DNA from: a delta proteobacterium MLS_D
GTDB lineage: Bacteria; Desulfobacterota; Syntrophia; Syntrophales; UBA2210
Length of the DNA: 56,823 bases
Reading direction: 5' to 3'
Assembly (NCBI GenBank): GCA_002030015.1
Contig: LQBH01000003.1
Coordinates: 1-56,823 of the forward strand
In this document: positions 1 to 56,823 of the stretch, piece by piece
Layout: the number at the start of each line of letters is the position of its first letter
How positions within the stretch are numbered: the first letter of the stretch is position 1
Translations under genes and position numbers: made by a program
The notes under the pieces: generated by a model
What the model was told of the DNA's origin: nothing
What the model saw: only the letters and a program-made list of their open reading frames with translations
The model's database searches: none

Positions 1-44
1 CCGCTCGAAACCGCGCAGAGGAAGCGATGAAAGGAGTTGCAACA

Positions 45-857
45 ATGCTGGAAGGAAAAAGGATCGCCCTTATCGGCGCCGGAAATATGGGCGATGTCAT
101 CGTGGGTGCCATGATTTCCAGGTGTGAAGTGGACCCTGAACGCCTGATCGTCTCCGACATCAGCGAAAGTCGCCTGGAATGGTTTGAATCGCGCCACCAC
201 GTCCGAACGACGACAGACAACAGGGAAGCTCTGGAAGGCGCGGATCTTGTAATTCTCGCCGTGAAACCACAGGTCATGGAAAATGTCCTGCGTGAAATTG
301 CGCCCCTTTCCTTTACGGGAACGGTGATATCCATCGCGGCGGGTGTTACGATATCTTCCGTCGAGGGTATCCTCGGCGCCCGGGCGCGGGTCGTGCGCGT
401 CATGCCCAACACGCCTTCGCTTGCGGGTGAAGGAGCGGCGGCGCTGGCACCCGGAAGCAATGCGACCGACGAAGACCTCGCCCTGGCGCGGACGATCTTT
501 GACGGCCTGGGGTTGACTGTGCTCGTCGACGAATCACTTATGGACGCGGTCACCGGTTTGAGCGGAAGCGGCCCCGCCTACGGCTTTATTATTATCGAGG
601 CCCTCACGGACGCGGGCGTCAAGATGGGACTTTCGCGCGAAACGGCGCTGAAGCTGGCCGCGCAGACCATGCTGGGCGCGGCGAAGCTCTGTCTCGAAGA
701 CGGCAGGACTCCCTCGCAGCTCAAAGACATGGTTACCTCGCCCGGCGGCACCACCATCGAAGGCATCAAGGCCCTCGAGAAAGGCGGCCTGCGGGCCACG
801 CTGATGGACGCCGTGGAAGCGGCCACGCTTCGTTCGAAAGCGCTGGGAAAGAAGTAA
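45..857 (+). CDS. proC: pyrroline-5-carboxylate reductase
   Basis: Catalyses the last step of proline synthesis, NAD(P)H-dependent reduction of pyrroline-5-carboxylate, in the cytoplasm. The protein opens with a Rossmann motif (ALIGAGNMG, residues 7-15). The C-terminal half carries the P5CR signature region around GLSGSGPAYGF and the MVTSPGGTTIEGI segment. At 270 residues it has the usual family length. An in-frame ATG at 27 exists, but the bases AAAGGAGTT just after it form a well-placed ribosome binding site for the ATG at 45, so I chose 45. It converges on the rng operon. Whatever lies upstream is cut by the window edge. Confidence 0.95.
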   Translation: MLEGKRIALIGAGNMGDVIVGAMISRCEVDPERLIVSDISESRLEWFESRHHVRTTTDNREALEGADLVILAVKPQVMENVLREIAPLSFTGTVISIAAGVTISSVEGILGARARVVRVMPNTPSLAGEGAAALAPGSNATDEDLALARTIFDGLGLTVLVDESLMDAVTGLSGSGPAYGFIIIEALTDAGVKMGLSRETALKLAAQTMLGAAKLCLEDGRTPSQLKDMVTSPGGTTIEGIKALEKGGLRATLMDAVEAATLRSKALGKK

Positions 858-924
858 ATACAATTCAGCGGTTTCAGGTAACCCCGCCGCGCCGATGGGA
901 AAAAGGCTTTTAACGCACGGTGAC

Positions 925-957
925 AAAAAAAGTGCCCGGCTTGTTCTGCCGGGCACA
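925..957 (-). terminator. intrinsic terminator of the rng operon
   Basis: A hairpin with arms GTGCCCGGC / GCCGGGCAC is followed, read on the minus strand, by a run of seven T. It lies just downstream of the rng stop codon and ends the HD-GYP/tsaC/rng operon. On the plus strand no T-run follows, so it is not an obvious proC terminator. Confidence 0.8.
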
Positions 958-983
958 TCGCGTATGGTTATTTGCCGCTTTCG

Positions 984-2780
984 TCACATTTTTAATAAAT
1001 TATAGAATTTTTTGACGATTCCGGCTTTTTTGCCCTTCTCATCGTCGGATTCTCCCGAAGATCGTACTACCTGTTCTTCGGGAATAACGGGAATATCATG
1101 GTCGTTCTCCGCCGCGGGCGCCGTATCGTCGCTTCCCTTGTCCGGCGACGTCGAATCATCATCAGCTGCGGCGTGCGTGGCGCTTTTCGGCCTGCGGCGT
1201 CGCGGCCGGCGCCGACGGTTTGTCGATCGCGGCTGATCGGCGGCCTTTTCGTTATCTTCCGCCGCCTGGTTCACTGCTTTCTCCTCGATTTTTCCCTGAT
1301 CAATGTCTCCCTCGATGCCGGCCGTCTCAGCGGGAGGCTCGACTTTCTTGACAATGTTGAACTCCCCCTCCGTCCGGGCCATGCCGGTACTCCCCGATAT
1401 GTAGACGGACACATCGTAGGCCTGCTCAAGACGGCTGATCTCACTTCTCTTGTTATTGAGCAGGTAGGACGCCACGTCCGGTGGAAGGGTTATCTCGATT
1501 TCCGACGCGCCCCGCCCGACGGCCTCGCGTTTTATCTTGCGGAAGGTATTGAGCGCCAGATACTCGATTGAAGGAACCCAGCCGCTTCCCTTGCACTGAT
1601 CGCAAACGGTGTAACTTATTTCCTGGATGGTGGACTGTTTCTTCTGACGGGACAATTCAAGTATGCCGAACTTGGATATGCGGGCCAGTTGGATGCGTGA
1701 ACGGTCGCTTTTCATTGCCTCCTTGAAATTTCTCTCAACGTCGGCAATATGTTTGCGGTCGGCCATATCGATAAAATCTATGACGATCAGCCCGCCCAGG
1801 TCACGAAGCCGGAGCTGTCGCGCGATTTCCTCCGCCGCCTCGAGATTCGTCCGGTAAGACGTCTCTTCGGCGTCCCGCTTGTGGGAACGGCCTGAATTAA
1901 CGTCGATGGTTATGAGCGCTTCCGTCGGTTCGATGATGATGGAACCACCCGATTTCAGCTCCACCCGTTCACGATAAATAGCGTTGATCTGATCTTCGAT
2001 GTTGTATTTATCAAATATGGGCGCTTCTTCTTTATAAAGCTTGATCGTCTTGACGCTGCGCGGTGAAACGGCCCGGCAGTAATTTTTCATCACCTTCAGC
2101 GTATCCGGATCGTCAACCAGTATCTCGTTGATATCTGATGTAAAATAATCCCTGAGGGCCCGAATGGCGAAATCGCTCTCCTTGTAGACAAGGGCGGGCG
2201 CCGCCATGCCGTCGGCCTTTTTCCTGATTTCCTTCCACAGGCGCGCCATCATCTGGAAGTCGCGCAGGAGCTCCTGCTTGGTCCGGTTGATACCGGCCGT
2301 CCGCACGATGAACCCCATTCCTTCCTTCGCGCTTATATCGTCCATGACCTGCTTGAGTTTCTTACGATCCGCCTCGTCCTCAATCCGTCGCGACACGCCT
2401 TTGCTGTCACGATTGGGCATGAGTACCGTGTAACGTCCCGGCAGCGAAATCAAGGTGGTCAGCATGGCCCCCTTGGCGCCTTTTTCCTCCCGCACCACCT
2501 GGACGAAGACTTCCCGGCCCGTGTGGAGGCCGCCGTCTTTGTCGAGGTATTCGTCGCTCACATCCCGAAGGGGAAGAAAACCGTTTTTCGCGGCGCCGTA
2601 GTCAACGAAGGCGGCCCGAAGTCCTTTCTGGACGCTGCGCACGATTCCCTTATAAATATTGCCTGTTATCGGTTCCCGAACAGCCATCTTGATGTTGAAC
2701 TCGACCAGTTTGCCGTTTTCAACGATGGCCATACGGCTTTCTTCTTCATCAATCGTATTGACAAGCATCTGCTTTGCCAT
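984..2780 (-). CDS. rng: ribonuclease G (Rne/Rng family endoribonuclease)
   Basis: Single-strand endoribonuclease of the RNase E/G family, which acts in rRNA maturation and mRNA decay. An N-terminal S1 domain (about residues 38-125) precedes the RNase H/DNase I-like core. The two metal-binding aspartate motifs are visible as ALITIDVNSG and GGLIVIDFIDM, and the zinc-link motif as CDQCKGSG. At 598 residues it is about 100 longer than E. coli RNase G. The excess is a C-terminal low-complexity tail with acidic stretches around an arginine-rich patch (RRRRPRRRRPKS), likely an RNA- or partner-binding extension. It is the last gene of a reverse operon after tsaC (24-base gap). Confidence 0.95.
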   Translation of the reverse strand: MAKQMLVNTIDEEESRMAIVENGKLVEFNIKMAVREPITGNIYKGIVRSVQKGLRAAFVDYGAAKNGFLPLRDVSDEYLDKDGGLHTGREVFVQVVREEKGAKGAMLTTLISLPGRYTVLMPNRDSKGVSRRIEDEADRKKLKQVMDDISAKEGMGFIVRTAGINRTKQELLRDFQMMARLWKEIRKKADGMAAPALVYKESDFAIRALRDYFTSDINEILVDDPDTLKVMKNYCRAVSPRSVKTIKLYKEEAPIFDKYNIEDQINAIYRERVELKSGGSIIIEPTEALITIDVNSGRSHKRDAEETSYRTNLEAAEEIARQLRLRDLGGLIVIDFIDMADRKHIADVERNFKEAMKSDRSRIQLARISKFGILELSRQKKQSTIQEISYTVCDQCKGSGWVPSIEYLALNTFRKIKREAVGRGASEIEITLPPDVASYLLNNKRSEISRLEQAYDVSVYISGSTGMARTEGEFNIVKKVEPPAETAGIEGDIDQGKIEEKAVNQAAEDNEKAADQPRSTNRRRRPRRRRPKSATHAAADDDSTSPDKGSDDTAPAAENDHDIPVIPEEQVVRSSGESDDEKGKKAGIVKKFYNLLKM

Positions 2781-2804
2781 GTGAATAATCCGTTCCTTTC
2801 TTGT

Positions 2805-3410
2805 TTAAAAAAAGCTCACATCACCCTTCGCCGCCCTTATGACCTGCGGTGTCTCTTCGACGAGACTGACCACGCTGGACAATTCGTCCCCGACGACACC
2901 CCCGTCGATGACGCAATCCACGCGGTGCTTGAATTCCTCTTCCATTTCTTCGGGGTCGGTCATGATTTCTCCGGCGGCGTTTTTGACGCTGGTGCTGATG
3001 ACGGGACGGCCGAACTCGCGCACCAGGGTCAGGCAGATCATGTTGTCGGGAATCCTGATGCCGACTTCACGACGCCGGGGAAGCAGGGTTTTCGGCACCA
3101 TACGGGACGCGCCCATGACGAAGGTGTAGGGACCCGGCAACAGGTGTCGCATTATTTTGTACGCGTAGGTCGGGACGACGGCATATTTGCTGATATCGCT
3201 GAGATCGGAGCACACGAAACTGAAGGGTTGTTTCCGGTCGCGGCGTTTGATCTCGTAGATCTTCTCAACGGCCTTCTTGTTGAAAAGATCACACCCGATC
3301 CCGTACACGGTGTCCGTGGGATAAATGATAATCCCTCCCCGTTCGAGAATGTCCACGACCTGTCGTAATAACCGCATCTGCGGATTCTGCGCGTTGATCG
3401 ATAAAATCAC
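2805..3410 (-). CDS. tsaC: L-threonylcarbamoyladenylate synthase (Sua5/YrdC/TsaC family)
   Basis: Makes threonylcarbamoyl-AMP from threonine, bicarbonate and ATP for the t6A37 modification of ANN-decoding tRNAs. The YrdC fold is shown by the N-terminal IIIYPTDTVYGIGCD motif, the KRRDRKQPFSFVCSDLSD region and PGPYTFVM. At 201 residues it is the short TsaC type without the Sua5 C-terminal domain. The start is a GTG that overlaps the stop of the upstream HD-GYP gene (GTGA), which implies translational coupling. An ATG at codon 12 is the alternative start. Confidence 0.9.
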   Translation of the reverse strand: MILSINAQNPQMRLLRQVVDILERGGIIIYPTDTVYGIGCDLFNKKAVEKIYEIKRRDRKQPFSFVCSDLSDISKYAVVPTYAYKIMRHLLPGPYTFVMGASRMVPKTLLPRRREVGIRIPDNMICLTLVREFGRPVISTSVKNAAGEIMTDPEEMEEEFKHRVDCVIDGGVVGDELSSVVSLVEETPQVIRAAKGDVSFF

Positions 3411-5083
3411 CGATCCGCCACCTCGTCTATCTGTGATTCGGGCAGTTCCCTGCGGGCGTAGTCGAGATACACCTTCTTCCTGACGAAAAGGTCAAACACG
3501 TCGGCGTCCAGGTGATTGTCCTTCACCATGAATCCGAGTATTTTCAGTGCTCCCGAAAGGGTGTTCGCCTTGCGATAGGGCCGATCGGGCGCGGTGAGGG
3601 CTTCAAACACGTCCGCCACAGCCATGATGCGCGACTGGAGCGATATCTCGTCTTCCTTCAACCCGAAAGGGTACCCTGAGCCGTTGAGACATTCGTGATG
3701 CGTCGCGGCATAGAGCGGAACGTGCCGCATCTTCTTTGGAAAGGGCAACTGGGAGAGCATCTTGTGGGTGATCATGGCGTGACTGTTGATGATCTTCCTC
3801 TCATCCGCCGACAGCGTCCCTTTCCTGATGGAAAGACTCTCGATTTCGTCCTCGTCAAGCAGCGGTCGCCGGTCGCCGTCGCATTGCCAGGCAAGACTGC
3901 CGATTTCCCTGATTTTTTCGACCGCCTCATCGGACATGAATTCACCGCCCCTGTTTGCGTCAGCGAGAAAGCGCAGGTCGTCTTCGAGCTTTTCGGCGTC
4001 GGCTGCCACATTGACATCACCTTTCCCGTCATTGCCTCCTGCCCTGAGACGGCTGATTTCGCGGTCCCGCTTCAAAACTTCGAAACGCGTCCTGAGAAGC
4101 TCGATCCGGTCGAAACGTCCTTCGAGCTTGGTCGCCTTATCCATGACATGTTCGGGAATAGCGATTTTCCCCACATCGTGCAGCCAGGCCGCTATTCTCA
4201 ACTCGTTGAGCTCGTCCGGCGTCAGGTGAATATCGGCGAAGGGCCCCTCGTCTGCCGCATTCAGCGCCTCGGCGATCATCATGGTAATCTCCACCACTCT
4301 TCTGCCGTGATCACCCGTATAGGGGGATTTCTCATCAATCGCCGTGGCTATGGTACGAATAAAGGATTCAAAGAGGTGTTCCAGGTCCTGAATAAGACGG
4401 TTGTTGGTCAGGGCAACCGCGGCCTGGGAGGCAAGAGATTCCGTCAGTTCCTGTGACTCCGGCGAAAAAGCGATCACTCGGCCGGTCGCCGGGTCCTGGG
4501 CGTTGAGAAGCTGCAACACGCCGATGATGTCGTTTTCGTGGTTCCGCAATGGAACAACGAGCATCGACTTGGACCGGTATTTCGTGGTTGCGTCGAATTT
4601 CCTGGTTCCTTCGAAGTTGAACCGTTCGGCGTTATATACATCGGGAATGTTGACGATTTCGCCCGACAGGGCGGCGTAGGAGGAAACGTTCGCGTGATTG
4701 GCCCCGCCGTCGGAATTGTACAGCGCGACCGGCGGCCAGGTCAATTCGCCCGCGGTGCCTCCCATGCGCGTCTTCAGCGAATCGTTCTGAACGATGGCGA
4801 ATCGGAGTTCCTTTTCATCATCACTCATGATGTAGAGCGTTCCGCCGTCGGCGTGGGTGAACGCCCGGGCTTCGTCGACGATCATTTCCAGGAGCCTGTC
4901 GATATTCCTCTCTGCCGACAGGGCGGCACCGATACCGGTCAGTCTGCGGATTTTTTCCACCTGGGTTTCGGTAAAGTCCCTGACCGATCCCACCACCGTG
5001 TTGAGGAGGCGATTGATGTCGGCATTCGAGGTAAACTCAAAATCACTCTCGTGGTCGGAACCGCCCGTAAAACTCTTCTTCAT
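3407..5083 (-). CDS. GAF-HD-GYP protein, probable cyclic-di-GMP phosphodiesterase
   Basis: A soluble 558-residue signalling protein with no membrane segment. A GAF sensor domain spans about residues 45-230. The HD-GYP domain follows, with the HD pair at 302-303 (AAWLHDVGKIAIP) and the downstream HHECLNGSGYP and ADVFEALTAPDRPYRK motifs. The third position of the HHE-x-x-DG motif is Asn (LNG) rather than the more common Asp, while the GYP triplet is intact. A charged insert of about 100 residues sits between the HD and GYP motifs. The domain normally hydrolyses c-di-GMP to pGpG or GMP. It is the first gene of the operon with tsaC and rng, with ribosome binding site AGGAT six bases before the ATG. 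Confidence 0.88.
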   Translation of the reverse strand: MKKSFTGGSDHESDFEFTSNADINRLLNTVVGSVRDFTETQVEKIRRLTGIGAALSAERNIDRLLEMIVDEARAFTHADGGTLYIMSDDEKELRFAIVQNDSLKTRMGGTAGELTWPPVALYNSDGGANHANVSSYAALSGEIVNIPDVYNAERFNFEGTRKFDATTKYRSKSMLVVPLRNHENDIIGVLQLLNAQDPATGRVIAFSPESQELTESLASQAAVALTNNRLIQDLEHLFESFIRTIATAIDEKSPYTGDHGRRVVEITMMIAEALNAADEGPFADIHLTPDELNELRIAAWLHDVGKIAIPEHVMDKATKLEGRFDRIELLRTRFEVLKRDREISRLRAGGNDGKGDVNVAADAEKLEDDLRFLADANRGGEFMSDEAVEKIREIGSLAWQCDGDRRPLLDEDEIESLSIRKGTLSADERKIINSHAMITHKMLSQLPFPKKMRHVPLYAATHHECLNGSGYPFGLKEDEISLQSRIMAVADVFEALTAPDRPYRKANTLSGALKILGFMVKDNHLDADVFDLFVRKKVYLDYARRELPESQIDEVADR

Positions 5084-5232
5084 GCATTGATCCTCGCTTT
5101 ACTGCCCCATATATCACGCAATTATACTGAATTCAAGCGCTTATAGTCACCGCGACCGCGCTTTCACCTTCCGTGACCGGCATGCGGGAGCAAACATCAT
5201 TGAATCGTTTCGAGCAAAAATACACCTTTTCA

Positions 5233-5261
5233 TTGACATGAATATTTTAATAATTTATACT
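5233..5261 (+). promoter_or_regulatory. sigma-70 promoter of fusA
   Basis: TTGACA at 5233-5238, a 17-base AT-rich spacer, and TATACT at 5256-5261: a perfect -35 and a 5/6 -10. The expected transcription start is near 5268, giving a leader of about 130 bases to the fusA ATG. The intergenic stretch 5084-5399 holds this promoter, a 12-base palindrome at 5277-5288 and no other gene. Confidence 0.8.
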
Positions 5262-5276
5262 TTGTGATTCTCTTAT

Positions 5277-5288
5277 CTAGTATACTAG
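5277..5288. repeat. 12-base perfect palindrome at the fusA start region
   Basis: CTAGTATACTAG is its own reverse complement and contains two CTAG tetramers, a rare word in many bacterial genomes. It lies about 10-20 bases after the predicted transcription start, where an operator could sit. No binding protein can be named from the sequence. Confidence 0.5.
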
Positions 5289-5399
5289 CACCTCCCGGAG
5301 AACGGTCCCGCAACAATACCAGGCGGAAAACGAACCGGAAGCAGATCAATCAAATCCGGCCGGCACATGTCCGGGAACGGCGAAACAAGGAAAGGTACC

Positions 5400-7487
5400 A
5401 TGGCAAAGAACATCGACAGGGTTCGTAACATCGGAATAAGCGCTCATATCGATTCGGGCAAGACAACTCTCACCGAGCGCATGCTTTTTTATACCAAGCG
5501 CATTCACGCCATGCACGACGTGAAGGGCAAGGACGGCATCGGTGCCACCATGGATTCCATGGAGCTCGAGCGGGAACGCGGCATCACCATCGCCTCCGCC
5601 GCCACCTTCTGCGAGTGGGACGGGTTCGAGATAAACATTATTGATACGCCCGGCCACGTTGATTTCACCGTGGAGGTTGAGCGGTCACTGCGTGTCCTGG
5701 ACGGCGCCGTGCTTGTTCTCTGCTCGGTGGGAGGCGTGCAGTCACAGTCGATCACCGTTGACCAGCAGATGAAGCGTTACCGCGTCCCGCGCATCGCCTT
5801 CATCAACAAGCTTGACAGAAGCGGCGCGAATCCTTTCCGTGTAATTGACCAACTCCGGTCGAAACTCGGGCATAATGCCGTGGCCATGCAGATTCCCCTG
5901 GGACTTGAAAGCGCATTCGAAGGAATCATCGACCTTGTCGGCATGAAAGCAATCCGCTTCGAGGGAGCAAATGGTGAAAACATGCTGGTCGACGATATTC
6001 CCCAGAGCATAATGAGCGAGGTCTCCGCGCGGCGGGAGGAACTTGTCGAGGCCGCCTCGCTCTTTTCCGATGAACTGACGGAAGCGATCCTCAACGAGGA
6101 ATACATATCGGAAGACCTGCTGCTGGCCGCCATCAGGGCTGGAACCCTGCAACGCGAGATCACGCCCGTCTTCATGGGATCAGCTTATAAGAACAAGGGC
6201 GTCCAGCCGCTTCTGAACGGCATAACGGCCCTCCTGCCCGGACCGCGAGACATAACAACAGACGCACTCGACCGGGATAACGCCGAGGCCCCTGTCAGGC
6301 TGGAAAGCGATCCGGAAAAACCGGTGGTCGCCCTGGCGTTTAAACTGGAGGATGGACCGTACGGCCAGTTGACCTATATTCGCGTCTATCAGGGAACGCT
6401 GGCGAAAGGTACAACTCTGGTGAACGTCCGGACGGGGAAAAAGTTCAAGGTGGGACGGCTCGTTCGCATGCACGCGGACCAGATGGAGGACATCGACGAG
6501 CTCTCTGCGGGGTACATCGGCGCCCTCTTCGGCATAGACTGCGCGTCGGGCGATACCTTCACGTCTCCCGAGATGAACGTCTCGATGACATCGATGTATG
6601 TTCCCAACCCGGTGATTTCACTTTCCATAACGCCGAGTGATTCCCGTTCGCAGGTCGCCCTTTCCAAGGCCCTGAACCGCTTTACCAAGGAAGACCCGAC
6701 CTTCAAAACTTACGTGGATGAAGAAACCAACGAAACAATTATCGAGGGCATGGGCGAACTGCATCTCGAGGTGTACGTGGAACGTATGCGCCGGGAATAT
6801 AATGCCGATGTGGATACGGGACCCCCCCGCGTCGCCTACCGTGAAACCATCACACGGCGGGCCGATTTCAATTATACCCACCGGAAGCAGACCGGAGGGG
6901 CCGGCCAGTACGGCAGAGTTGCCGGGTATCTCGAACCGGCCCAGGAAGCTGACTTTGAATTTATAAACGAGATAACGGGTGGCGCCATACCGACGCAGTT
7001 CATACCCGCGTGCGAAAAAGGCTTTCACGAATGCCTGAAAAAGGGCCCGAAAATGGAATTCCCCGTTACGGGCGTACGCGTGGTGATTAATGACGGGCAG
7101 TCCCACAGCGTCGACTCGTCGGAGATGGCCTTCCAGGCGGCGGCGCGTGGAGCCTTCAGAGAAGCCTATGTGAAGGCCGGACCCGTTATTCACGAACCGA
7201 TCATGAAGGTGGTTGTGGAAACGCCCACGGAATTTCAGGGCGCCGCCATGGGCCTTTTGAACCAGCGCCGGGGAATGATCGTGGGCGCCCAGGACGAGGG
7301 CGTCATGTGCGTCATCGAAGCGCAGGTTCCTCTGGCCGAGATGTTCGGGTTCTCTACGGTACTCAGATCATCAACCCAGGGCCAGGCACAGTTTACCATG
7401 GAATTCCTGCATTATCGCCAGGTGCCCCAGTCGATCGCCGAAACGCTCGCGGCTGAAGCGACGAAAAGGAAGAAGGCGGCTGTGTAG
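5400..7487 (+). CDS. fusA: translation elongation factor G, mitochondrial/spdEFG1-like
   Basis: GTPase that drives tRNA-mRNA translocation on the ribosome. The G1 motif reads HIDSGKTT (residues 16-23), with Ser where canonical bacterial EF-G has Ala. It is followed by a [23 protein letters not shown]-type segment, here with the same order of key residues, that resembles mitochondrial EF-G1 and the spirochaete/planctomycete/delta spdEFG1 branch. Domains I-V are complete (695 residues), ending in the domain V segment with QRRG and [13 protein letters not shown]. The start at 5400 is preceded by AAGGAAAGGT. An in-frame ATG at 5367 lacks such a site. In organisms with this type, a second EF-G often handles ribosome recycling; none is in the window. 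Confidence 0.95.
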
Positions 7488-7583
7488 GGACCCGACACGG
7501 TGCCTGCGGAACGCTTATATCGAACAGTGAACCGTGACGGCTGCGCGGCGAGCATTATTCAACTGAAAGACAGGAGCAAAGCA

Positions 7584-8276
7584 ATGATCATACAAAATCT
7601 GACGACCATCCATCCTTTCCGTCATATTGAAAAGAACGGCGCACTTCTGCCTCCGGGCGGCCTTGCCGCGGTACTTTCTCCGGCAGGCGTGGGAAAAACG
7701 GCCTTCGTGGTACAGGTGGCAATCGACGCCATGATCCGCGGAGAATACGTTCTGCACGTAAGCCTGGGCGATTCGATCGACAAGATTACTCTCTGGTACG
7801 GCGAACTTTTTCAGAACCTGGCACGACACCACGACCTGGAACAATCTGAAGACGCCTGGAGGGACATACTGCTGCGGCGGTTTATCATGACCTTCAAAGT
7901 AGCCGCTTTCAGCATACCCGTGCTGGAGGAACGGATTTCCGATTTCGTCGGACAGAACATATTTAAACCATCGCTTCTCATCATAGACGGTTTGAACTTC
8001 GACAATAATCAGTCTCCCCGCGCCCGCGAGCTGAAAGACCTGGCGGAAAGCCGGAAACTCTCGATCTGGGTTACGGGCAACGTGCACCGCGAAGACACGC
8101 GAGATCCGGACGGAGTTCCCTCACCTTTCGTATCGTCAGCACCGTTTTTCGATGGAATTCTCGAACTGGAACCGGGAGATTCCGGAATCGCCGTTACCGC
8201 CCTGAGAGGATTTACCGTTGGAACGGACGACACGCGGTTACGCCTGGACCCCGCGACGATGCTGATCCAGTCGTGA
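7584..8276 (+). CDS. KaiC/RecA-like P-loop ATPase of unknown role
   Basis: A 230-residue single-domain ATPase. Walker A is SPAGVGKT (residues 32-39) and Walker B is LLIIDG (131-136), arranged as in KaiC/DnaB/RecA-type cores. An N-terminal segment 'PPGGLAAVL' leads into the P-loop. There is no membrane segment, zinc motif or second domain. It follows fusA by 96 bases on the same strand and may be co-transcribed. The start at 7584 has the ribosome binding site ACAGGAG. An upstream in-frame start at 7500 lacks one. I do not recognise a named family, so the function is unknown. Confidence 0.75.
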   Translation: MIIQNLTTIHPFRHIEKNGALLPPGGLAAVLSPAGVGKTAFVVQVAIDAMIRGEYVLHVSLGDSIDKITLWYGELFQNLARHHDLEQSEDAWRDILLRRFIMTFKVAAFSIPVLEERISDFVGQNIFKPSLLIIDGLNFDNNQSPRARELKDLAESRKLSIWVTGNVHREDTRDPDGVPSPFVSSAPFFDGILELEPGDSGIAVTALRGFTVGTDDTRLRLDPATMLIQS

Positions 8277-8304
8277 ACGAGTCGCCCCCGCCGTTACATG
8301 TTCG

Positions 8305-9081
8305 TCAGTAACGGGCGCGGGATTCCCGAACTAGATCATAGGCGGCCTTGACGTCCCCGGTCTTTTCCGCGGCGAACTTCATCATTTCTTCGGGCAGTCC
8401 CTTTGAAACAAGGGTATCCGGATGGTATTGCATCATGAGGCGGCGGTAAGCCTTCTTTATATCATCGTCCGAAGCTTCTCTTGATACTCCCAGCACCCGG
8501 TAGGCGGCGTCCATATCAAGATTTGCCGACACGGTTCCTCCCCGGCCGTTCACTCCCATCATTCTCAGGATACGCTCGAAGTCAGCGGATGAACAGCCCA
8601 CCCGCTCACGGACATGTTCAAGAATCAACCGTTCCGATTCATGCAGGGCTCCGTCGGAAACCGCCGTGGCGAGCAGCATCTCGATGAACATTCTCACGAG
8701 GTTCCTGCGCCCCCTGCACTCGCGCCTGAACTGATCGAGAATGTCGTCCAGGGGGAAGTCGGACCGCTTGCCCTGGTTGAAAAGATTAACCGCCGCCCGC
8801 TGCTGGTCGGCGTTGAGCCTCATATGGCTCATGATCCTTCTGACCGACTGCACCTCTTCTTCGGAAATCCGGCCGTCCGCCTTTGCGAGGTGACCCATGA
8901 CCGCGAAAGTGGTGGTAAAAAAAACCGTCTGAACACGTTCGTTGACGCCCGGGAATCCGGCTGTCTCCTCATCCTTGAACGTGTCGTACCCATGACCGAC
9001 GGACGCGCCGAGCACCGCCCCCAGTGGGCCTCCCATCATGAATCCCACCGTTCCGCCGATAACTTTTCCCCACCAGCCCAT
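8305..9081 (-). CDS. DjlA-like co-chaperone (TerB + J domain)
   Basis: A 258-residue protein with three parts. A glycine-rich hydrophobic N-terminus (GGTVGFMMGGPLGAVLGASVG) probably associates with the membrane. A TerB-like helical domain covers about residues 50-170 (KADGRISEEEV, the typical acidic motif, and VSDGALHESE). A C-terminal J domain begins at AYRVLGVSREASDDDIKKAY and has an intact HPD. The J domain stimulates Hsp70 (DnaK) ATPase. The architecture matches E. coli DjlA, which has its J domain at the C-terminus. It faces the P-loop ATPase gene tail to tail. Confidence 0.88.
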   Translation of the reverse strand: MGWWGKVIGGTVGFMMGGPLGAVLGASVGHGYDTFKDEETAGFPGVNERVQTVFFTTTFAVMGHLAKADGRISEEEVQSVRRIMSHMRLNADQQRAAVNLFNQGKRSDFPLDDILDQFRRECRGRRNLVRMFIEMLLATAVSDGALHESERLILEHVRERVGCSSADFERILRMMGVNGRGGTVSANLDMDAAYRVLGVSREASDDDIKKAYRRLMMQYHPDTLVSKGLPEEMMKFAAEKTGDVKAAYDLVRESRARY

Positions 9082-9153
9082 CAGGTTCCTTCTCCGTTCC
9101 CCGGATTATTTGTTACCGTATGTAGAAAACGGATCACCGATCGTCAATGAAAA

Positions 9154-9192
9154 AATGGCGATACGGGCGGCTGGCCTTTCCTCCGGCCGCCC
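9154..9192 (-). terminator. possible terminator after the DUF6125-like gene
   Basis: On the minus strand GGGCGGC and GCCGCCC form a 7-base stem, with TTTTTT about nine bases further on. The distance from stem to T-run is longer than usual, so termination strength is uncertain. Confidence 0.4.
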
Positions 9193-9233
9193 GGCGCGGA
9201 AACACGGACTCAGCGTTGTATCGCAAAAATAAA

Positions 9234-9752
9234 CTACTCGATTGAAATGATCCACGAACAGGACGTGTCGGAAGGAAATTCTTCCGGTTTCTCCTCGGGA
9301 GGGGTAAATTCAGGTGTGATCCGGGCTCTCGGATCGACCCAGCGGAAAAAGGAAGACCTGAGCCGCAGCGCCGATGATCCGCAGTCATAATACTCCATTC
9401 CCCACTTCTTCGCCGCCCTCTGGGAACTGCATCCTTTTGTGGTCATGCGTGCGGTAGTATCGGAAAGTTTCGTAACTTCGATGTTCTCAAACGCATACCA
9501 ATGAGAATGTTCCAGGAAACGAATCAGCCGGTCGATTCCCTCCGGTCCTTCCTCCACGGTCTTTGCAAGACGCTTTGCTTCATAGGCGCCGAACTCGTCC
9601 GTCAGAGCCAGCATGCCTTCCAGGGCCTCCTCTTCGGGACAATTTTTTTTGACCCAGTCTTCCATGAGAAACCACATGTAGTTGAAACTGTACAGCAGTT
9701 CAATCATGACATCATAGACCCGCTCTTTGCTCCAGGTATCGACGGGAAACAT
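9234..9752 (-). CDS. DUF6125 / L-2-amino-thiazoline-4-carboxylate hydrolase-like protein
   Basis: A 172-residue soluble protein. An N-terminal region with an aromatic helix (YSFNYMWFLMEDWV) leads to a C-terminal part with TTKGCSSQRAAKKWGMEYYDCG, then FFRWVDPRARITPEF and a final CSWIISIE. This C-x-x-(Q)-x-A-R/K-K-x-G ... C ... DPR ... CxW layout is what I recall for DUF6125 proteins of anaerobic bacteria. The assignment is from memory and moderate. Biochemical role unknown. The start at 9752 is fixed by a strong GGAGGAG site. The upstream in-frame ATG at 9842 has none. Confidence 0.6.
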   Translation of the reverse strand: MFPVDTWSKERVYDVMIELLYSFNYMWFLMEDWVKKNCPEEEALEGMLALTDEFGAYEAKRLAKTVEEGPEGIDRLIRFLEHSHWYAFENIEVTKLSDTTARMTTKGCSSQRAAKKWGMEYYDCGSSALRLRSSFFRWVDPRARITPEFTPPEEKPEEFPSDTSCSWIISIE

Positions 9753-9895
9753 AAACTCCTCCTTTTTTCGGTATTCTGTGGCGGGCCTTCTGCGGCGACC
9801 CTGAATTACGCAGAACATAAAGAACGTGCGCCCGGGTGTCAAGCTATTCTCCGCACTTATTTTTTCTTTGGGTTCGGCGTTCGAACGTGGTATTT

Positions 9896-10525
9896 ATGGT
9901 ACCCATGACGGCGCACCCGAACAGAGCATCATCAGGCAGGGCACTCGCCCCGGTACGCCTGTTTCCGGCTGTAATCATTGCCGCGCTGTTCCTGCTGTTC
10001 CCAGCGGCCGAGGCAATCGCTGATATCTACCTCTATAAAGATGAAAACGGCGTATTTCACTTCACGGACCAACCGTCGACGCCGGAATACCGGCTCTATA
10101 TAAAACAATGGCGAACACCGAAGCCATCTGAATCTCCGTCCTCGTCCTATGACCCGTATATCGACGAGGCGTCCCGTCTATACGGCATCGATACGGCGCT
10201 TCTCAAGGCCGTGGTCAAGGTTGAGTCGAACTTCAACTCCCGTGCGGTCTCGCACAAGGGCGCCCTCGGCCTGATGCAGATCATGCCTCAGAATGCAGCA
10301 ATGCTGGATATACAAGATCCCTTCGATCCCCGGCAGAATATTCTGGGCGGCGCCCGGTATCTCAGGGAAATGCTCAACCGTTACGGAGATCTCGAACTGG
10401 CCCTCGCCGCGTATAACGCCGGTCCGGCGGCGGTCGACCGGTACAGGGCAGTGCCCCCGTTTACTGAAACCCGGTCATACGTGCAACAGGTCCTTCATAA
10501 TTACGATGCACTGAAAAAACGCTGA
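9896..10525 (+). CDS. lytic transglycosylase with DUF4124 and SLT domains
   Basis: An exported murein hydrolase of about 209 residues. A signal peptide (VRLFPAVIIAALFLLFPAAEA) is followed by a short DUF4124 segment (IYLYKDENGVFHFTDQPST). The lysozyme-like SLT domain carries the catalytic Glu at residue 110 in VVKVESNFN, then SHKGALGLMQIMP and ALAAYNAGP. It cleaves peptidoglycan to 1,6-anhydromuropeptides in the periplasm. The start is uncertain: ATGs at 9836, 9896 and 9905 are in frame and none has a clear ribosome binding site. The last two give a sensible signal peptide. Confidence 0.85.
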   Translation: MVPMTAHPNRASSGRALAPVRLFPAVIIAALFLLFPAAEAIADIYLYKDENGVFHFTDQPSTPEYRLYIKQWRTPKPSESPSSSYDPYIDEASRLYGIDTALLKAVVKVESNFNSRAVSHKGALGLMQIMPQNAAMLDIQDPFDPRQNILGGARYLREMLNRYGDLELALAAYNAGPAAVDRYRAVPPFTETRSYVQQVLHNYDALKKR

Positions 10526-10595
10526 AAAAATAAAACCATGAAACACCCTGCAGAAAACGAAGCACGCAGAAGAAGACTTTTGAACAATGCCCCTT

Positions 10596-10713
10596 CCCGT
10601 CATTCCGGCGGAGGCCTGGCTATAGTGCCCGTAAGGGTGAATCCAGAAATACTTAAACACTGGATGCCGGATCGGACCTTACCCGGACCTGATCCGAGGT
10701 CCGGCATGACGAC
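10596..10713. repeat. dispersed palindromic intergenic repeat (about 118 bases)
   Basis: The ends are inverted: CGTCATTCCGG at the left and, as reverse complement, CGTCATGCCGG at the right (10 of 11 match). Inside, ATCCAG pairs with CTGGAT and CGGATC with GATCCG. GGACCT/AGGTCC adds another arm. This 'CGTCATTCC...GGAATGACG' design is that of small dispersed repeats common between bacterial genes. Its right end supplies the GAGGT and ATG used by the lipoprotein gene. Confidence 0.7.
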
Positions 10714-11395
10714 AGTGAAGCAGAGAGGGTTTTTCAATAAAGGTCTCAGAAGATCTTTTGCGGGAATCATCGTTCCGGCGGCTGCCGTGGCGCTGCTCCT
10801 GTCATGCGCCCCCGTCAATCTGTATAACATCGACATCCAGTACATTCCGTCCACCGATAAGGAAACGGCCGAAGCCGGTTCCGTTCCTCTTACAGTAACC
10901 CTGTTCAACGACCAGCGGGAAACGGAGGACAATCTGCTCATCGGCAGGGTTATCACGCCTGACGACCGAATCGTCCCGGTTCTTCCACGACACATGGAAC
11001 CGGCGCCCGCCGTCACACGGGCGCTTACATCCTACCTCACCCGATCCGGCCATACGGTTTCTTCCCGTCATCCCGAGTGGGATCTCCGGGAGGAAACCAT
11101 CTATCCGTCATGGAAGGGACTCATTCTCGGCGGGGCCATCAACGATCTTTTCGTAGATTGTGACCGTTCGACATTCCTTCGAACCTATTCATCGCGCGTA
11201 AACCTCACCATTGTTCTTGCCGACGCAGAGGAAAGGCGCATTCTTCACCGCGTCACCGTCCGGACGCTGCCGACAAAACAACATTTAAAATTTTCCGAAT
11301 TCAAGCTGGAAGAAGAACTGAACGCCGCCCTCTCGGAAGCACTGGAAAGGACATTTGCGGACAGTGAATTAACTGAGAAAATCACCGGCCATTGA
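10706..11395 (+). CDS. putative lipoprotein of unknown function
   Basis: About 229 residues with a signal peptide ending in a lipobox: a basic start (KQRGFFNKGLRR), a hydrophobic stretch and LLLSC|AP, the Cys being the likely lipidation site. The mature part (LTVTLFNDQR, then LGGAINDLFVD) resembles envelope lipoproteins in the general style of YajG/DUF4810 proteins, but I cannot place it in a family. The start ATG at 10706 with GAGGT upstream lies inside the right end of a dispersed repeat. A GTG at 10715 is the alternative. The open frame extends back to 10538 through the repeat, which I regard as non-coding. Confidence 0.6.
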   Translation: MTTVKQRGFFNKGLRRSFAGIIVPAAAVALLLSCAPVNLYNIDIQYIPSTDKETAEAGSVPLTVTLFNDQRETEDNLLIGRVITPDDRIVPVLPRHMEPAPAVTRALTSYLTRSGHTVSSRHPEWDLREETIYPSWKGLILGGAINDLFVDCDRSTFLRTYSSRVNLTIVLADAEERRILHRVTVRTLPTKQHLKFSEFKLEEELNAALSEALERTFADSELTEKITGH

Positions 11396-11428
11396 CGTCA
11401 GACCGGAAGATGGGTATGCATTCCTTCG

Positions 11429-12802
11429 TCATTCCCTCTCGAAGGAAATGCCATATTTTTCAAGCTTTCGTTCAAAGGTGGGCCGCGCTATGCCGAGCAT
11501 CTGGCAGATCTCTCCCTTATTGAGCGTGGTTTCCATTACGACGCGCCGTATGTGGCGTTCCTCGAGCTCTTCAAGCGTGAGAAACCGTCCGCTCTCGTCT
11601 TTGCCCTCGTCGGCCACCGACGCGGGACCGTTTCCTTTCTCCGCCAGCAGATCGGGAAAATCATTCTTTCCCAGTATCTGACCCTTGGCAACCACGGCCG
11701 CACGCACCAGGAGATTTTCGAGTTCCCGGATGTTCCCGGGCCAGTTATACTGAAGAAACATTTCCATCACGTCTTCGGATACGCCGCCGATTCGTTTGTG
11801 GAGTTCCAGGTTAATCTTGGTGAGCAGGTAATCGACCAGGGGCGCCATGTCTTCCGGACGCTCCCGAAGGGGTGGAATCGTTATGGACACAATATTCAAC
11901 CGATAGAAAAGATCGTCCCGGAAGGTGCCTTCCTTGACCAGGTCACGCATGTTTTTGTTGGTCGCGGCGATGACCCGTGCATGGACCGGAACCCGGTCCT
12001 TGCCACCCACCCGTTCGACTTCGCGCTCCTGAAGCACTCTCAGCAGTTTCGCCTGGAGGTTGAGCGACATTTCGCTGATCTCGTCCAGAAACACCGTTCC
12101 TTTTCGTGCCAGTTCGAATTTGCCCTGCTTCCGGGCGATCGCCCCGGTGAAAGATCCCTTTTCGTGACCGAAGAGTTCAGATTCAAGCAGTGTCTCAACG
12201 ATGGCGGAACAATTGACGGCGATGTACGGCTCATCAGGCGACGTGTTGGTGTGAATAACCTTCGCAATCAGTTCCTTTCCTGTTCCACTCTCACCCTGTA
12301 TCAGCACGGTCGTCCTGCTTTGCGCAACCACGCCGATCGTTTTAAAGATCTCCCTCATGCGGGGACCGTTGCCGATAATATCGCCGGTCTTGAAGGCACG
12401 GTCCGGATCCGTCATGAAATCGTCTATTTTCTTTTCCATCTCCGAGGTTTTCAGCGCCTTTTTGATGGCAATTTCAAGTTCGTCGATATTGATAGGTTTG
12501 TGAATGTAATCGAAGGCCCCCAGTTTCATCGCCGTGATGGTGGTTTCCATGTCATGGTAGGCGGTAATCATGATCACCTTGACGTTTTCATCTTCTTCCT
12601 GCAGGTCTTCCAGAATGGAAAATCCGTCCACGTCGGGAAGACGCACGTCTAGTATAACAACCTCGGCGGGTTCCTCGACGAACAGGTTCAGGCCGTCCGT
12701 TCCCGTCAGGGCGACGCGCACCCGGTACCCCTCTTCGCTCAGATAGAGATCCAGCGATTCACAGATCGAGCTGTCGTCGTCTATAACAAGAATGCTCGCC
12801 AT
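11429..12802 (-). CDS. NtrC-family sigma-54-dependent response regulator
   Basis: A 457-residue enhancer-binding protein. The receiver domain (1-120) has the phospho-acceptor Asp52 in VILDVRLPDVDG. The AAA+ domain (about 145-365) has Walker A GESGTGKE (170-177), the sigma-54-contacting loop GSFTGA (216-221) and GTVFLDEI. A C-terminal Fis-type helix-turn-helix (about 425-452, KGEICQMLGIARPTFERKL) follows. It is the last gene of an operon after its probable partner kinase (15-base gap). A sigma-54 promoter lies 3.2 kb away at 15998-16013, just beyond the divergent end of this operon, and is its most likely target. Confidence 0.95.
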   Translation of the reverse strand: MASILVIDDDSSICESLDLYLSEEGYRVRVALTGTDGLNLFVEEPAEVVILDVRLPDVDGFSILEDLQEEDENVKVIMITAYHDMETTITAMKLGAFDYIHKPINIDELEIAIKKALKTSEMEKKIDDFMTDPDRAFKTGDIIGNGPRMREIFKTIGVVAQSRTTVLIQGESGTGKELIAKVIHTNTSPDEPYIAVNCSAIVETLLESELFGHEKGSFTGAIARKQGKFELARKGTVFLDEISEMSLNLQAKLLRVLQEREVERVGGKDRVPVHARVIAATNKNMRDLVKEGTFRDDLFYRLNIVSITIPPLRERPEDMAPLVDYLLTKINLELHKRIGGVSEDVMEMFLQYNWPGNIRELENLLVRAAVVAKGQILGKNDFPDLLAEKGNGPASVADEGKDESGRFLTLEELEERHIRRVVMETTLNKGEICQMLGIARPTFERKLEKYGISFERE

Positions 12803-12817
12803 CGCTTATCAGCCGGT

Positions 12818-15421
12818 TCAGGCTTTCCTTTCCGATACGGGCAGGTTCAGGACAATCCTGGTCCCCTCGCCGCTTGTACTGAATATCTCGATGCGTCCCC
12901 CGTGCACGTCCATGATTTTCTTGACCTGGGCAAGACCGAGACCGGTACCGTATTTCTTTCGACTGAAAAATGGATTAAACAGAGACGACATTGATGCTTC
13001 ATCAATGCCACAGCCGTTATCAGCTATTTCGATCGTCACTGAATCGTGATCATCGGTCGAACGCGACGACGAGACGGTGATCGAGCCACCCTCGTCCACG
13101 GCATCGACGGCGTTCAGCAGTAAATTCAGCAACGACTGTGAAAACATTCCGGGATCGACGTCTATCGGCGGCAGATCGTCGTCGTAATGCCTTTGAATCG
13201 TGATCCGCTTATCGATCAGTTCTTTTTCCACCATGGCCAGCGAGTGCTCCATGATTGAGGCGACACTGGTCGGTTCTTTCTCCGGATCAGCCGGCTTCGC
13301 GTAAAGAAGAACATCCCGGACAAGCTGTGACAGGTGCTCCACTTCCCGCTGAGCTATTTTGAACCGTTTCAGGTCATTCCCTTCGGGTCCCATCCTGCGT
13401 TCGAGAATCTGGAGACTCATCTTTATGGAAGAAAGGGCGTTCCTCAGTTCGTGGGCTATTCCCGCAGAAAGATGTCCCAGCGCGGCCAGTTTTTCCGTGT
13501 CGAATATCGCCTTTTCAAGTTTTCTTATTTCAGTGATATCCTGCTGCACCAGGAGAACGCGCCGGGTTCCGGGAATACGCCGGGGCGTTATGAGCAGCAG
13601 ACGTCTCGAACCGTCCCTGGCCGTAACTTCCAGCTGATACGGTTTGAAAACACCGCGCTTGCCATCTTCCCACCGCGCAAGCACGAATTCCCTGTTTTCA
13701 GGGTCCACGAAATCCAGGAAATGAGTGCCTTTTATGGGTTTTTTGTCCGCTATATTTTCCCGACTTACATAATTAATGATACCTTCTTCATCAATATCGA
13801 ATATTTTTTCCGGAAGCGTGTCGATGATCAACTGCATGTATGAATACAGTCCTTCGATCTCCTCCCGCAGTTTGATATTAGCATTGAGTTCTTTCTGCAG
13901 TGTTTCCGCATACTCCGTGAGGCTCCGCTCCAGTTCTTTCTCCCGCGTTATGTCCTGGAGGGTCTCGATGGCGGCGATGATATTCCCTTTTTCGTCGTAG
14001 ATGGGGGCGGCGAGAAAATACAGGTGCCGGTCTTTCCCCCCGAGATTATCAAAGTGATCGTACGCTTCGTAGGCATCCCGGACTGTTTTCGATTTCTGCA
14101 CTTGTTTTGTTCCGTAATAATCATCGAGAGCCCCGAGGTTTCCGTCGACGATGATATCCGCGATGAGGGGACGCATCTTTTGGTACAGCGGCAGGTAGTG
14201 CCGATCCGTACCGATCATGTCTTTCGAATCATAGCCGGTCAGTTCGGCAAGCGCCCTGTTCCAGAGTATAATTCTGTGATCTTTTCCTATAACCATGGTC
14301 GGAATGGGCGAACCCTCTATTATGCCCTCCACGGTTTTCTTTTCCCTGACCAGTTGACTCTGCCACTCTTCGCGTTCCTGAAGCCGCTTTTTTGTTTCTT
14401 CCCACCGCATCTGACGCGTCACCACAACACCAACGGAAAGTCCCGCCACGATAAGAAGAATGATCAACCCCACGGCGCCGGCGGTGATATTAAAAAACAC
14501 TTTGTGCATGAGTTCGACCACCACGCTGTAGGGCGTAATAAGTGCGATGGTCAACCGGTCAGTGCCGACTCTGATCGGCGCCACGGCGACAATCACCTCT
14601 ACCACTTCGCCGCGGCAATCCTGAATGACGAACTCGCCCCACGCGCCTTCATCGGACATGAGAAACGCTCTCCATCGGGCCTCGTCTTCCGGTTCGCCGA
14701 TCAACACCTCCGCTTCCCGACCGATGACGTAGGGATTCGCATGAACCATGATCGTGCCGTCCTGCGCGAAAAGCCAGTTTTCCGTTGATTTTCCCAATCG
14801 CAGGGGTCCGGTATAACGGTCAAGAAGAACATCAAGTGAGAGAAGCGCCAAAAGGGCCCCCTGGCAGTGACCGTATTCGTTGTACCGGGGGAGGCGAATA
14901 CCGATGGCCGACTCGGCATATCCCGCCGCATTCTCTCCCGCTTTCCTGAATCGTACAAGAGGATTCTCGGTTATCTTTTCACAGATGGCCGGGTCTCGAA
15001 AATATCGGACCCATTTATTTCCGGCGTCTTCATTATCCACCTGACGGGACGGCCACAACGCGAGCATGTCGCCTTCGGCGTTCACCATTCCAACCGCTCG
15101 TACCGCGCGCTGCGTGCTTTCCATGAGAACCCGCATGTTTTCTTCCAAAAACGCCTGGTCTTCGTTGTTCATCACCACAAAACGTGAAAAAATAGATAGT
15201 TGATCACGCACCCCGTTTATCGTGTCCTCGATACCGGCGGCGACGGTGCAGGCAATAGCCGTGTGCCGTTCCGCGAATTGTCGCACCCGATCCTGCTCAC
15301 GGGCGTGCTTGACCGCATACGCCATGAGAAGAATCAAAAACACGAGCGACAACGTGGCTATCGCCACGGAGACCTGCATATCGAAGGGTTTGAAGCGGGA
15401 ACGAAGTTTTATCACGACCAC
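12818..15421 (-). CDS. membrane sensor histidine kinase (Cache-PAS-PAS-HisKA-HATPase)
   Basis: 867 residues. Transmembrane helix 1 lies at about 18-37 and helix 2 at about 308-334. They bracket a roughly 270-residue periplasmic domain with the pattern of a double Cache sensor (GMVNAEGDMLALWPS and FAQDGTIMVHANPYVIG). Two PAS domains (about 365-490 and 530-630) lead to the HisKA domain with His657 in GIAHELRNALSS, then HATPase motifs DNGCGID and GTGLGL. Signals outside the cell should set phosphorylation of the adjacent NtrC-type regulator. The start is a GTG at 15421. A GTG two codons later is equally possible. It follows the 59-residue membrane protein gene by 29 bases. Confidence 0.92.
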   Translation of the reverse strand: MVVIKLRSRFKPFDMQVSVAIATLSLVFLILLMAYAVKHAREQDRVRQFAERHTAIACTVAAGIEDTINGVRDQLSIFSRFVVMNNEDQAFLEENMRVLMESTQRAVRAVGMVNAEGDMLALWPSRQVDNEDAGNKWVRYFRDPAICEKITENPLVRFRKAGENAAGYAESAIGIRLPRYNEYGHCQGALLALLSLDVLLDRYTGPLRLGKSTENWLFAQDGTIMVHANPYVIGREAEVLIGEPEDEARWRAFLMSDEGAWGEFVIQDCRGEVVEVIVAVAPIRVGTDRLTIALITPYSVVVELMHKVFFNITAGAVGLIILLIVAGLSVGVVVTRQMRWEETKKRLQEREEWQSQLVREKKTVEGIIEGSPIPTMVIGKDHRIILWNRALAELTGYDSKDMIGTDRHYLPLYQKMRPLIADIIVDGNLGALDDYYGTKQVQKSKTVRDAYEAYDHFDNLGGKDRHLYFLAAPIYDEKGNIIAAIETLQDITREKELERSLTEYAETLQKELNANIKLREEIEGLYSYMQLIIDTLPEKIFDIDEEGIINYVSRENIADKKPIKGTHFLDFVDPENREFVLARWEDGKRGVFKPYQLEVTARDGSRRLLLITPRRIPGTRRVLLVQQDITEIRKLEKAIFDTEKLAALGHLSAGIAHELRNALSSIKMSLQILERRMGPEGNDLKRFKIAQREVEHLSQLVRDVLLYAKPADPEKEPTSVASIMEHSLAMVEKELIDKRITIQRHYDDDLPPIDVDPGMFSQSLLNLLLNAVDAVDEGGSITVSSSRSTDDHDSVTIEIADNGCGIDEASMSSLFNPFFSRKKYGTGLGLAQVKKIMDVHGGRIEIFSTSGEGTRIVLNLPVSERKA

Positions 15422-15450
15422 AACCTCATCGCTTCACGAAGACGACAGGG

Positions 15451-15630
15451 TTACATATCATCATCGTCATCATCGTTGATACTTTTATCTTTCGCGGCTA
15501 TGAGAAAAAAGATTCCGATAGCTGCGCCGAGGGAAATCATAAGCGAGACGAACCCGCTTTCGAACCCGATAACCAGGTCGCAGAGAAACCAAACAACGAG
15601 ATAGGTGGCCAGGGAAAGAACTTCCCTCAT
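15451..15630 (-). CDS. 59-residue two-helix membrane protein with poly-aspartate tail
   Basis: A small protein read ATG to TAA with 59 residues. Residues about 6-24 (SLATYLVVWFLCDLVIG) and 29-46 (VSLMISLGAAIGIFFLIA) are two hydrophobic helices joined by a short loop. The tail is AAKDKSINDDDDDDM. It is the first gene of the operon with the Cache histidine kinase and the NtrC-type regulator. The tail matches that of the Cache protein across the divergent promoter (PPDYDDDDD). The hairpin topology recalls AtpI/AtpZ, which help c-ring assembly, but sequence resemblance is too weak to name it. Hypothetical, though its position, start and composition make it a credible gene. Confidence 0.65.
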   Translation of the reverse strand: MREVLSLATYLVVWFLCDLVIGFESGFVSLMISLGAAIGIFFLIAAKDKSINDDDDDDM

Positions 15631-15790
15631 GATAGTACCTTCAGTGCGACAGAACAGGCGCCCGCCGGTTCCTCGCAGCGGAAATCCCGAGACGACCGAC
15701 AGCTCCCCCCTGCCCGACAGCGGAGTCCAGCTCTCATTGATTTTTCATACCTTTCACGTGTCGCTCTTACATACAAGTCCCGCCTTTAAT

Positions 15791-15809
15791 TATCAAATAA
15801 ATTTTGATA
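15791..15809. promoter_or_regulatory. inverted repeat, candidate distal enhancer site
   Basis: TATCAAA-5-TTTGATA: perfect 7-base arms with an AT spacer, about 190-205 bases before the -24 element of the sigma-54 promoter. That distance suits an NtrC-type activator, but AT-rich repeats also occur by chance. Confidence 0.4.
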
Positions 15810-15880
15810 CGGCAAACACCGCCCTGATCAATGCGTTCCGTCTATGCCGGTTTCACTTTTTGTTCAATCAGCACTTCTCT

Positions 15881-15899
15881 GTTGAATGTTATGTTCAAC
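15881..15899. promoter_or_regulatory. inverted repeat, candidate enhancer site
   Basis: GTTGAA-7-TTCAAC: perfect 6-base arms, centred about 108 bases before the -24 element, the usual range for bacterial enhancer-binding proteins. A further half-site GTTCAA stands at about 15862-15867. Confidence 0.45.
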
Positions 15900-15997
15900 G
15901 GCGTATACTCCACTCCGCCAGACGGCCGCCGTCCTGCTTTTCTTTAACTATTCAATATTATTTATTATCGATCTATCAGGGATTTGTGACGGCAACC

Positions 15998-16013
15998 TGG
16001 CATATACTTTGCT
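15998..16013 (+). promoter_or_regulatory. sigma-54 (RpoN) promoter
   Basis: TGGCAT-5-TTGCT matches the -24/-12 consensus TGGCAY-N5-TTGCW at every defined base, with the required ten bases between the GG and GC doublets. Predicted start near 16024. It faces the atpE-like gene and the Cache gene. Confidence 0.8.
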
Positions 16014-16113
16014 CAACTGGACGACACACGGTGAATCGTGTATGCTTCCTGTGAAGCGGGTAAACCACGACCATATAAAAAACCTGCATGGGAGAAAGAA
16101 AGGAGATACAGGA

Positions 16114-16491
16114 ATGAAACGCAACCATCAGAAATTATTTTTTGGATTGGCGGCAGCAGTGATCCTCGTGATGGCAACATCGCCCGTCGCTTTCGCGGCC
16201 GATATATTGCCGTCGGACGGGGCACCTTACACCAAGGCCATTGTCGCCGTCGGCGCCATGCTTGCGGCAGGTATAGCCATCGGGTTCGGCGCCATCGGGT
16301 CGGGTCTCGGTATCGGTAACGCGGCAAGTGGCGCCTGTAGCGCCGTTGGAAGGAATCCCGGCGTCCAGGGAAAAATCCTCATCACGATGCTCGTCGGTAT
16401 GGCCATGGGCGAATCCGTCGCCATTTACGCCCTCGTCGTGTCACTCGTGCTGCTGTTCGCGAACCCTTTCACGAGAATATTTTTCGGTTGA
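16114..16491 (+). CDS. atpE: orphan ATP synthase F0 c-subunit-like protein with signal peptide
   Basis: 125 residues. A signal-peptide-like N-terminus (1-28, ending VAFA) precedes a two-helix proteolipid. Helix 1 (about 42-75) has the glycine-rich GFGAIGSGLGIGNAASG, the polar loop is RNP (80-82), and helix 2 carries the ion-binding Glu100 in MGESVAIY. This is the c-ring subunit fold that carries H+ or Na+ through F0. By eye the helix-1 Gln of Na+-binding c subunits is Ile67 here, which argues for H+. No other ATP synthase gene is nearby. It sits behind a sigma-54 promoter and 60 bases before a Cache-domain gene. The ATG at 16114 has a strong AAAGGAG site. It could be the main c subunit placed away from its operon, or a specialised paralog. 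Confidence 0.85.
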   Translation: MKRNHQKLFFGLAAAVILVMATSPVAFAADILPSDGAPYTKAIVAVGAMLAAGIAIGFGAIGSGLGIGNAASGACSAVGRNPGVQGKILITMLVGMAMGESVAIYALVVSLVLLFANPFTRIFFG

Positions 16492-16551
16492 TACAAAGGG
16501 TGCGTTAAACCGGCACGTCGCCAGAACACAACGAGGTAGGGGGAGATCACA

Positions 16552-17856
16552 ATGACAAAAAATGAAAATGGTAAGCAGTTTTTCACAGTATCGAGACTTT
16601 TTTTCCTGCTTATCGTCATCCCCTTGGTATTAATGGCTTTTTTTATCGCCAACAGCATTTTACAGTTAGGGGACACGTCAAAGATAAGGACCATCTCGGC
16701 CCTCGACGAAAAATTCCAGCAAGCCCTGGAGGCCCGGGCCGTATCGACGGCCGATAACGTCGCCGATTTCCTGCGGCTGGTAGAAAAGGACGCGCTGGTT
16801 GCCACGATTATTCCCGAGACTCCCGAAGCTTATCAGGAGTTCGTCGACAAGAACCGTGAGGCCCTCCCGGTGAAAAGAAACGGCGCGGTTTCAAAAGTGC
16901 CCGTTCCTCTTTACAGGGAAATGGCTCTCGTCGACCGTGAGGGGAACGAACAGATAAAAATCGTCGACGGAGAGGTGGTTCCCGAATCCGAGCTGGTGAA
17001 CGTCAGCGATCCCGCCAATACCACCTACAAATCGGAAGAGTACTTCTCGCTTGTCCAGAAGCTTGACAAGGCGGAAGTGTACATGTCGCCCGTTACCGGG
17101 TGGTACGTGGACCGCGATTCTTTCGAGGCGGGGAAACGGTTTGAAGGGATCGTTCGCGTCGCCACGCCGCTCTTTGATCAGCAGGGATTTTCGGGGCTGG
17201 TAACACTGGCTCTTGATGCGCGACACCTGGCAAAGTTTACGGACAACATCATTCCCACGGAAACAGCGCTCGTCTATGAAGCAGACGCGTCAACGGGGAA
17301 CTACGCCTACATGGTCGACTACAGAGGTTTTGTTTTTTCACATCCCATTGATTCCCACGTAGTGGGACTTTATCCTGACGGCACACTCGTCCCGCCGATC
17401 ACGAAGGAAACAATGGATAAAATGAGCAGCCGGGGCGAGGAGGTGCTGAATATTTCGCTCATGGGCTTTATTGACCCTGAATTGCCGGCCATAGCGGAAG
17501 ACGCGGCGGCAGGAAATTCCGGAATCAAGGTCTATACCTTCGCGGGTCACCAGAAAATAGTCGCCTATGCGCCCGTCAGCTATGCCTCGCGGATGTTTCC
17601 CGAACCGGGCGGCTTCGGCTGGGTAGCGCTGACGGTCAACGTGGACAAGTTCAACGAGGAGGCCGTCGCGGCGGCCAGGATAATCGATGAAGAAGCGCGG
17701 GCATGGATGACGACGGCGATTCTCGTCATTGTCATCGCCATTGTGCTGCTCTTCCTCATTTCCTGGATTCTCGCGCGGGGCATCACCCGCTCGATCGAAG
17801 CGGAAGTACCCGAGGAATCGCTGAATCCACCCGATTACGACGATGACGACGACTAA
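16552..17856 (+). CDS. Cache-domain membrane protein without output domain, acidic tail
   Basis: 434 residues. Helix 1 is at about 16-36 and helix 2 at 387-408. Between them lies a large periplasmic Cache-like sensor with MALVDREGNEQIKI, YFSLVQKL, VYMSPVTGWYV and VRVATPLFD, the usual dCache landmarks, then YMVDYRGFVFSHP. After helix 2 the sequence ARGITRSIEAEV looks like the first residues of a HAMP domain, but the protein stops 25 residues later in NPPDYDDDDD. It therefore resembles a chemoreceptor or kinase cut off at the membrane. It is not a frameshift: a strong terminator follows at once. Ribosome binding site GGGGGAG. Second gene of the sigma-54 operon. It may present a ligand signal to a partner through its acidic tail (inference). 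Confidence 0.85.
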   Translation: MTKNENGKQFFTVSRLFFLLIVIPLVLMAFFIANSILQLGDTSKIRTISALDEKFQQALEARAVSTADNVADFLRLVEKDALVATIIPETPEAYQEFVDKNREALPVKRNGAVSKVPVPLYREMALVDREGNEQIKIVDGEVVPESELVNVSDPANTTYKSEEYFSLVQKLDKAEVYMSPVTGWYVDRDSFEAGKRFEGIVRVATPLFDQQGFSGLVTLALDARHLAKFTDNIIPTETALVYEADASTGNYAYMVDYRGFVFSHPIDSHVVGLYPDGTLVPPITKETMDKMSSRGEEVLNISLMGFIDPELPAIAEDAAAGNSGIKVYTFAGHQKIVAYAPVSYASRMFPEPGGFGWVALTVNVDKFNEEAVAAARIIDEEARAWMTTAILVIVIAIVLLFLISWILARGITRSIEAEVPEESLNPPDYDDDDD

Positions 17857-17880
17857 CGGGAGTCCGGTATTATAAAAGGC

Positions 17881-17915
17881 GGGCCGGGAATAGTATTCCC
17901 GGCCCTGCTTTTTTT
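17881..17915 (+). terminator. intrinsic terminator after the c-subunit/Cache operon
   Basis: GGGCCGGGAATA / TATTCCCGGCCC forms a long GC-rich hairpin followed by TGC and seven T. It ends the two-gene sigma-54 operon. Confidence 0.9.
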
Positions 17916-17956
17916 ATTATCGTTCTTTTTATCACGCGATGGGACGAAACTCCCCG

Positions 17957-20761
17957 TCAACGACCGCCGAGAAGCTCCCGCACCGCATTTGACAACGTCT
18001 GAACATCGAAAGGTTTCTGAATGAAGCCGACGTGATCGTGATCGATCATCTTCGCGGCCTCTCCTTCCAGGCTTCGCCCGCTTGCGAGGAGTACTTTGAC
18101 CGCCAAAGACAGTTCCCTGATTTTTTCATAGACAGCCGCGCCGCTCATGCCGGGCATGATCATGTCGAGCATTATCAGGTCCACGCAGCCGGGATCACGT
18201 TGTAATATTTCAAGTGCCTCGTCCCCGCTCGCGGCAGTTATAACCTGATAGCCCAGCGTCCGCAGAATTTCACTTCCCACATCCAGCACCATCTGTTCAT
18301 CATCGATAATCATTATCCGCTCGGTCCCCCGGAAAATCTGAGGACCTGCGTCATCCTCGTATTCCGTGCTCACCTGTTTTTCCGAAGCCGGCAGGAACAC
18401 ATGAAACACCGAACCCTGGGCCGGCGCCGTATTGACAGAGATCCATCCCCCGTGGTTTTTTACGATGCCGTAGGCGGACGCAAGTCCCAGGCCGCCGGAC
18501 CGCCCCCGATCCAGAGTCCGGGTGCTGAAAAAAGGTTCAAATATATGCTCTTTTGTCGCCGTGTCCATCCCCATGCCGCTGTCTTCTATGGATATGACTA
18601 CATAGGGACCCGCGGGCGACGCCTGGTCGCCTTTATGATCAACATTTTTCATGGTGATCGTAATATCGCCGCCGCCCGGCATTGCCTGTCCGGCGTTTGC
18701 CAGAATATTCAAAACGACCTGCTCGATTTGCCCCTGGTCAACTTCGGAACGGTAAAAATTATTCTCGTACTTCCGGTGAATGCGGATATCTTTCCTGGTG
18801 CTTTCAAACATGCGCACAACCCTGTCAACCAGGACCGCCAGGTCCGTGGTCACGGTCTCATACTTTCCACCTCTGGCGAATCCCAACAACTGCGAGGTCA
18901 GCTTGGCGCCCACCCTGACATGTTCCTCGATTTTCTTGAGTCTCGCGTGGTGGGGGTGGTCGGAGTCCAGATCCATCAGCACAAGCGACGCGTTCCCCTG
19001 AATTCCCATAAGCAGATTGTTAAAATTGTGCGCGATGCCTCCCGCCAGTGTTCCGACGGCTTCGAGCTTCTGCGCCTCGATGATTTGTTTCTCGAGTTTT
19101 TTGTATTCCGTCATGTCGCTGAACGAAGCGAGGGTGGATCTCGTGCCGCGAATCCAGCTGATACTGATGTCAACATCTCGTGGTTCACCTGATTTTGTTA
19201 CCAGACATACTGAGATGTTGCGAATCCTGATCGAGGGATCTTGGACGTAGCGGGCAACTTCTTCTTCGAGTCGTTCATGGCTGCCGGAATGAATAAAATC
19301 CCGCCAGGTCATGTTTCCTTCGATCTCAGCGCGAGAGTAGCCCGACAAGGTTTCAAATTCCGCGTTGGCATACGTGATAATGTCATATTCAACAACGATA
19401 AGGGCGGTCCCCGCGTTTTCCAGTATAGTGCGGTATCGTTTTTCGCTCGCGGCCAGGGCGCGTTCGGTCAGTTTCTTCTCCGTTATATCCCGCACGACGC
19501 CCCTGAAGCCGGTCGGTTTGCCTGAAGCGTCCCGAATGAGCGATGCGGAAAGTTCATGAACCATGCGGGTACCGTCCCCGGCTGTCACCTCGTATTCACG
19601 CGAAACCCTCGGCACGCCTGTTCTATAAAGCTCTCCGAATTCCTCGGATATCATCTTTGCACTGTCGGGCGTCATGTAATCCCGGTACGTCATTCGAAAA
19701 TACTCATCTTTGGTGATTCGGTGCATGCGAGGTATCACGTCGTTACAGAACGCGGGATTCCCCGCAAGATCAGTTTCGAAATACCCCTCTTCGATGCTTT
19801 CCAATACCAGCTCGTATTTTTCCTGTACCTCGTGCAACTTTCGTTCAGCCTCGACACGGCCGGTTATATCGCGGAGCACGACCAGGACAACTGAAGAATC
19901 ATTGTACGAAATCAGGTCACCCAATCCCTCAATCCATACTTCTTTGCCGTCCTGTCCAAATCCCCTGTACCGTCTTAGGTATCCCCCCTTTCCCCGGCGT
20001 ACTTTTTCGAAATCCCGCTCAATGGTTGCGATTGCCTCGCGGCTGAAACGCCGGACGAGCGGCTGCCTGTCTCTCGTTTCCGGATCGCCGAATCCGAACA
20101 TATGCCGGGCCGCCGGATTGGCGAACAGAAGGCGGTTGCTGGCATCAAAAATCATGACCGCGTCATGAATACCACCCATTATGCTTTGGTGATGGTCCTC
20201 TATGATTTCGCGCGTTCTCTCATCGTCCGCCCGGGCAATGGAAGTCGCGGCGTAATAGGCCAGGAGCACTGTCACCTCCTGTTCGGCCGGCGAGAGTTCT
20301 TTTCGTGCCATGCTAATGACGGCACCGAGATTCCGCTCCCGGCTCACCAGCGGAAACGCGTACACAAAGGGAGGGGGATTTCCGCCGTCGACAAGAACCG
20401 GCGGCAAACTGGATGAAAACAGCTCTTCCGCCGGCCATGCGAACAGTACCGGCGATCTATTTGAAGGGATTCCCTGAAAAGGATCGTTTATGACTTGCGG
20501 CAAACTGTTTCCGCCGGTATCCGGATAGAACGCGGCTGCGGGATCGCCCTCTTCCGCCCCCGCCTTCACTTCCAGTGTTTCCGCGCCGTCGCGGCGAAGC
20601 GCGACTACCACTGCTGTCTCTTTATCGAAATATTGTTTCAGGCAACGGACCGTGCAGCGGCATATCTCATCACTGTCAGAAAGTTCCATAAGCATCAGGG
20701 AACTTTCCAGTACCAGCCTCATGTCACCGGCTCTCAAGGCGCCGATATTACGGTTGTTCAT
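17957..20761 (-). CDS. soluble hybrid histidine kinase (GAF-PAS-PAS-PAS-HisKA-HATPase-REC)
   Basis: 934 residues without membrane segments, so a cytoplasmic sensor. An N-terminal GAF-like domain (about 20-180) is followed by three PAS/PAC units (about 190-305, 310-430, 438-555). The HisKA domain has His578 in GIAHNFNNLLMGIQGN, the 'HNFNN' subtype common in hybrid kinases. The HATPase domain follows (EDSGMGMD, GGLGLASAYGIV). A C-terminal receiver domain (about 815-930) has its Asp in DLIMLDMIMPGMSG. No cognate regulator gene adjoins it, so phosphotransfer may run through its own receiver to a distant partner. It converges on the Cache gene, separated by the terminator. The ribosome binding site is weak. 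Confidence 0.93.
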   Translation of the reverse strand: MNNRNIGALRAGDMRLVLESSLMLMELSDSDEICRCTVRCLKQYFDKETAVVVALRRDGAETLEVKAGAEEGDPAAAFYPDTGGNSLPQVINDPFQGIPSNRSPVLFAWPAEELFSSSLPPVLVDGGNPPPFVYAFPLVSRERNLGAVISMARKELSPAEQEVTVLLAYYAATSIARADDERTREIIEDHHQSIMGGIHDAVMIFDASNRLLFANPAARHMFGFGDPETRDRQPLVRRFSREAIATIERDFEKVRRGKGGYLRRYRGFGQDGKEVWIEGLGDLISYNDSSVVLVVLRDITGRVEAERKLHEVQEKYELVLESIEEGYFETDLAGNPAFCNDVIPRMHRITKDEYFRMTYRDYMTPDSAKMISEEFGELYRTGVPRVSREYEVTAGDGTRMVHELSASLIRDASGKPTGFRGVVRDITEKKLTERALAASEKRYRTILENAGTALIVVEYDIITYANAEFETLSGYSRAEIEGNMTWRDFIHSGSHERLEEEVARYVQDPSIRIRNISVCLVTKSGEPRDVDISISWIRGTRSTLASFSDMTEYKKLEKQIIEAQKLEAVGTLAGGIAHNFNNLLMGIQGNASLVLMDLDSDHPHHARLKKIEEHVRVGAKLTSQLLGFARGGKYETVTTDLAVLVDRVVRMFESTRKDIRIHRKYENNFYRSEVDQGQIEQVVLNILANAGQAMPGGGDITITMKNVDHKGDQASPAGPYVVISIEDSGMGMDTATKEHIFEPFFSTRTLDRGRSGGLGLASAYGIVKNHGGWISVNTAPAQGSVFHVFLPASEKQVSTEYEDDAGPQIFRGTERIMIIDDEQMVLDVGSEILRTLGYQVITAASGDEALEILQRDPGCVDLIMLDMIMPGMSGAAVYEKIRELSLAVKVLLASGRSLEGEAAKMIDHDHVGFIQKPFDVQTLSNAVRELLGGR

Positions 20762-20930
20762 TACAACATCCCGCTTTTCACCGTACCGGTGCTAATCCAC
20801 GACAAGCATGATTGAAACAGCGACGCACGGATCCTAATAGAATATTCGGCATCGGTATGTTAAATCTTGAATGTTTTATTTATTGAGTTTACCTCCGGGA
20901 ACCGCCGGGCATGTCGTTTCCCTGCGTTCA

Positions 20931-22733
20931 TTACCAGCGAGAGAAATAGACGAACACGACCGCTATTACAAGAAAAAAAACCGTTACAGCCGCGCCGGCC
21001 CTGAGATAATCGGCGTTCCTGTAACCTCCCGGTGACATGATCAGGGCATTGACCTGGTTGGTGGGAAGCATAAAGGTGTTGGATGAACACAGAGCAACCA
21101 GGAGGGCGAGCGCCCGGGGCGAAACACCCAGCGGCGCCGCGACGGCAATCACCAGGGGAACCAGAATAATCGTAGCGGCAACGTTCGATATGAACAGTCC
21201 CAGTAATGTTGCAAGCAGACCGAATGATACAAAAACTGCAAGCGGTGGCGCACCTTCCAGAATTCCCGCCATGAGCAACGCCAGGAATTCGGATGCGCCG
21301 GTATGATTCATGGCCGCCCCCAGGGGGATCAGTCCCGCCAGAAGAAAAATAGTTTTCCAGTCGACGGCCCGGTAGGCCTCTTCGATGGGAACAATCCTGA
21401 ACAGTATCATGGCAAGCGCCCCCGTCAGAAGCCCCAGAGCTATGGGAACGCCCGACACGGCCAGTGCAACGGCGCCGACGAAGCAGAGAAGCGCCGCGGC
21501 CGGGCGTGGATGTTTCACTTCGTGGGCCAGTTCGATGGGTGTTATCAGCATGAAATGACTTCCGTCCGCCATGGCCCGGATCTGCCGCCATCGACCGTGA
21601 ACGATGATAACGTTGCCTCTTTCGAGAGGTTCGTCTGAAAAATCTCCCCGTTGCTTCCGGTCGCCGCTGAAAAGCATGATGGGTTCAACACCGTACGTCT
21701 TGCGAATGGCTATGTCGCGTATCGTTTTCCCCACGCAGGGCGACTCCACCGGAATAACCAGTTCGGCAAAACCCACCTGGTCCGTTTCTTCCAGTTGTTC
21801 GAAGGGCCTGTCTTCTTTTTTGAACATTAATTCGAAATCATTAACGAACCGTTCAAGATCCGGTTCGCCGCCCAGCAGCGTCAGCCACTGCCCGGCGGCG
21901 AAAGGAGTGTGCCGCCAGGGAGCGTAAAGAATGTCTTCGCCGTCCGCCAGCGCGAGGAGGTAGACACGATACTCCGTCCACATTTCTGAATCCTCGCGTG
22001 TTTTCCCCACCAACGGGCTTTCTTTGGGAATACGGCATCGGTAAATCGTCGTTGGAATCCGCCATCGTTCGATGAGCATCTGTTGAATGCTCATCGGCGG
22101 CTGTAAGTGTTTTTTCTTTTTAACGCCGGGCAGAACCGACCTGCCGAAGAAAAAAAAGTAGAGTGAACCCGCGACGACCAGTACCACGCCCACGGGAGCC
22201 ACACTGAACAACCCGAAATCACTCACTCCCCCGTGTCGGAGCAGATCGTTCAGCATCAGCAGGGGCGTGGATCCGACCATGGTCAGGTTACCTCCCAGGA
22301 TGGCGGCGAACCCCATGGGCATGAGCAGACGTGAAGCAGGCATTCCTGTTCTACGGGAAATTTTCAGGACAGCAGGCAAAAAAAGCGCGGCGGCGCCCAC
22401 GTTCTGCATAAAGGCTGAAACGGCACCCACGGTCGCCGTCACGAACAGGACGAGCCGGTCGCGATGATCGCTAGTCATCGACACGATAAAATTGATAATC
22501 CAGTTCAGGGCGCCGGACCGGTCGACACCATACCCCAGAATCATGACGGCTATAAGGGCAACCACGGCGTTGCTTGCCAGACCGCTGAAGGCGTCGGCGG
22601 GCTCCACCAGCCCCAGCCAGGGAAGCGCAACCATCACCAGAATGGCAACTACGTCAACGCGAAGCCTTTCACTGACGAAAAGATAAACCGCGGCGGCAAG
22701 CACCAGGAAGAACAACGCGATCTGGACGGTCAT
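20931..22733 (-). CDS. SLC13/DASS-family transporter with two TrkA-C domains
   Basis: 600 residues. An N-terminal set of membrane helices (residues 1-200) carries the family motif NVGAAALFLPAV and GGNLTMVGSTPLLMLNDLL. A soluble middle part (about 210-400) has two RCK-C/TrkA-C-like modules. A second helix set follows (to residue 600) with AATIILVPLVIAVAAPLG and the final SNTFMLPTNQVNALIMSPG. Proteins of this layout are usually annotated as Na+-coupled sulfate or dicarboxylate transporters. The substrate cannot be told from the sequence. Read as a single gene, with divergent transcription from the acyl-CoA synthetase gene 249 bases away. Confidence 0.88.
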   Translation of the reverse strand: MTVQIALFFLVLAAAVYLFVSERLRVDVVAILVMVALPWLGLVEPADAFSGLASNAVVALIAVMILGYGVDRSGALNWIINFIVSMTSDHRDRLVLFVTATVGAVSAFMQNVGAAALFLPAVLKISRRTGMPASRLLMPMGFAAILGGNLTMVGSTPLLMLNDLLRHGGVSDFGLFSVAPVGVVLVVAGSLYFFFFGRSVLPGVKKKKHLQPPMSIQQMLIERWRIPTTIYRCRIPKESPLVGKTREDSEMWTEYRVYLLALADGEDILYAPWRHTPFAAGQWLTLLGGEPDLERFVNDFELMFKKEDRPFEQLEETDQVGFAELVIPVESPCVGKTIRDIAIRKTYGVEPIMLFSGDRKQRGDFSDEPLERGNVIIVHGRWRQIRAMADGSHFMLITPIELAHEVKHPRPAAALLCFVGAVALAVSGVPIALGLLTGALAMILFRIVPIEEAYRAVDWKTIFLLAGLIPLGAAMNHTGASEFLALLMAGILEGAPPLAVFVSFGLLATLLGLFISNVAATIILVPLVIAVAAPLGVSPRALALLVALCSSNTFMLPTNQVNALIMSPGGYRNADYLRAGAAVTVFFLVIAVVFVYFSRW

Positions 22734-22981
22734 GCGCTCGCCCCCGCCGACCGGGACGAAACATCTGCGGTCGATCTTCCTGCCGTTCTCGGGCCGCGCC
22801 GATGGTTAATCATTGTTCAATACCTTCATGTTTTTATTATATTTTATCCCAGTACGCATCTGAAAGCAACCGAAATAGGGCTCGGCGTTCCACTTCCGCC
22901 TTGACTTTCGGAAACATCTGCAATTAAGAGAATGCCTATTCAGGGGGCTTACGACGCCCGTTCAAAGGAGGGACTCTTTCA

Positions 22982-24364
22982 ATGAGATCGGTGAAAGAGG
23001 TGATGGATGCGAAAAACATCGCCATATTCGGCGCCTCGACAGACCCGTTCAAACCGGGCGCCCTGCTGATCGCGACGCTGGAACAGGCAGGATTCGCGGG
23101 ACGTGTCGCCGGTATCAACCCAAAGGGAGGGGAGTTCCGGAATGTACGGTTTTATCCGTCTATTGAGGACGTCCCCTTCGATGTTGATCTCGCAGCAATG
23201 ATTATTCCTCCCCCTGCCGTGCCCGAAGCCCTGAAGGCCTGCGCGAGAAAAGGCGTCAAGGGCGTCGTGATATCGTCGGAGGGATTCGCTGAAAGCGGCG
23301 GCGACGGCGGGGCCATTCAGAAAGAAATACGATCCATTCTCCGCTCAACCGACATGCGTGGATTCGGCCCCAATACACTGGGATTGATAAACACCGAAAC
23401 AGGCATGGCCACATCGTATTTCGCCAATCGAAACATGCTGACGCCCGGTTCCGTCGGTTTCGCCGCCCAGTCGGGCATATTCGTGGGAGCCCTGCTTATG
23501 TACATGGGCGCCTTCCCCGTTTACCGGATCTCGAAAGGTCTCGGCCTGGGGAACAAGGTGGACGTGGATGAGTGCGACGCCATGGAATACTTTGCCGACG
23601 ACGACCAGACCCGCATTATCGGCATGTACCTCGAGGATATTCGGGACGGGAGGCGCTTCCTCAGGGAAGCGCGCAGGGCCGTCCAGCGGAAACCGGTCAT
23701 CCTGCTGAAGGGCGGCCGCAGCGAAGCGGGAAGCAGCGCCACGGCTTCACATACGGCAAGTCTCGCTGTGAACGACACCGTTCTCACCGGTGCTCTCAGG
23801 CAGGCCGGCGTCCTGCGGGTGAAAAAAATCGACGAGCTGCTGGCCCTGATTATGGGCTTTCAATGGGCGCCCCTGCCCCGGGGCAACCGGATCGCGCTCG
23901 TCACCTTCAGCGGCGCTCAGTCCATAATGTCCATCGACCAGGCCTCGGAAGACGGCCTCGTCCTGGCCCGGCTCGATCCGGCAACCATGAAGCGCCTTGA
24001 AACAGTCATTTCCACGGAGCCGAAGCGAAAGAACCCCATCGATACCTACCCCGACATGAATATCCACGGGTTTGAAAAAACCTCCGCCACGATTCTCGAG
24101 GCCCTTTTCGACGATGAGGGCGTGGACGGCATTTTTTTTATTTCCTTCGCCGCTTACGGTGTCGACATGTTCAGACCGATCGCCGACTTTGTCAAAGAAA
24201 AAGCGAACAAACCGGTTTTTTTCTCGATCCTGGGCGACCCCGACCATGTGGCAGGCTGCCGATCTTTCCTGATGGAACAGGAACTGCCGGTTTTCGACTA
24301 TCCCGAAACGGGCGTGCAGGTTTTCGCACGCATGCTCCAATACGCCCGGTATGTCAGCGGGTAA
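22982..24364 (+). CDS. acyl-CoA synthetase (NDP-forming), alpha-subunit-type protein
   Basis: 460 residues. A CoA-binding Rossmann domain (IAIFGASTDPFKPG, residues 13-26) is followed by the succinyl-CoA-ligase-like domain with GFGPNTLGLI, AAQSGIFVGALL and SHTASLA (256-262). His257 is at the place of the phosphohistidine of ADP-forming acetyl-CoA synthetase alpha subunits. The ATP-grasp (beta) part is absent, both within this protein and in the flanking genes. Such enzymes convert acyl-CoA, ADP and Pi into acid, CoA and ATP, an energy-yielding step in many fermenters and syntrophs. A separate beta subunit would be needed. Ribosome binding site AAAGGAGG. Its last 11 bases overlap the convergent HAD gene. 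Confidence 0.85.
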   Translation: MRSVKEVMDAKNIAIFGASTDPFKPGALLIATLEQAGFAGRVAGINPKGGEFRNVRFYPSIEDVPFDVDLAAMIIPPPAVPEALKACARKGVKGVVISSEGFAESGGDGGAIQKEIRSILRSTDMRGFGPNTLGLINTETGMATSYFANRNMLTPGSVGFAAQSGIFVGALLMYMGAFPVYRISKGLGLGNKVDVDECDAMEYFADDDQTRIIGMYLEDIRDGRRFLREARRAVQRKPVILLKGGRSEAGSSATASHTASLAVNDTVLTGALRQAGVLRVKKIDELLALIMGFQWAPLPRGNRIALVTFSGAQSIMSIDQASEDGLVLARLDPATMKRLETVISTEPKRKNPIDTYPDMNIHGFEKTSATILEALFDDEGVDGIFFISFAAYGVDMFRPIADFVKEKANKPVFFSILGDPDHVAGCRSFLMEQELPVFDYPETGVQVFARMLQYARYVSG

Positions 24365-25208
24365 CACCCCGCGTGTCCCGCAGGATTTCCTGTTCAGCCT
24401 TTTTCACCAGTGCTTCCGGTAAATTCTGAATCGCTCTGTCGGGCGGCATGTGTTGGCGGTCCGCCCCGCCGATGAGAAAAGGAACAATCCGGGCGCCCGG
24501 CCCGAAGACGTCTTCCAGGGCCGCCACCGTGTCGCGCATCAATTCCGACGTCTGCTCGTACGCGCCGTAATCGACTGCTGATTCGTTGTATCCGAAATCA
24601 TCGACCACGACGAGCGAGGTTCCCGTCAAGCCGGGCACGCGATCGGCCGTCATGCGCCAGAAAGCACGATCAACCTTCATGCAACCCAGGTCGGCCGAGT
24701 TGGCCACCAGAAAACAGCGTTCGTCGTGTGTGTCGAGCAGGGGCCGCGCCTCGATATTCATTGCCGCGAAGGAGTTTATAATTGCATCCGTCGCCTCCGC
24801 GTAGTGATCGGTCGCCACCACCACGGAACAAGCCCGGTTATTCCAAACGCGCTCAAGCAGAAAACGCCACCTGTCGTCAATCCGGAATTCGGCAAAATAG
24901 CGCGACGAGAAACGCGAGGCAGCCATCCTGATTTTCTCAAGAAGTGATGAATCACCGTCACAGCCGAACAGTTCCACCAGGCGTCGCTCCAGGATAGCCT
25001 TGTAGCCGATCGGCGTCGTGAAACCGGCCCGCCACGTGGATGCGATAATATTGTTCCAGAAAAATGATGCGTCACGCACACCGAGATCCGCAAGACCCGA
25101 TGATGCAAGTTCCTGCTCAATCCTGCCGGGACGACTGAAGGCGACGGCATCGAGGCAGAGCGTCCCCGAATAATCGAACACAACCAGCTGTTGGGAGCTG
25201 TCATCCAT
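24354..25208 (-). CDS. HAD-superfamily hydrolase-like protein
   Basis: 284 residues with the four HAD motifs. Motif I is VVFDYSGTL (nucleophile Asp12), motif II is VVVATD (Thr133), motif III has Lys178 in CMKVDRAF, and motif IV is VVVDDFG (Asp203, Asp204). A helical cap lies between motifs I and II. The second Asp of motif I, the general acid in most phosphatases, is Ser14, so its chemistry is open. It follows thiC by 64 bases on the same strand, but a hairpin plus T-run in that gap may end the thiamine transcript. There is no strong ribosome binding site. A role as thiamine monophosphate phosphatase is an attractive but unproven idea. Confidence 0.75.
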   Translation of the reverse strand: MDDSSQQLVVFDYSGTLCLDAVAFSRPGRIEQELASSGLADLGVRDASFFWNNIIASTWRAGFTTPIGYKAILERRLVELFGCDGDSSLLEKIRMAASRFSSRYFAEFRIDDRWRFLLERVWNNRACSVVVATDHYAEATDAIINSFAAMNIEARPLLDTHDERCFLVANSADLGCMKVDRAFWRMTADRVPGLTGTSLVVVDDFGYNESAVDYGAYEQTSELMRDTVAALEDVFGPGARIVPFLIGGADRQHMPPDRAIQNLPEALVKKAEQEILRDTRGVTR

Positions 25209-25220
25209 GAAAACTCGTTG

Positions 25221-25256
25221 AAAAACGTGAACCGGCCCGGTGCATTCAGCCGGTTC
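25221..25256 (-). terminator. terminator-like hairpin between thiC and the HAD gene
   Basis: On the minus strand GAACCGGC and GCCGGTTC form a perfect 8-base stem, followed by ACG and five T. It lies after the thiC stop and just before the HAD start, so it could end or attenuate the thiamine transcript. Confidence 0.6.
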
Positions 25257-25272
25257 CTTGAGGCTGTCTCCC

Positions 25273-26559
25273 TTAATCGGGAGTCTTTCCCAGCCTGATC
25301 GCGCAAAACTCGCCGCACATGGTGCATCCTTCGTCGGCGGCGCTGTCGCTTCGCTCCAGAAGATTCATCGCCCGTTCCGGATCAAGGGCGGCGTTGATCT
25401 GCCCGTCCCAGTCAAATTTTTTGCGGAACCGCGCCATGGCGTGGTCGCGCTCGATCGCACCGGGCAGCCCTTTGGCAATATCGGCTATGTGCGCCGCTAT
25501 CCGCGATGCCGTCACGCCTTCCCTCACGTCTTCCAGCGAGGGAAGTTTCAGGTGTTCCGCCGGCGTCACGTAGCAGAGAAAATCGGCGCCCGCCGCACCT
25601 GCCACGGCTCCCCCGACAGCCGATGTTATATGATCATACCCGGGGGCTATATCCGTGGGGAGGGGACCCAGCACATAGAAAGGAGCGCCTCCGCACAGGC
25701 GCTTCTGAAGCAGCACGTTGGACTCGATTTCCTTTAACGGAACGTGTCCCGGCCCCTCGATCATCACCTGGACCCCGCAATCCCGGGCGCGTTTTGTCAG
25801 TTCACCCAGCAGGAGGAGTTCCTGTACCTGCCCACGGTCGGTCGCGTCGGCAAGACACCCGGGGCGAAGTCCGTCGCCAAGGCTTAACACCATATCGTAA
25901 CGCTTCGCTACGGCCAGAAGCCGGTCGTAATACTCATAAAGAGGATTCTCCCGTTTATTGAACAGCATCCAGCGCGACAGGATGCTCCCGCCGCGGCTCA
26001 CGATGCCGAGCAGCCGTCCCTGGTCCTCGACGCAGGCAACACTCCGCCTCGTCACACCGCAATGAACGGTGATAAAGTCGACGCCGTCCTCGCCGTTATC
26101 CTCACAAACACGAAACATGTCGTCGGCGGTCATCTCAACAATGGCCCTTTTCTGGTCCAGCATGAGCGTCGCCGCCTGGTAGATGGGAACAGTGCCCACC
26201 ACGACGGGAGAAGCGGCCACAATGGTTTTTCGAATGCTTCTCACGTCTCCGCCCGTGGAAAGATCCATAACGGCGTCGGCGCCCGCCGCCGCCGCCGTTT
26301 TTACCTTGTTCACTTCCAGATCGATGTCGACGTGATCTCCCGAGGTACCAACGTTGGCGTTGATCTTGGTCCGGAGCCCCTTCCCGATCGCCAGTGGAGC
26401 GATGTCCCGATGCGTCCGGTTTCTGACCACCACTATAGTTCCGGCCTCGATCCCTTTCCGTATAAATTCAGGTGAAACGCCCTCCACTTCGGCGCAAAGA
26501 GCCATTTCTTCGGACACGGTTCCGTTTCGTGCCAGTTCAAGTTGTGTTCCGGCTGCCAT
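25273..26559 (-). CDS. thiC: phosphomethylpyrimidine synthase ThiC
   Basis: Radical-SAM enzyme that rearranges aminoimidazole ribotide to HMP-phosphate, the pyrimidine half of thiamine. 428 residues, the short bacterial/archaeal length. Family motifs include NANVGTSGDHVDID, the GADAVMDLSTGGD segment, TVHCGVT, GPGHVPL and LGPLPTDIAPGYDHI. The C-terminal iron-sulfur motif reads CTMCGEFC, that is CX2CX3C, one residue shorter than the CX2CX4C of E. coli ThiC. A BzaF-type paralog for benzimidazole synthesis is the alternative, but the thi operon and riboswitch favour ThiC. The start at 26559 has AAAGGAAAA upstream. Last gene of the thiamine operon proper. Confidence 0.92.
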   Translation of the reverse strand: MAAGTQLELARNGTVSEEMALCAEVEGVSPEFIRKGIEAGTIVVVRNRTHRDIAPLAIGKGLRTKINANVGTSGDHVDIDLEVNKVKTAAAAGADAVMDLSTGGDVRSIRKTIVAASPVVVGTVPIYQAATLMLDQKRAIVEMTADDMFRVCEDNGEDGVDFITVHCGVTRRSVACVEDQGRLLGIVSRGGSILSRWMLFNKRENPLYEYYDRLLAVAKRYDMVLSLGDGLRPGCLADATDRGQVQELLLLGELTKRARDCGVQVMIEGPGHVPLKEIESNVLLQKRLCGGAPFYVLGPLPTDIAPGYDHITSAVGGAVAGAAGADFLCYVTPAEHLKLPSLEDVREGVTASRIAAHIADIAKGLPGAIERDHAMARFRKKFDWDGQINAALDPERAMNLLERSDSAADEGCTMCGEFCAIRLGKTPD

Positions 26560-26640
26560 GTATTTTCCTTTCATCCGGGTCTCTATATTGCCGTTATTCG
26601 GTCCCCCGGCGACCCCGACCACGGGACACCACCATCCCGC

Positions 26641-27414
26641 TTACTTCGATGACAGGATCAGTTCCGCCGCCTTTTTTCCCGAAAGCAGCATACCGCCGAA
26701 AATCGGTCCCATCCGTGGTCCACCGTACGCTGCGTTGGCCGCCATACCGGCCGCGTAAACGCCGGGACAGATTTCCCTGGTATGCTCAAGAGTCAACTGT
26801 TCCGCCCTGTCCGCCCACATTGAGCGCTCTCCCATGATTCCTCCGGATTCCGTATTCAACACGATATCCGCCTTCCGGGCAATGAGACTGAGTACTTCCG
26901 TGTCGTGCCCGGTGGAATCGATTATGGCTTTCGTCTCGATAGAAAGAGGATCCACGTGCAGACCGGCCATCTCCACCGGGGACCAGTTGACCACCAGCCC
27001 CCGCACGGTACCTTCTTTTACGATGACGTCCTCGACGCTTATGCAATTGAACACTTTCGCCCCGGCCTGCACGGCCCGGGAACAGATGGTGCTGACGGCC
27101 TCCACCGCATCGGCGGTATAATAGCCTTCCTGGTATTTCATCGATGAAACGCCGAAATGATCAAGCACTTCCTTCCCTTCTTCCTGAACGACGATCTCGT
27201 TGAACATCATGCCGCCGCCCCACATACCGCCTCCGATACTGAGTTTCCGCTCGAAGAGAGCCGTTTTCTTCCCCGCTTTCGCGAGGAAATAAGCCGCCAC
27301 GAGTCCCGCCGGGCCTCCGCCCACGATGGCCGTATCGACCTCGGCATAATCGCTGAATTTTTTCATAAAACGATCGATTATCGCCCTGGTGATCACTACT
27401 TCGTTTAGTGACAT
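26641..27414 (-). CDS. thi4: Thi4-type thiazole synthase (sulfide-dependent family)
   Basis: Makes ADP-thiazole (the thiazole half of thiamine) from NAD, glycine and sulfide. 257 residues with a dinucleotide-binding motif [17 protein letters not shown] (29-45), the [16 protein letters not shown] segment and C-terminal [16 protein letters not shown], typical of the Thi4 family. By eye, the cysteine that plant and fungal Thi4 sacrifice as sulfur donor corresponds to Ile in the LSLIARK stretch. This fits the multiple-turnover, sulfide-using prokaryotic enzymes, suited to an anaerobe. Lies between thiDN and thiC and replaces ThiG/ThiS/ThiH, none of which is in the window. Confidence 0.9.
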
Positions 27415-27454
27415 GTCTTCTATAACCTCTCTTTCTTTTTTCGTTACTGCATCT

Positions 27455-28804
27455 CTATGACCTGCGAATCCGTTCCGCGATGTTCATGACCTTTGCAACG
27501 ACATCGGCCGGTGATTTCCCGAGAACACGGACAATCGGCTCTTTACCCACGTCTCCCCGGTCGAAAATCATGTCGGGAATCCCGCCGCGTCCCGCGAGAA
27601 CGCGGTCGGTCCCCCATTCCAGCGACGATCCCTCGCGATCCTTGACATCCTTCGGTTCGTCGGCCCGGTCGAAGGACGCCACGTCATATCCCAGGTCGCG
27701 GCAGACCGCCACGATCTTATCGGAAAACCGTATATCCATGGCCGAACGGTAATCAGGGTCGTATTTCATGAGCGTCAACACGATCCTCGCCACGTGACTT
27801 GAAGCTCCAAAGTCGGGATCATGGAGTGTTTCGACCCGTTCACCTACACGGATAATGCGCCCCGGCACGCCCGCTACTTCGTCCGTTGTCCGGGCGTAGG
27901 GAAGCGCGTACACCAGGTTGGACTGAATCTCCGGAATAACGTGACCCGTTCTTCCTTCCGTGAGTACCCGAATCGCCTCTTTAAGCTCAAGCAGACACCG
28001 GTATCGAGAGCTTTCCCTGAAAAGCGCGGCCATGTGGTTCGTCGGGCCATGACCCCCGCCGAGAGGAAGCGAAAAACGGATCGCCGTACTTATATAATCC
28101 TTGGCCCGTGCGACAGCCTCGCGGACACTCAATCCACAGCCGAGGCCGGTTGCGACGGCCGCCGAGAGGGTGCATCCCGTTCCGTGGGTGTTTTTCGTAT
28201 CTTCCCTTTTCGCGGGGAACTCGAAGAAATGTCCATCGTCGTAAAGAATGTCGAGGGCGTCGCCCTCGCGATGACCTCCCTTGACCAGAACACTCCTGCC
28301 GCTTGGTCCGCCGATGATTTCCGCCGCACGTTTCATGTCATCTATCGACGTAATAGCGTGGCCGCACAGAATCTCCGCCTCCGGAATGTTCGGCGTTACC
28401 AGCCGTGCCCGCGGAACGAGTTCCTTTAAAAGCACACCCTCCGTGTCCTTCTGAATAAGGCGTGCGCCTCCCTTGGCCGCCATGACCGGGTCGACGACAA
28501 GGTTGGCGATGCCGTACTCGTCTATCTTGCGGGCTACCAGACGAACAACCCCGGCGCCGGCGAGCATGCCCGTCTTTGCTGCGTCAACGCCGATATCTGA
28601 GGCAACCGAATCAAACTGCCGTTCTATGAATTCAAGCGGAACTTCGTGGATCCCCTGAACACCGAGCGTGTTCTGCGCCGTAAGCGCCGTGACAACCGTC
28701 ATGCCGTACCCTCCCAGGGAGGCAATCGTTTTCAGGTCGGCCTGAATTCCGGCTCCTCCGCCGGAATCTGAACCAGCGATGGTCAATACTCGTGCCATGA
28801 TCAT
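27455..28804 (-). CDS. thiDN: bifunctional ThiD-ThiN (HMP-P kinase / thiamine-phosphate synthase)
   Basis: 449 residues in two domains. Residues 1-265 are ThiD, with [17 protein letters not shown] (10-26), KTGML and the catalytic [10 protein letters not shown] (207-216). Residues about 268-449 are ThiN, with [29 protein letters not shown] and the final [16 protein letters not shown]. The first phosphorylates HMP-P to HMP-PP. The second joins it to the thiazole phosphate in place of ThiE. This fusion is best known from archaea and some anaerobic bacteria. Start at 28804 with GAGG seven bases upstream. A second ATG at 28798 is possible. Ten bases after the pyrophosphokinase gene. Confidence 0.93.
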
Positions 28805-28813
28805 GATAAAACC

Positions 28814-29494
28814 TCACATTGAAATAGCGCCGACTTCGCCGCCGGCATCACTGTAATGAATTACCAACAGCCGCCCCGACCGGACCTGAATGCTGCCTTC
28901 CGTTCCGACGAGACGATTACTGATTCCATAGGGACGACCCGCTTTCATGGTCGCCTCACAGAGGGGATATTTGAAGCCTTCGAGGGTTATACCTGAAACT
29001 TCCGTCGTAAGCGGAAGCAGCGATACGGTCTGTCCCGTCGAACCCCGAACGACGGCCCGGTCATCAACAGCGAACAGCTCTCCTCGATCGTCGATTATAC
29101 GGGTATCGACGCAGCGCAGCATGCTGGACGAAAGCAGAAAAACGTTGGCCAGCGTATGATCGATCCGTCCCCCCAGTGCCGCGTACAAGCGGATTTCTTC
29201 GGGTTCCAGCGAAAGCGCGTACCGAAGGGCAAGCTCGGTGTCGGTTTCATCTTTTGAAACGGGATACCTGATGACGGTACTTCCCCTGGATTCATAATAA
29301 GCCAGCAGTTCCACATCGATAGAATCCATGTCGCCGATGACGGCCGCGGGAACGACGCCCGCCGCGGCGGCATATCGCGCCCCGCCGTCGGCGCAGACAA
29401 GCACCGGAGACAAGCATTTGCGCATGTCCCGGCCTATTCGATCGGGATCAGCCATGTCTCCTCCCGAAATGATGAAAACACTGACCGACATCAT
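28814..29494 (-). CDS. thiamine pyrophosphokinase
   Basis: Transfers pyrophosphate from ATP to thiamine to give the cofactor TPP. 226 residues. Motifs include CADGGARYAAAAGVVPAAVIGDMDSID, shortened here to the GGA and GDMDS positions that bind ATP and Mg, then PVSKDETDTELALRYAL and GGRIDHTLANV, all typical of the TPK family. It is the first gene of the operon, directly downstream of the TPP riboswitch. Two adjacent ATGs (29494, 29491) follow GGAAGGAG. Either works. TPK uses free thiamine, whereas the ThiN product is thiamine monophosphate, so a phosphatase or ThiL elsewhere is needed to connect the two. Confidence 0.9.
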   Translation of the reverse strand: MMSVSVFIISGGDMADPDRIGRDMRKCLSPVLVCADGGARYAAAAGVVPAAVIGDMDSIDVELLAYYESRGSTVIRYPVSKDETDTELALRYALSLEPEEIRLYAALGGRIDHTLANVFLLSSSMLRCVDTRIIDDRGELFAVDDRAVVRGSTGQTVSLLPLTTEVSGITLEGFKYPLCEATMKAGRPYGISNRLVGTEGSIQVRSGRLLVIHYSDAGGEVGAISM

Positions 29495-29533
29495 ACCGCT
29501 CCTTCCGAGAAATGTCCTCTCGTGCCACAAATA

Positions 29534-29575
29534 ATTAAGGGCGCATCCTCCGCGTCGGACGCGCCCTTAAAAAAA
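29534..29575 (-). terminator. leader hairpin between riboswitch and first thi gene
   Basis: On the minus strand AAGGGCGC and GCGCCCTT form an 8-base stem around a 16-base loop, followed by the U-rich TTAATTATTT. It is the only strong structure between the aptamer and the start codon and could be the expression-platform terminator. A seven-T run on its 5' side is unexplained. Confidence 0.45.
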
Positions 29576-29589
29576 GATATCAAACTTTA

Positions 29590-29656
29590 TCTCCCTACGC
29601 TGGCATTACCCAGATCAGGTTTAAAGGGTATCTTCTCAGCCGCCCCGGCACCCCTG
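29590..29656 (-). promoter_or_regulatory. TPP riboswitch (THI element)
   Basis: On the minus strand it contains the conserved GGGGTGCC start, CTGAGA (complement at 29634-29639), then ACCTGATCTGGGTAATGCC and a closing GCGTAGGGA, in the right order and spacing for a TPP aptamer. It stands about 95 bases before the thiamine pyrophosphokinase start and should repress the TPK-thiDN-thi4-thiC operon when TPP is plentiful. Confidence 0.97.
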
Positions 29657-29765
29657 AATTGCTTATGTAATGTTTATGAATACCACCAAATCACGTGAAA
29701 CGCAATGACCCTCTTTTTTCGACCGTTCTGTCTTCCGCTTTTTTCACGAAAGACGCGTAATGTCT

Positions 29766-30992
29766 TTATCCTTCTTCTTTTCTTTTCTTCAACTCGAGCG
29801 CCGCTTTTATGCCCTTTTGACGAATGACCTTCAGCTTCAGGCGGGTTTCGGTAAGTTTGAAGAATCGTTTCCCATAACGCCTTAAAAGCGAGGGGTTAAT
29901 TTCGAAGCCCAGGCCCGGCCTGGTCGGCGGTGAAAGTTCCCCTGCACTGTCGGGCAGAATCGGATCGATAATGCCTTCCCGATATTTCGGTATCCACGAC
30001 GGTTCTTCGAGAGGATATTCCAGGGGCAGGGTAAATGTGTCGTCGACAAGGCTAAGCTGCCAGTTGATGTAAAAGCCGATGCCGTTGGTCCAGGTGTGGG
30101 GAGAATATTCGAGCCCTTTGGAACGGCAGGTGTCGATCACCTGTTTCACCTGGCTGATGCCGCCCGCAAACGTTGCGTCCGGCTGGTAGATGTGAAAACA
30201 ATCCTTCTCAATCATAATCTTGATTTCATCCCACCCGTAATTTAACTCGGCGCCGGCGATCTTGACGGGAGACATGGCCTTGAGGGCCGCGTTGCCATCG
30301 TAGTCTCTCGAATCCAGAGGCTCCTCGAGCCAGAGTATATCGTTGTCCCGGCAGGCGGCGGCGAACTCTCCGGCCCGTTTCAGATCCCAGGCGGGAATCT
30401 TATCGACTATCGTGACAAGCCATCCCTGGTTGGCGTCGACGCCGAGAGCCATACGGTCTCCCACGCCCTTGCGGATCACTTCGATATGGTGAATATCGTC
30501 CTTCAGTTCGCGGTTCTTGACGCGGAGCTTGGCCGTTTTGAATCCCCGTTCACGCATGGCAAGCAATTCGTCGACCCTTTTTTCAGGATCATGCATTTCG
30601 CCGGTGGAGCAGTACACCGTGATATTCCGCGCCTTACCGCCGAGAAGCTCGTAAACCGGTCTGTTTTCTTTTTTACCGATAATATCCCAGCAGGCCGGTT
30701 CGATCCAGAAATTCCGCCACCCCAGAAACCCCGCCTGTTTCAGCAGGCCCTGCACGGCGTTTATGTCCGTCGGATCCGCGCCCATCAGGTACCCGCCGAT
30801 AAGATCACCCAGCCCCTGCCGCTCGGTTCCCATTGCCGTTCCGGCCGAATAGCCCTCGATTCCCTCGTCGGTCCCCAGCCGTATGAGCGTGAAACCGTTG
30901 TGGGTCTGGGGATACCCGGGAATCCAGGTAGGCCAGAAGGTATGGTCCAGGGGGACCGACACATGATACAGCTCGATTCTGTCGATCTTCAT
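29766..30992 (-). CDS. mandelate racemase/muconate lactonizing enzyme-type enolase-superfamily protein
   Basis: 408 residues. An N-terminal capping domain is followed by the barrel with the expected metal ligands: Asp186 (LGVDANQGW), Glu223/224 (WLEEPLD) and Glu249 (AGAELNYG). His299 in YSPHTW matches the catalytic His of the mandelate-racemase and acid-sugar-dehydratase groups. The Lys-x-Lys position reads KLR (155-157), so one Lys is Arg. The C-terminal 40 residues are unusually basic. Substrate unknown; a sugar-acid dehydratase or racemase is likely from the residues. It has its own AAGGAGGG site. The TPP riboswitch downstream separates it from the thi operon. Confidence 0.85.
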   Translation of the reverse strand: MKIDRIELYHVSVPLDHTFWPTWIPGYPQTHNGFTLIRLGTDEGIEGYSAGTAMGTERQGLGDLIGGYLMGADPTDINAVQGLLKQAGFLGWRNFWIEPACWDIIGKKENRPVYELLGGKARNITVYCSTGEMHDPEKRVDELLAMRERGFKTAKLRVKNRELKDDIHHIEVIRKGVGDRMALGVDANQGWLVTIVDKIPAWDLKRAGEFAAACRDNDILWLEEPLDSRDYDGNAALKAMSPVKIAGAELNYGWDEIKIMIEKDCFHIYQPDATFAGGISQVKQVIDTCRSKGLEYSPHTWTNGIGFYINWQLSLVDDTFTLPLEYPLEEPSWIPKYREGIIDPILPDSAGELSPPTRPGLGFEINPSLLRRYGKRFFKLTETRLKLKVIRQKGIKAALELKKRKEEG

Positions 30993-31158
30993 GCAAGTCC
31001 CTCCTTTTCAAATAATGGTTGTAATGTCGAATCGTGAAGGTTGAACCGGCCCGGGACCATCTCCGCGGAGCCGATTAAAATTACTTTGAAATACCCCGGC
31101 GTAATAGTCAACGACAAAATATGACACGTCGCCATGCCACCAGACCGGCGGCTTCACG

Positions 31159-31194
31159 TAAAACGGCCCCCCGGACCGCTCCGGGAGGCCGTTT
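31159..31194 (-). terminator. intrinsic terminator of the HU gene
   Basis: On the minus strand AAACGGCCTCCCGGA / TCCGGGGGGCCGTTT pairs over about 14 bases (loop GCGG), ending in TTTT. It stands 20 bases after the HU stop codon. Confidence 0.7.
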
Positions 31195-31214
31195 CAACGA
31201 TTCCGTAACTGATG

Positions 31215-31487
31215 CTATTTGACTTTTTCCTGAAGCTGCTTCCCCGGTTTGAATTTCACAACTTTCTTGGCCTTGATCTTGATTTCCTTGCCCGTCTGGG
31301 GATTCCTTCCCGTTCTGGCTTTTCTCTTCACCACCGAGAAGGTGCCGAACCCGACCAATCCGATTTTTCCGTTTTTCTTGAGTTCGGTCTGTACATTCTT
31401 GACGTACGAGTCCAGTACCCTGCCGGCGACGGCCTTGGTTACATCCGCGTCCTTCGCCATAGCTGCAATCAGCTCAGCCTTCGTCAT
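31215..31487 (-). CDS. hup: HU/IHF-family nucleoid DNA-binding protein
   Basis: A 90-residue histone-like protein that bends DNA and compacts the nucleoid. It begins MTKAELIAAMAKDADVTKA and has the beta-arm segment GFGTFSVVKRKARTGRNPQT (with the RNPQTG motif at the DNA-intercalating tip), then a lysine-rich C-terminus. Full family length. The start at 31487 is set by AAAGGGGGAAACAGGT. The longer open frame to 31598 has no site of its own. Monocistronic between a predicted promoter and a terminator. Confidence 0.95.
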   Translation of the reverse strand: MTKAELIAAMAKDADVTKAVAGRVLDSYVKNVQTELKKNGKIGLVGFGTFSVVKRKARTGRNPQTGKEIKIKAKKVVKFKPGKQLQEKVK

Positions 31488-32018
31488 ACCTGTTTCCCCC
31501 TTTCCTTCATTGTTGTTTGTTCTTGACACCTGACTGCACCCCCACCTCGTGCGTTCGCCTGGAGTGCCCGCCGGCATCGCGTTCAAACCATCGGGCAAAT
31601 CCGGGTTACCCGACGTCCGCCTTCGGAAAAGCAGTCATACATCAGTTTCGCTGTACGTAACACAAAGAAAACCTACATTCAACAAAAAAGTAGCGCCAAT
31701 GTTATGTAAATCACTCCTCTCTTCAAATATTTACACCGGCGGACCGGAACTAATCATCCCCTCAACGCCGAACCGGCAGTGAATTCCGGGATTCCACCGA
31801 CCTTACTTATTGTAATTATTAATACTATTCTAAAGACTTTCCGCGCGGTCGTCGATCAAGAAAGTCATCCGTGCCGAAGCATCTGAGTCAGGAAATCACG
31901 GCCGACGGCAAGTTTGACAGATTACAAGCTAACACGATAAAATTATTATTTGAAAACAGAACGGAACCCTGGTCCGCCATGAACTGTTTTTCACCGTGAA
32001 TGCACCGGAAAGGTCATC
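31488..32018. other. 531-base intergenic region between hup and pcm
   Basis: The two genes are divergent. I find no convincing coding region; a short 78-codon open frame at 31549-31782 has no family signature. It contains a possible hup promoter (31699-31726, minus strand) and an AT-rich patch around 31800-31835. Confidence 0.5.
31699..31726 (-). promoter_or_regulatory. possible sigma-70 promoter of hup
   Basis: On the minus strand TTGAAG, a 16-base spacer and TAACAT (4/6 matches each). This would give a long leader of about 200 bases before the hup ATG, which lowers confidence. Confidence 0.35.
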
Positions 32019-32750
32019 ATGATGACGAAGCGGAAAACAGTCATTATTGTTATTGCGGCTGCAATCCTTGCCGTGGAAACGTTTCCCGCACTGTCCGGCG
32101 GTCGAGACACAGACAGAACCAGGGTCGACCGGGCCCGGATGGTGGCCACTCTCACAGAACGCTACGATATCCATGACGAGTCCGTGTTACAGGCCATTGC
32201 TCGCGTACCCCGCCATCTCTTCGTCCCGGCGTCTCAGCGCAGAAACGCCTATGAAGACCGGCCGCTGCCGATCGGTTACGGCCAGACCATATCCCAACCT
32301 TTTATCGTCGCCTACATGACCGGGGTGATCGGCGTCACCGAAGATTCCCGTGTGCTTGAAATAGGCACCGGCAGCGGGTACCAGGCCGCGGTACTGGCTG
32401 AAATTACCGAGGAGGTGTACACGATTGAAATCATACCGGACCTTGCCATGAGCGCCGAAGAGAACCTTCGACGGGCAGGTGTCGGTACGGTACGGGTTCG
32501 GCACGGCGACGGTTATTACGGATGGCCGGATGCCGCCCCCTTTGATGCCATTATCGTCACCGCGGCGGCCCCGCATATTCCGCCGCCCCTTCTCGAACAA
32601 TTGAAGGACGACGGCATAATGGTCATTCCGGTCGGGTCGCCCTATCGCACACAGCAACTTGTCCTGATAGAAAAAGTAAAAGGCCGTCCCCGCACGCGCA
32701 ACCTGATACCCGTCCGGTTCGTCCCCCTTACGCGTCAGGCTGAACCATGA
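32019..32750 (+). CDS. pcm: exported protein-L-isoaspartate O-methyltransferase
   Basis: Methylates isoaspartyl residues of damaged proteins with SAM. 243 residues. The methyltransferase core is clear: IGYGQTISQPFIVAYMT (the family's substrate loop), VLEIGTGSGYQAAVLAE (SAM motif I), then FDAIIVTAAAPHIPP and LIPVRFVPL. The N-terminus is odd: about 28 extra residues with a basic start and a hydrophobic run (KRKTVIIVIAAAILAV) that looks like a signal peptide or anchor. This suggests an envelope location, although SAM is cytoplasmic. It overlaps the next gene by four bases (ATGA). Start 32019 or 32022. Confidence 0.9.
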   Translation: MMTKRKTVIIVIAAAILAVETFPALSGGRDTDRTRVDRARMVATLTERYDIHDESVLQAIARVPRHLFVPASQRRNAYEDRPLPIGYGQTISQPFIVAYMTGVIGVTEDSRVLEIGTGSGYQAAVLAEITEEVYTIEIIPDLAMSAEENLRRAGVGTVRVRHGDGYYGWPDAAPFDAIIVTAAAPHIPPPLLEQLKDDGIMVIPVGSPYRTQQLVLIEKVKGRPRTRNLIPVRFVPLTRQAEP

Positions 32751-35161
32751 CAACGGCAAAATTCTCACTCCGGGGGACATTTGCTACGGATGCAGCCGTT
32801 TTTCTGCTCTCGGTCGTCGTCATCGCCTCGCAGGTCGTACTCATGCAGGCGCTGTCCCAAGTGCAGGGATACCATTTCGCCTGCATCGTTATCTCTCTCG
32901 CCCTTCTCGGTTTCGGCGGCAGCGGTACCGTGATAGCGCTCACGAAAGACGGGTTGCGCAGTCGCGTCAGCCGGCTCGTGCCACTCTGCATGTTGCTCGC
33001 GGCAACGGGATGCCTGGTCACGCTGCCCGCCGCCCTTTACGCGGCCGCCCGCGCCGACCTGCAGATTCTTGTTTTTGAATACCGTGCCTGGATTCCCCTG
33101 CTCGCGGCGGCTCTGTTCGTCTTCATTCCGTTCTTCTTTGAAGCATTCGCACTCGGTCTTGTCTTCGTGAGGGATGCCTCCATCATCGGCCGTCGTTACG
33201 CCGCCAACCTGCTCGGCTCCGCAGGTGGCGGAGGTCTCGGCCTGGTGCTCCTGCTGTGGCGGGGTCCCGAAAAAATTATTCCACTTTTTTCTTCCATCCT
33301 TGCGGCCGCCGTCCTTGTTCTTATCTTTTCCAGCGAAGACAAAACCGGCAGGTTCAAGTGGTGTGCCGTTTCACTGATTCTTTTGTTCGCGGGAGTGGCC
33401 GTTCATGTCGCCGCTCCTCCCCTTCCCCTGTCTCCCTATAAAGATCTGAGCGCAGCCCTGCGGCTGCCGGAATCCCGGGTCGTAACAGACCATCCCCACC
33501 CCATGGGAAGAGTCCAGGTGGTGCATGCCCCTTCGCTTCGATACGGACCCGGTCTCAGCCTTTTCTACGACGGCGAAATACCGGTGGCGCCACGGTTGTA
33601 CCTGAACGGCGATGAATACGGAACCTGTCTTCCGCCCGCGGAAAAGCGTCCCCCTATTCTTGATTACAGCGTAACCGCCCTTCCACTTCTGATCGGCGAA
33701 TTCAAACGGGCGCTGGTTCTCAACGCGGGCGCCGGGGCATCCCTGGGACACCTGTTGTCACATGATATTCCACATGTGAAAGGCGTGGAGCCGCACCCCG
33801 ACGTCGTGGATCAGCTCACGATGCGGTACGGCACGTCGCTTTCCGACGGCAGGCTCAGCCTGGCCGCGACAGACAGCCGGTTTTACGTGCAACGCGGGGA
33901 CAGCACGTATGACCTCATCCTGCTTCCCCTGCAGGGGACTTTCGGGGGAGACGCGGGGTTACAGGCGCTTCAAGAAAATTATCTGCTGACGCGGGAATCG
34001 TTCAGGACACTCTGGAAATCGCTTGACGAAGGCGGGATACTGTCGTTCAGCGTCTACATCGACCGTCCACCCCGTCGTGGACTTAAACTGCTGGCGTTGC
34101 TCGTGGAAACAATGAGAGGGGCGGGCATCGAATTCCCATCCCGCCACGTGGCCGCGCTCAGGAACTGGGACATGATGACGCTGGTCGCATCACCAAGTCC
34201 CCTGGGCGAGTCGGCTCGCCTGGCGCTGGCCCGGGCCGCCCGAAGAGGCGGGTTCGACCGTGCCTGGATTCCCGGTATAGGTCCGGCTGAAACGGACCGT
34301 CACCACGTCACGGAAGATGACTTTCTTCGAACCGGTATGCGTCTTATCCTTGAAGGAAGGGGGGAATCGTTCATCGAGTCCTATCCCTTCAGCATCAGGC
34401 CGCCATCGGACGACCGTCCCTATTTTCACCAGTTTCTGCGCTGGAACCACGTAACCGACGCAAAGCGGATGATGGGCGCGGGTACCGTTTCTTTCGTGGA
34501 ACTGGGATCACTGCTCATGGGGATAACGGCCCTGTTGCTTGCTTCCGCGGCGTTTATTCTTATCCTGTTGCCTCTTTTCAGGATGAAACGGGCATCCGGG
34601 CGGCAGGGCGCGATGGTTTTCGTTCTGTTCGCCGCCTTCGGAACCGGATTCATGTTTCTTGAAATCATGTTTATACAACGCCTCACGCTGTACTGGGGAC
34701 ATCCCATCTACAGCGCCGCAGGGGTCATTTCCGCACTTCTGTGCGGGATGGGAATCGGCAGTCTGACGGCACAGCGTATGCGCGACACGCCTTTCATGCT
34801 TCCCGCCGTTCTTGCCGCGGTCTGCGCCGTTGTTACCGCGTCCCTGACGTTCTTCCCCGTCCTGTTCGACGCGACGCTGGCATTTCCGGGCCTGTCGAAG
34901 TCCTTCATCGGCCTCGTCGCACTCGCCCTGCCCGCTTTTTTCCTGGGGATGCCCTTTCCTCTGGCAATGCGGCGGGTGGACCGTGATTTTCCCGCACTTA
35001 CCCCCTGGGCCTGGGGAATAAACGGATTTTTCTCCGTCCTCGCGGCGCCTCTTGCCGCCATGCTCGCCATGCATGTCGGTTTTACAATGGTGGGATGGTG
35101 CGCCGCGTTCACGTACCTCGCAGCGCTGGTCGCTTCCCTGATCTTCCGAAACACCACCTGA
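32747..35161 (+). CDS. polytopic membrane protein with spermidine-synthase-like domain
   Basis: 804 residues. About six helices (residues 10-235) lead to a soluble Rossmann domain (about 280-560), then six or seven helices to the end. The soluble part has the SAM-type glycine motif LVLNAGAGASLGHLL and the following acidic VKGVEPHPD, as in SpeE. The strand that carries the catalytic Asp of spermidine synthases reads DLILLPLQGTFGG, lacking it, so polyamine synthesis is unlikely. The RPPSDDRPYFHQFL motif marks a large uncharacterised family of membrane SpeE-like proteins. Translationally coupled to pcm (ATGA overlap), another SAM-domain protein. Confidence 0.8.
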   Translation: MTTAKFSLRGTFATDAAVFLLSVVVIASQVVLMQALSQVQGYHFACIVISLALLGFGGSGTVIALTKDGLRSRVSRLVPLCMLLAATGCLVTLPAALYAAARADLQILVFEYRAWIPLLAAALFVFIPFFFEAFALGLVFVRDASIIGRRYAANLLGSAGGGGLGLVLLLWRGPEKIIPLFSSILAAAVLVLIFSSEDKTGRFKWCAVSLILLFAGVAVHVAAPPLPLSPYKDLSAALRLPESRVVTDHPHPMGRVQVVHAPSLRYGPGLSLFYDGEIPVAPRLYLNGDEYGTCLPPAEKRPPILDYSVTALPLLIGEFKRALVLNAGAGASLGHLLSHDIPHVKGVEPHPDVVDQLTMRYGTSLSDGRLSLAATDSRFYVQRGDSTYDLILLPLQGTFGGDAGLQALQENYLLTRESFRTLWKSLDEGGILSFSVYIDRPPRRGLKLLALLVETMRGAGIEFPSRHVAALRNWDMMTLVASPSPLGESARLALARAARRGGFDRAWIPGIGPAETDRHHVTEDDFLRTGMRLILEGRGESFIESYPFSIRPPSDDRPYFHQFLRWNHVTDAKRMMGAGTVSFVELGSLLMGITALLLASAAFILILLPLFRMKRASGRQGAMVFVLFAAFGTGFMFLEIMFIQRLTLYWGHPIYSAAGVISALLCGMGIGSLTAQRMRDTPFMLPAVLAAVCAVVTASLTFFPVLFDATLAFPGLSKSFIGLVALALPAFFLGMPFPLAMRRVDRDFPALTPWAWGINGFFSVLAAPLAAMLAMHVGFTMVGWCAAFTYLAALVASLIFRNTT

Positions 35162-35228
35162 AAAAACCTTTTACGTAATGCCCCATCCTGGAAAAAGGGG
35201 CCGGCGGCATCATAAAAACCGCCACGAA

Positions 35229-35253
35229 AGAACCGGGCGTCGCCCGGCGCCTT
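35229..35253 (-). terminator. short hairpin after the Usp gene
   Basis: CCGGGC / GCCCGG with a three-base loop, followed on the minus strand by TTCTTTC and on the plus strand by CGCCTTTC. It may end both convergent genes weakly. Confidence 0.4.
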
Positions 35254-35745
35254 TCATGTCGCGCTTCTTTCGCCTTTCGGAAGGGGAATAATACAGACGG
35301 GAACAGGTGACTTTCGAAGGACCTTCTCGGCCACGCTACCCAGGAAAGCGCGACTCAGGCCCCTGCCGTGGGTGCCCATTACAATCATGTCGCATCCTGT
35401 CGATTCGGCCCGCTTGAGAATTTCGTCCGCGGGATACCCCTTGCTGACTTCAACCGACGTCACGCGATCGGCCAGTTCGGGCTCGTCTTCAAGTTCACTG
35501 TCAAAAAAATTCTCAAGGCGCCGCTTTATTTCATTCTTCGCGCTGGATACGTTCTCTTCGATGTAAACATCGTCGACGTATCCTCCGAAAAAGGCAAGCG
35601 CGTGGGGGGGTACCTCTTCGACAACGTGCAGCAGATGAATATCCGCCCGGTTCTGTTTCGAGAGATACAGGGCGTAACGAAGGGCATGGGCTGAATTGCG
35701 CGACAGGTCAGTGGCATATAATATTTTTTTAACGGCCGGCATCAT
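35254..35745 (-). CDS. universal stress protein (UspA family)
   Basis: 163 residues. It starts KKILYATDLSRNSAHALRYAL, the canonical UspA beginning, and ends with the nucleotide-binding motif MGTHGRGLSRAFLGSVAEKV and SPVPVCIIPLP. The G-x2-G-x9-G(S) pattern indicates an ATP-binding type. The long open frame back to 35964 covers the queA promoter region and lacks signals. The ATG pair at 35745/35742 after GGGGGT fits the family N-terminus. Acts in the cytoplasm; targets unknown. Confidence 0.9.
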   Translation of the reverse strand: MMPAVKKILYATDLSRNSAHALRYALYLSKQNRADIHLLHVVEEVPPHALAFFGGYVDDVYIEENVSSAKNEIKRRLENFFDSELEDEPELADRVTSVEVSKGYPADEILKRAESTGCDMIVMGTHGRGLSRAFLGSVAEKVLRKSPVPVCIIPLPKGERSAT

Positions 35746-35931
35746 GGCGTAAACCCCCGATAAATATGGCGCGACCAACCTCGGCCACGGAAATAACTTT
35801 CCCGGACGTTTTTCACGCGCCCCGTTCTCGTTCAGTGAACCAGTGGGAAAAATGTATGTTATCTGCGTGGCACCGTCAAGAAAATTAAGGAAAAGATACT
35901 GAATCACCTGTTCCCTGCCACCTATTATCAG

Positions 35932-35960
35932 TTGACATTCCTTCGGCCATCTGATTATCT
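35932..35960 (+). promoter_or_regulatory. sigma-70 promoter of queA
   Basis: TTGACA, a 17-base spacer and TTATCT. The predicted start (about 35967) is only some 14 bases before the queA ATG at 35981, and no clear ribosome binding site intervenes, so the mRNA may be nearly leaderless. Confidence 0.55.
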
Positions 35961-35980
35961 TCACGAAATTTTTTTACGCT

Positions 35981-38578
<2,598 letters not shown>

Positions 38579-38611
38579 CACACGGCGGTTTTGCCGGGAA
38601 GGACTTTCGTA

Positions 38612-40216
38612 ATGTTTGACAAAAATATCAGGCTGAGAATAGCCATAGCGGCGGTGGTTATCCTGGTGGCGCTTTTCTTTATGATGCCGACCTTGACGGA
38701 CCGCCTTCCCGCCTTCTGGAAAAACCATCTTCCAAGCGACACGATTAACCTGGGACTCGATCTTCAGGGCGGTATGCACCTGATACTTGAGGTACAGGCG
38801 GACAGGGCCGTGGAGAGCTCGCTTGAACGTCTCGGCAACAATCTGAAGGAAGCACTCATGGAAGATCGTGTCCGTTTCCGCGAGGTCGCCGTGGAAGACA
38901 AGAGCTCCCTTGCTATGGAATTTCCCGACAGCGAATCCGCCGACCGGTTCAGGGATCTCCTGAAAAACCGGTATCCCACATTGAAAATCACCTCCTCGCG
39001 GATTACTGAAGGCGTGGAGCAAGTCACCCTTCGCGTCGACGCGGATCAAGTGGAAACCATCAGGAAATTCGCTCTTGAACAAAGTCTCGAAACGATCAGG
39101 AACAGGGTCGACCAGTTCGGCGTCACGGAACCGCACATCATTCCACAGGAACACAACAGAATTCTCATACAGCTTCCCGGTATCGATGATCCTCAGCGGG
39201 CCATCAACCTGATCGGAAAAACCGCGCTCCTCGAATTCAAGCTCGTCGACGACGAGCACAGCGTCGACGACGCGCTTCGAGGCGATGTCCCCCGCGGACG
39301 CGAAATTCTCTACGGCGGCAGGGTCGACCGTCTGACGGGTGAACGAAATCAAGTCCCCTACCTGCTCCACGCCCGGGCCCTGATGACGGGCGAATCCCTC
39401 GAGGACGCCCGGGTTTCCATCGACAACCGCTTCGGGGAACCCTATGTTTCGATCAAATTCGATCCCCAGGGTGCCCGTGATTTCGAGCGGATTACATCCC
39501 AGAACGTGGGGAAACGCCTTGCCATCGTTCTCGACGGCGTGGTGCACTCGGCGCCGGTCATTCAGGAACGAATCGGCGGTGGACAGGCACAGATCACGGG
39601 AACATTTTCCACGGACGAGGCCCGCGACCTGGCCATTGTCCTCAGGGCGGGCGCGCTCCCGGCGCCGGTTACCATTCTCGAGCAGCGCAGAGTCGGACCG
39701 TCCCTGGGACAAGACTCGATCGACAGGGGCGTAATGTCCATAATCGTGGGAACGCTGCTGGTTCTTTCTTTTATAGTCGTCTATTACAATTACTCGGGTA
39801 TCATCGCCGTTATAGCCCTGCTGCTGAATTTCATATTGATCTTCGGCGCACTGGCGGCGTTCAGGGCGACACTCACGCTTCCGGGCATCGCCGGCATCGT
39901 CCTTATCATCGGCATGGCCGTCGACGCCAACGTTCTAATTTTTGAGAGAATACGGGAAGAACTGCGGCTCGACAAGTCGCCGCGGGCCGCCGTCAAGGCG
40001 GGCTACAATAAGGCGCTGTCCACGATCGTCGACGCCAATGTGACCACGCTGATCGCCGCCCTGGTTCTCTTCCAGTTCGGAACGGGCCCCGTCCGTGGAT
40101 TCGCCGTTACTCTCAGCCTGGGCATTATTTGCAGCATGTTCACTGCCATTTTCGTAACGAGGATTATTTTCGATTATTTCATCTGGTATAAACAAGTCAA
40201 GCGGGTCAGCATTTAG
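38612..40216 (+). CDS. secD: protein translocase subunit SecD
   Basis: Uses the proton-motive force to pull preproteins through SecYEG from the periplasmic side. 534 residues. A first helix (8-26) leads to the large periplasmic P1 domain, beginning with the D1 motif LGLDLQGGMHLILEV (47-61), then the domain with FDPQGARDFERIT. Five more helices follow with VGPSLGQDSIDRG, GMAVDANVLIFERIREEL and the final FAVTLSLGIICSMF. Start at 38612 (GGAAGGAC upstream); a TTG 21 bases earlier is less likely. A 503-codon antisense open frame across this gene is a shadow. Confidence 0.96.
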   Translation: MFDKNIRLRIAIAAVVILVALFFMMPTLTDRLPAFWKNHLPSDTINLGLDLQGGMHLILEVQADRAVESSLERLGNNLKEALMEDRVRFREVAVEDKSSLAMEFPDSESADRFRDLLKNRYPTLKITSSRITEGVEQVTLRVDADQVETIRKFALEQSLETIRNRVDQFGVTEPHIIPQEHNRILIQLPGIDDPQRAINLIGKTALLEFKLVDDEHSVDDALRGDVPRGREILYGGRVDRLTGERNQVPYLLHARALMTGESLEDARVSIDNRFGEPYVSIKFDPQGARDFERITSQNVGKRLAIVLDGVVHSAPVIQERIGGGQAQITGTFSTDEARDLAIVLRAGALPAPVTILEQRRVGPSLGQDSIDRGVMSIIVGTLLVLSFIVVYYNYSGIIAVIALLLNFILIFGALAAFRATLTLPGIAGIVLIIGMAVDANVLIFERIREELRLDKSPRAAVKAGYNKALSTIVDANVTTLIAALVLFQFGTGPVRGFAVTLSLGIICSMFTAIFVTRIIFDYFIWYKQVKRVSI

Positions 40217-40227
40217 AGGAGCACGTG

Positions 40228-41157
40228 ATGGAATTTATAAAGCCCGACACCCGGTTCGATTTCCTGCGATTCGCCAGAACGGCTGCCATCATTTCAATTG
40301 TGGTGATCGCGGTGGGCGTTGTTTCACTTCTGTTCCACGGAGGACCGAAACTGGGCATAGATTTCGCCGGAGGTACCCTGATTCAGGTCAAGTTCGACAA
40401 GGAAACCACGGCGGGGGAAATCAGGAAAGCCCTGAACCAAATCGACATGGGAGGCAGCATCATTCAGCGGTTCGGCGCCGCCCAGGACAACGAATATCTT
40501 ATCAGGACGGAACTGTCGGAAGCGGAACTCGAGAATCTTTCAGGACTTGTTGAAAAAGCGCTCGCCGAGCATTACGATCACGACCATTTCGAAATCAGGC
40601 GGGTGGAAATGGTAGGCGCCGCAGTCGGCAAGGATTTGCGACAGAAAGGCATCCTTTCGATCCTGTATGCCATGATCGGCATTCTTGTCTACGTAACCTG
40701 GCGTTTTGAACTTCGATACGCCCTGGGCGCCATTATCGCTCTTATTCATGACATCGTCATCACCGTGGGCATTTTTTCGCTGCTCGACAAAGAGTTTACG
40801 CTGCCCGTCATCGCCGCCCTTCTCGCCATCATCGGGTATTCCCTCAACGACACGATCGTCGTTTTTGACCGTATTCGAGAGAACGTCAGGGCGAGTGGAA
40901 GAAAACCGCTCCGCGACATTATGAACGCGAGTATCAACCAGATCCTCAGCAGAACTCTGCTTACGTCGCTTACAACGCTCCTGGTGGTGGGAGCGCTCTT
41001 CTTCCTTGGCGGCGCCGTCATTCACGATTTCGCCTTCGCCCTCATGGTGGGCGTTATCGTGGGAACGTATTCGTCCATATTCATCGCGACTCCGACGGTA
41101 CTTGCCTGGGAACGAATATGGCCCGCCGCCGCACGAGGGAAAAAGAGGATCAGCTGA
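40228..41157 (+). CDS. secF: protein translocase subunit SecF
   Basis: Partner of SecD in the proton-driven Sec accessory complex. 309 residues with six helices. After helix 1 comes the SecF periplasmic signature GIDFAGGTLIQVKF, later VGAAVGKDLRQKG, then VTWRFELRYALGAI, GYSLNDTIVVFDRIREN and TSLTTLLVVGALF. The ATG at 40228 follows GAGGAG; a GTG one codon earlier is possible. Directly followed, one base later, by the GTG of the next gene. Confidence 0.96.
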   Translation: MEFIKPDTRFDFLRFARTAAIISIVVIAVGVVSLLFHGGPKLGIDFAGGTLIQVKFDKETTAGEIRKALNQIDMGGSIIQRFGAAQDNEYLIRTELSEAELENLSGLVEKALAEHYDHDHFEIRRVEMVGAAVGKDLRQKGILSILYAMIGILVYVTWRFELRYALGAIIALIHDIVITVGIFSLLDKEFTLPVIAALLAIIGYSLNDTIVVFDRIRENVRASGRKPLRDIMNASINQILSRTLLTSLTTLLVVGALFFLGGAVIHDFAFALMVGVIVGTYSSIFIATPTVLAWERIWPAAARGKKRIS

Positions 41158-41158
41158 G

Positions 41159-41659
41159 GTGTCGGCGGCGGCGGCAATATTTATAATAACGCTGTTCCTC
41201 GGTATTTATCTTGTCGCTCTGGGACTTCAGGGAACTGTTGTTATTCTTGTTGCCGCCGTTGTGCTTGACGCCTTTACCGGATTTCAGGTCGTCGAGCCGA
41301 AACACCTGGTTCTGCTTGCAATTCTTTCGGTCATCGTCGAAACAACCGATGCGATAGTGGGCATATCCAACGCGGCACGTCCGCGCCTTTCACGGTATGC
41401 GGTCGTTCTATCTCTCGTCGGCGGCATTATCGGGGCCGCTTTGCTTACGCCCCTGTTTTACGGATTGGGAACGATCACAGGCCTTTTCCTGGGGGGATTC
41501 GCGGGGAAGCTCCTGGTGGAACGGGTCGAGCGCCGGAAGTTGAAGCCCTCCTTCCGGGAAACAGGAAAGGCTTCCTTCATCAGAAACGTGAGCATCTTTA
41601 TTAAAGGAACCGCCGCCGTGGGCATGACGGTCTTCCTGCTGACGCATGTATACTCGTGA
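41159..41659 (+). CDS. DUF456-family membrane protein
   Basis: 166 residues with four or five hydrophobic helices. The pattern of glycine-rich helices (LVGGIIGAALLTPLFYGLGTITGLFLGGFAGKLL as landmarks GGIIGA and GTITGLFLGGFAG) is that of DUF456 proteins, whose function is unknown. The start is a GTG at 41159, one base after the secF stop, with AGAGGA upstream inside secF. The frame reads further upstream through secF but has no start signals there. It sits between secF and lepB and is probably co-transcribed with them. Confidence 0.75.
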   Translation: MSAAAAIFIITLFLGIYLVALGLQGTVVILVAAVVLDAFTGFQVVEPKHLVLLAILSVIVETTDAIVGISNAARPRLSRYAVVLSLVGGIIGAALLTPLFYGLGTITGLFLGGFAGKLLVERVERRKLKPSFRETGKASFIRNVSIFIKGTAAVGMTVFLLTHVYS

Positions 41660-41671
41660 CGGAAGAAAAGA

Positions 41672-42286
41672 ATGGAATATAAAAAAAGAAGCGTTTTCAG
41701 AGAATACCTCCTGACTTTCGCCATTGCCGTCCTGATTGCCCTGTTCGTTCGAACGTTTGTCGTGCAGGCTTTCAAGATACCATCCGGATCGATGCGTGAA
41801 ACCCTCCTGGTCGGCGATCATATTCTTGTCAATAAATTTATTTACGGCGTGAAGCTCCCGGTTGTCAGAAAAACAATTATTCCCGTGGGCGAACCCGAGA
41901 GGGGCGACGTCATCGTATTTATTTATCCGGAGGACCGGAACAAGGATTTTATCAAGCGAGTCATCGCCGTGGCCGGGGACCGCGTGGAAATCAGGAATAA
42001 AAATATTTTCGTCAACGGTGTTATTCACACCGACGGTCATGGCATCTATGAAGACGACATCACCTACCCGCGATCAGTTCAACCGCGTGACAACTTCGGC
42101 CCCGTTGTCGTTCCCGAAAAACATGTATTCACCATGGGAGACAACCGGGATCACAGCTACGACAGCCGATACTGGGGCTTCGTGGACCTGGATGACGTGC
42201 TGGGCAAGGCGTTCCTTATCTACTGGTCATGGGACCGCGACAAACACCGTGTCCGATGGAACAGGATCGGCACCGTTCTGAAATGA
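41672..42286 (+). CDS. lepB: signal peptidase I
   Basis: Cleaves signal peptides of exported proteins at the outer face of the inner membrane. 204 residues. One N-terminal helix (12-28) precedes the catalytic Ser40 in IPSGSM and Lys95 in DFIKRVIAVAGD. The GDNRDHSYDSR motif (box E) starts at about 157. Small, single-span type as in many Gram-negatives other than enterics. Twelve bases after the DUF456 gene, which places the peptidase in the same transcript as SecDF-YajC. Confidence 0.96.
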   Translation: MEYKKRSVFREYLLTFAIAVLIALFVRTFVVQAFKIPSGSMRETLLVGDHILVNKFIYGVKLPVVRKTIIPVGEPERGDVIVFIYPEDRNKDFIKRVIAVAGDRVEIRNKNIFVNGVIHTDGHGIYEDDITYPRSVQPRDNFGPVVVPEKHVFTMGDNRDHSYDSRYWGFVDLDDVLGKAFLIYWSWDRDKHRVRWNRIGTVLK

Positions 42287-42308
42287 GAAGTACCGGACCC
42301 ACATCCGC

Positions 42309-42328
42309 CAGTGATACTGTTTTTTTTA
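42309..42328 (+). terminator. weak terminator-like sequence after lepB
   Basis: CAGT-3-ACTG followed at once by eight T. The stem is only four bases, so it may be a weak terminator for the queA-lepB operon. Confidence 0.35.
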
Positions 42329-42339
42329 ATAACTAACTC

Positions 42340-42368
42340 TTGACAGAAATTCCGGCCGTTGCTATAAA
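42340..42368 (+). promoter_or_regulatory. strong sigma-70 promoter of the pyr operon
   Basis: TTGACA (42340-42345), a 17-base spacer and TATAAA (42363-42368). The -35 is perfect and the -10 is 5/6. Expected start near 42375, about 150 bases before pyrR. Confidence 0.85.
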
Positions 42369-42411
42369 ACGGGGAAAATTGAAGCGTTCTGCAGTAAGGG
42401 GAATTGAAAAA

Positions 42412-42447
42412 ATGGCTCTCATCTTCGACAGCAAAATACAAACTTAA
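42412..42447 (+). CDS. 11-residue leader peptide of the pyr attenuator
   Basis: An ATG with AAGGGG upstream opens an 11-codon frame, MALIFDSKIQT, whose TAA lies three bases before the terminator stem. The arrangement (promoter, short ORF, terminator, biosynthetic genes) is that of a transcription attenuator in which a translating ribosome reaches the terminator. The peptide has no run of one amino acid, so any sensing would be of UTP or PyrR state rather than an aminoacyl-tRNA. Translation is not proven. Confidence 0.5.
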   Translation: MALIFDSKIQT

Positions 42448-42450
42448 CGG

Positions 42451-42484
42451 GCCTTCCCGGTTTTAAACGGGAAGGCTTTTTTTT
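42451..42484 (+). terminator. intrinsic terminator/attenuator before pyrR
   Basis: GCCTTCCCG / CGGGAAGGC (9 base pairs, 8-base loop) is followed directly by eight T. It lies between the leader ORF and pyrR. A further small hairpin CCGGCG / CGCCGG at 42494-42513 stands just before the pyrR ribosome binding site. Confidence 0.9.
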
Positions 42485-42526
42485 GAGCCTTTTCCGGCGG
42501 ACTGTTACGCCGGCGGGAGGAAAATC

Positions 42527-43066
42527 ATGGGTAGGGAAGACGCGAAACGAATCGTCATGGATGCCGAGAGAATTGACCGATCCATCGCGAGAATTGCGTA
42601 CGAGATCCTTGAAGACAATAAGGGCGCCGACGACCTGGTTATCATCGCCGTCAGGTCTGGCGGCATTATGCTGTCCCGAAGGATCAGAAAAAAAATCGCC
42701 GACATCGAAGGCGTTGTGATTCCCATGGGCATTCTCGATATAACCCTCTATCGCGACGATGTGATCATGACCGACAAGAAGCCGAAAATGGGAGAAACGG
42801 ATATACCGTTTTGTCTGAATGACAAGAAAATCATTCTCGTAGATGACGTCATTTTTACGGGACGAACTGTCAGGGCGGCCATGGACGCATTGATAGATTT
42901 CGGAAGACCGCGGGTCATCCGTCTCGCCGTGCTCGTTGACCGAGGCCACAGGGAGATTCCCATCCGGCCCGATTATGTGGGGGAAAAGCTTCCGTCATCT
43001 CTCTGGGAAAACGTCAACGTCATCCTGTCGGAGTCGGGCGGCGACGATGAAGTGGTCATTCTATAG
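42527..43066 (+). CDS. pyrR: pyrimidine operon regulator / uracil phosphoribosyltransferase PyrR
   Basis: 179 residues of the PRTase fold. The PRPP motif is [13 protein letters not shown] (102-114), preceded by [10 protein letters not shown] and followed by [17 protein letters not shown], the family's C-terminal signature. PyrR senses UMP/UTP and PRPP, binds pyr leader RNA in Firmicutes, and can convert uracil to UMP. Here it heads pyrR-pyrB-pyrC behind an attenuator-like leader. I do not see the Bacillus-type PyrR-binding loop in the leader. Strong GGGAGG site. Confidence 0.95.
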
Positions 43067-43086
43067 AATCGAAACCGGTGACATGC

Positions 43087-44010
43087 ATGGAACTGACGAG
43101 AAAAGACATTCTGGGACTGAGTGATTTCTCCGTGGACGAGATCAACCTCGTCCTCGATACGGCCGAATCTTTCAGAGAAATATCGACGCGGACGATTAAA
43201 AAGGTTCCGACTTTGCGGGGCATAACGGTAATTAATCTCTTCTACGAAGCCAGCACCAGGACCCGCACATCTTTTGAAATCGCCGCGAAACGTCTCAGCG
43301 CCGACGCGATCAATATTTCGACGTCGACAAGCAGTGTCACCAAAGGGGAAACCCTGGCGGACACGGCGAAAACTCTGGAAGCAATGAGCCCCGACATTAT
43401 AGTGATCCGCCACGCCTGCGCAGGCGCCCCGCATATCCTGGCCCGCCTGCTTGGCCAGTCCATCATCAATGCCGGCGACGGTTCACACGAACACCCCACC
43501 CAGGCACTGCTCGACATGCTGACCATACGGCAGAAAAAAGGAACCATTGAAGGTCTCAAGGTCGTGCTCGTGGGCGATATTATGAACAGTCGCGTTGCGC
43601 GCTCAAACATGTACGGCCTGACGCGGATGGGAGCTCGGGTGACCGTCTGCGGTCCGGCAATGCTCATTCCACGGGGCGTCGAGGGCATGGGGGTAACCGT
43701 TGAAACGAACATGCAAAAAGCTCTTCAGGACGCCGATGTAATCATGATGCTGCGGATGCAGTTCGAACGGCAGCAGGGAGCTGTCTTTCCGTCGGTACGG
43801 GAATATGCCCGGCTCTTCTGCCTCACTGTCCCGATGCTCGAGGAAGCAAGGGATGACGCCATCGTAATGCACCCGGGACCCATCAACAGGGGCATCGAAA
43901 TAGCGCCCGAGGTGGCCGACGGATTCCGCTCGGTGATACTCGACCAGGTGACGAACGGCGTTGCCGTTCGCATGGCCCTTCTATATCTTCTCGCAGGAGG
44001 CCGTCAATGA
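43087..44010 (+). CDS. pyrB: aspartate carbamoyltransferase catalytic subunit
   Basis: First committed step of pyrimidine synthesis: carbamoyl phosphate plus aspartate to carbamoyl-aspartate. 307 residues. The phosphate-binding STRTRTS motif (56-62), [11 protein letters not shown] and the C-terminal PGPINRG are all present. No pyrI follows, and length and order match the pyrB-pyrC arrangement of non-enteric bacteria. ATG at 43087 fits the family N-terminus (MELTRKDIL). A GTG three codons upstream is in frame. The ribosome binding site is weak. Four-base overlap (ATGA) with pyrC. Confidence 0.96.
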
Positions 44011-45311
44011 AACTGCTGTTGAAGGGAGGAAGAATCGTTGATCCCTCCCAGAATATTGATGAAACCCTGGATCTGCTGATCGAAGACGGGCTTGTCGCCC
44101 GCATCGCTCCGAACCTGCCGGCCCCCGAAGAAGGCCGTGACAGCGGCACCGCGGTGGTGGATCTGGAAGGCAAAACCGTCGTTCCGGGCCTGTTCGATAT
44201 GCACACGCACCTGCGTGAACCGGGCCACGAATACAAGGAAACCATCCTGTCGGGAACCGCGGCCGCCGTGGCCGGCGGATTCACCGCTGTTGCCTGCATG
44301 GCGAACACGAACCCCGTGAACGACAACAGTTCGGTAACAGATTTTATTCTCAGGAAAGCGGCTCGCGCCGACCTGGCGCGGGTCTATCCCGTCGCCGCGG
44401 TCAGCAGAAAACTCGAGGGAGAAATCCTGACGGAATTCAGCGATCTCAAGGATGCGGGCGCCGTAGCCTTGTCCGATGACGGCAATCCTGTAGCAAGCGC
44501 CGGCCTCATGCGCAGGGCGCTTGAATACGCTCACTCGCTCTCGCTTCCCGTCATATCCCATTGCGAAGATCGAAGTCTCACAGAGGGGGGAGCCATGAAC
44601 GAAAGTTTCGTTTCCACGGAACTCGGGCTTCCCGGCATTCCCACCATCGCCGAGGATATCATGGCGGCCCGTGACATCGCGCTTGCCGAATATACGGGAA
44701 CCACCGTTCACATCGCTCACGTCAGCACCGCTGCAACAGTGGAACTCGTACGGAACGCAAAGAGGAGAGGAATCTCGGTAACGGCTGAAACGGCGCCCCA
44801 TTATTTCACGCTTACCGACGAAGCCTTGCGTTCTTACTCGACCGATCTTAAGGTGTATCCACCGATACGCGGCCCGAAAGACCGGGACGCTGTCATTGAC
44901 GGACTCCGGGACGGAACGATCGATGTCATCGCCAGTGATCACGCACCGCATTCATCGATCGAAAAAGACGTGGAATTCGCCTATGCCGCGACGGGTCTTA
45001 TCGGACTCGAGACATCCCTCGGCCTCTCTCTTGCCATGGTCGAACAGGGCGTTATTTCCATCAGTCGGCTCGTTGAAGCCATGAGTGTAAACCCGGCACG
45101 CATTCTCGGCGTTCCCGGCGGCACGCTTCGAACGGGAACCGCGGCCGATGTCACCGTCATCGACATAACCAGGGCATGGACCGTGGACAAAAACGCCTTC
45201 CGATCCCTGAGCAGAAATTGTCCCTTTCATGGACGGCGTCTGACGGGAAAATGCCTGATGACGATTGTCGGGGGCGTCATCAAGTACCGGGAAGACGCCC
45301 GACTTCTGTAA
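44007..45311 (+). CDS. pyrC: dihydroorotase
   Basis: Cyclises carbamoyl-aspartate to dihydroorotate. 434 residues of the long, class I type. Metal ligands His66 and His68 in [11 protein letters not shown], then SHCEDRSL, the HIAHVST stretch and ASDHAPHS with its catalytic Asp are visible. N- and C-terminal beta segments of the amidohydrolase fold surround the barrel. Last gene of the pyr operon. The active-type metal residues are intact, so it is not one of the inactive DHO homologs that pair with PyrB. Confidence 0.96.
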
Positions 45312-45429
45312 CAACTCGAAACGCAGAAATTCCTTTCCGGCCCGGTTCTCTCGGGACGGAGTGTCCTTTATTGTGGAATCCCGCGGCACGTGATAGATTT
45401 ATTTTTAATTTTTTTTGAAGGCACCGCCG

Positions 45430-46791
45430 ATGGCACGGACAAATTCAAAAGAAGAGACCCTCCTGGCCCATCTCGAAGACCTGATCCGCCGAAACCGGGA
45501 ATTCGATATCATCGATCTTTTTTCCGAGATGCACCCTGCTGATATCGCCGACCAGATAGACCAGCTTGATGAAAACGACAAGTTCAAACTTTTCTCGCTT
45601 CTCAACGTGGACAAGGCCTCCGACGTCATCCTCGAGTTATCCGGCGCCTCGCGGGAACAGATCATCGAAGACCTCTCGAGCCAGCAACTGACAAAGATCA
45701 TCGACGAGATGGATTCCGACGACGCGGCGGACCTCATCGCCGAGCTTTCCGACGACCGGGCCAGGACCATTCTTGCATCCATAAAGCCTGAATACTCGGG
45801 CGAAGTCAAGGAACTACTCAAGTACGACGAGGATACGGCCGGCGGCATCATGCAGTCGGAACTGGTCTCGGTACCGGAGACGGCGTCTATTAACGACGCT
45901 TTTCAGGCAGTCGTCGACGCATCGGACGAGATACAGAACATCTACAATATTCTCGTAGTCGACGAAGACAGCCGGCTCGTGGGAGCCGTGCCTCTGCAGC
46001 GGCTTATCACGGCCAAACGCTTCGCCCCCATCGTCGACGTCATCGACAAATCCATTCCCAGCGTACCGTCGGACATGGACCAGGAAGAAGTGGCCCGTCT
46101 CTTTGAAAAATACGACCTGGTTTCCCTGCCCGTCGTAGACGGCTCCGGCCACCTGGTGGGGCGTATCACTGTGGACGACATTGTCGACGTCATGGAGGAA
46201 GAAACATCCGAAGATATTTACCGGTTCGTCGGTCTCGATGAAAACGATACTGTTTTCAATAAAACCGTCGATTCCGTCAAAAAACGTCTTCCCTGGCTGT
46301 ATCTGAATCTTGTGACGGCGCTCATTTCGGTACTGGTTATCGGCTTTTTTGAAGAAACCATCCAAATGATGGTGGCACTGGCCGTTTTCATGCCCGTCGT
46401 CGCCGCCCTGGGCGGCAACGCGGGAAGCCAGACTCTGACTCTCATCGTGCGGGGAATGGCCCTCGGAGAAATCACTTTTCAAAACGCGAAGCGGGCCCTC
46501 CTCCGCCAGGTAACCGTGGGAATCGCGAACGGCGTTGCCGTAGGTATCGTCATCGGGCTCATCGCCTGGATATGGAAGGACATGCCTCTGCTGGGGATCA
46601 TTCTCGGTCTTGCCATGATTATCAGCGTTTTCGCCGGAACACTGGTGGGCGTGATGATTCCCTTGGGCCTCAAGCGTTTCCGCCTCGATCCGGCACTGGG
46701 TTCGCATATTTTTCTGACGGCCTTTACGGATGCCTTCGGGTTCCTGGTCTTTCTGGGCCTGGCGACCCTTTTTCTCTCGATCCTGACATGA
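45430..46791 (+). CDS. mgtE: magnesium transporter MgtE
   Basis: A gated Mg2+ channel of the inner membrane. 453 residues. An N-terminal superhelical domain (about 10-125, IIDLFSEMHPADIADQIDQL as landmark MHPADIAD) is followed by a pair of CBS domains (about 130-260, ending in GRITVDDIVDVMEEE). Five C-terminal helices carry AALGGNAGSQTLTLIVRGMALGE, the ion-pathway segment (GGNAGSQ). Start at 45430 (GAAGG upstream). No Mg riboswitch is visible in the 118-base gap after pyrC. Overlaps recO by four bases. Confidence 0.95.
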   Translation: MARTNSKEETLLAHLEDLIRRNREFDIIDLFSEMHPADIADQIDQLDENDKFKLFSLLNVDKASDVILELSGASREQIIEDLSSQQLTKIIDEMDSDDAADLIAELSDDRARTILASIKPEYSGEVKELLKYDEDTAGGIMQSELVSVPETASINDAFQAVVDASDEIQNIYNILVVDEDSRLVGAVPLQRLITAKRFAPIVDVIDKSIPSVPSDMDQEEVARLFEKYDLVSLPVVDGSGHLVGRITVDDIVDVMEEETSEDIYRFVGLDENDTVFNKTVDSVKKRLPWLYLNLVTALISVLVIGFFEETIQMMVALAVFMPVVAALGGNAGSQTLTLIVRGMALGEITFQNAKRALLRQVTVGIANGVAVGIVIGLIAWIWKDMPLLGIILGLAMIISVFAGTLVGVMIPLGLKRFRLDPALGSHIFLTAFTDAFGFLVFLGLATLFLSILT

Positions 46792-47570
46792 CGGAAGAAG
46801 AACGGAAACAACGGGCTCTCGGATGTGTCCTGGCCTGCCGGGATTACGGTGAAGCGGATCGGATCGTCACTTTTTTCACCGCCGAGAGAGGCAAACTTAA
46901 AGGCATCGCCAAGTCAGCGCGCAAAAGCGCGAAACGTTTCTCAAACGCCATCGAGTTGTTCAGCCTGTCGCAAATAATTTTTTCGCGTCGGCGGGCGGGC
47001 ACGCTCTATCTCATCGAAGACTGCCACGTGGTCAATCACTATTCCCGTATCAGGGAAGATCTGGAAAAAACGCTGGCGGCATCGTATTTTATCGAGCTCA
47101 TCGACCTGTTTTCGCTGGAAGAAAAACCGGCGGCGCATCTTTTTGATCACCTCAAAACATTTCTCGACCTGCTGGAAGACGGACCTTTCTCAGCGTCACT
47201 GGTACGGCTTTTCGAACTACGTCTGTTAAACCTGTGCGGTTACGAACCCGCTCTTGAACGCTGCGCCCGGTGCGGTGTCCCTCTCGATACCGGAGAAAAA
47301 ATAATGTTTTGCGCCGAAGACGGCGGAATATCGTGCAGCCGTTGCCGACGAGACACCGCAGTGGGCATCCGTGTTTCGGCGGGTACGGTGAAAACGCTCA
47401 TCACAGGCAAACACCTCCCCCCCGACAAACTCCGCAGGCTTGTCTTTTCCGGACAGGCACTTCGAGAAAGCGAAGAAATATTGACCCGGTTCATCGTACA
47501 CGTCCTGGGAAAACAGCCCCGTTCCCTTCATGTTTTCAGAGAAGTTCTCCTTCTCGGCAATCGCCGCTGA
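46788..47570 (+). CDS. recO: DNA repair protein RecO
   Basis: Recombination mediator that anneals single strands and loads RecA with RecR. 260 residues. An N-terminal OB fold (ALGCVLACRDYGEADRIVTFFTAERGKLKGIAKSARK as landmarks DYGEADRIV and KGIAKSARK) precedes a helical domain with the zinc ribbon CARCG ... CSRCRR. The ATG at 46788 overlaps the mgtE stop (ATGA). The open frame begins further upstream inside mgtE, but only this start fits the family. Confidence 0.94.
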   Translation: MTEEERKQRALGCVLACRDYGEADRIVTFFTAERGKLKGIAKSARKSAKRFSNAIELFSLSQIIFSRRRAGTLYLIEDCHVVNHYSRIREDLEKTLAASYFIELIDLFSLEEKPAAHLFDHLKTFLDLLEDGPFSASLVRLFELRLLNLCGYEPALERCARCGVPLDTGEKIMFCAEDGGISCSRCRRDTAVGIRVSAGTVKTLITGKHLPPDKLRRLVFSGQALRESEEILTRFIVHVLGKQPRSLHVFREVLLLGNRR

Positions 47571-47587
47571 ACGAATCATTTTTCCAT

Positions 47588-47614
47588 TAAAGTTTTTTCC
47601 GTTCCGTCCGATTT
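47588..47614 (+). promoter_or_regulatory. FliA (sigma-28)-type promoter of the chemoreceptor pair
   Basis: TAAAGTTT, an 11-base spacer and TCCGATTT, compared with the sigma-28 consensus TAAAGTTT-N11-GCCGATAA: 8/8 and 5/8 matches with exact spacing. It lies about 175 bases before the first receptor gene, in the 221-base gap after recO. Confidence 0.65.
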
Positions 47615-47791
47615 GTTCTACAGTTTCAAGGGATGAATCGGTTGCATGAAAACGATGGCAGAACGAAAGCTTGTTCAGATCTGTTCTTCGAATTTTTCCG
47701 ATCGATCTTTAACGGCTTCTGCCGTGGTCCCGTCATGGGAGGGAGTCCGGAGCACATCAATCAGCACATCAAAAAACAGGGAGTGAATGTC

Positions 47792-49315
47792 ATGAAACAG
47801 GGCCTGACGCTGAACGTCAGGCTGATCGCCGCTTTCCTCGCGACCGGCCTGATGCTCCTGGTAGGCGGTATGATCGGCTGGTACGGGATATCCCGTGTCG
47901 GCCAGGATCTGGACATGTACCTGAACAATCTCATTCCCGATATCGCCACTCTGAACGAATTGCGTGAATCCCGACAGCGAATTGCCGAAATCGAACAGTC
48001 GCTTCTTGTTCTTCATGCGGACAAAAATCGGTCCACCGAGGCCGAGCTGCTGCAAAATCTCGAGGCCGCCTGGAACAGAACCGATGGAATATGGCGGGAA
48101 TACGAATCCCTCGCAGCCGAGTCTCGAAATAACGCCCTCAGGAGTAATCTTAAAACAGCATGGGAATCCTGGCGAAATAATCACGACGAATTCATCACGG
48201 AAATCCGTCGGGGCGACCGCCGCTCGGCGCTTTCGATCGCCGACGGTTCCCTTGAATCATCGGGCCGCGCCGTCGACCATGCCGCGGACAACCTATCCGA
48301 ATCGATAACCCGGATGGCGGATGATATCCGCATCCGGGGGTTTTCCCGGTCGGCCCGGTTGAAGGCTGTTGCTCTCGCGGGAACGATTCTGGGAATTATC
48401 GCAACACTTGGCCTGGGACTCTTTTTTATTCGATCAGTCACCATTCCCATCAGCGCGGTCGTCGAAAGACTCAAGGAAACGTCGAGACGATTCGCCTCCG
48501 CCGCGTCGCGGATCGCTGATGTAAGCAATCGCCTGGCTGAAGGAACAGAACGGCAGGCTGAATCGGTTGAAGACTCTTCATCCGTTATCGAAGAGTTGAC
48601 CACCGACAGCCGGTTGCACGAAAATCAGATACGGGACCTGGCTTCTAAAACCAACGAAGTCCATGATATTCTTCAGATCGTTAAAAACTCCATAGGTGAT
48701 ACCGAAACAATAATGGAACATATTGAGCAATCAAGTTCAGATACCTCGGAAGTGCTCAAAACCATAGAATCCATAGCTTTTCAGACAAATCTTCTGGCGC
48801 TGAATGCATCCATCGAGGCCGTCCGGGCGGGTGACGCCGGCGCCGGTTTCGCCGTCGTCGCCGACGAGGTCCGGGTTCTCGCCATTCAGTCCGCCGAGGC
48901 TGGCAAAAACACGTCCTCCCTCATCGAAGGGACAACGGCGGCCATATCCAAGGGATCGGGACTGGTGAAATCGAGCTCTGAAAAATTCGGCGAATACCAC
49001 CAGTCAGCCGAGAAATTCGTTACCGTTCTCGACCGCGTCGTTGATCTCGCGGTTGAACAGGGGCGCAAAATCGAAAGCATGCATAAAACACTGGGCCACA
49101 TAAACAACGTCGTTCAGGCGGACGCCGCGGCGGCTGAAGAGTCGGCAGCCGCGGCTGAAGAGATGGCGGCCCAGTCGCAATCAATGCAGCACTTCCTCGC
49201 GGACCTGATTCGCCTCGTCGACAGGGACGGCAAAAAGGAACATGACGGTGATTACCCGCCGGTTATCGGACAAACGTCCGGTTTCCCGGCGGACCGGGAG
49301 GAGATACAGCCATGA
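47792..49315 (+). CDS. methyl-accepting chemotaxis protein (4-helix-bundle sensor)
   Basis: 507 residues. Helix 1 at about 11-32, a periplasmic helical domain of the 4HB_MCP type (33-190), helix 2 at 191-213, then a linker and the cytoplasmic signalling hairpin. The tip [18 protein letters not shown], followed by [17 protein letters not shown], is near canonical and should bind CheA/CheW. The cytoplasmic part is short (about 290 residues). ATG at 47792 with GGGAGTG upstream is preferred over the earlier ATG at 47633. Overlaps the next receptor gene by four bases (ATGA). Probably part of the flagellar/chemotaxis regulon given the FliA-like promoter. Confidence 0.92.
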
Positions 49316-50763
49316 AGAGAACGAAACTCGGCGTTAAACTGGCAGGCGGTTTCGGGTTGATGGCTCTGATGCTGCTCGCCGGGGGCTGCCTGGGATTTTT
49401 CGGCATATCACAACTGACAGGCAAACTCGACGCTGTCTCGGGCGTGCACTTCCAGGCCATCCGGCATGCCGGCGTCATGGCTGAATCCGTGGCGGCGGCC
49501 GGCCACATGACCCGGATGCTTATGGTTCCTGAAAGAACCGCAGCCGCCGACGATCGCGAGCGCGTGGTGAGGGATCTGGAAAATGCCGGCAGGCAATTTG
49601 AAGAAAGTTTCGGTTTCTGCGCCGCGCTGCCGGGAACGGAGGAAACAGACACGACCCTGGAAAAAATCGAAAAAGCATGGAATGCGTGGAAGAATGATCA
49701 TGACCGATTCATTCGTCATACCGCCGAAGGAAATACGGAGGAGGCGGCTCTTCTTATGACCGAAACACTGAATCCGCTGTTCGAAAATATAGATACACGT
49801 CTGGGCGACTTGTCCGCCGCCTACACCCGGCTGGCCGGGACAGTCCGCAGTGAAGCCTCCACCAGTGCCGTGCGGCTGAACATGGCGGCCCTGGCGGGAA
49901 CGGCACTGGGCATCGCCGCGGCGATAATTCTGGGTCTTTTCTTCGCACGGTACATCACGTCGCCCATTCAACAAACCGTGACGAGCCTTACGGAAACATC
50001 AGGCCAGTTGGCCGAGGCGGCGGGGCAAATCGCCACCACAGGCGAGGACCTGGCGGACCGAGCTTCCCTGCAGGCAACGGCCGTAGATGAAATATCCTCG
50101 TTGATCCAGGACCTCACCGGCCATATAGGGGAATACAACGAGCAGATAGAAGCATTGACGAACATGAGCGGCGGAATGCTGAACGTGGGAATGGCCGCTT
50201 TCAACAACCTCAGGGATACGAAAAAAGCGATGAAAGAAATCAGAAAAACAAACGAAGAAACGGGGGCAATCGTACAAAGCATCGAGAAAATTTCTTTTCA
50301 GACAAATCTGCTGGCCCTGTACGCTTCCGTCGAAGCCGCCCGCGCCGGTGAAGCAGGAACCGGATTCAACGTCGTATCCGAGGAAGTTCGCTCACTGGGA
50401 TCACGCTCGACCGAGGCTACGAGAAATACTCTTTCACTCATCGACGGAACTATACGCGTCATCGACGACGGAAATACTCACGTGGGAATCAGCATGAAAA
50501 AATTTTCTGATTATGCCACGGCGACCGCACCCATAGGAACCTATACCGAGAAAGCCGCGGAACTTGCTCATAAGCAGAAGCAGAGTCTGGACCGAATAGC
50601 TCAGTCGATTCAGCATATAACCGAATCGGCCCGGGCAAACACGGAGGGAGCGCGGGAAGCCGCAATGGCGGCCGAGGAATCAACAAGACAGGCGAAAGAA
50701 GTCTCACGCGCCGTAGAAAAATTGTCGTCAGTTATTGGACGGCCGGTTCGCCATGCCATCTGA
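49312..50763 (+). CDS. chemoreceptor paralog with altered signalling tip
   Basis: 483 residues, same layout as its upstream neighbour: helix 1 about 10-31, periplasmic helical domain, helix 2 about 188-212, cytoplasmic hairpin. The tip reads [18 protein letters not shown] and then [15 protein letters not shown]. The highly conserved Asn of LALNA is Tyr and the Ala of GFAVVA is Asn, with the second Ala changed to Ser. These changes touch residues that in known receptors form trimer and CheA/CheW contacts. It probably arose by duplication and is translationally coupled (ATGA). It may modulate the first receptor rather than signal alone (inference). Confidence 0.88.
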
Positions 50764-50805
50764 ACCTCGCCGACGCGACCATCCGGCGAATCGGAACCGA
50801 AACAC

Positions 50806-53175
50806 TTATTCCGTCGTTTTACCCTGTTGTCCTCCAAGGGGAATCTCGATAATAAAAGTGGCGCCTCCCCACTCGTTATTCTCCGCCCAAATTTCGCCAC
50901 CGTGCTGGCGAATGATGCCGTGGGAAATGGAGAGCCCCATGCCCGTCCCCTTTCCCTGATCTCTGGTAGTGTAAAAGGGGTCAAATATCCGGCCGAGATT
51001 CTTCTCGACAATGCCTGTCCCCGCATCAGAGATAACGATCTTCGCGCGTCCGCCGGAGCTTTCCATTACATTCTTCGTTTCCACTCTGATAATTTTTTTA
51101 TCATTGTTTTCCATGGCTTCCATGGCGTTGGACAGGAGATTCACAAACACCTGTTCGATTTTCTTTCGGTCCATGAGGACGGGGGGAAGTGATGAATCAT
51201 AGCGGACGTCTGTTTCAACATTTTCGATCTTCAACTGCATGGCGTACATCTTCAAAATCCGGGCGATGACATCATTGATATTTTCGGCCGCCATTTCGTC
51301 GCGGGACGTTTTTGAAAACTGTTTAAGATTCTCTGCGATCTCGACAATACGCCGCACCTGTTCCATGCAGACGTCTATTTCACCGATCACCGGGGAAGGC
51401 GCCTCCTTCATACTCTTGATAAGCTGCAATTCAAGCGAAATGATGCCGACGGGATTCAGTATTTCGTGGGCCACACCGGCCGATATCCGGCTCAGGGAAG
51501 TAAGCTTCTCCGCCTGCTGTACCCGGGCTTCCAGGTTCCGCCGTTCCGTTTCATCGCGTATTAATTCTATGGCGCCGATGGGAATTCCTTTCGTGTCCCG
51601 CAGGACCGACGCGGTAGCGGATAAATGAACGGCCCCCGAAGGCAATTCATCAGTGCTGGCCTCTCCATAGAGAATGTCGCCTCTCCTTTGAATCGCAGAA
51701 TAGAACGTTTTATCTTCCAGTTCTGAATGGAGCGCCGCGTCGGCCAGCATGGGCGCTCGACTGCCGAAAAAAGGGACCGCGTAGTCGTAGTCACCCCTGC
51801 CTGTCATATCCTCGGCCCGGACTCCTGTCATGATCTCCATGGCACGGTTCCAGGCGATCACCCGACCGTCCCGGTCCACGACCAGGACCGCGTCGGGAAG
51901 AAATTCGATGATCCCTTCGAGTTCACCCCGTGACTCCCGAAGTTCCGCGAGGGCGGCTTCACGCTCCAGTTCAGCGCGCCGCCGCCGGGTCGTATCGAGA
52001 TAGATAACCTGGTAGTGTTCGCGGCCGTTCCAGAGGATGTTTTTTCTCCAGACCCTGAAATAGCGTGGCGTCCCGTCCCGGGCCGTGATTTCAATTTCAT
52101 ATTCATCCGGCTCGCCGCCACCCGAACGCCGTTTTGCCATCCGGGTCCGGTATTCTTTCCGACTCTTTTCGGTATACCGGCTTATGATCAACGTGGTGTC
52201 CACGTCCGCTGCACTTTTACACTCAAACATTTCCAGGAGCACCCGGTTGACATAGATCGTTTCTTCTTCCGGCGATACCACCCGCACACCGAAGGGCGAA
52301 TCATCCAGGGATCGGCGGAAATTCTCCTCGCTTTCCCGCAGGGCCTCCAGCATTCGAAGCCGTTCCGTTTCGAGCCGTTTTCGCTCGGTGACGTCACGGA
52401 CAACGCCCCTGAAACCGACGGGATTCCCCTTCGCATTCCGTATGAGGGAAATGGACGTATCGACGGGCAGAATTCTTCCATCACGGGTTACCAAGTCCCA
52501 GTCGGATCCCATGACCGGCTTTCCTGTTCTGTACACGCGGTTGAATGTTTCCTGGACTTTTCCCCAGTCACGCTCCACCACATACGTTCTGAAATTCATG
52601 CCCCGCAGTTCATCGTCGGAATAGCCCAGATTCATCATGACGGTAAGATTGAAAAACGTAAGATTGCCCGCCAGATCCAGCTCGTAATAAGATTCCTGGA
52701 TCGAATCAAGTATCGTGCGGTACCGCTCTTCGCTCTGCCGCAGCGCTTCGAGCGCTTCTTCCCGCTGTTTCTCAGCATTCCCGCGTTCCGAATCCGCCTT
52801 ACTTTCCTTCAGGGCCCGCTGAATCTCGGGAACCAGCCAGGAGGACAGTCGTCCCTTCAGGACGTAACTCGTGGCGCCTCGCCTCAATGCCTCCACGGCC
52901 TTTTCTTCGCCCATAACTCCGGATACGAAAATAAACGGGATGTGTGAATATCTTTTTCTGGCTGTCTCGAGCGCCGACAAGCCGTCATACGATGGAAGAC
53001 GATAGTCCGCAAGGATGAGATCATACCCGCCCCGTTCGAGGGCCTTTGCGAAACCCTTTTCGTCTGTGACGCGGTCGATTTTCGCATCCAGACCGCCTGA
53101 ACGGATTTCCCTGGCAACACGTTCCGCGTCGTCGGCATCGTCTTCCAGGTGTAGAATCGTCACGGGCGATTGCAT
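50806..53175 (-). CDS. REC-PAS-PAS-PAS histidine kinase
   Basis: 789 residues, soluble. An N-terminal receiver domain (1-125) has Asp57 in [14 protein letters not shown]. Three PAS units follow (about 145-270, 280-400, 415-545). The HisKA domain has His570 in [16 protein letters not shown], then N-box [12 protein letters not shown] and HATPase motifs ISDAGTGI and [13 protein letters not shown]. The receiver at the front suggests it is a downstream member of a phosphorelay rather than a first sensor. No regulator gene adjoins it. Strong GGAGGG ribosome site. Divergent from glyQ. Confidence 0.93.
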
Positions 53176-53293
53176 GTCTTCCCTCCTCCGTTTTGTTGCA
53201 TTACCCCATCGAACCCGTTCATGTCAACTCGATGAAGCGAATCGACGGTTACCGTTTAAACGACGCTCATCCCAACCGGCACAACCTTTTGCC

Positions 53294-53322
53294 TTGACAG
53301 CTTTTTCGGCCGGTGATAGTTT
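53294..53322 (+). promoter_or_regulatory. sigma-70 promoter of glyQS
   Basis: TTGACA, a 17-base spacer and TAGTTT. The -35 is perfect and the -10 weak. Predicted start about 53329, 40 bases before the glyQ GTG. Confidence 0.55.
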
Positions 53323-53368
53323 CCGCAGGCGTTTCGCAGACCTGTGTTTGCAGATAAAGGAGAATGAT

Positions 53369-54250
53369 GTGACATTCCAGGAACTCATCGCGGCCCTCAA
53401 CAACTACTGGGCCGCCCGCGGCTGTATCATTCAGCAGCCCTACGACGTCGAAGTGGGAGCGGGAACCTTCAATCCCGCCACGTTTCTCAGGTCCCTGGGA
53501 CCGGAACCCTGGAATGTCGCCTACGTGGAACCGTCCCGCAGGCCGACCGACGGACGGTACGGAGAAAACCCGAACCGGCTTCAGCACTACTACCAGTACC
53601 AGGTGATCATGAAACCGTCGCCCCTTGCCATTCAGGACATGTACCTGGATTCACTCAAAAGTTTCGGTATTGATCCCCTGGATCACGATATCCGTTTCGT
53701 TGAAGACGACTGGGAATCGCCCACATTGGGCGCCTGGGGACTGGGATGGGAAGTGTGGCTCGACGGCATGGAAATCACCCAGTTCACGTATTTTCAGCAG
53801 GTCGGCGGCATCGACCTGAACCCGGTCTGCGTGGAAATCACGTACGGCATCGAGCGAATCGCCATGTATCTCCAGGACGTGGACAACGTCTACAATCTTC
53901 AGTGGGGACACGGCATCACATACGGCGACGTGCATCACCGCGGCGAGGTGGAATTTTCCACCTACAACTTTGAATGCGCCGACACGGATATGTTGAGAAA
54001 GCTCTTCGATATGTACGAGGCCGAATCGATCAGCACGATCAACCGGAAACTGGTGCTCCCCGCCTATGACTACTGCCTCAAGTGTTCCCACGTGTTCAAC
54101 ATTCTTGACGCCAGGGGCGCCATCAGCGTCACCGAAAGAACGGGCTATATCGGGCGCGTCCGCAACCTGGCGCGTCTGGCGGCCGAGGCCTACGTGAAAC
54201 AGCGAATCGACTTGGGACATCCCCTGGGAGGACGTCGGGACACTCCCTGA
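53369..54250 (+). CDS. glyQ: glycine-tRNA ligase alpha subunit
   Basis: Catalytic subunit of the bacterial alpha2-beta2 glycyl-tRNA synthetase. 293 residues. Family motifs are clear: [54 protein letters not shown] and [18 protein letters not shown] (landmarks [10 protein letters not shown]). The start is a GTG at 53369 after AAAGGAG; the nearby ATG pair is followed by a stop. The open frame extends upstream into the divergent kinase gene but is not coding there. The beta subunit follows after 67 bases. Confidence 0.96.
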
Positions 54251-54317
54251 AAACGTCAGGCCGCGCCCGGAACCCCGGCACGCAACCTGTTTATCAAAAA
54301 CGATACAAGGACGATCC

Positions 54318-56390
54318 ATGGGCAAAGAACTGCTGCTTGAAATAGGAACCGAGGAAATTCCGGCGGCCTTTCTGCCGAAAACGATCCGCCATATAGAAGA
54401 AGTACTGCCGCGGGAACTTTCGCGACTTCACATTCCTCACGGTACCGTGAAGGTCATGGCTACGCCTCGCCGCATTTTTGCGGCCGTAAGCGACCTGGCC
54501 GAACGCCAGGAGGACCGGGTGGAGGAAAAACTGGGACCGGCCGTCCGGGTCGCTTTCGACGAATCGGGAAACCCGACGAAGGCCGCCGCGGGCTTCGCGC
54601 GGGGGCAGGGCCTGGACGTGGCACAGCTCGAACGGATCGTCACCGACAAGGGAGAATACCTTGCAGCCCGGAAAAACATCGCCGGCGAGTCAACTAGTTT
54701 CATTCTGGCGTCGTTTCTGCCTGGCTTTATTCTGTCCATTCCTTTTCAGAAATCCATGCGCTGGATGGATCTGGATATACGGTTCGCCCGCCCCATTCAC
54801 TGGATACTGGCCGTTTTCGGCGGAGAAGCCGTTTCTTTCCGCATCGGCAACATCGAAAGCGGCGGGACGAGCAGGGGACACCGTTTCATGAGTCCCGGCG
54901 AGTTCGAGGCGGCGTCATTGGAGGAATACCTGCGCGAAACCAGGGAGCGTTTCGTCATCGTCGACCCGGAGGAACGCAGGCTCATTATCCGTCGGGAAGC
55001 GGCGAGAGCGGCCGAATCCGCGGGAGGCCGGGTACTGGACAACACCGACCTGCTGGAAGAAGTCACCTATCTCGTGGAGTATCCCTCTGTCATATGCGGC
55101 GGTTTCGACCGCGCCTTTCTCGATCTTCCACGGGAAGTGCTTGTCACCTCGATGATGAAACACCAAAAGTACTTCGCCGTCGTCGATGACGAGGGCAACC
55201 TGCTCCCGTACTTCGTAACCGTCAACAACACCGAACCGCGGAACCCGGCCGTCGTGGCCGCCGGGAATGAAAAGGTACTCCGGGCCCGACTCACCGACGC
55301 GCGGTTTTTCTTCGAGGAAGACCGAAAAAAGCCGCTCGAACAGGGATTGGAAGCCCTCAAGAATGTTGTTTTTCACAGCCTCATGGGAACGTCCTACGAA
55401 AAGGTCATGCGTTTCCGTAAACTGGCGGCCTCCATAACAGAAAAAGTTAATCCGGAGCTGGCGTCGACGGTCGACAGGGCTGTTCTTCTCTGCAAGGCGG
55501 ATCTCGAAACACAGATGGTGTATGAATTCCCTGAGCTCCAGGGTGTCATGGGCCGGGAATACGCCCTGCTCCAGGGCGAAGATCCGGCGGTGGCCCGGGC
55601 CGTCTACGAACATTACCTGCCCGTCCAGGCCGGCGGCGACCTTCCGGAATCCGACATCGGCGCCATCGTCGGCATCGCCGACAAGACGGACACCATCACG
55701 GCCTGTTTCGGCGTGAATCTCATTCCCACGGGAACGGCCGATCCCTACGCCCTGAGACGGCAGGCACTGGGCGTGATAAACATCATTTTAAATAAAAACT
55801 GGCGGCTGTCCCTGGACGACCTGGTCGATCAAAGCCTGGCGACCATGACGTCCATACTCAAGCGACCCGTCGAGGAAACCAGGTCGGACGTTCTGGACTT
55901 CTTCAGGGGACGTTTCGAAAACCAGCTCATCAGCCAGGGACATCCCTATGATGTCGTCGACGCCGTATTGAGCACCGGTGGAAACGATCTTGTGGACAGC
56001 GCCGCCAGGATCGAGGCCGTGGAAGTATTCAAAAATCATCCCGATTTCGAGCCCCTGGTGACGGCCTTCAAACGGATCGTGAATATTTTAAAGGGATTCG
56101 ACGGCGGAACTATCGACGAAACGCTTTTCGAATCGGACGCCGAGAAAAATCTCTACGAAACCTACCGGAATATCGGCGGGGAAGCGGGCACGGCCCTCGA
56201 TGAAGACGATTATCGGGAAGCCCTGTCTCTCCTGGCCCGACTGCGGAAACCCGTGGACGCCTTCTTTGAATCCGTTCTTGTCATGGCTGACGACGAGCGA
56301 ATCCGGTCGAACAGGCTCGCACTGCTCGCGGACATGGCGGAACTTTTTTTCCGCGTGGCTGATTTTTCAAAACTGGTCACCGATCACTAA
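54318..56390 (+). CDS. glyS: glycine-tRNA ligase beta subunit
   Basis: tRNA-recognition subunit of glycyl-tRNA synthetase. 690 residues, full length. The N-terminus KELLLEIGTEEIPAAF is diagnostic. Further family stretches are KSMRWMDLDIRFARPIHWI, VTSMMKHQKYFAVVD, FFEEDRKKPLEQ and DADPYALRRQA-like TADPYALRRQALGVINI. The C-terminus holds the anticodon-binding DALR-type domain. Ends the two-gene operon; no strong terminator follows. Confidence 0.96.
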   Translation: MGKELLLEIGTEEIPAAFLPKTIRHIEEVLPRELSRLHIPHGTVKVMATPRRIFAAVSDLAERQEDRVEEKLGPAVRVAFDESGNPTKAAAGFARGQGLDVAQLERIVTDKGEYLAARKNIAGESTSFILASFLPGFILSIPFQKSMRWMDLDIRFARPIHWILAVFGGEAVSFRIGNIESGGTSRGHRFMSPGEFEAASLEEYLRETRERFVIVDPEERRLIIRREAARAAESAGGRVLDNTDLLEEVTYLVEYPSVICGGFDRAFLDLPREVLVTSMMKHQKYFAVVDDEGNLLPYFVTVNNTEPRNPAVVAAGNEKVLRARLTDARFFFEEDRKKPLEQGLEALKNVVFHSLMGTSYEKVMRFRKLAASITEKVNPELASTVDRAVLLCKADLETQMVYEFPELQGVMGREYALLQGEDPAVARAVYEHYLPVQAGGDLPESDIGAIVGIADKTDTITACFGVNLIPTGTADPYALRRQALGVINIILNKNWRLSLDDLVDQSLATMTSILKRPVEETRSDVLDFFRGRFENQLISQGHPYDVVDAVLSTGGNDLVDSAARIEAVEVFKNHPDFEPLVTAFKRIVNILKGFDGGTIDETLFESDAEKNLYETYRNIGGEAGTALDEDDYREALSLLARLRKPVDAFFESVLVMADDERIRSNRLALLADMAELFFRVADFSKLVTDH

Positions 56391-56823
56391 AATTCCGTTG
56401 CGTCACCAACGTTAAAAACGGGAACAGGTCCCGGCAAATGCGGCATGCCGTCATCATCAAAGCGATCCCCCAAATCCGCGATCGGTTTAGCCTGTTCATG
56501 GTACAGACGGTTTAACACCCCGTTAATTCGGTAAGACACGGGTTTTTATTCCCTCCCCCTCGAGGGGAGAGGGTTGGGGTGGGGGTGAAAAAGCAGGTGT
56601 GCAATAGTGCCGCGAAACCTCCGGAGAAAAATCATGCCTGGCGCAGGCAGCCCATCCCCTTAATCCCCTCCCTCCAGGGGAAGGGACAGGGAAAATGTGG
56701 CCCCTCACCCATGGCTTCTCGTCTCTCTGTTATATCCTTCGACTTTGCATACTGATGACCCGGTATTCTGCTCTACAGAAAATCAATCGCGGATGTGGCC
56801 CCCCCGATTTCTGTTGCATTGAC
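56391..56823. other. 433-base terminal region without gene
   Basis: No convincing coding sequence. It contains two related GC-rich palindromic repeats (about 56541-56708). The flanking sequence up to the window end shows no tRNA, promoter or family signature that I can recognise. Confidence 0.5.
56541..56708. repeat. pair of CCCTC/GAGGG intergenic palindromic repeats
   Basis: The left module (about 56541-56590) has CCCTCCCCCTCGAGGGGAGAGGG, here named by its arms CCCTC and GAGGG, followed by a GGTTGGGGTGGGGGTGA tail. The right module (about 56655-56708) has CCCCTCCCTCCAGGGG and AAGGGACAGGG. Such hairpins are widespread dispersed elements between bacterial genes. The 60 bases between them show no gene. 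Confidence 0.6.

Follow-up and report, generated by a model that had tools for sequence, protein, structure and literature searches.

The pyrR-pyrB-pyrC operon of the delta proteobacterium MLS_D (Syntrophales, UBA2210), located in a stretch of 56,823 nucleotides that was analysed as a whole (contig LQBH01000003.1, forward strand; hereafter the window), is preceded by a leader in which a short ORF adjoins an intrinsic terminator. The question raised by this locus is whether transcription into the operon is controlled by translation of the ORF, by PyrR, the product of the first gene, or by both together. With moderate confidence, the leader is read here as a ribosome-gated attenuator that would operate independently of PyrR in the manner of E. 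coli pyrBI, the sensing step included.

The leader and operon in the window

The features of the locus, all on the + strand, are as follows.

41672..42286, + strand: lepB, encoding signal peptidase I, located upstream of the promoter
42340..42345, + strand: -35 hexamer TTGACA, which also precedes the leader in other members of the window's family
42363..42368, + strand: -10 hexamer TATAAA, at 17 nt spacing from the -35 hexamer
42396..42401, + strand: AAGGGG, presumed Shine-Dalgarno sequence of the leader ORF
42412..42447, + strand: predicted leader ORF MALIFDSKIQT, 11 codons plus TAA, with start codon and Shine-Dalgarno sequence conserved in relatives
42449..42478, + strand: intrinsic terminator stem-loop, with CCTTC or CCTTT in the 5' arm, as in 115 of 124 leaders of the order
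42477..42484, + strand: T8 tract of the terminator
42494..42513, + strand: second hairpin, CCGGCG/CGCCGG, beside the pyrR ribosome site
42515..42520, + strand: GGGAGG, Shine-Dalgarno sequence of pyrR
42527..43066, + strand: pyrR, 179 aa, from ATG 42527
43087..44010, + strand: pyrB, aspartate carbamoyltransferase, from ATG 43087 as chosen (the ORF listing has the frame from GTG 43078)
44007..45311, + strand: pyrC, dihydroorotase

The elements listed in the original prediction for the 187 nucleotides of the leader (42340-42526) are all present: a near-perfect promoter (TTGACA-N17-TATAAA, 11 of 12 consensus matches), a ribosome site followed by the ORF MALIFDSKIQT, a stop codon (TAA, 42445-42447) just before the stem, a terminator with U8, and a second hairpin beside the ribosome site of pyrR. 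Three sites on the + strand of the window reach 11 or more matches with a spacing of 16-18 nt, against a mean of 0.1 in mononucleotide shuffles; the promoter scan passes over the one at the leader, since it accepts only second hexamers that end in T. The gap between AAGGGG and the leader ATG (42412) is long, at 10 nt. Counted from 42449, the terminator stem has 11 pairs, G-T included, and its uninterrupted GCCTTCCCG/CGGGAAGGC part begins at 42451, so that 1-3 nt lie between stop codon and stem depending on the stem start that is counted. The second hairpin is probably incidental: in a comparison by eye within the genus, CCGG...CCGG is all that the leaders L003 and L004 show, and L005 has no equivalent. 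Taken by itself the window leader does not stand out, its fold being unremarkable (z -1.2) and the terminator not beyond chance in a 1.5 kb scan (one found, 2.2 expected); the ORF start and the terminator rise above chance because they are conserved in relatives. The product of pyrR meets the NCBIfam model NF003549 (219.9 bits, cut-off 138), the type of which is a bifunctional regulator and phosphoribosyltransferase. Elsewhere in the window, a TPP riboswitch at 29575-29665 on the - strand scores 69.9 bits, over the Rfam gathering score.

Conservation of the leader ORF and terminator

The window's family comprises 19 genomes, 18 of them with a strong pyrR match and one (G009) with only a distant match. 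Across the order, strong matches occur in 132 of 149 genomes, and 130 of the 132 leaders were processed, those of G055 and G061, whose pyrR matches are partial, being left out. A terminator-like hairpin precedes pyrR in 124 of the 130 leaders, 90 of which bear the PyrR loop described below and 34 of which are loop-less, counting among the latter one (L034) whose hairpin looks like a repeat and which was set apart in the PyrR tree, and with the terminators of six leaders in one set of eight placed by hand. All 18 pyrR leaders of the window's family, from seven genera, carry the terminator. A matching 3' arm of the GG(A)AAGG type accompanies 102 of the 115 5' arms that contain CCTTC or CCTTT; a single strict consensus, GCCTTCYC...GGGAAGGC, was rejected, fitting in full only 41 of 124 terminators. 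Five loop-less leaders (L036, L208, L212, L216 and L221) have no terminator detected within 330 nt, and appear to have lost the attenuator altogether. In L011 (genome G014), pyrR follows the terminator at a distance of about 249 nt, compared with about 90 nt in its relative L013, an insertion seeming to separate attenuator and gene.

In 106 of 124 leaders, the start codon picked for the leader ORF precedes the stem by 24-38 nt. A combined score of -3 or lower for start and Shine-Dalgarno sequence is reached by 83% of the 90 loop-bearing leaders (32% of dinucleotide shuffles) and by 79% of the 34 loop-less leaders (36% of shuffles). Within the window's family the start is good by this measure in 14 of 18 leaders and weak in four, including L003 and L004, the nearest relatives of the window. 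Among the 34 loop-less leaders, the first in-frame stop ends inside the stem or beyond where it begins in 24, precedes the stem by 0-10 nt in nine and by 11-27 nt in one, and is never further upstream. The stop extends past the start of the stem in 77 of the 90 loop-bearing leaders; in three of them (L032, L035 and L039, all of family f9), which look like wrong start picks, it precedes the stem by more than 27 nt. Sequence and conservation provide one mark of an attenuator of the pyrBI type, a leader ORF whose predicted translation would reach the terminator, and on the same grounds the window leader is a member of a predicted attenuator that extends across the order.

The original prediction was to be abandoned if the leader ORF were not conserved. 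Neither the sequence of the leader peptide nor the length of the ORF is conserved among relatives, whereas its start and position are. Codon-position bias is absent, the differences at positions 1, 2 and 3 being 23, 26 and 33 in 15 loop-bearing pairs and 10, 4 and 9 in five loop-less pairs. An amino-acid-sensing leader peptide of the trp or his kind, which the adjacency of a short ORF and a terminator might bring to mind, is the least probable of all the explanations considered: the window ORF has no run of one codon, the peptides vary freely among relatives and no coding constraint was detected, for which reasons a conserved leader peptide of any kind was also rejected. The openness of the reading frame was not accepted as proof of translation either; 110 of 118 leaders have frame 0 open as far as the stem, and frame +2, nearly as open (100 of 118), makes this weak evidence.

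The PyrR loop and PyrR residues

In most leaders of the order outside the window's family, a hairpin like CCTTTTAATTTAATCCGGCGAGATTGAAAAAGG stands directly before the leader ATG. The top of this loop resembles the PyrR anti-antiterminator consensus, ARUCCAGAGAGGYU (PMC7430163). The gathering score of the Rfam model RF00515 (54 bits) is passed by two of eight loop-bearing order loci (L165, 56.1 bits; L206, 55.4 bits) and by none of three loop-less order loci. The loop top also fits ARUCCNGNGAGRYU, which we take to be a broader form of the PyrR site. In an alignment of 46 of the 76 distinct loops (at most nine per family), the two-helix structure pairs in 95.8% of cells, versus 43-66% when slid, and only 2 pairs (6 cells) show changes in both partners; L049 was excluded for a misfit of its 3' arm, so that the pair counts lean towards the structure. 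Model R1, built on this structure, detects a single loop per genome in 91 of the 148 order genomes, and it recognises loops upstream of pyrR in Bacillaceae as well (L131, 31.7 bits; L117, 22.1 bits).

The 3' arm of the loop in these relatives contains the Shine-Dalgarno sequence of the leader ORF. An ATG follows the arm by 1-12 nt in 77 of 89 loop-bearing leaders (19% of mononucleotide shuffles), and a start of any kind, GTG and TTG included, in 87 of 89; the corresponding counts for Bacillota loops are 4 and 12 of 23. Pairing of the Shine-Dalgarno sequence is predicted at 0.64 in loop-bearing leaders, versus 0.40 with the upstream sequence shuffled. In the relatives, UMP-bound PyrR probably holds the loop, hides the Shine-Dalgarno sequence and blocks leader translation, upon which the terminator forms; the loop would thereby make leader translation respond to UMP by way of PyrR, suggesting that PyrR here controls initiation at the leader ORF and not an antiterminator.

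A Bacillus-type antiterminator, in which RNA upstream of the terminator would pair with its 5' arm, could be suspected from the partial complementarity between the AAAAAGG of the relatives' loop 3' arm and the CCUUU of the terminator, and from family f5, where such pairing exceeds that of shuffles (-12.8 versus -10.3 kcal/mol). The mean is no better than that of shuffles in the 90 loop-bearing leaders (-8.0 versus -8.1 kcal/mol), in the 34 loop-less leaders (-7.7 versus -8.4 kcal/mol) or in the window's family (-7.8 versus -8.5 kcal/mol), whereas a Bacillota positive control gives -12.3 versus -9.1 kcal/mol (22 sites, with the loop arm found by a slightly different rule and L134, a partial actinomycete match, placed in neither group). 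With the control working and no pairing beyond shuffles, an antiterminator in the window was rejected as very improbable. The leaders of family f5 (L136, L211, L213, L215, L217, L219 and L220) may have a genuine antiterminator alongside the leader ORF.

Motif, R1 and Rfam searches confirmed that the window leader has no evident Bacillus-like PyrR loop, and none was found in any of the 18 pyrR leaders of the window's family. In genome-wide searches with R1, which score a subset of the candidates in each genome (43 or 150, from a pool of roughly a thousand or more), no loop is found in the 19 family genomes at E 0.01; with the threshold relaxed to E 1 there is a single weak match (E 0.24), which lies in G004 and not at pyrR. 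RF00515 finds none over its cut-off in the same 19, its weak matches (E 0.15-0.92) including those at the pyrR leaders of G018 (E 0.29) and G007 (E 0.92). The window leader itself scores 21.2 bits (E 0.72) with RF00515, far under the gathering score. The best match to the apical motif ARUCCNGNGAGRYU in the 330 nt before pyrR of the window has four mismatches, and the genome contains no exact match. A replacement hairpin over the Shine-Dalgarno sequence was not found, predicted pairing being 0.45 in the family (0.43 with the upstream sequence shuffled) and 0.48 in other loop-less leaders (0.48 when shuffled). Loop-less pyrR leaders occur also in families other than that of the window.

The PyrR protein of the window carries the changes T18A, R27D, K152E and N153K, where loop-bearing relatives have T, K/R, K/R and N (in what we take to be Bacillus numbering, anchored on locus L117), and it retains R19, R141 and R146. 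In a comparison of 82 order rows, at five positions chosen after the alignment had been seen, the set of T18, basic 27, R146, basic 152 and N153 is kept whole in 39 of the 40 loop-bearing PyrRs whose sequence spans them and in none of the 34 loop-less PyrRs with a terminator. Taken singly, basic 152 and N153 are each kept in 40 of 40 loop-bearing versus 11 of 34 loop-less rows, basic 27 (K or R) in 42 of 42 versus 22 of 34, T18 in 41 of 42 versus 25 of 34, and R146 in 40 of 40 versus 27 of 34. Because the positions had been picked after looking and loop-less PyrRs are more diverged overall (7.3 versus 0.4 of 89 columns changed), a random-column control was run on the 89 columns that are conserved in 39 or more of 40 loop-bearing rows. 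Five columns drawn at random from these are intact, on average, in 22.5 of the 34 loop-less rows, and in none of 5000 draws was the set broken in every row. Ranked by loss in loop-less rows, columns 152 and 153 are the top two, 27 is fourth, and 18 and 146 are within the top fifteen; columns 36, 22, 150, 157 and 131 are also lost in loop-less PyrRs. Some loop-less rows depart at a single position, namely L033 (T18S, also present in loop-bearing outgroups), L011 (N153S) and L034 (N153D), and L216, which has neither loop nor terminator, is a counterexample with the full five-residue set; L044 is apparently loop-less only because its pyrR is near a contig end, the loop being on another contig of the genome. 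The contrast holds within family f9 (7 versus 3 rows) and family f13 (7 versus 1). The best PyrR tree has six changes of loop state, of which supported branches force at least two, and Fisher values overstate the case because the PyrR rows are related.

RNA binding involves the basic concave face of PyrR (PMC7430163). The changed positions look like the RNA face of the protein, and from the residue changes, which argue against binding, we infer that PyrR of the window would have lost its affinity for RNA. Position 152 presumably belongs to the basic concave face. The joint loss of loop and residues makes a prediction as to which residues of PyrR touch RNA. As for what PyrR still does, no upp gene scores over the curated cut-off in the 19 family genomes, where weak matches in 10 lie in some cases in pyrR or in another phosphoribosyltransferase gene; the same search finds a match in 14 of 14 control genomes, over the cut-off in 11. 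Because no upp was found in the family, its PyrR is probably kept as a uracil phosphoribosyltransferase, a salvage enzyme, suggesting that the automatic label "pyr operon transcriptional regulator" is wrong for PyrR of this lineage.

PyrR might still regulate the window leader if its RNA site and the changed protein surface had diverged together: pyrR is still the first gene of the operon, R19, R141 and R146 are kept, and weak Rfam matches fall at the leaders of the window, G018 and G007. This is judged unlikely, given that those scores are far under 54 bits, that the leaders form a hairpin over the Shine-Dalgarno sequence no more than shuffles do, and that the PyrR changes differ between genera of the family, residues 27 and 152 being acidic in the window genus. 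Still less probable is a relic, that is, a PyrR-controlled attenuator that has lost its gate and is now decaying, as might be supposed from the missing loop, the changed PyrR and the five loop-less leaders of other families without a terminator; within the window's family, the terminator persists in every one of the 18 leaders and across seven genera, together with 14 good starts. The original prediction, that translation-coupled attenuation is combined with PyrR, therefore fares differently in its two parts: translation coupling is supported in the window by the start with its Shine-Dalgarno sequence and by the kept terminator, and the PyrR part suits the relatives, with their loop over the Shine-Dalgarno sequence, but not the window, which has no loop and a changed PyrR.

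The proposed gate and its known counterparts

The window leader seems to be a translation-gated pyr attenuator within a pyrR operon, control by PyrR having apparently been lost. Transcription would start some 35-40 nt before the leader ATG, as placed from the promoter, and the terminator would form unless a ribosome translating the 11-codon ORF followed the polymerase closely, in which case the ribosome, at or near the stop codon, would cover the 5' arm of the terminator and the polymerase would pass; translation itself would matter, not the peptide. In E. coli, a stop codon placed a few nt before an intrinsic terminator nearly silences it, and termination is restored at a distance of about 27-30 nt (PMC4824070), a geometry that the gap of 1-3 nt in the window fits, and we infer that ribosome occlusion would take place in this organism too. 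The same source considers that, within 100 bp of the start of a coding region, a ribosome is unlikely to catch the polymerase unless pausing couples them, as in pyrBI (PMC4824070). Because the loop is missing and PyrR is changed, the gate of the window would have to respond to something other than the signal of its relatives. The most likely signal in this lineage would be how fast the polymerase moves along the leader under a shortage of pyrimidine nucleotides, a slowed polymerase letting the ribosome catch up; such nucleotide sensing is the weakest step of the proposal.

A U-rich tract after the start codon was not found, the U content of loop-less versus loop-bearing leaders giving p 0.54 at the family level; pyrimidine content in the same comparison, which concerns composition only, gives p 0.04, a slight excess. 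An instance-level test, with L032, L151 and L173 labelled loop-less, gives p 0.02 for U and p 3e-6 for pyrimidine, and the family-level test was relied on because the instance-level test treats relatives as independent. With neither a U-rich tract nor a hairpin gate found, and with the kept terminator and start implying that the device does something, the attenuator could be ribosome-gated without sensing pyrimidines at all, read-through tracking the general strength of transcription-translation coupling. This is considered rather unlikely for a site that precedes a pyrimidine operon and whose counterparts in relatives look PyrR-controlled, and in a family where 18 of 18 leaders keep a terminator that the five loop-less leaders noted above do without.

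The favoured attenuator, with pyrimidine sensing by way of the ribosome and the polymerase, is like E. coli pyrBI (with its leader pyrL) in that a leader ORF reaches an intrinsic terminator before pyr genes, and unlike it in that the operon encodes PyrR, the ORF stops before the stem and there is no U-rich tract. Attenuation of pyrBI uses UTP-sensitive pausing. The E. coli rph-pyrE attenuator also has a stop codon shortly before the terminator stem, as in the window, but its upstream ORF is a full gene. With the Bacillus pyr attenuators (RF00515) the window shares a pyrR-pyrB-pyrC operon with an intrinsic terminator in the leader, and its relatives share the same kind of loop; the window has neither loop nor antiterminator, and the loop of the relatives differs in covering the Shine-Dalgarno sequence of a leader ORF. 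In the pyr leader of Thermus ZO5, said to have been described by Van de Casteele in 1997, PyrR reportedly acts on a leader ORF overlapping the terminator. So described, that leader is like the arrangement proposed for the window's relatives and unlike the window, which has no PyrR loop; matches to the Rfam PyrR family are present in the control genome of Thermus composti. A survey of RNA regulons contains 211 PyrR sites, and the only deltaproteobacterial lineage in its accessible text is Desulfovibrionales (PMC3766115). No description of a leader such as that of the window was found in the open full-text literature, key subscription papers being outside the search.

Attenuators of the same gene can switch sensor, according to a survey of premature terminators (PMC2965389). 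A tentative history of the window leader is that an attenuator with a PyrR-gated leader ORF lost its loop, and PyrR its RNA face, in the window's family and in at least one other lineage, leaving PyrR as the sole uracil phosphoribosyltransferase and the bare ribosome-gated terminator as a direct, PyrR-free pyrimidine sensor like that of pyrBI. If this conversion took place, the residues lost along with the loop (27, 146, 152 and 153) would trace the surface through which PyrR contacts RNA. The lineage would offer a natural experiment in the rewiring of a gene switch, the hairpin missing, PyrR changed to match, and leader and terminator kept, and the two textbook modes of pyr attenuation would be linked as one chassis of leader ORF and terminator with and without a PyrR gate.

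In other phyla, an ATG follows the loop at 6 of 14 sites and antiterminator pairing is intermediate (-9.6 versus -8.1 kcal/mol in shuffles, 12 sites), and the arrangement there is therefore mixed. A PyrR-gated leader ORF may, from such sequences, be more widespread than the order. The loci L063, L064, L076, L090, L092 and L111 of these phyla have an ATG no more than 12 nt after a PyrR loop, and some of their ORFs run towards or through the terminator.
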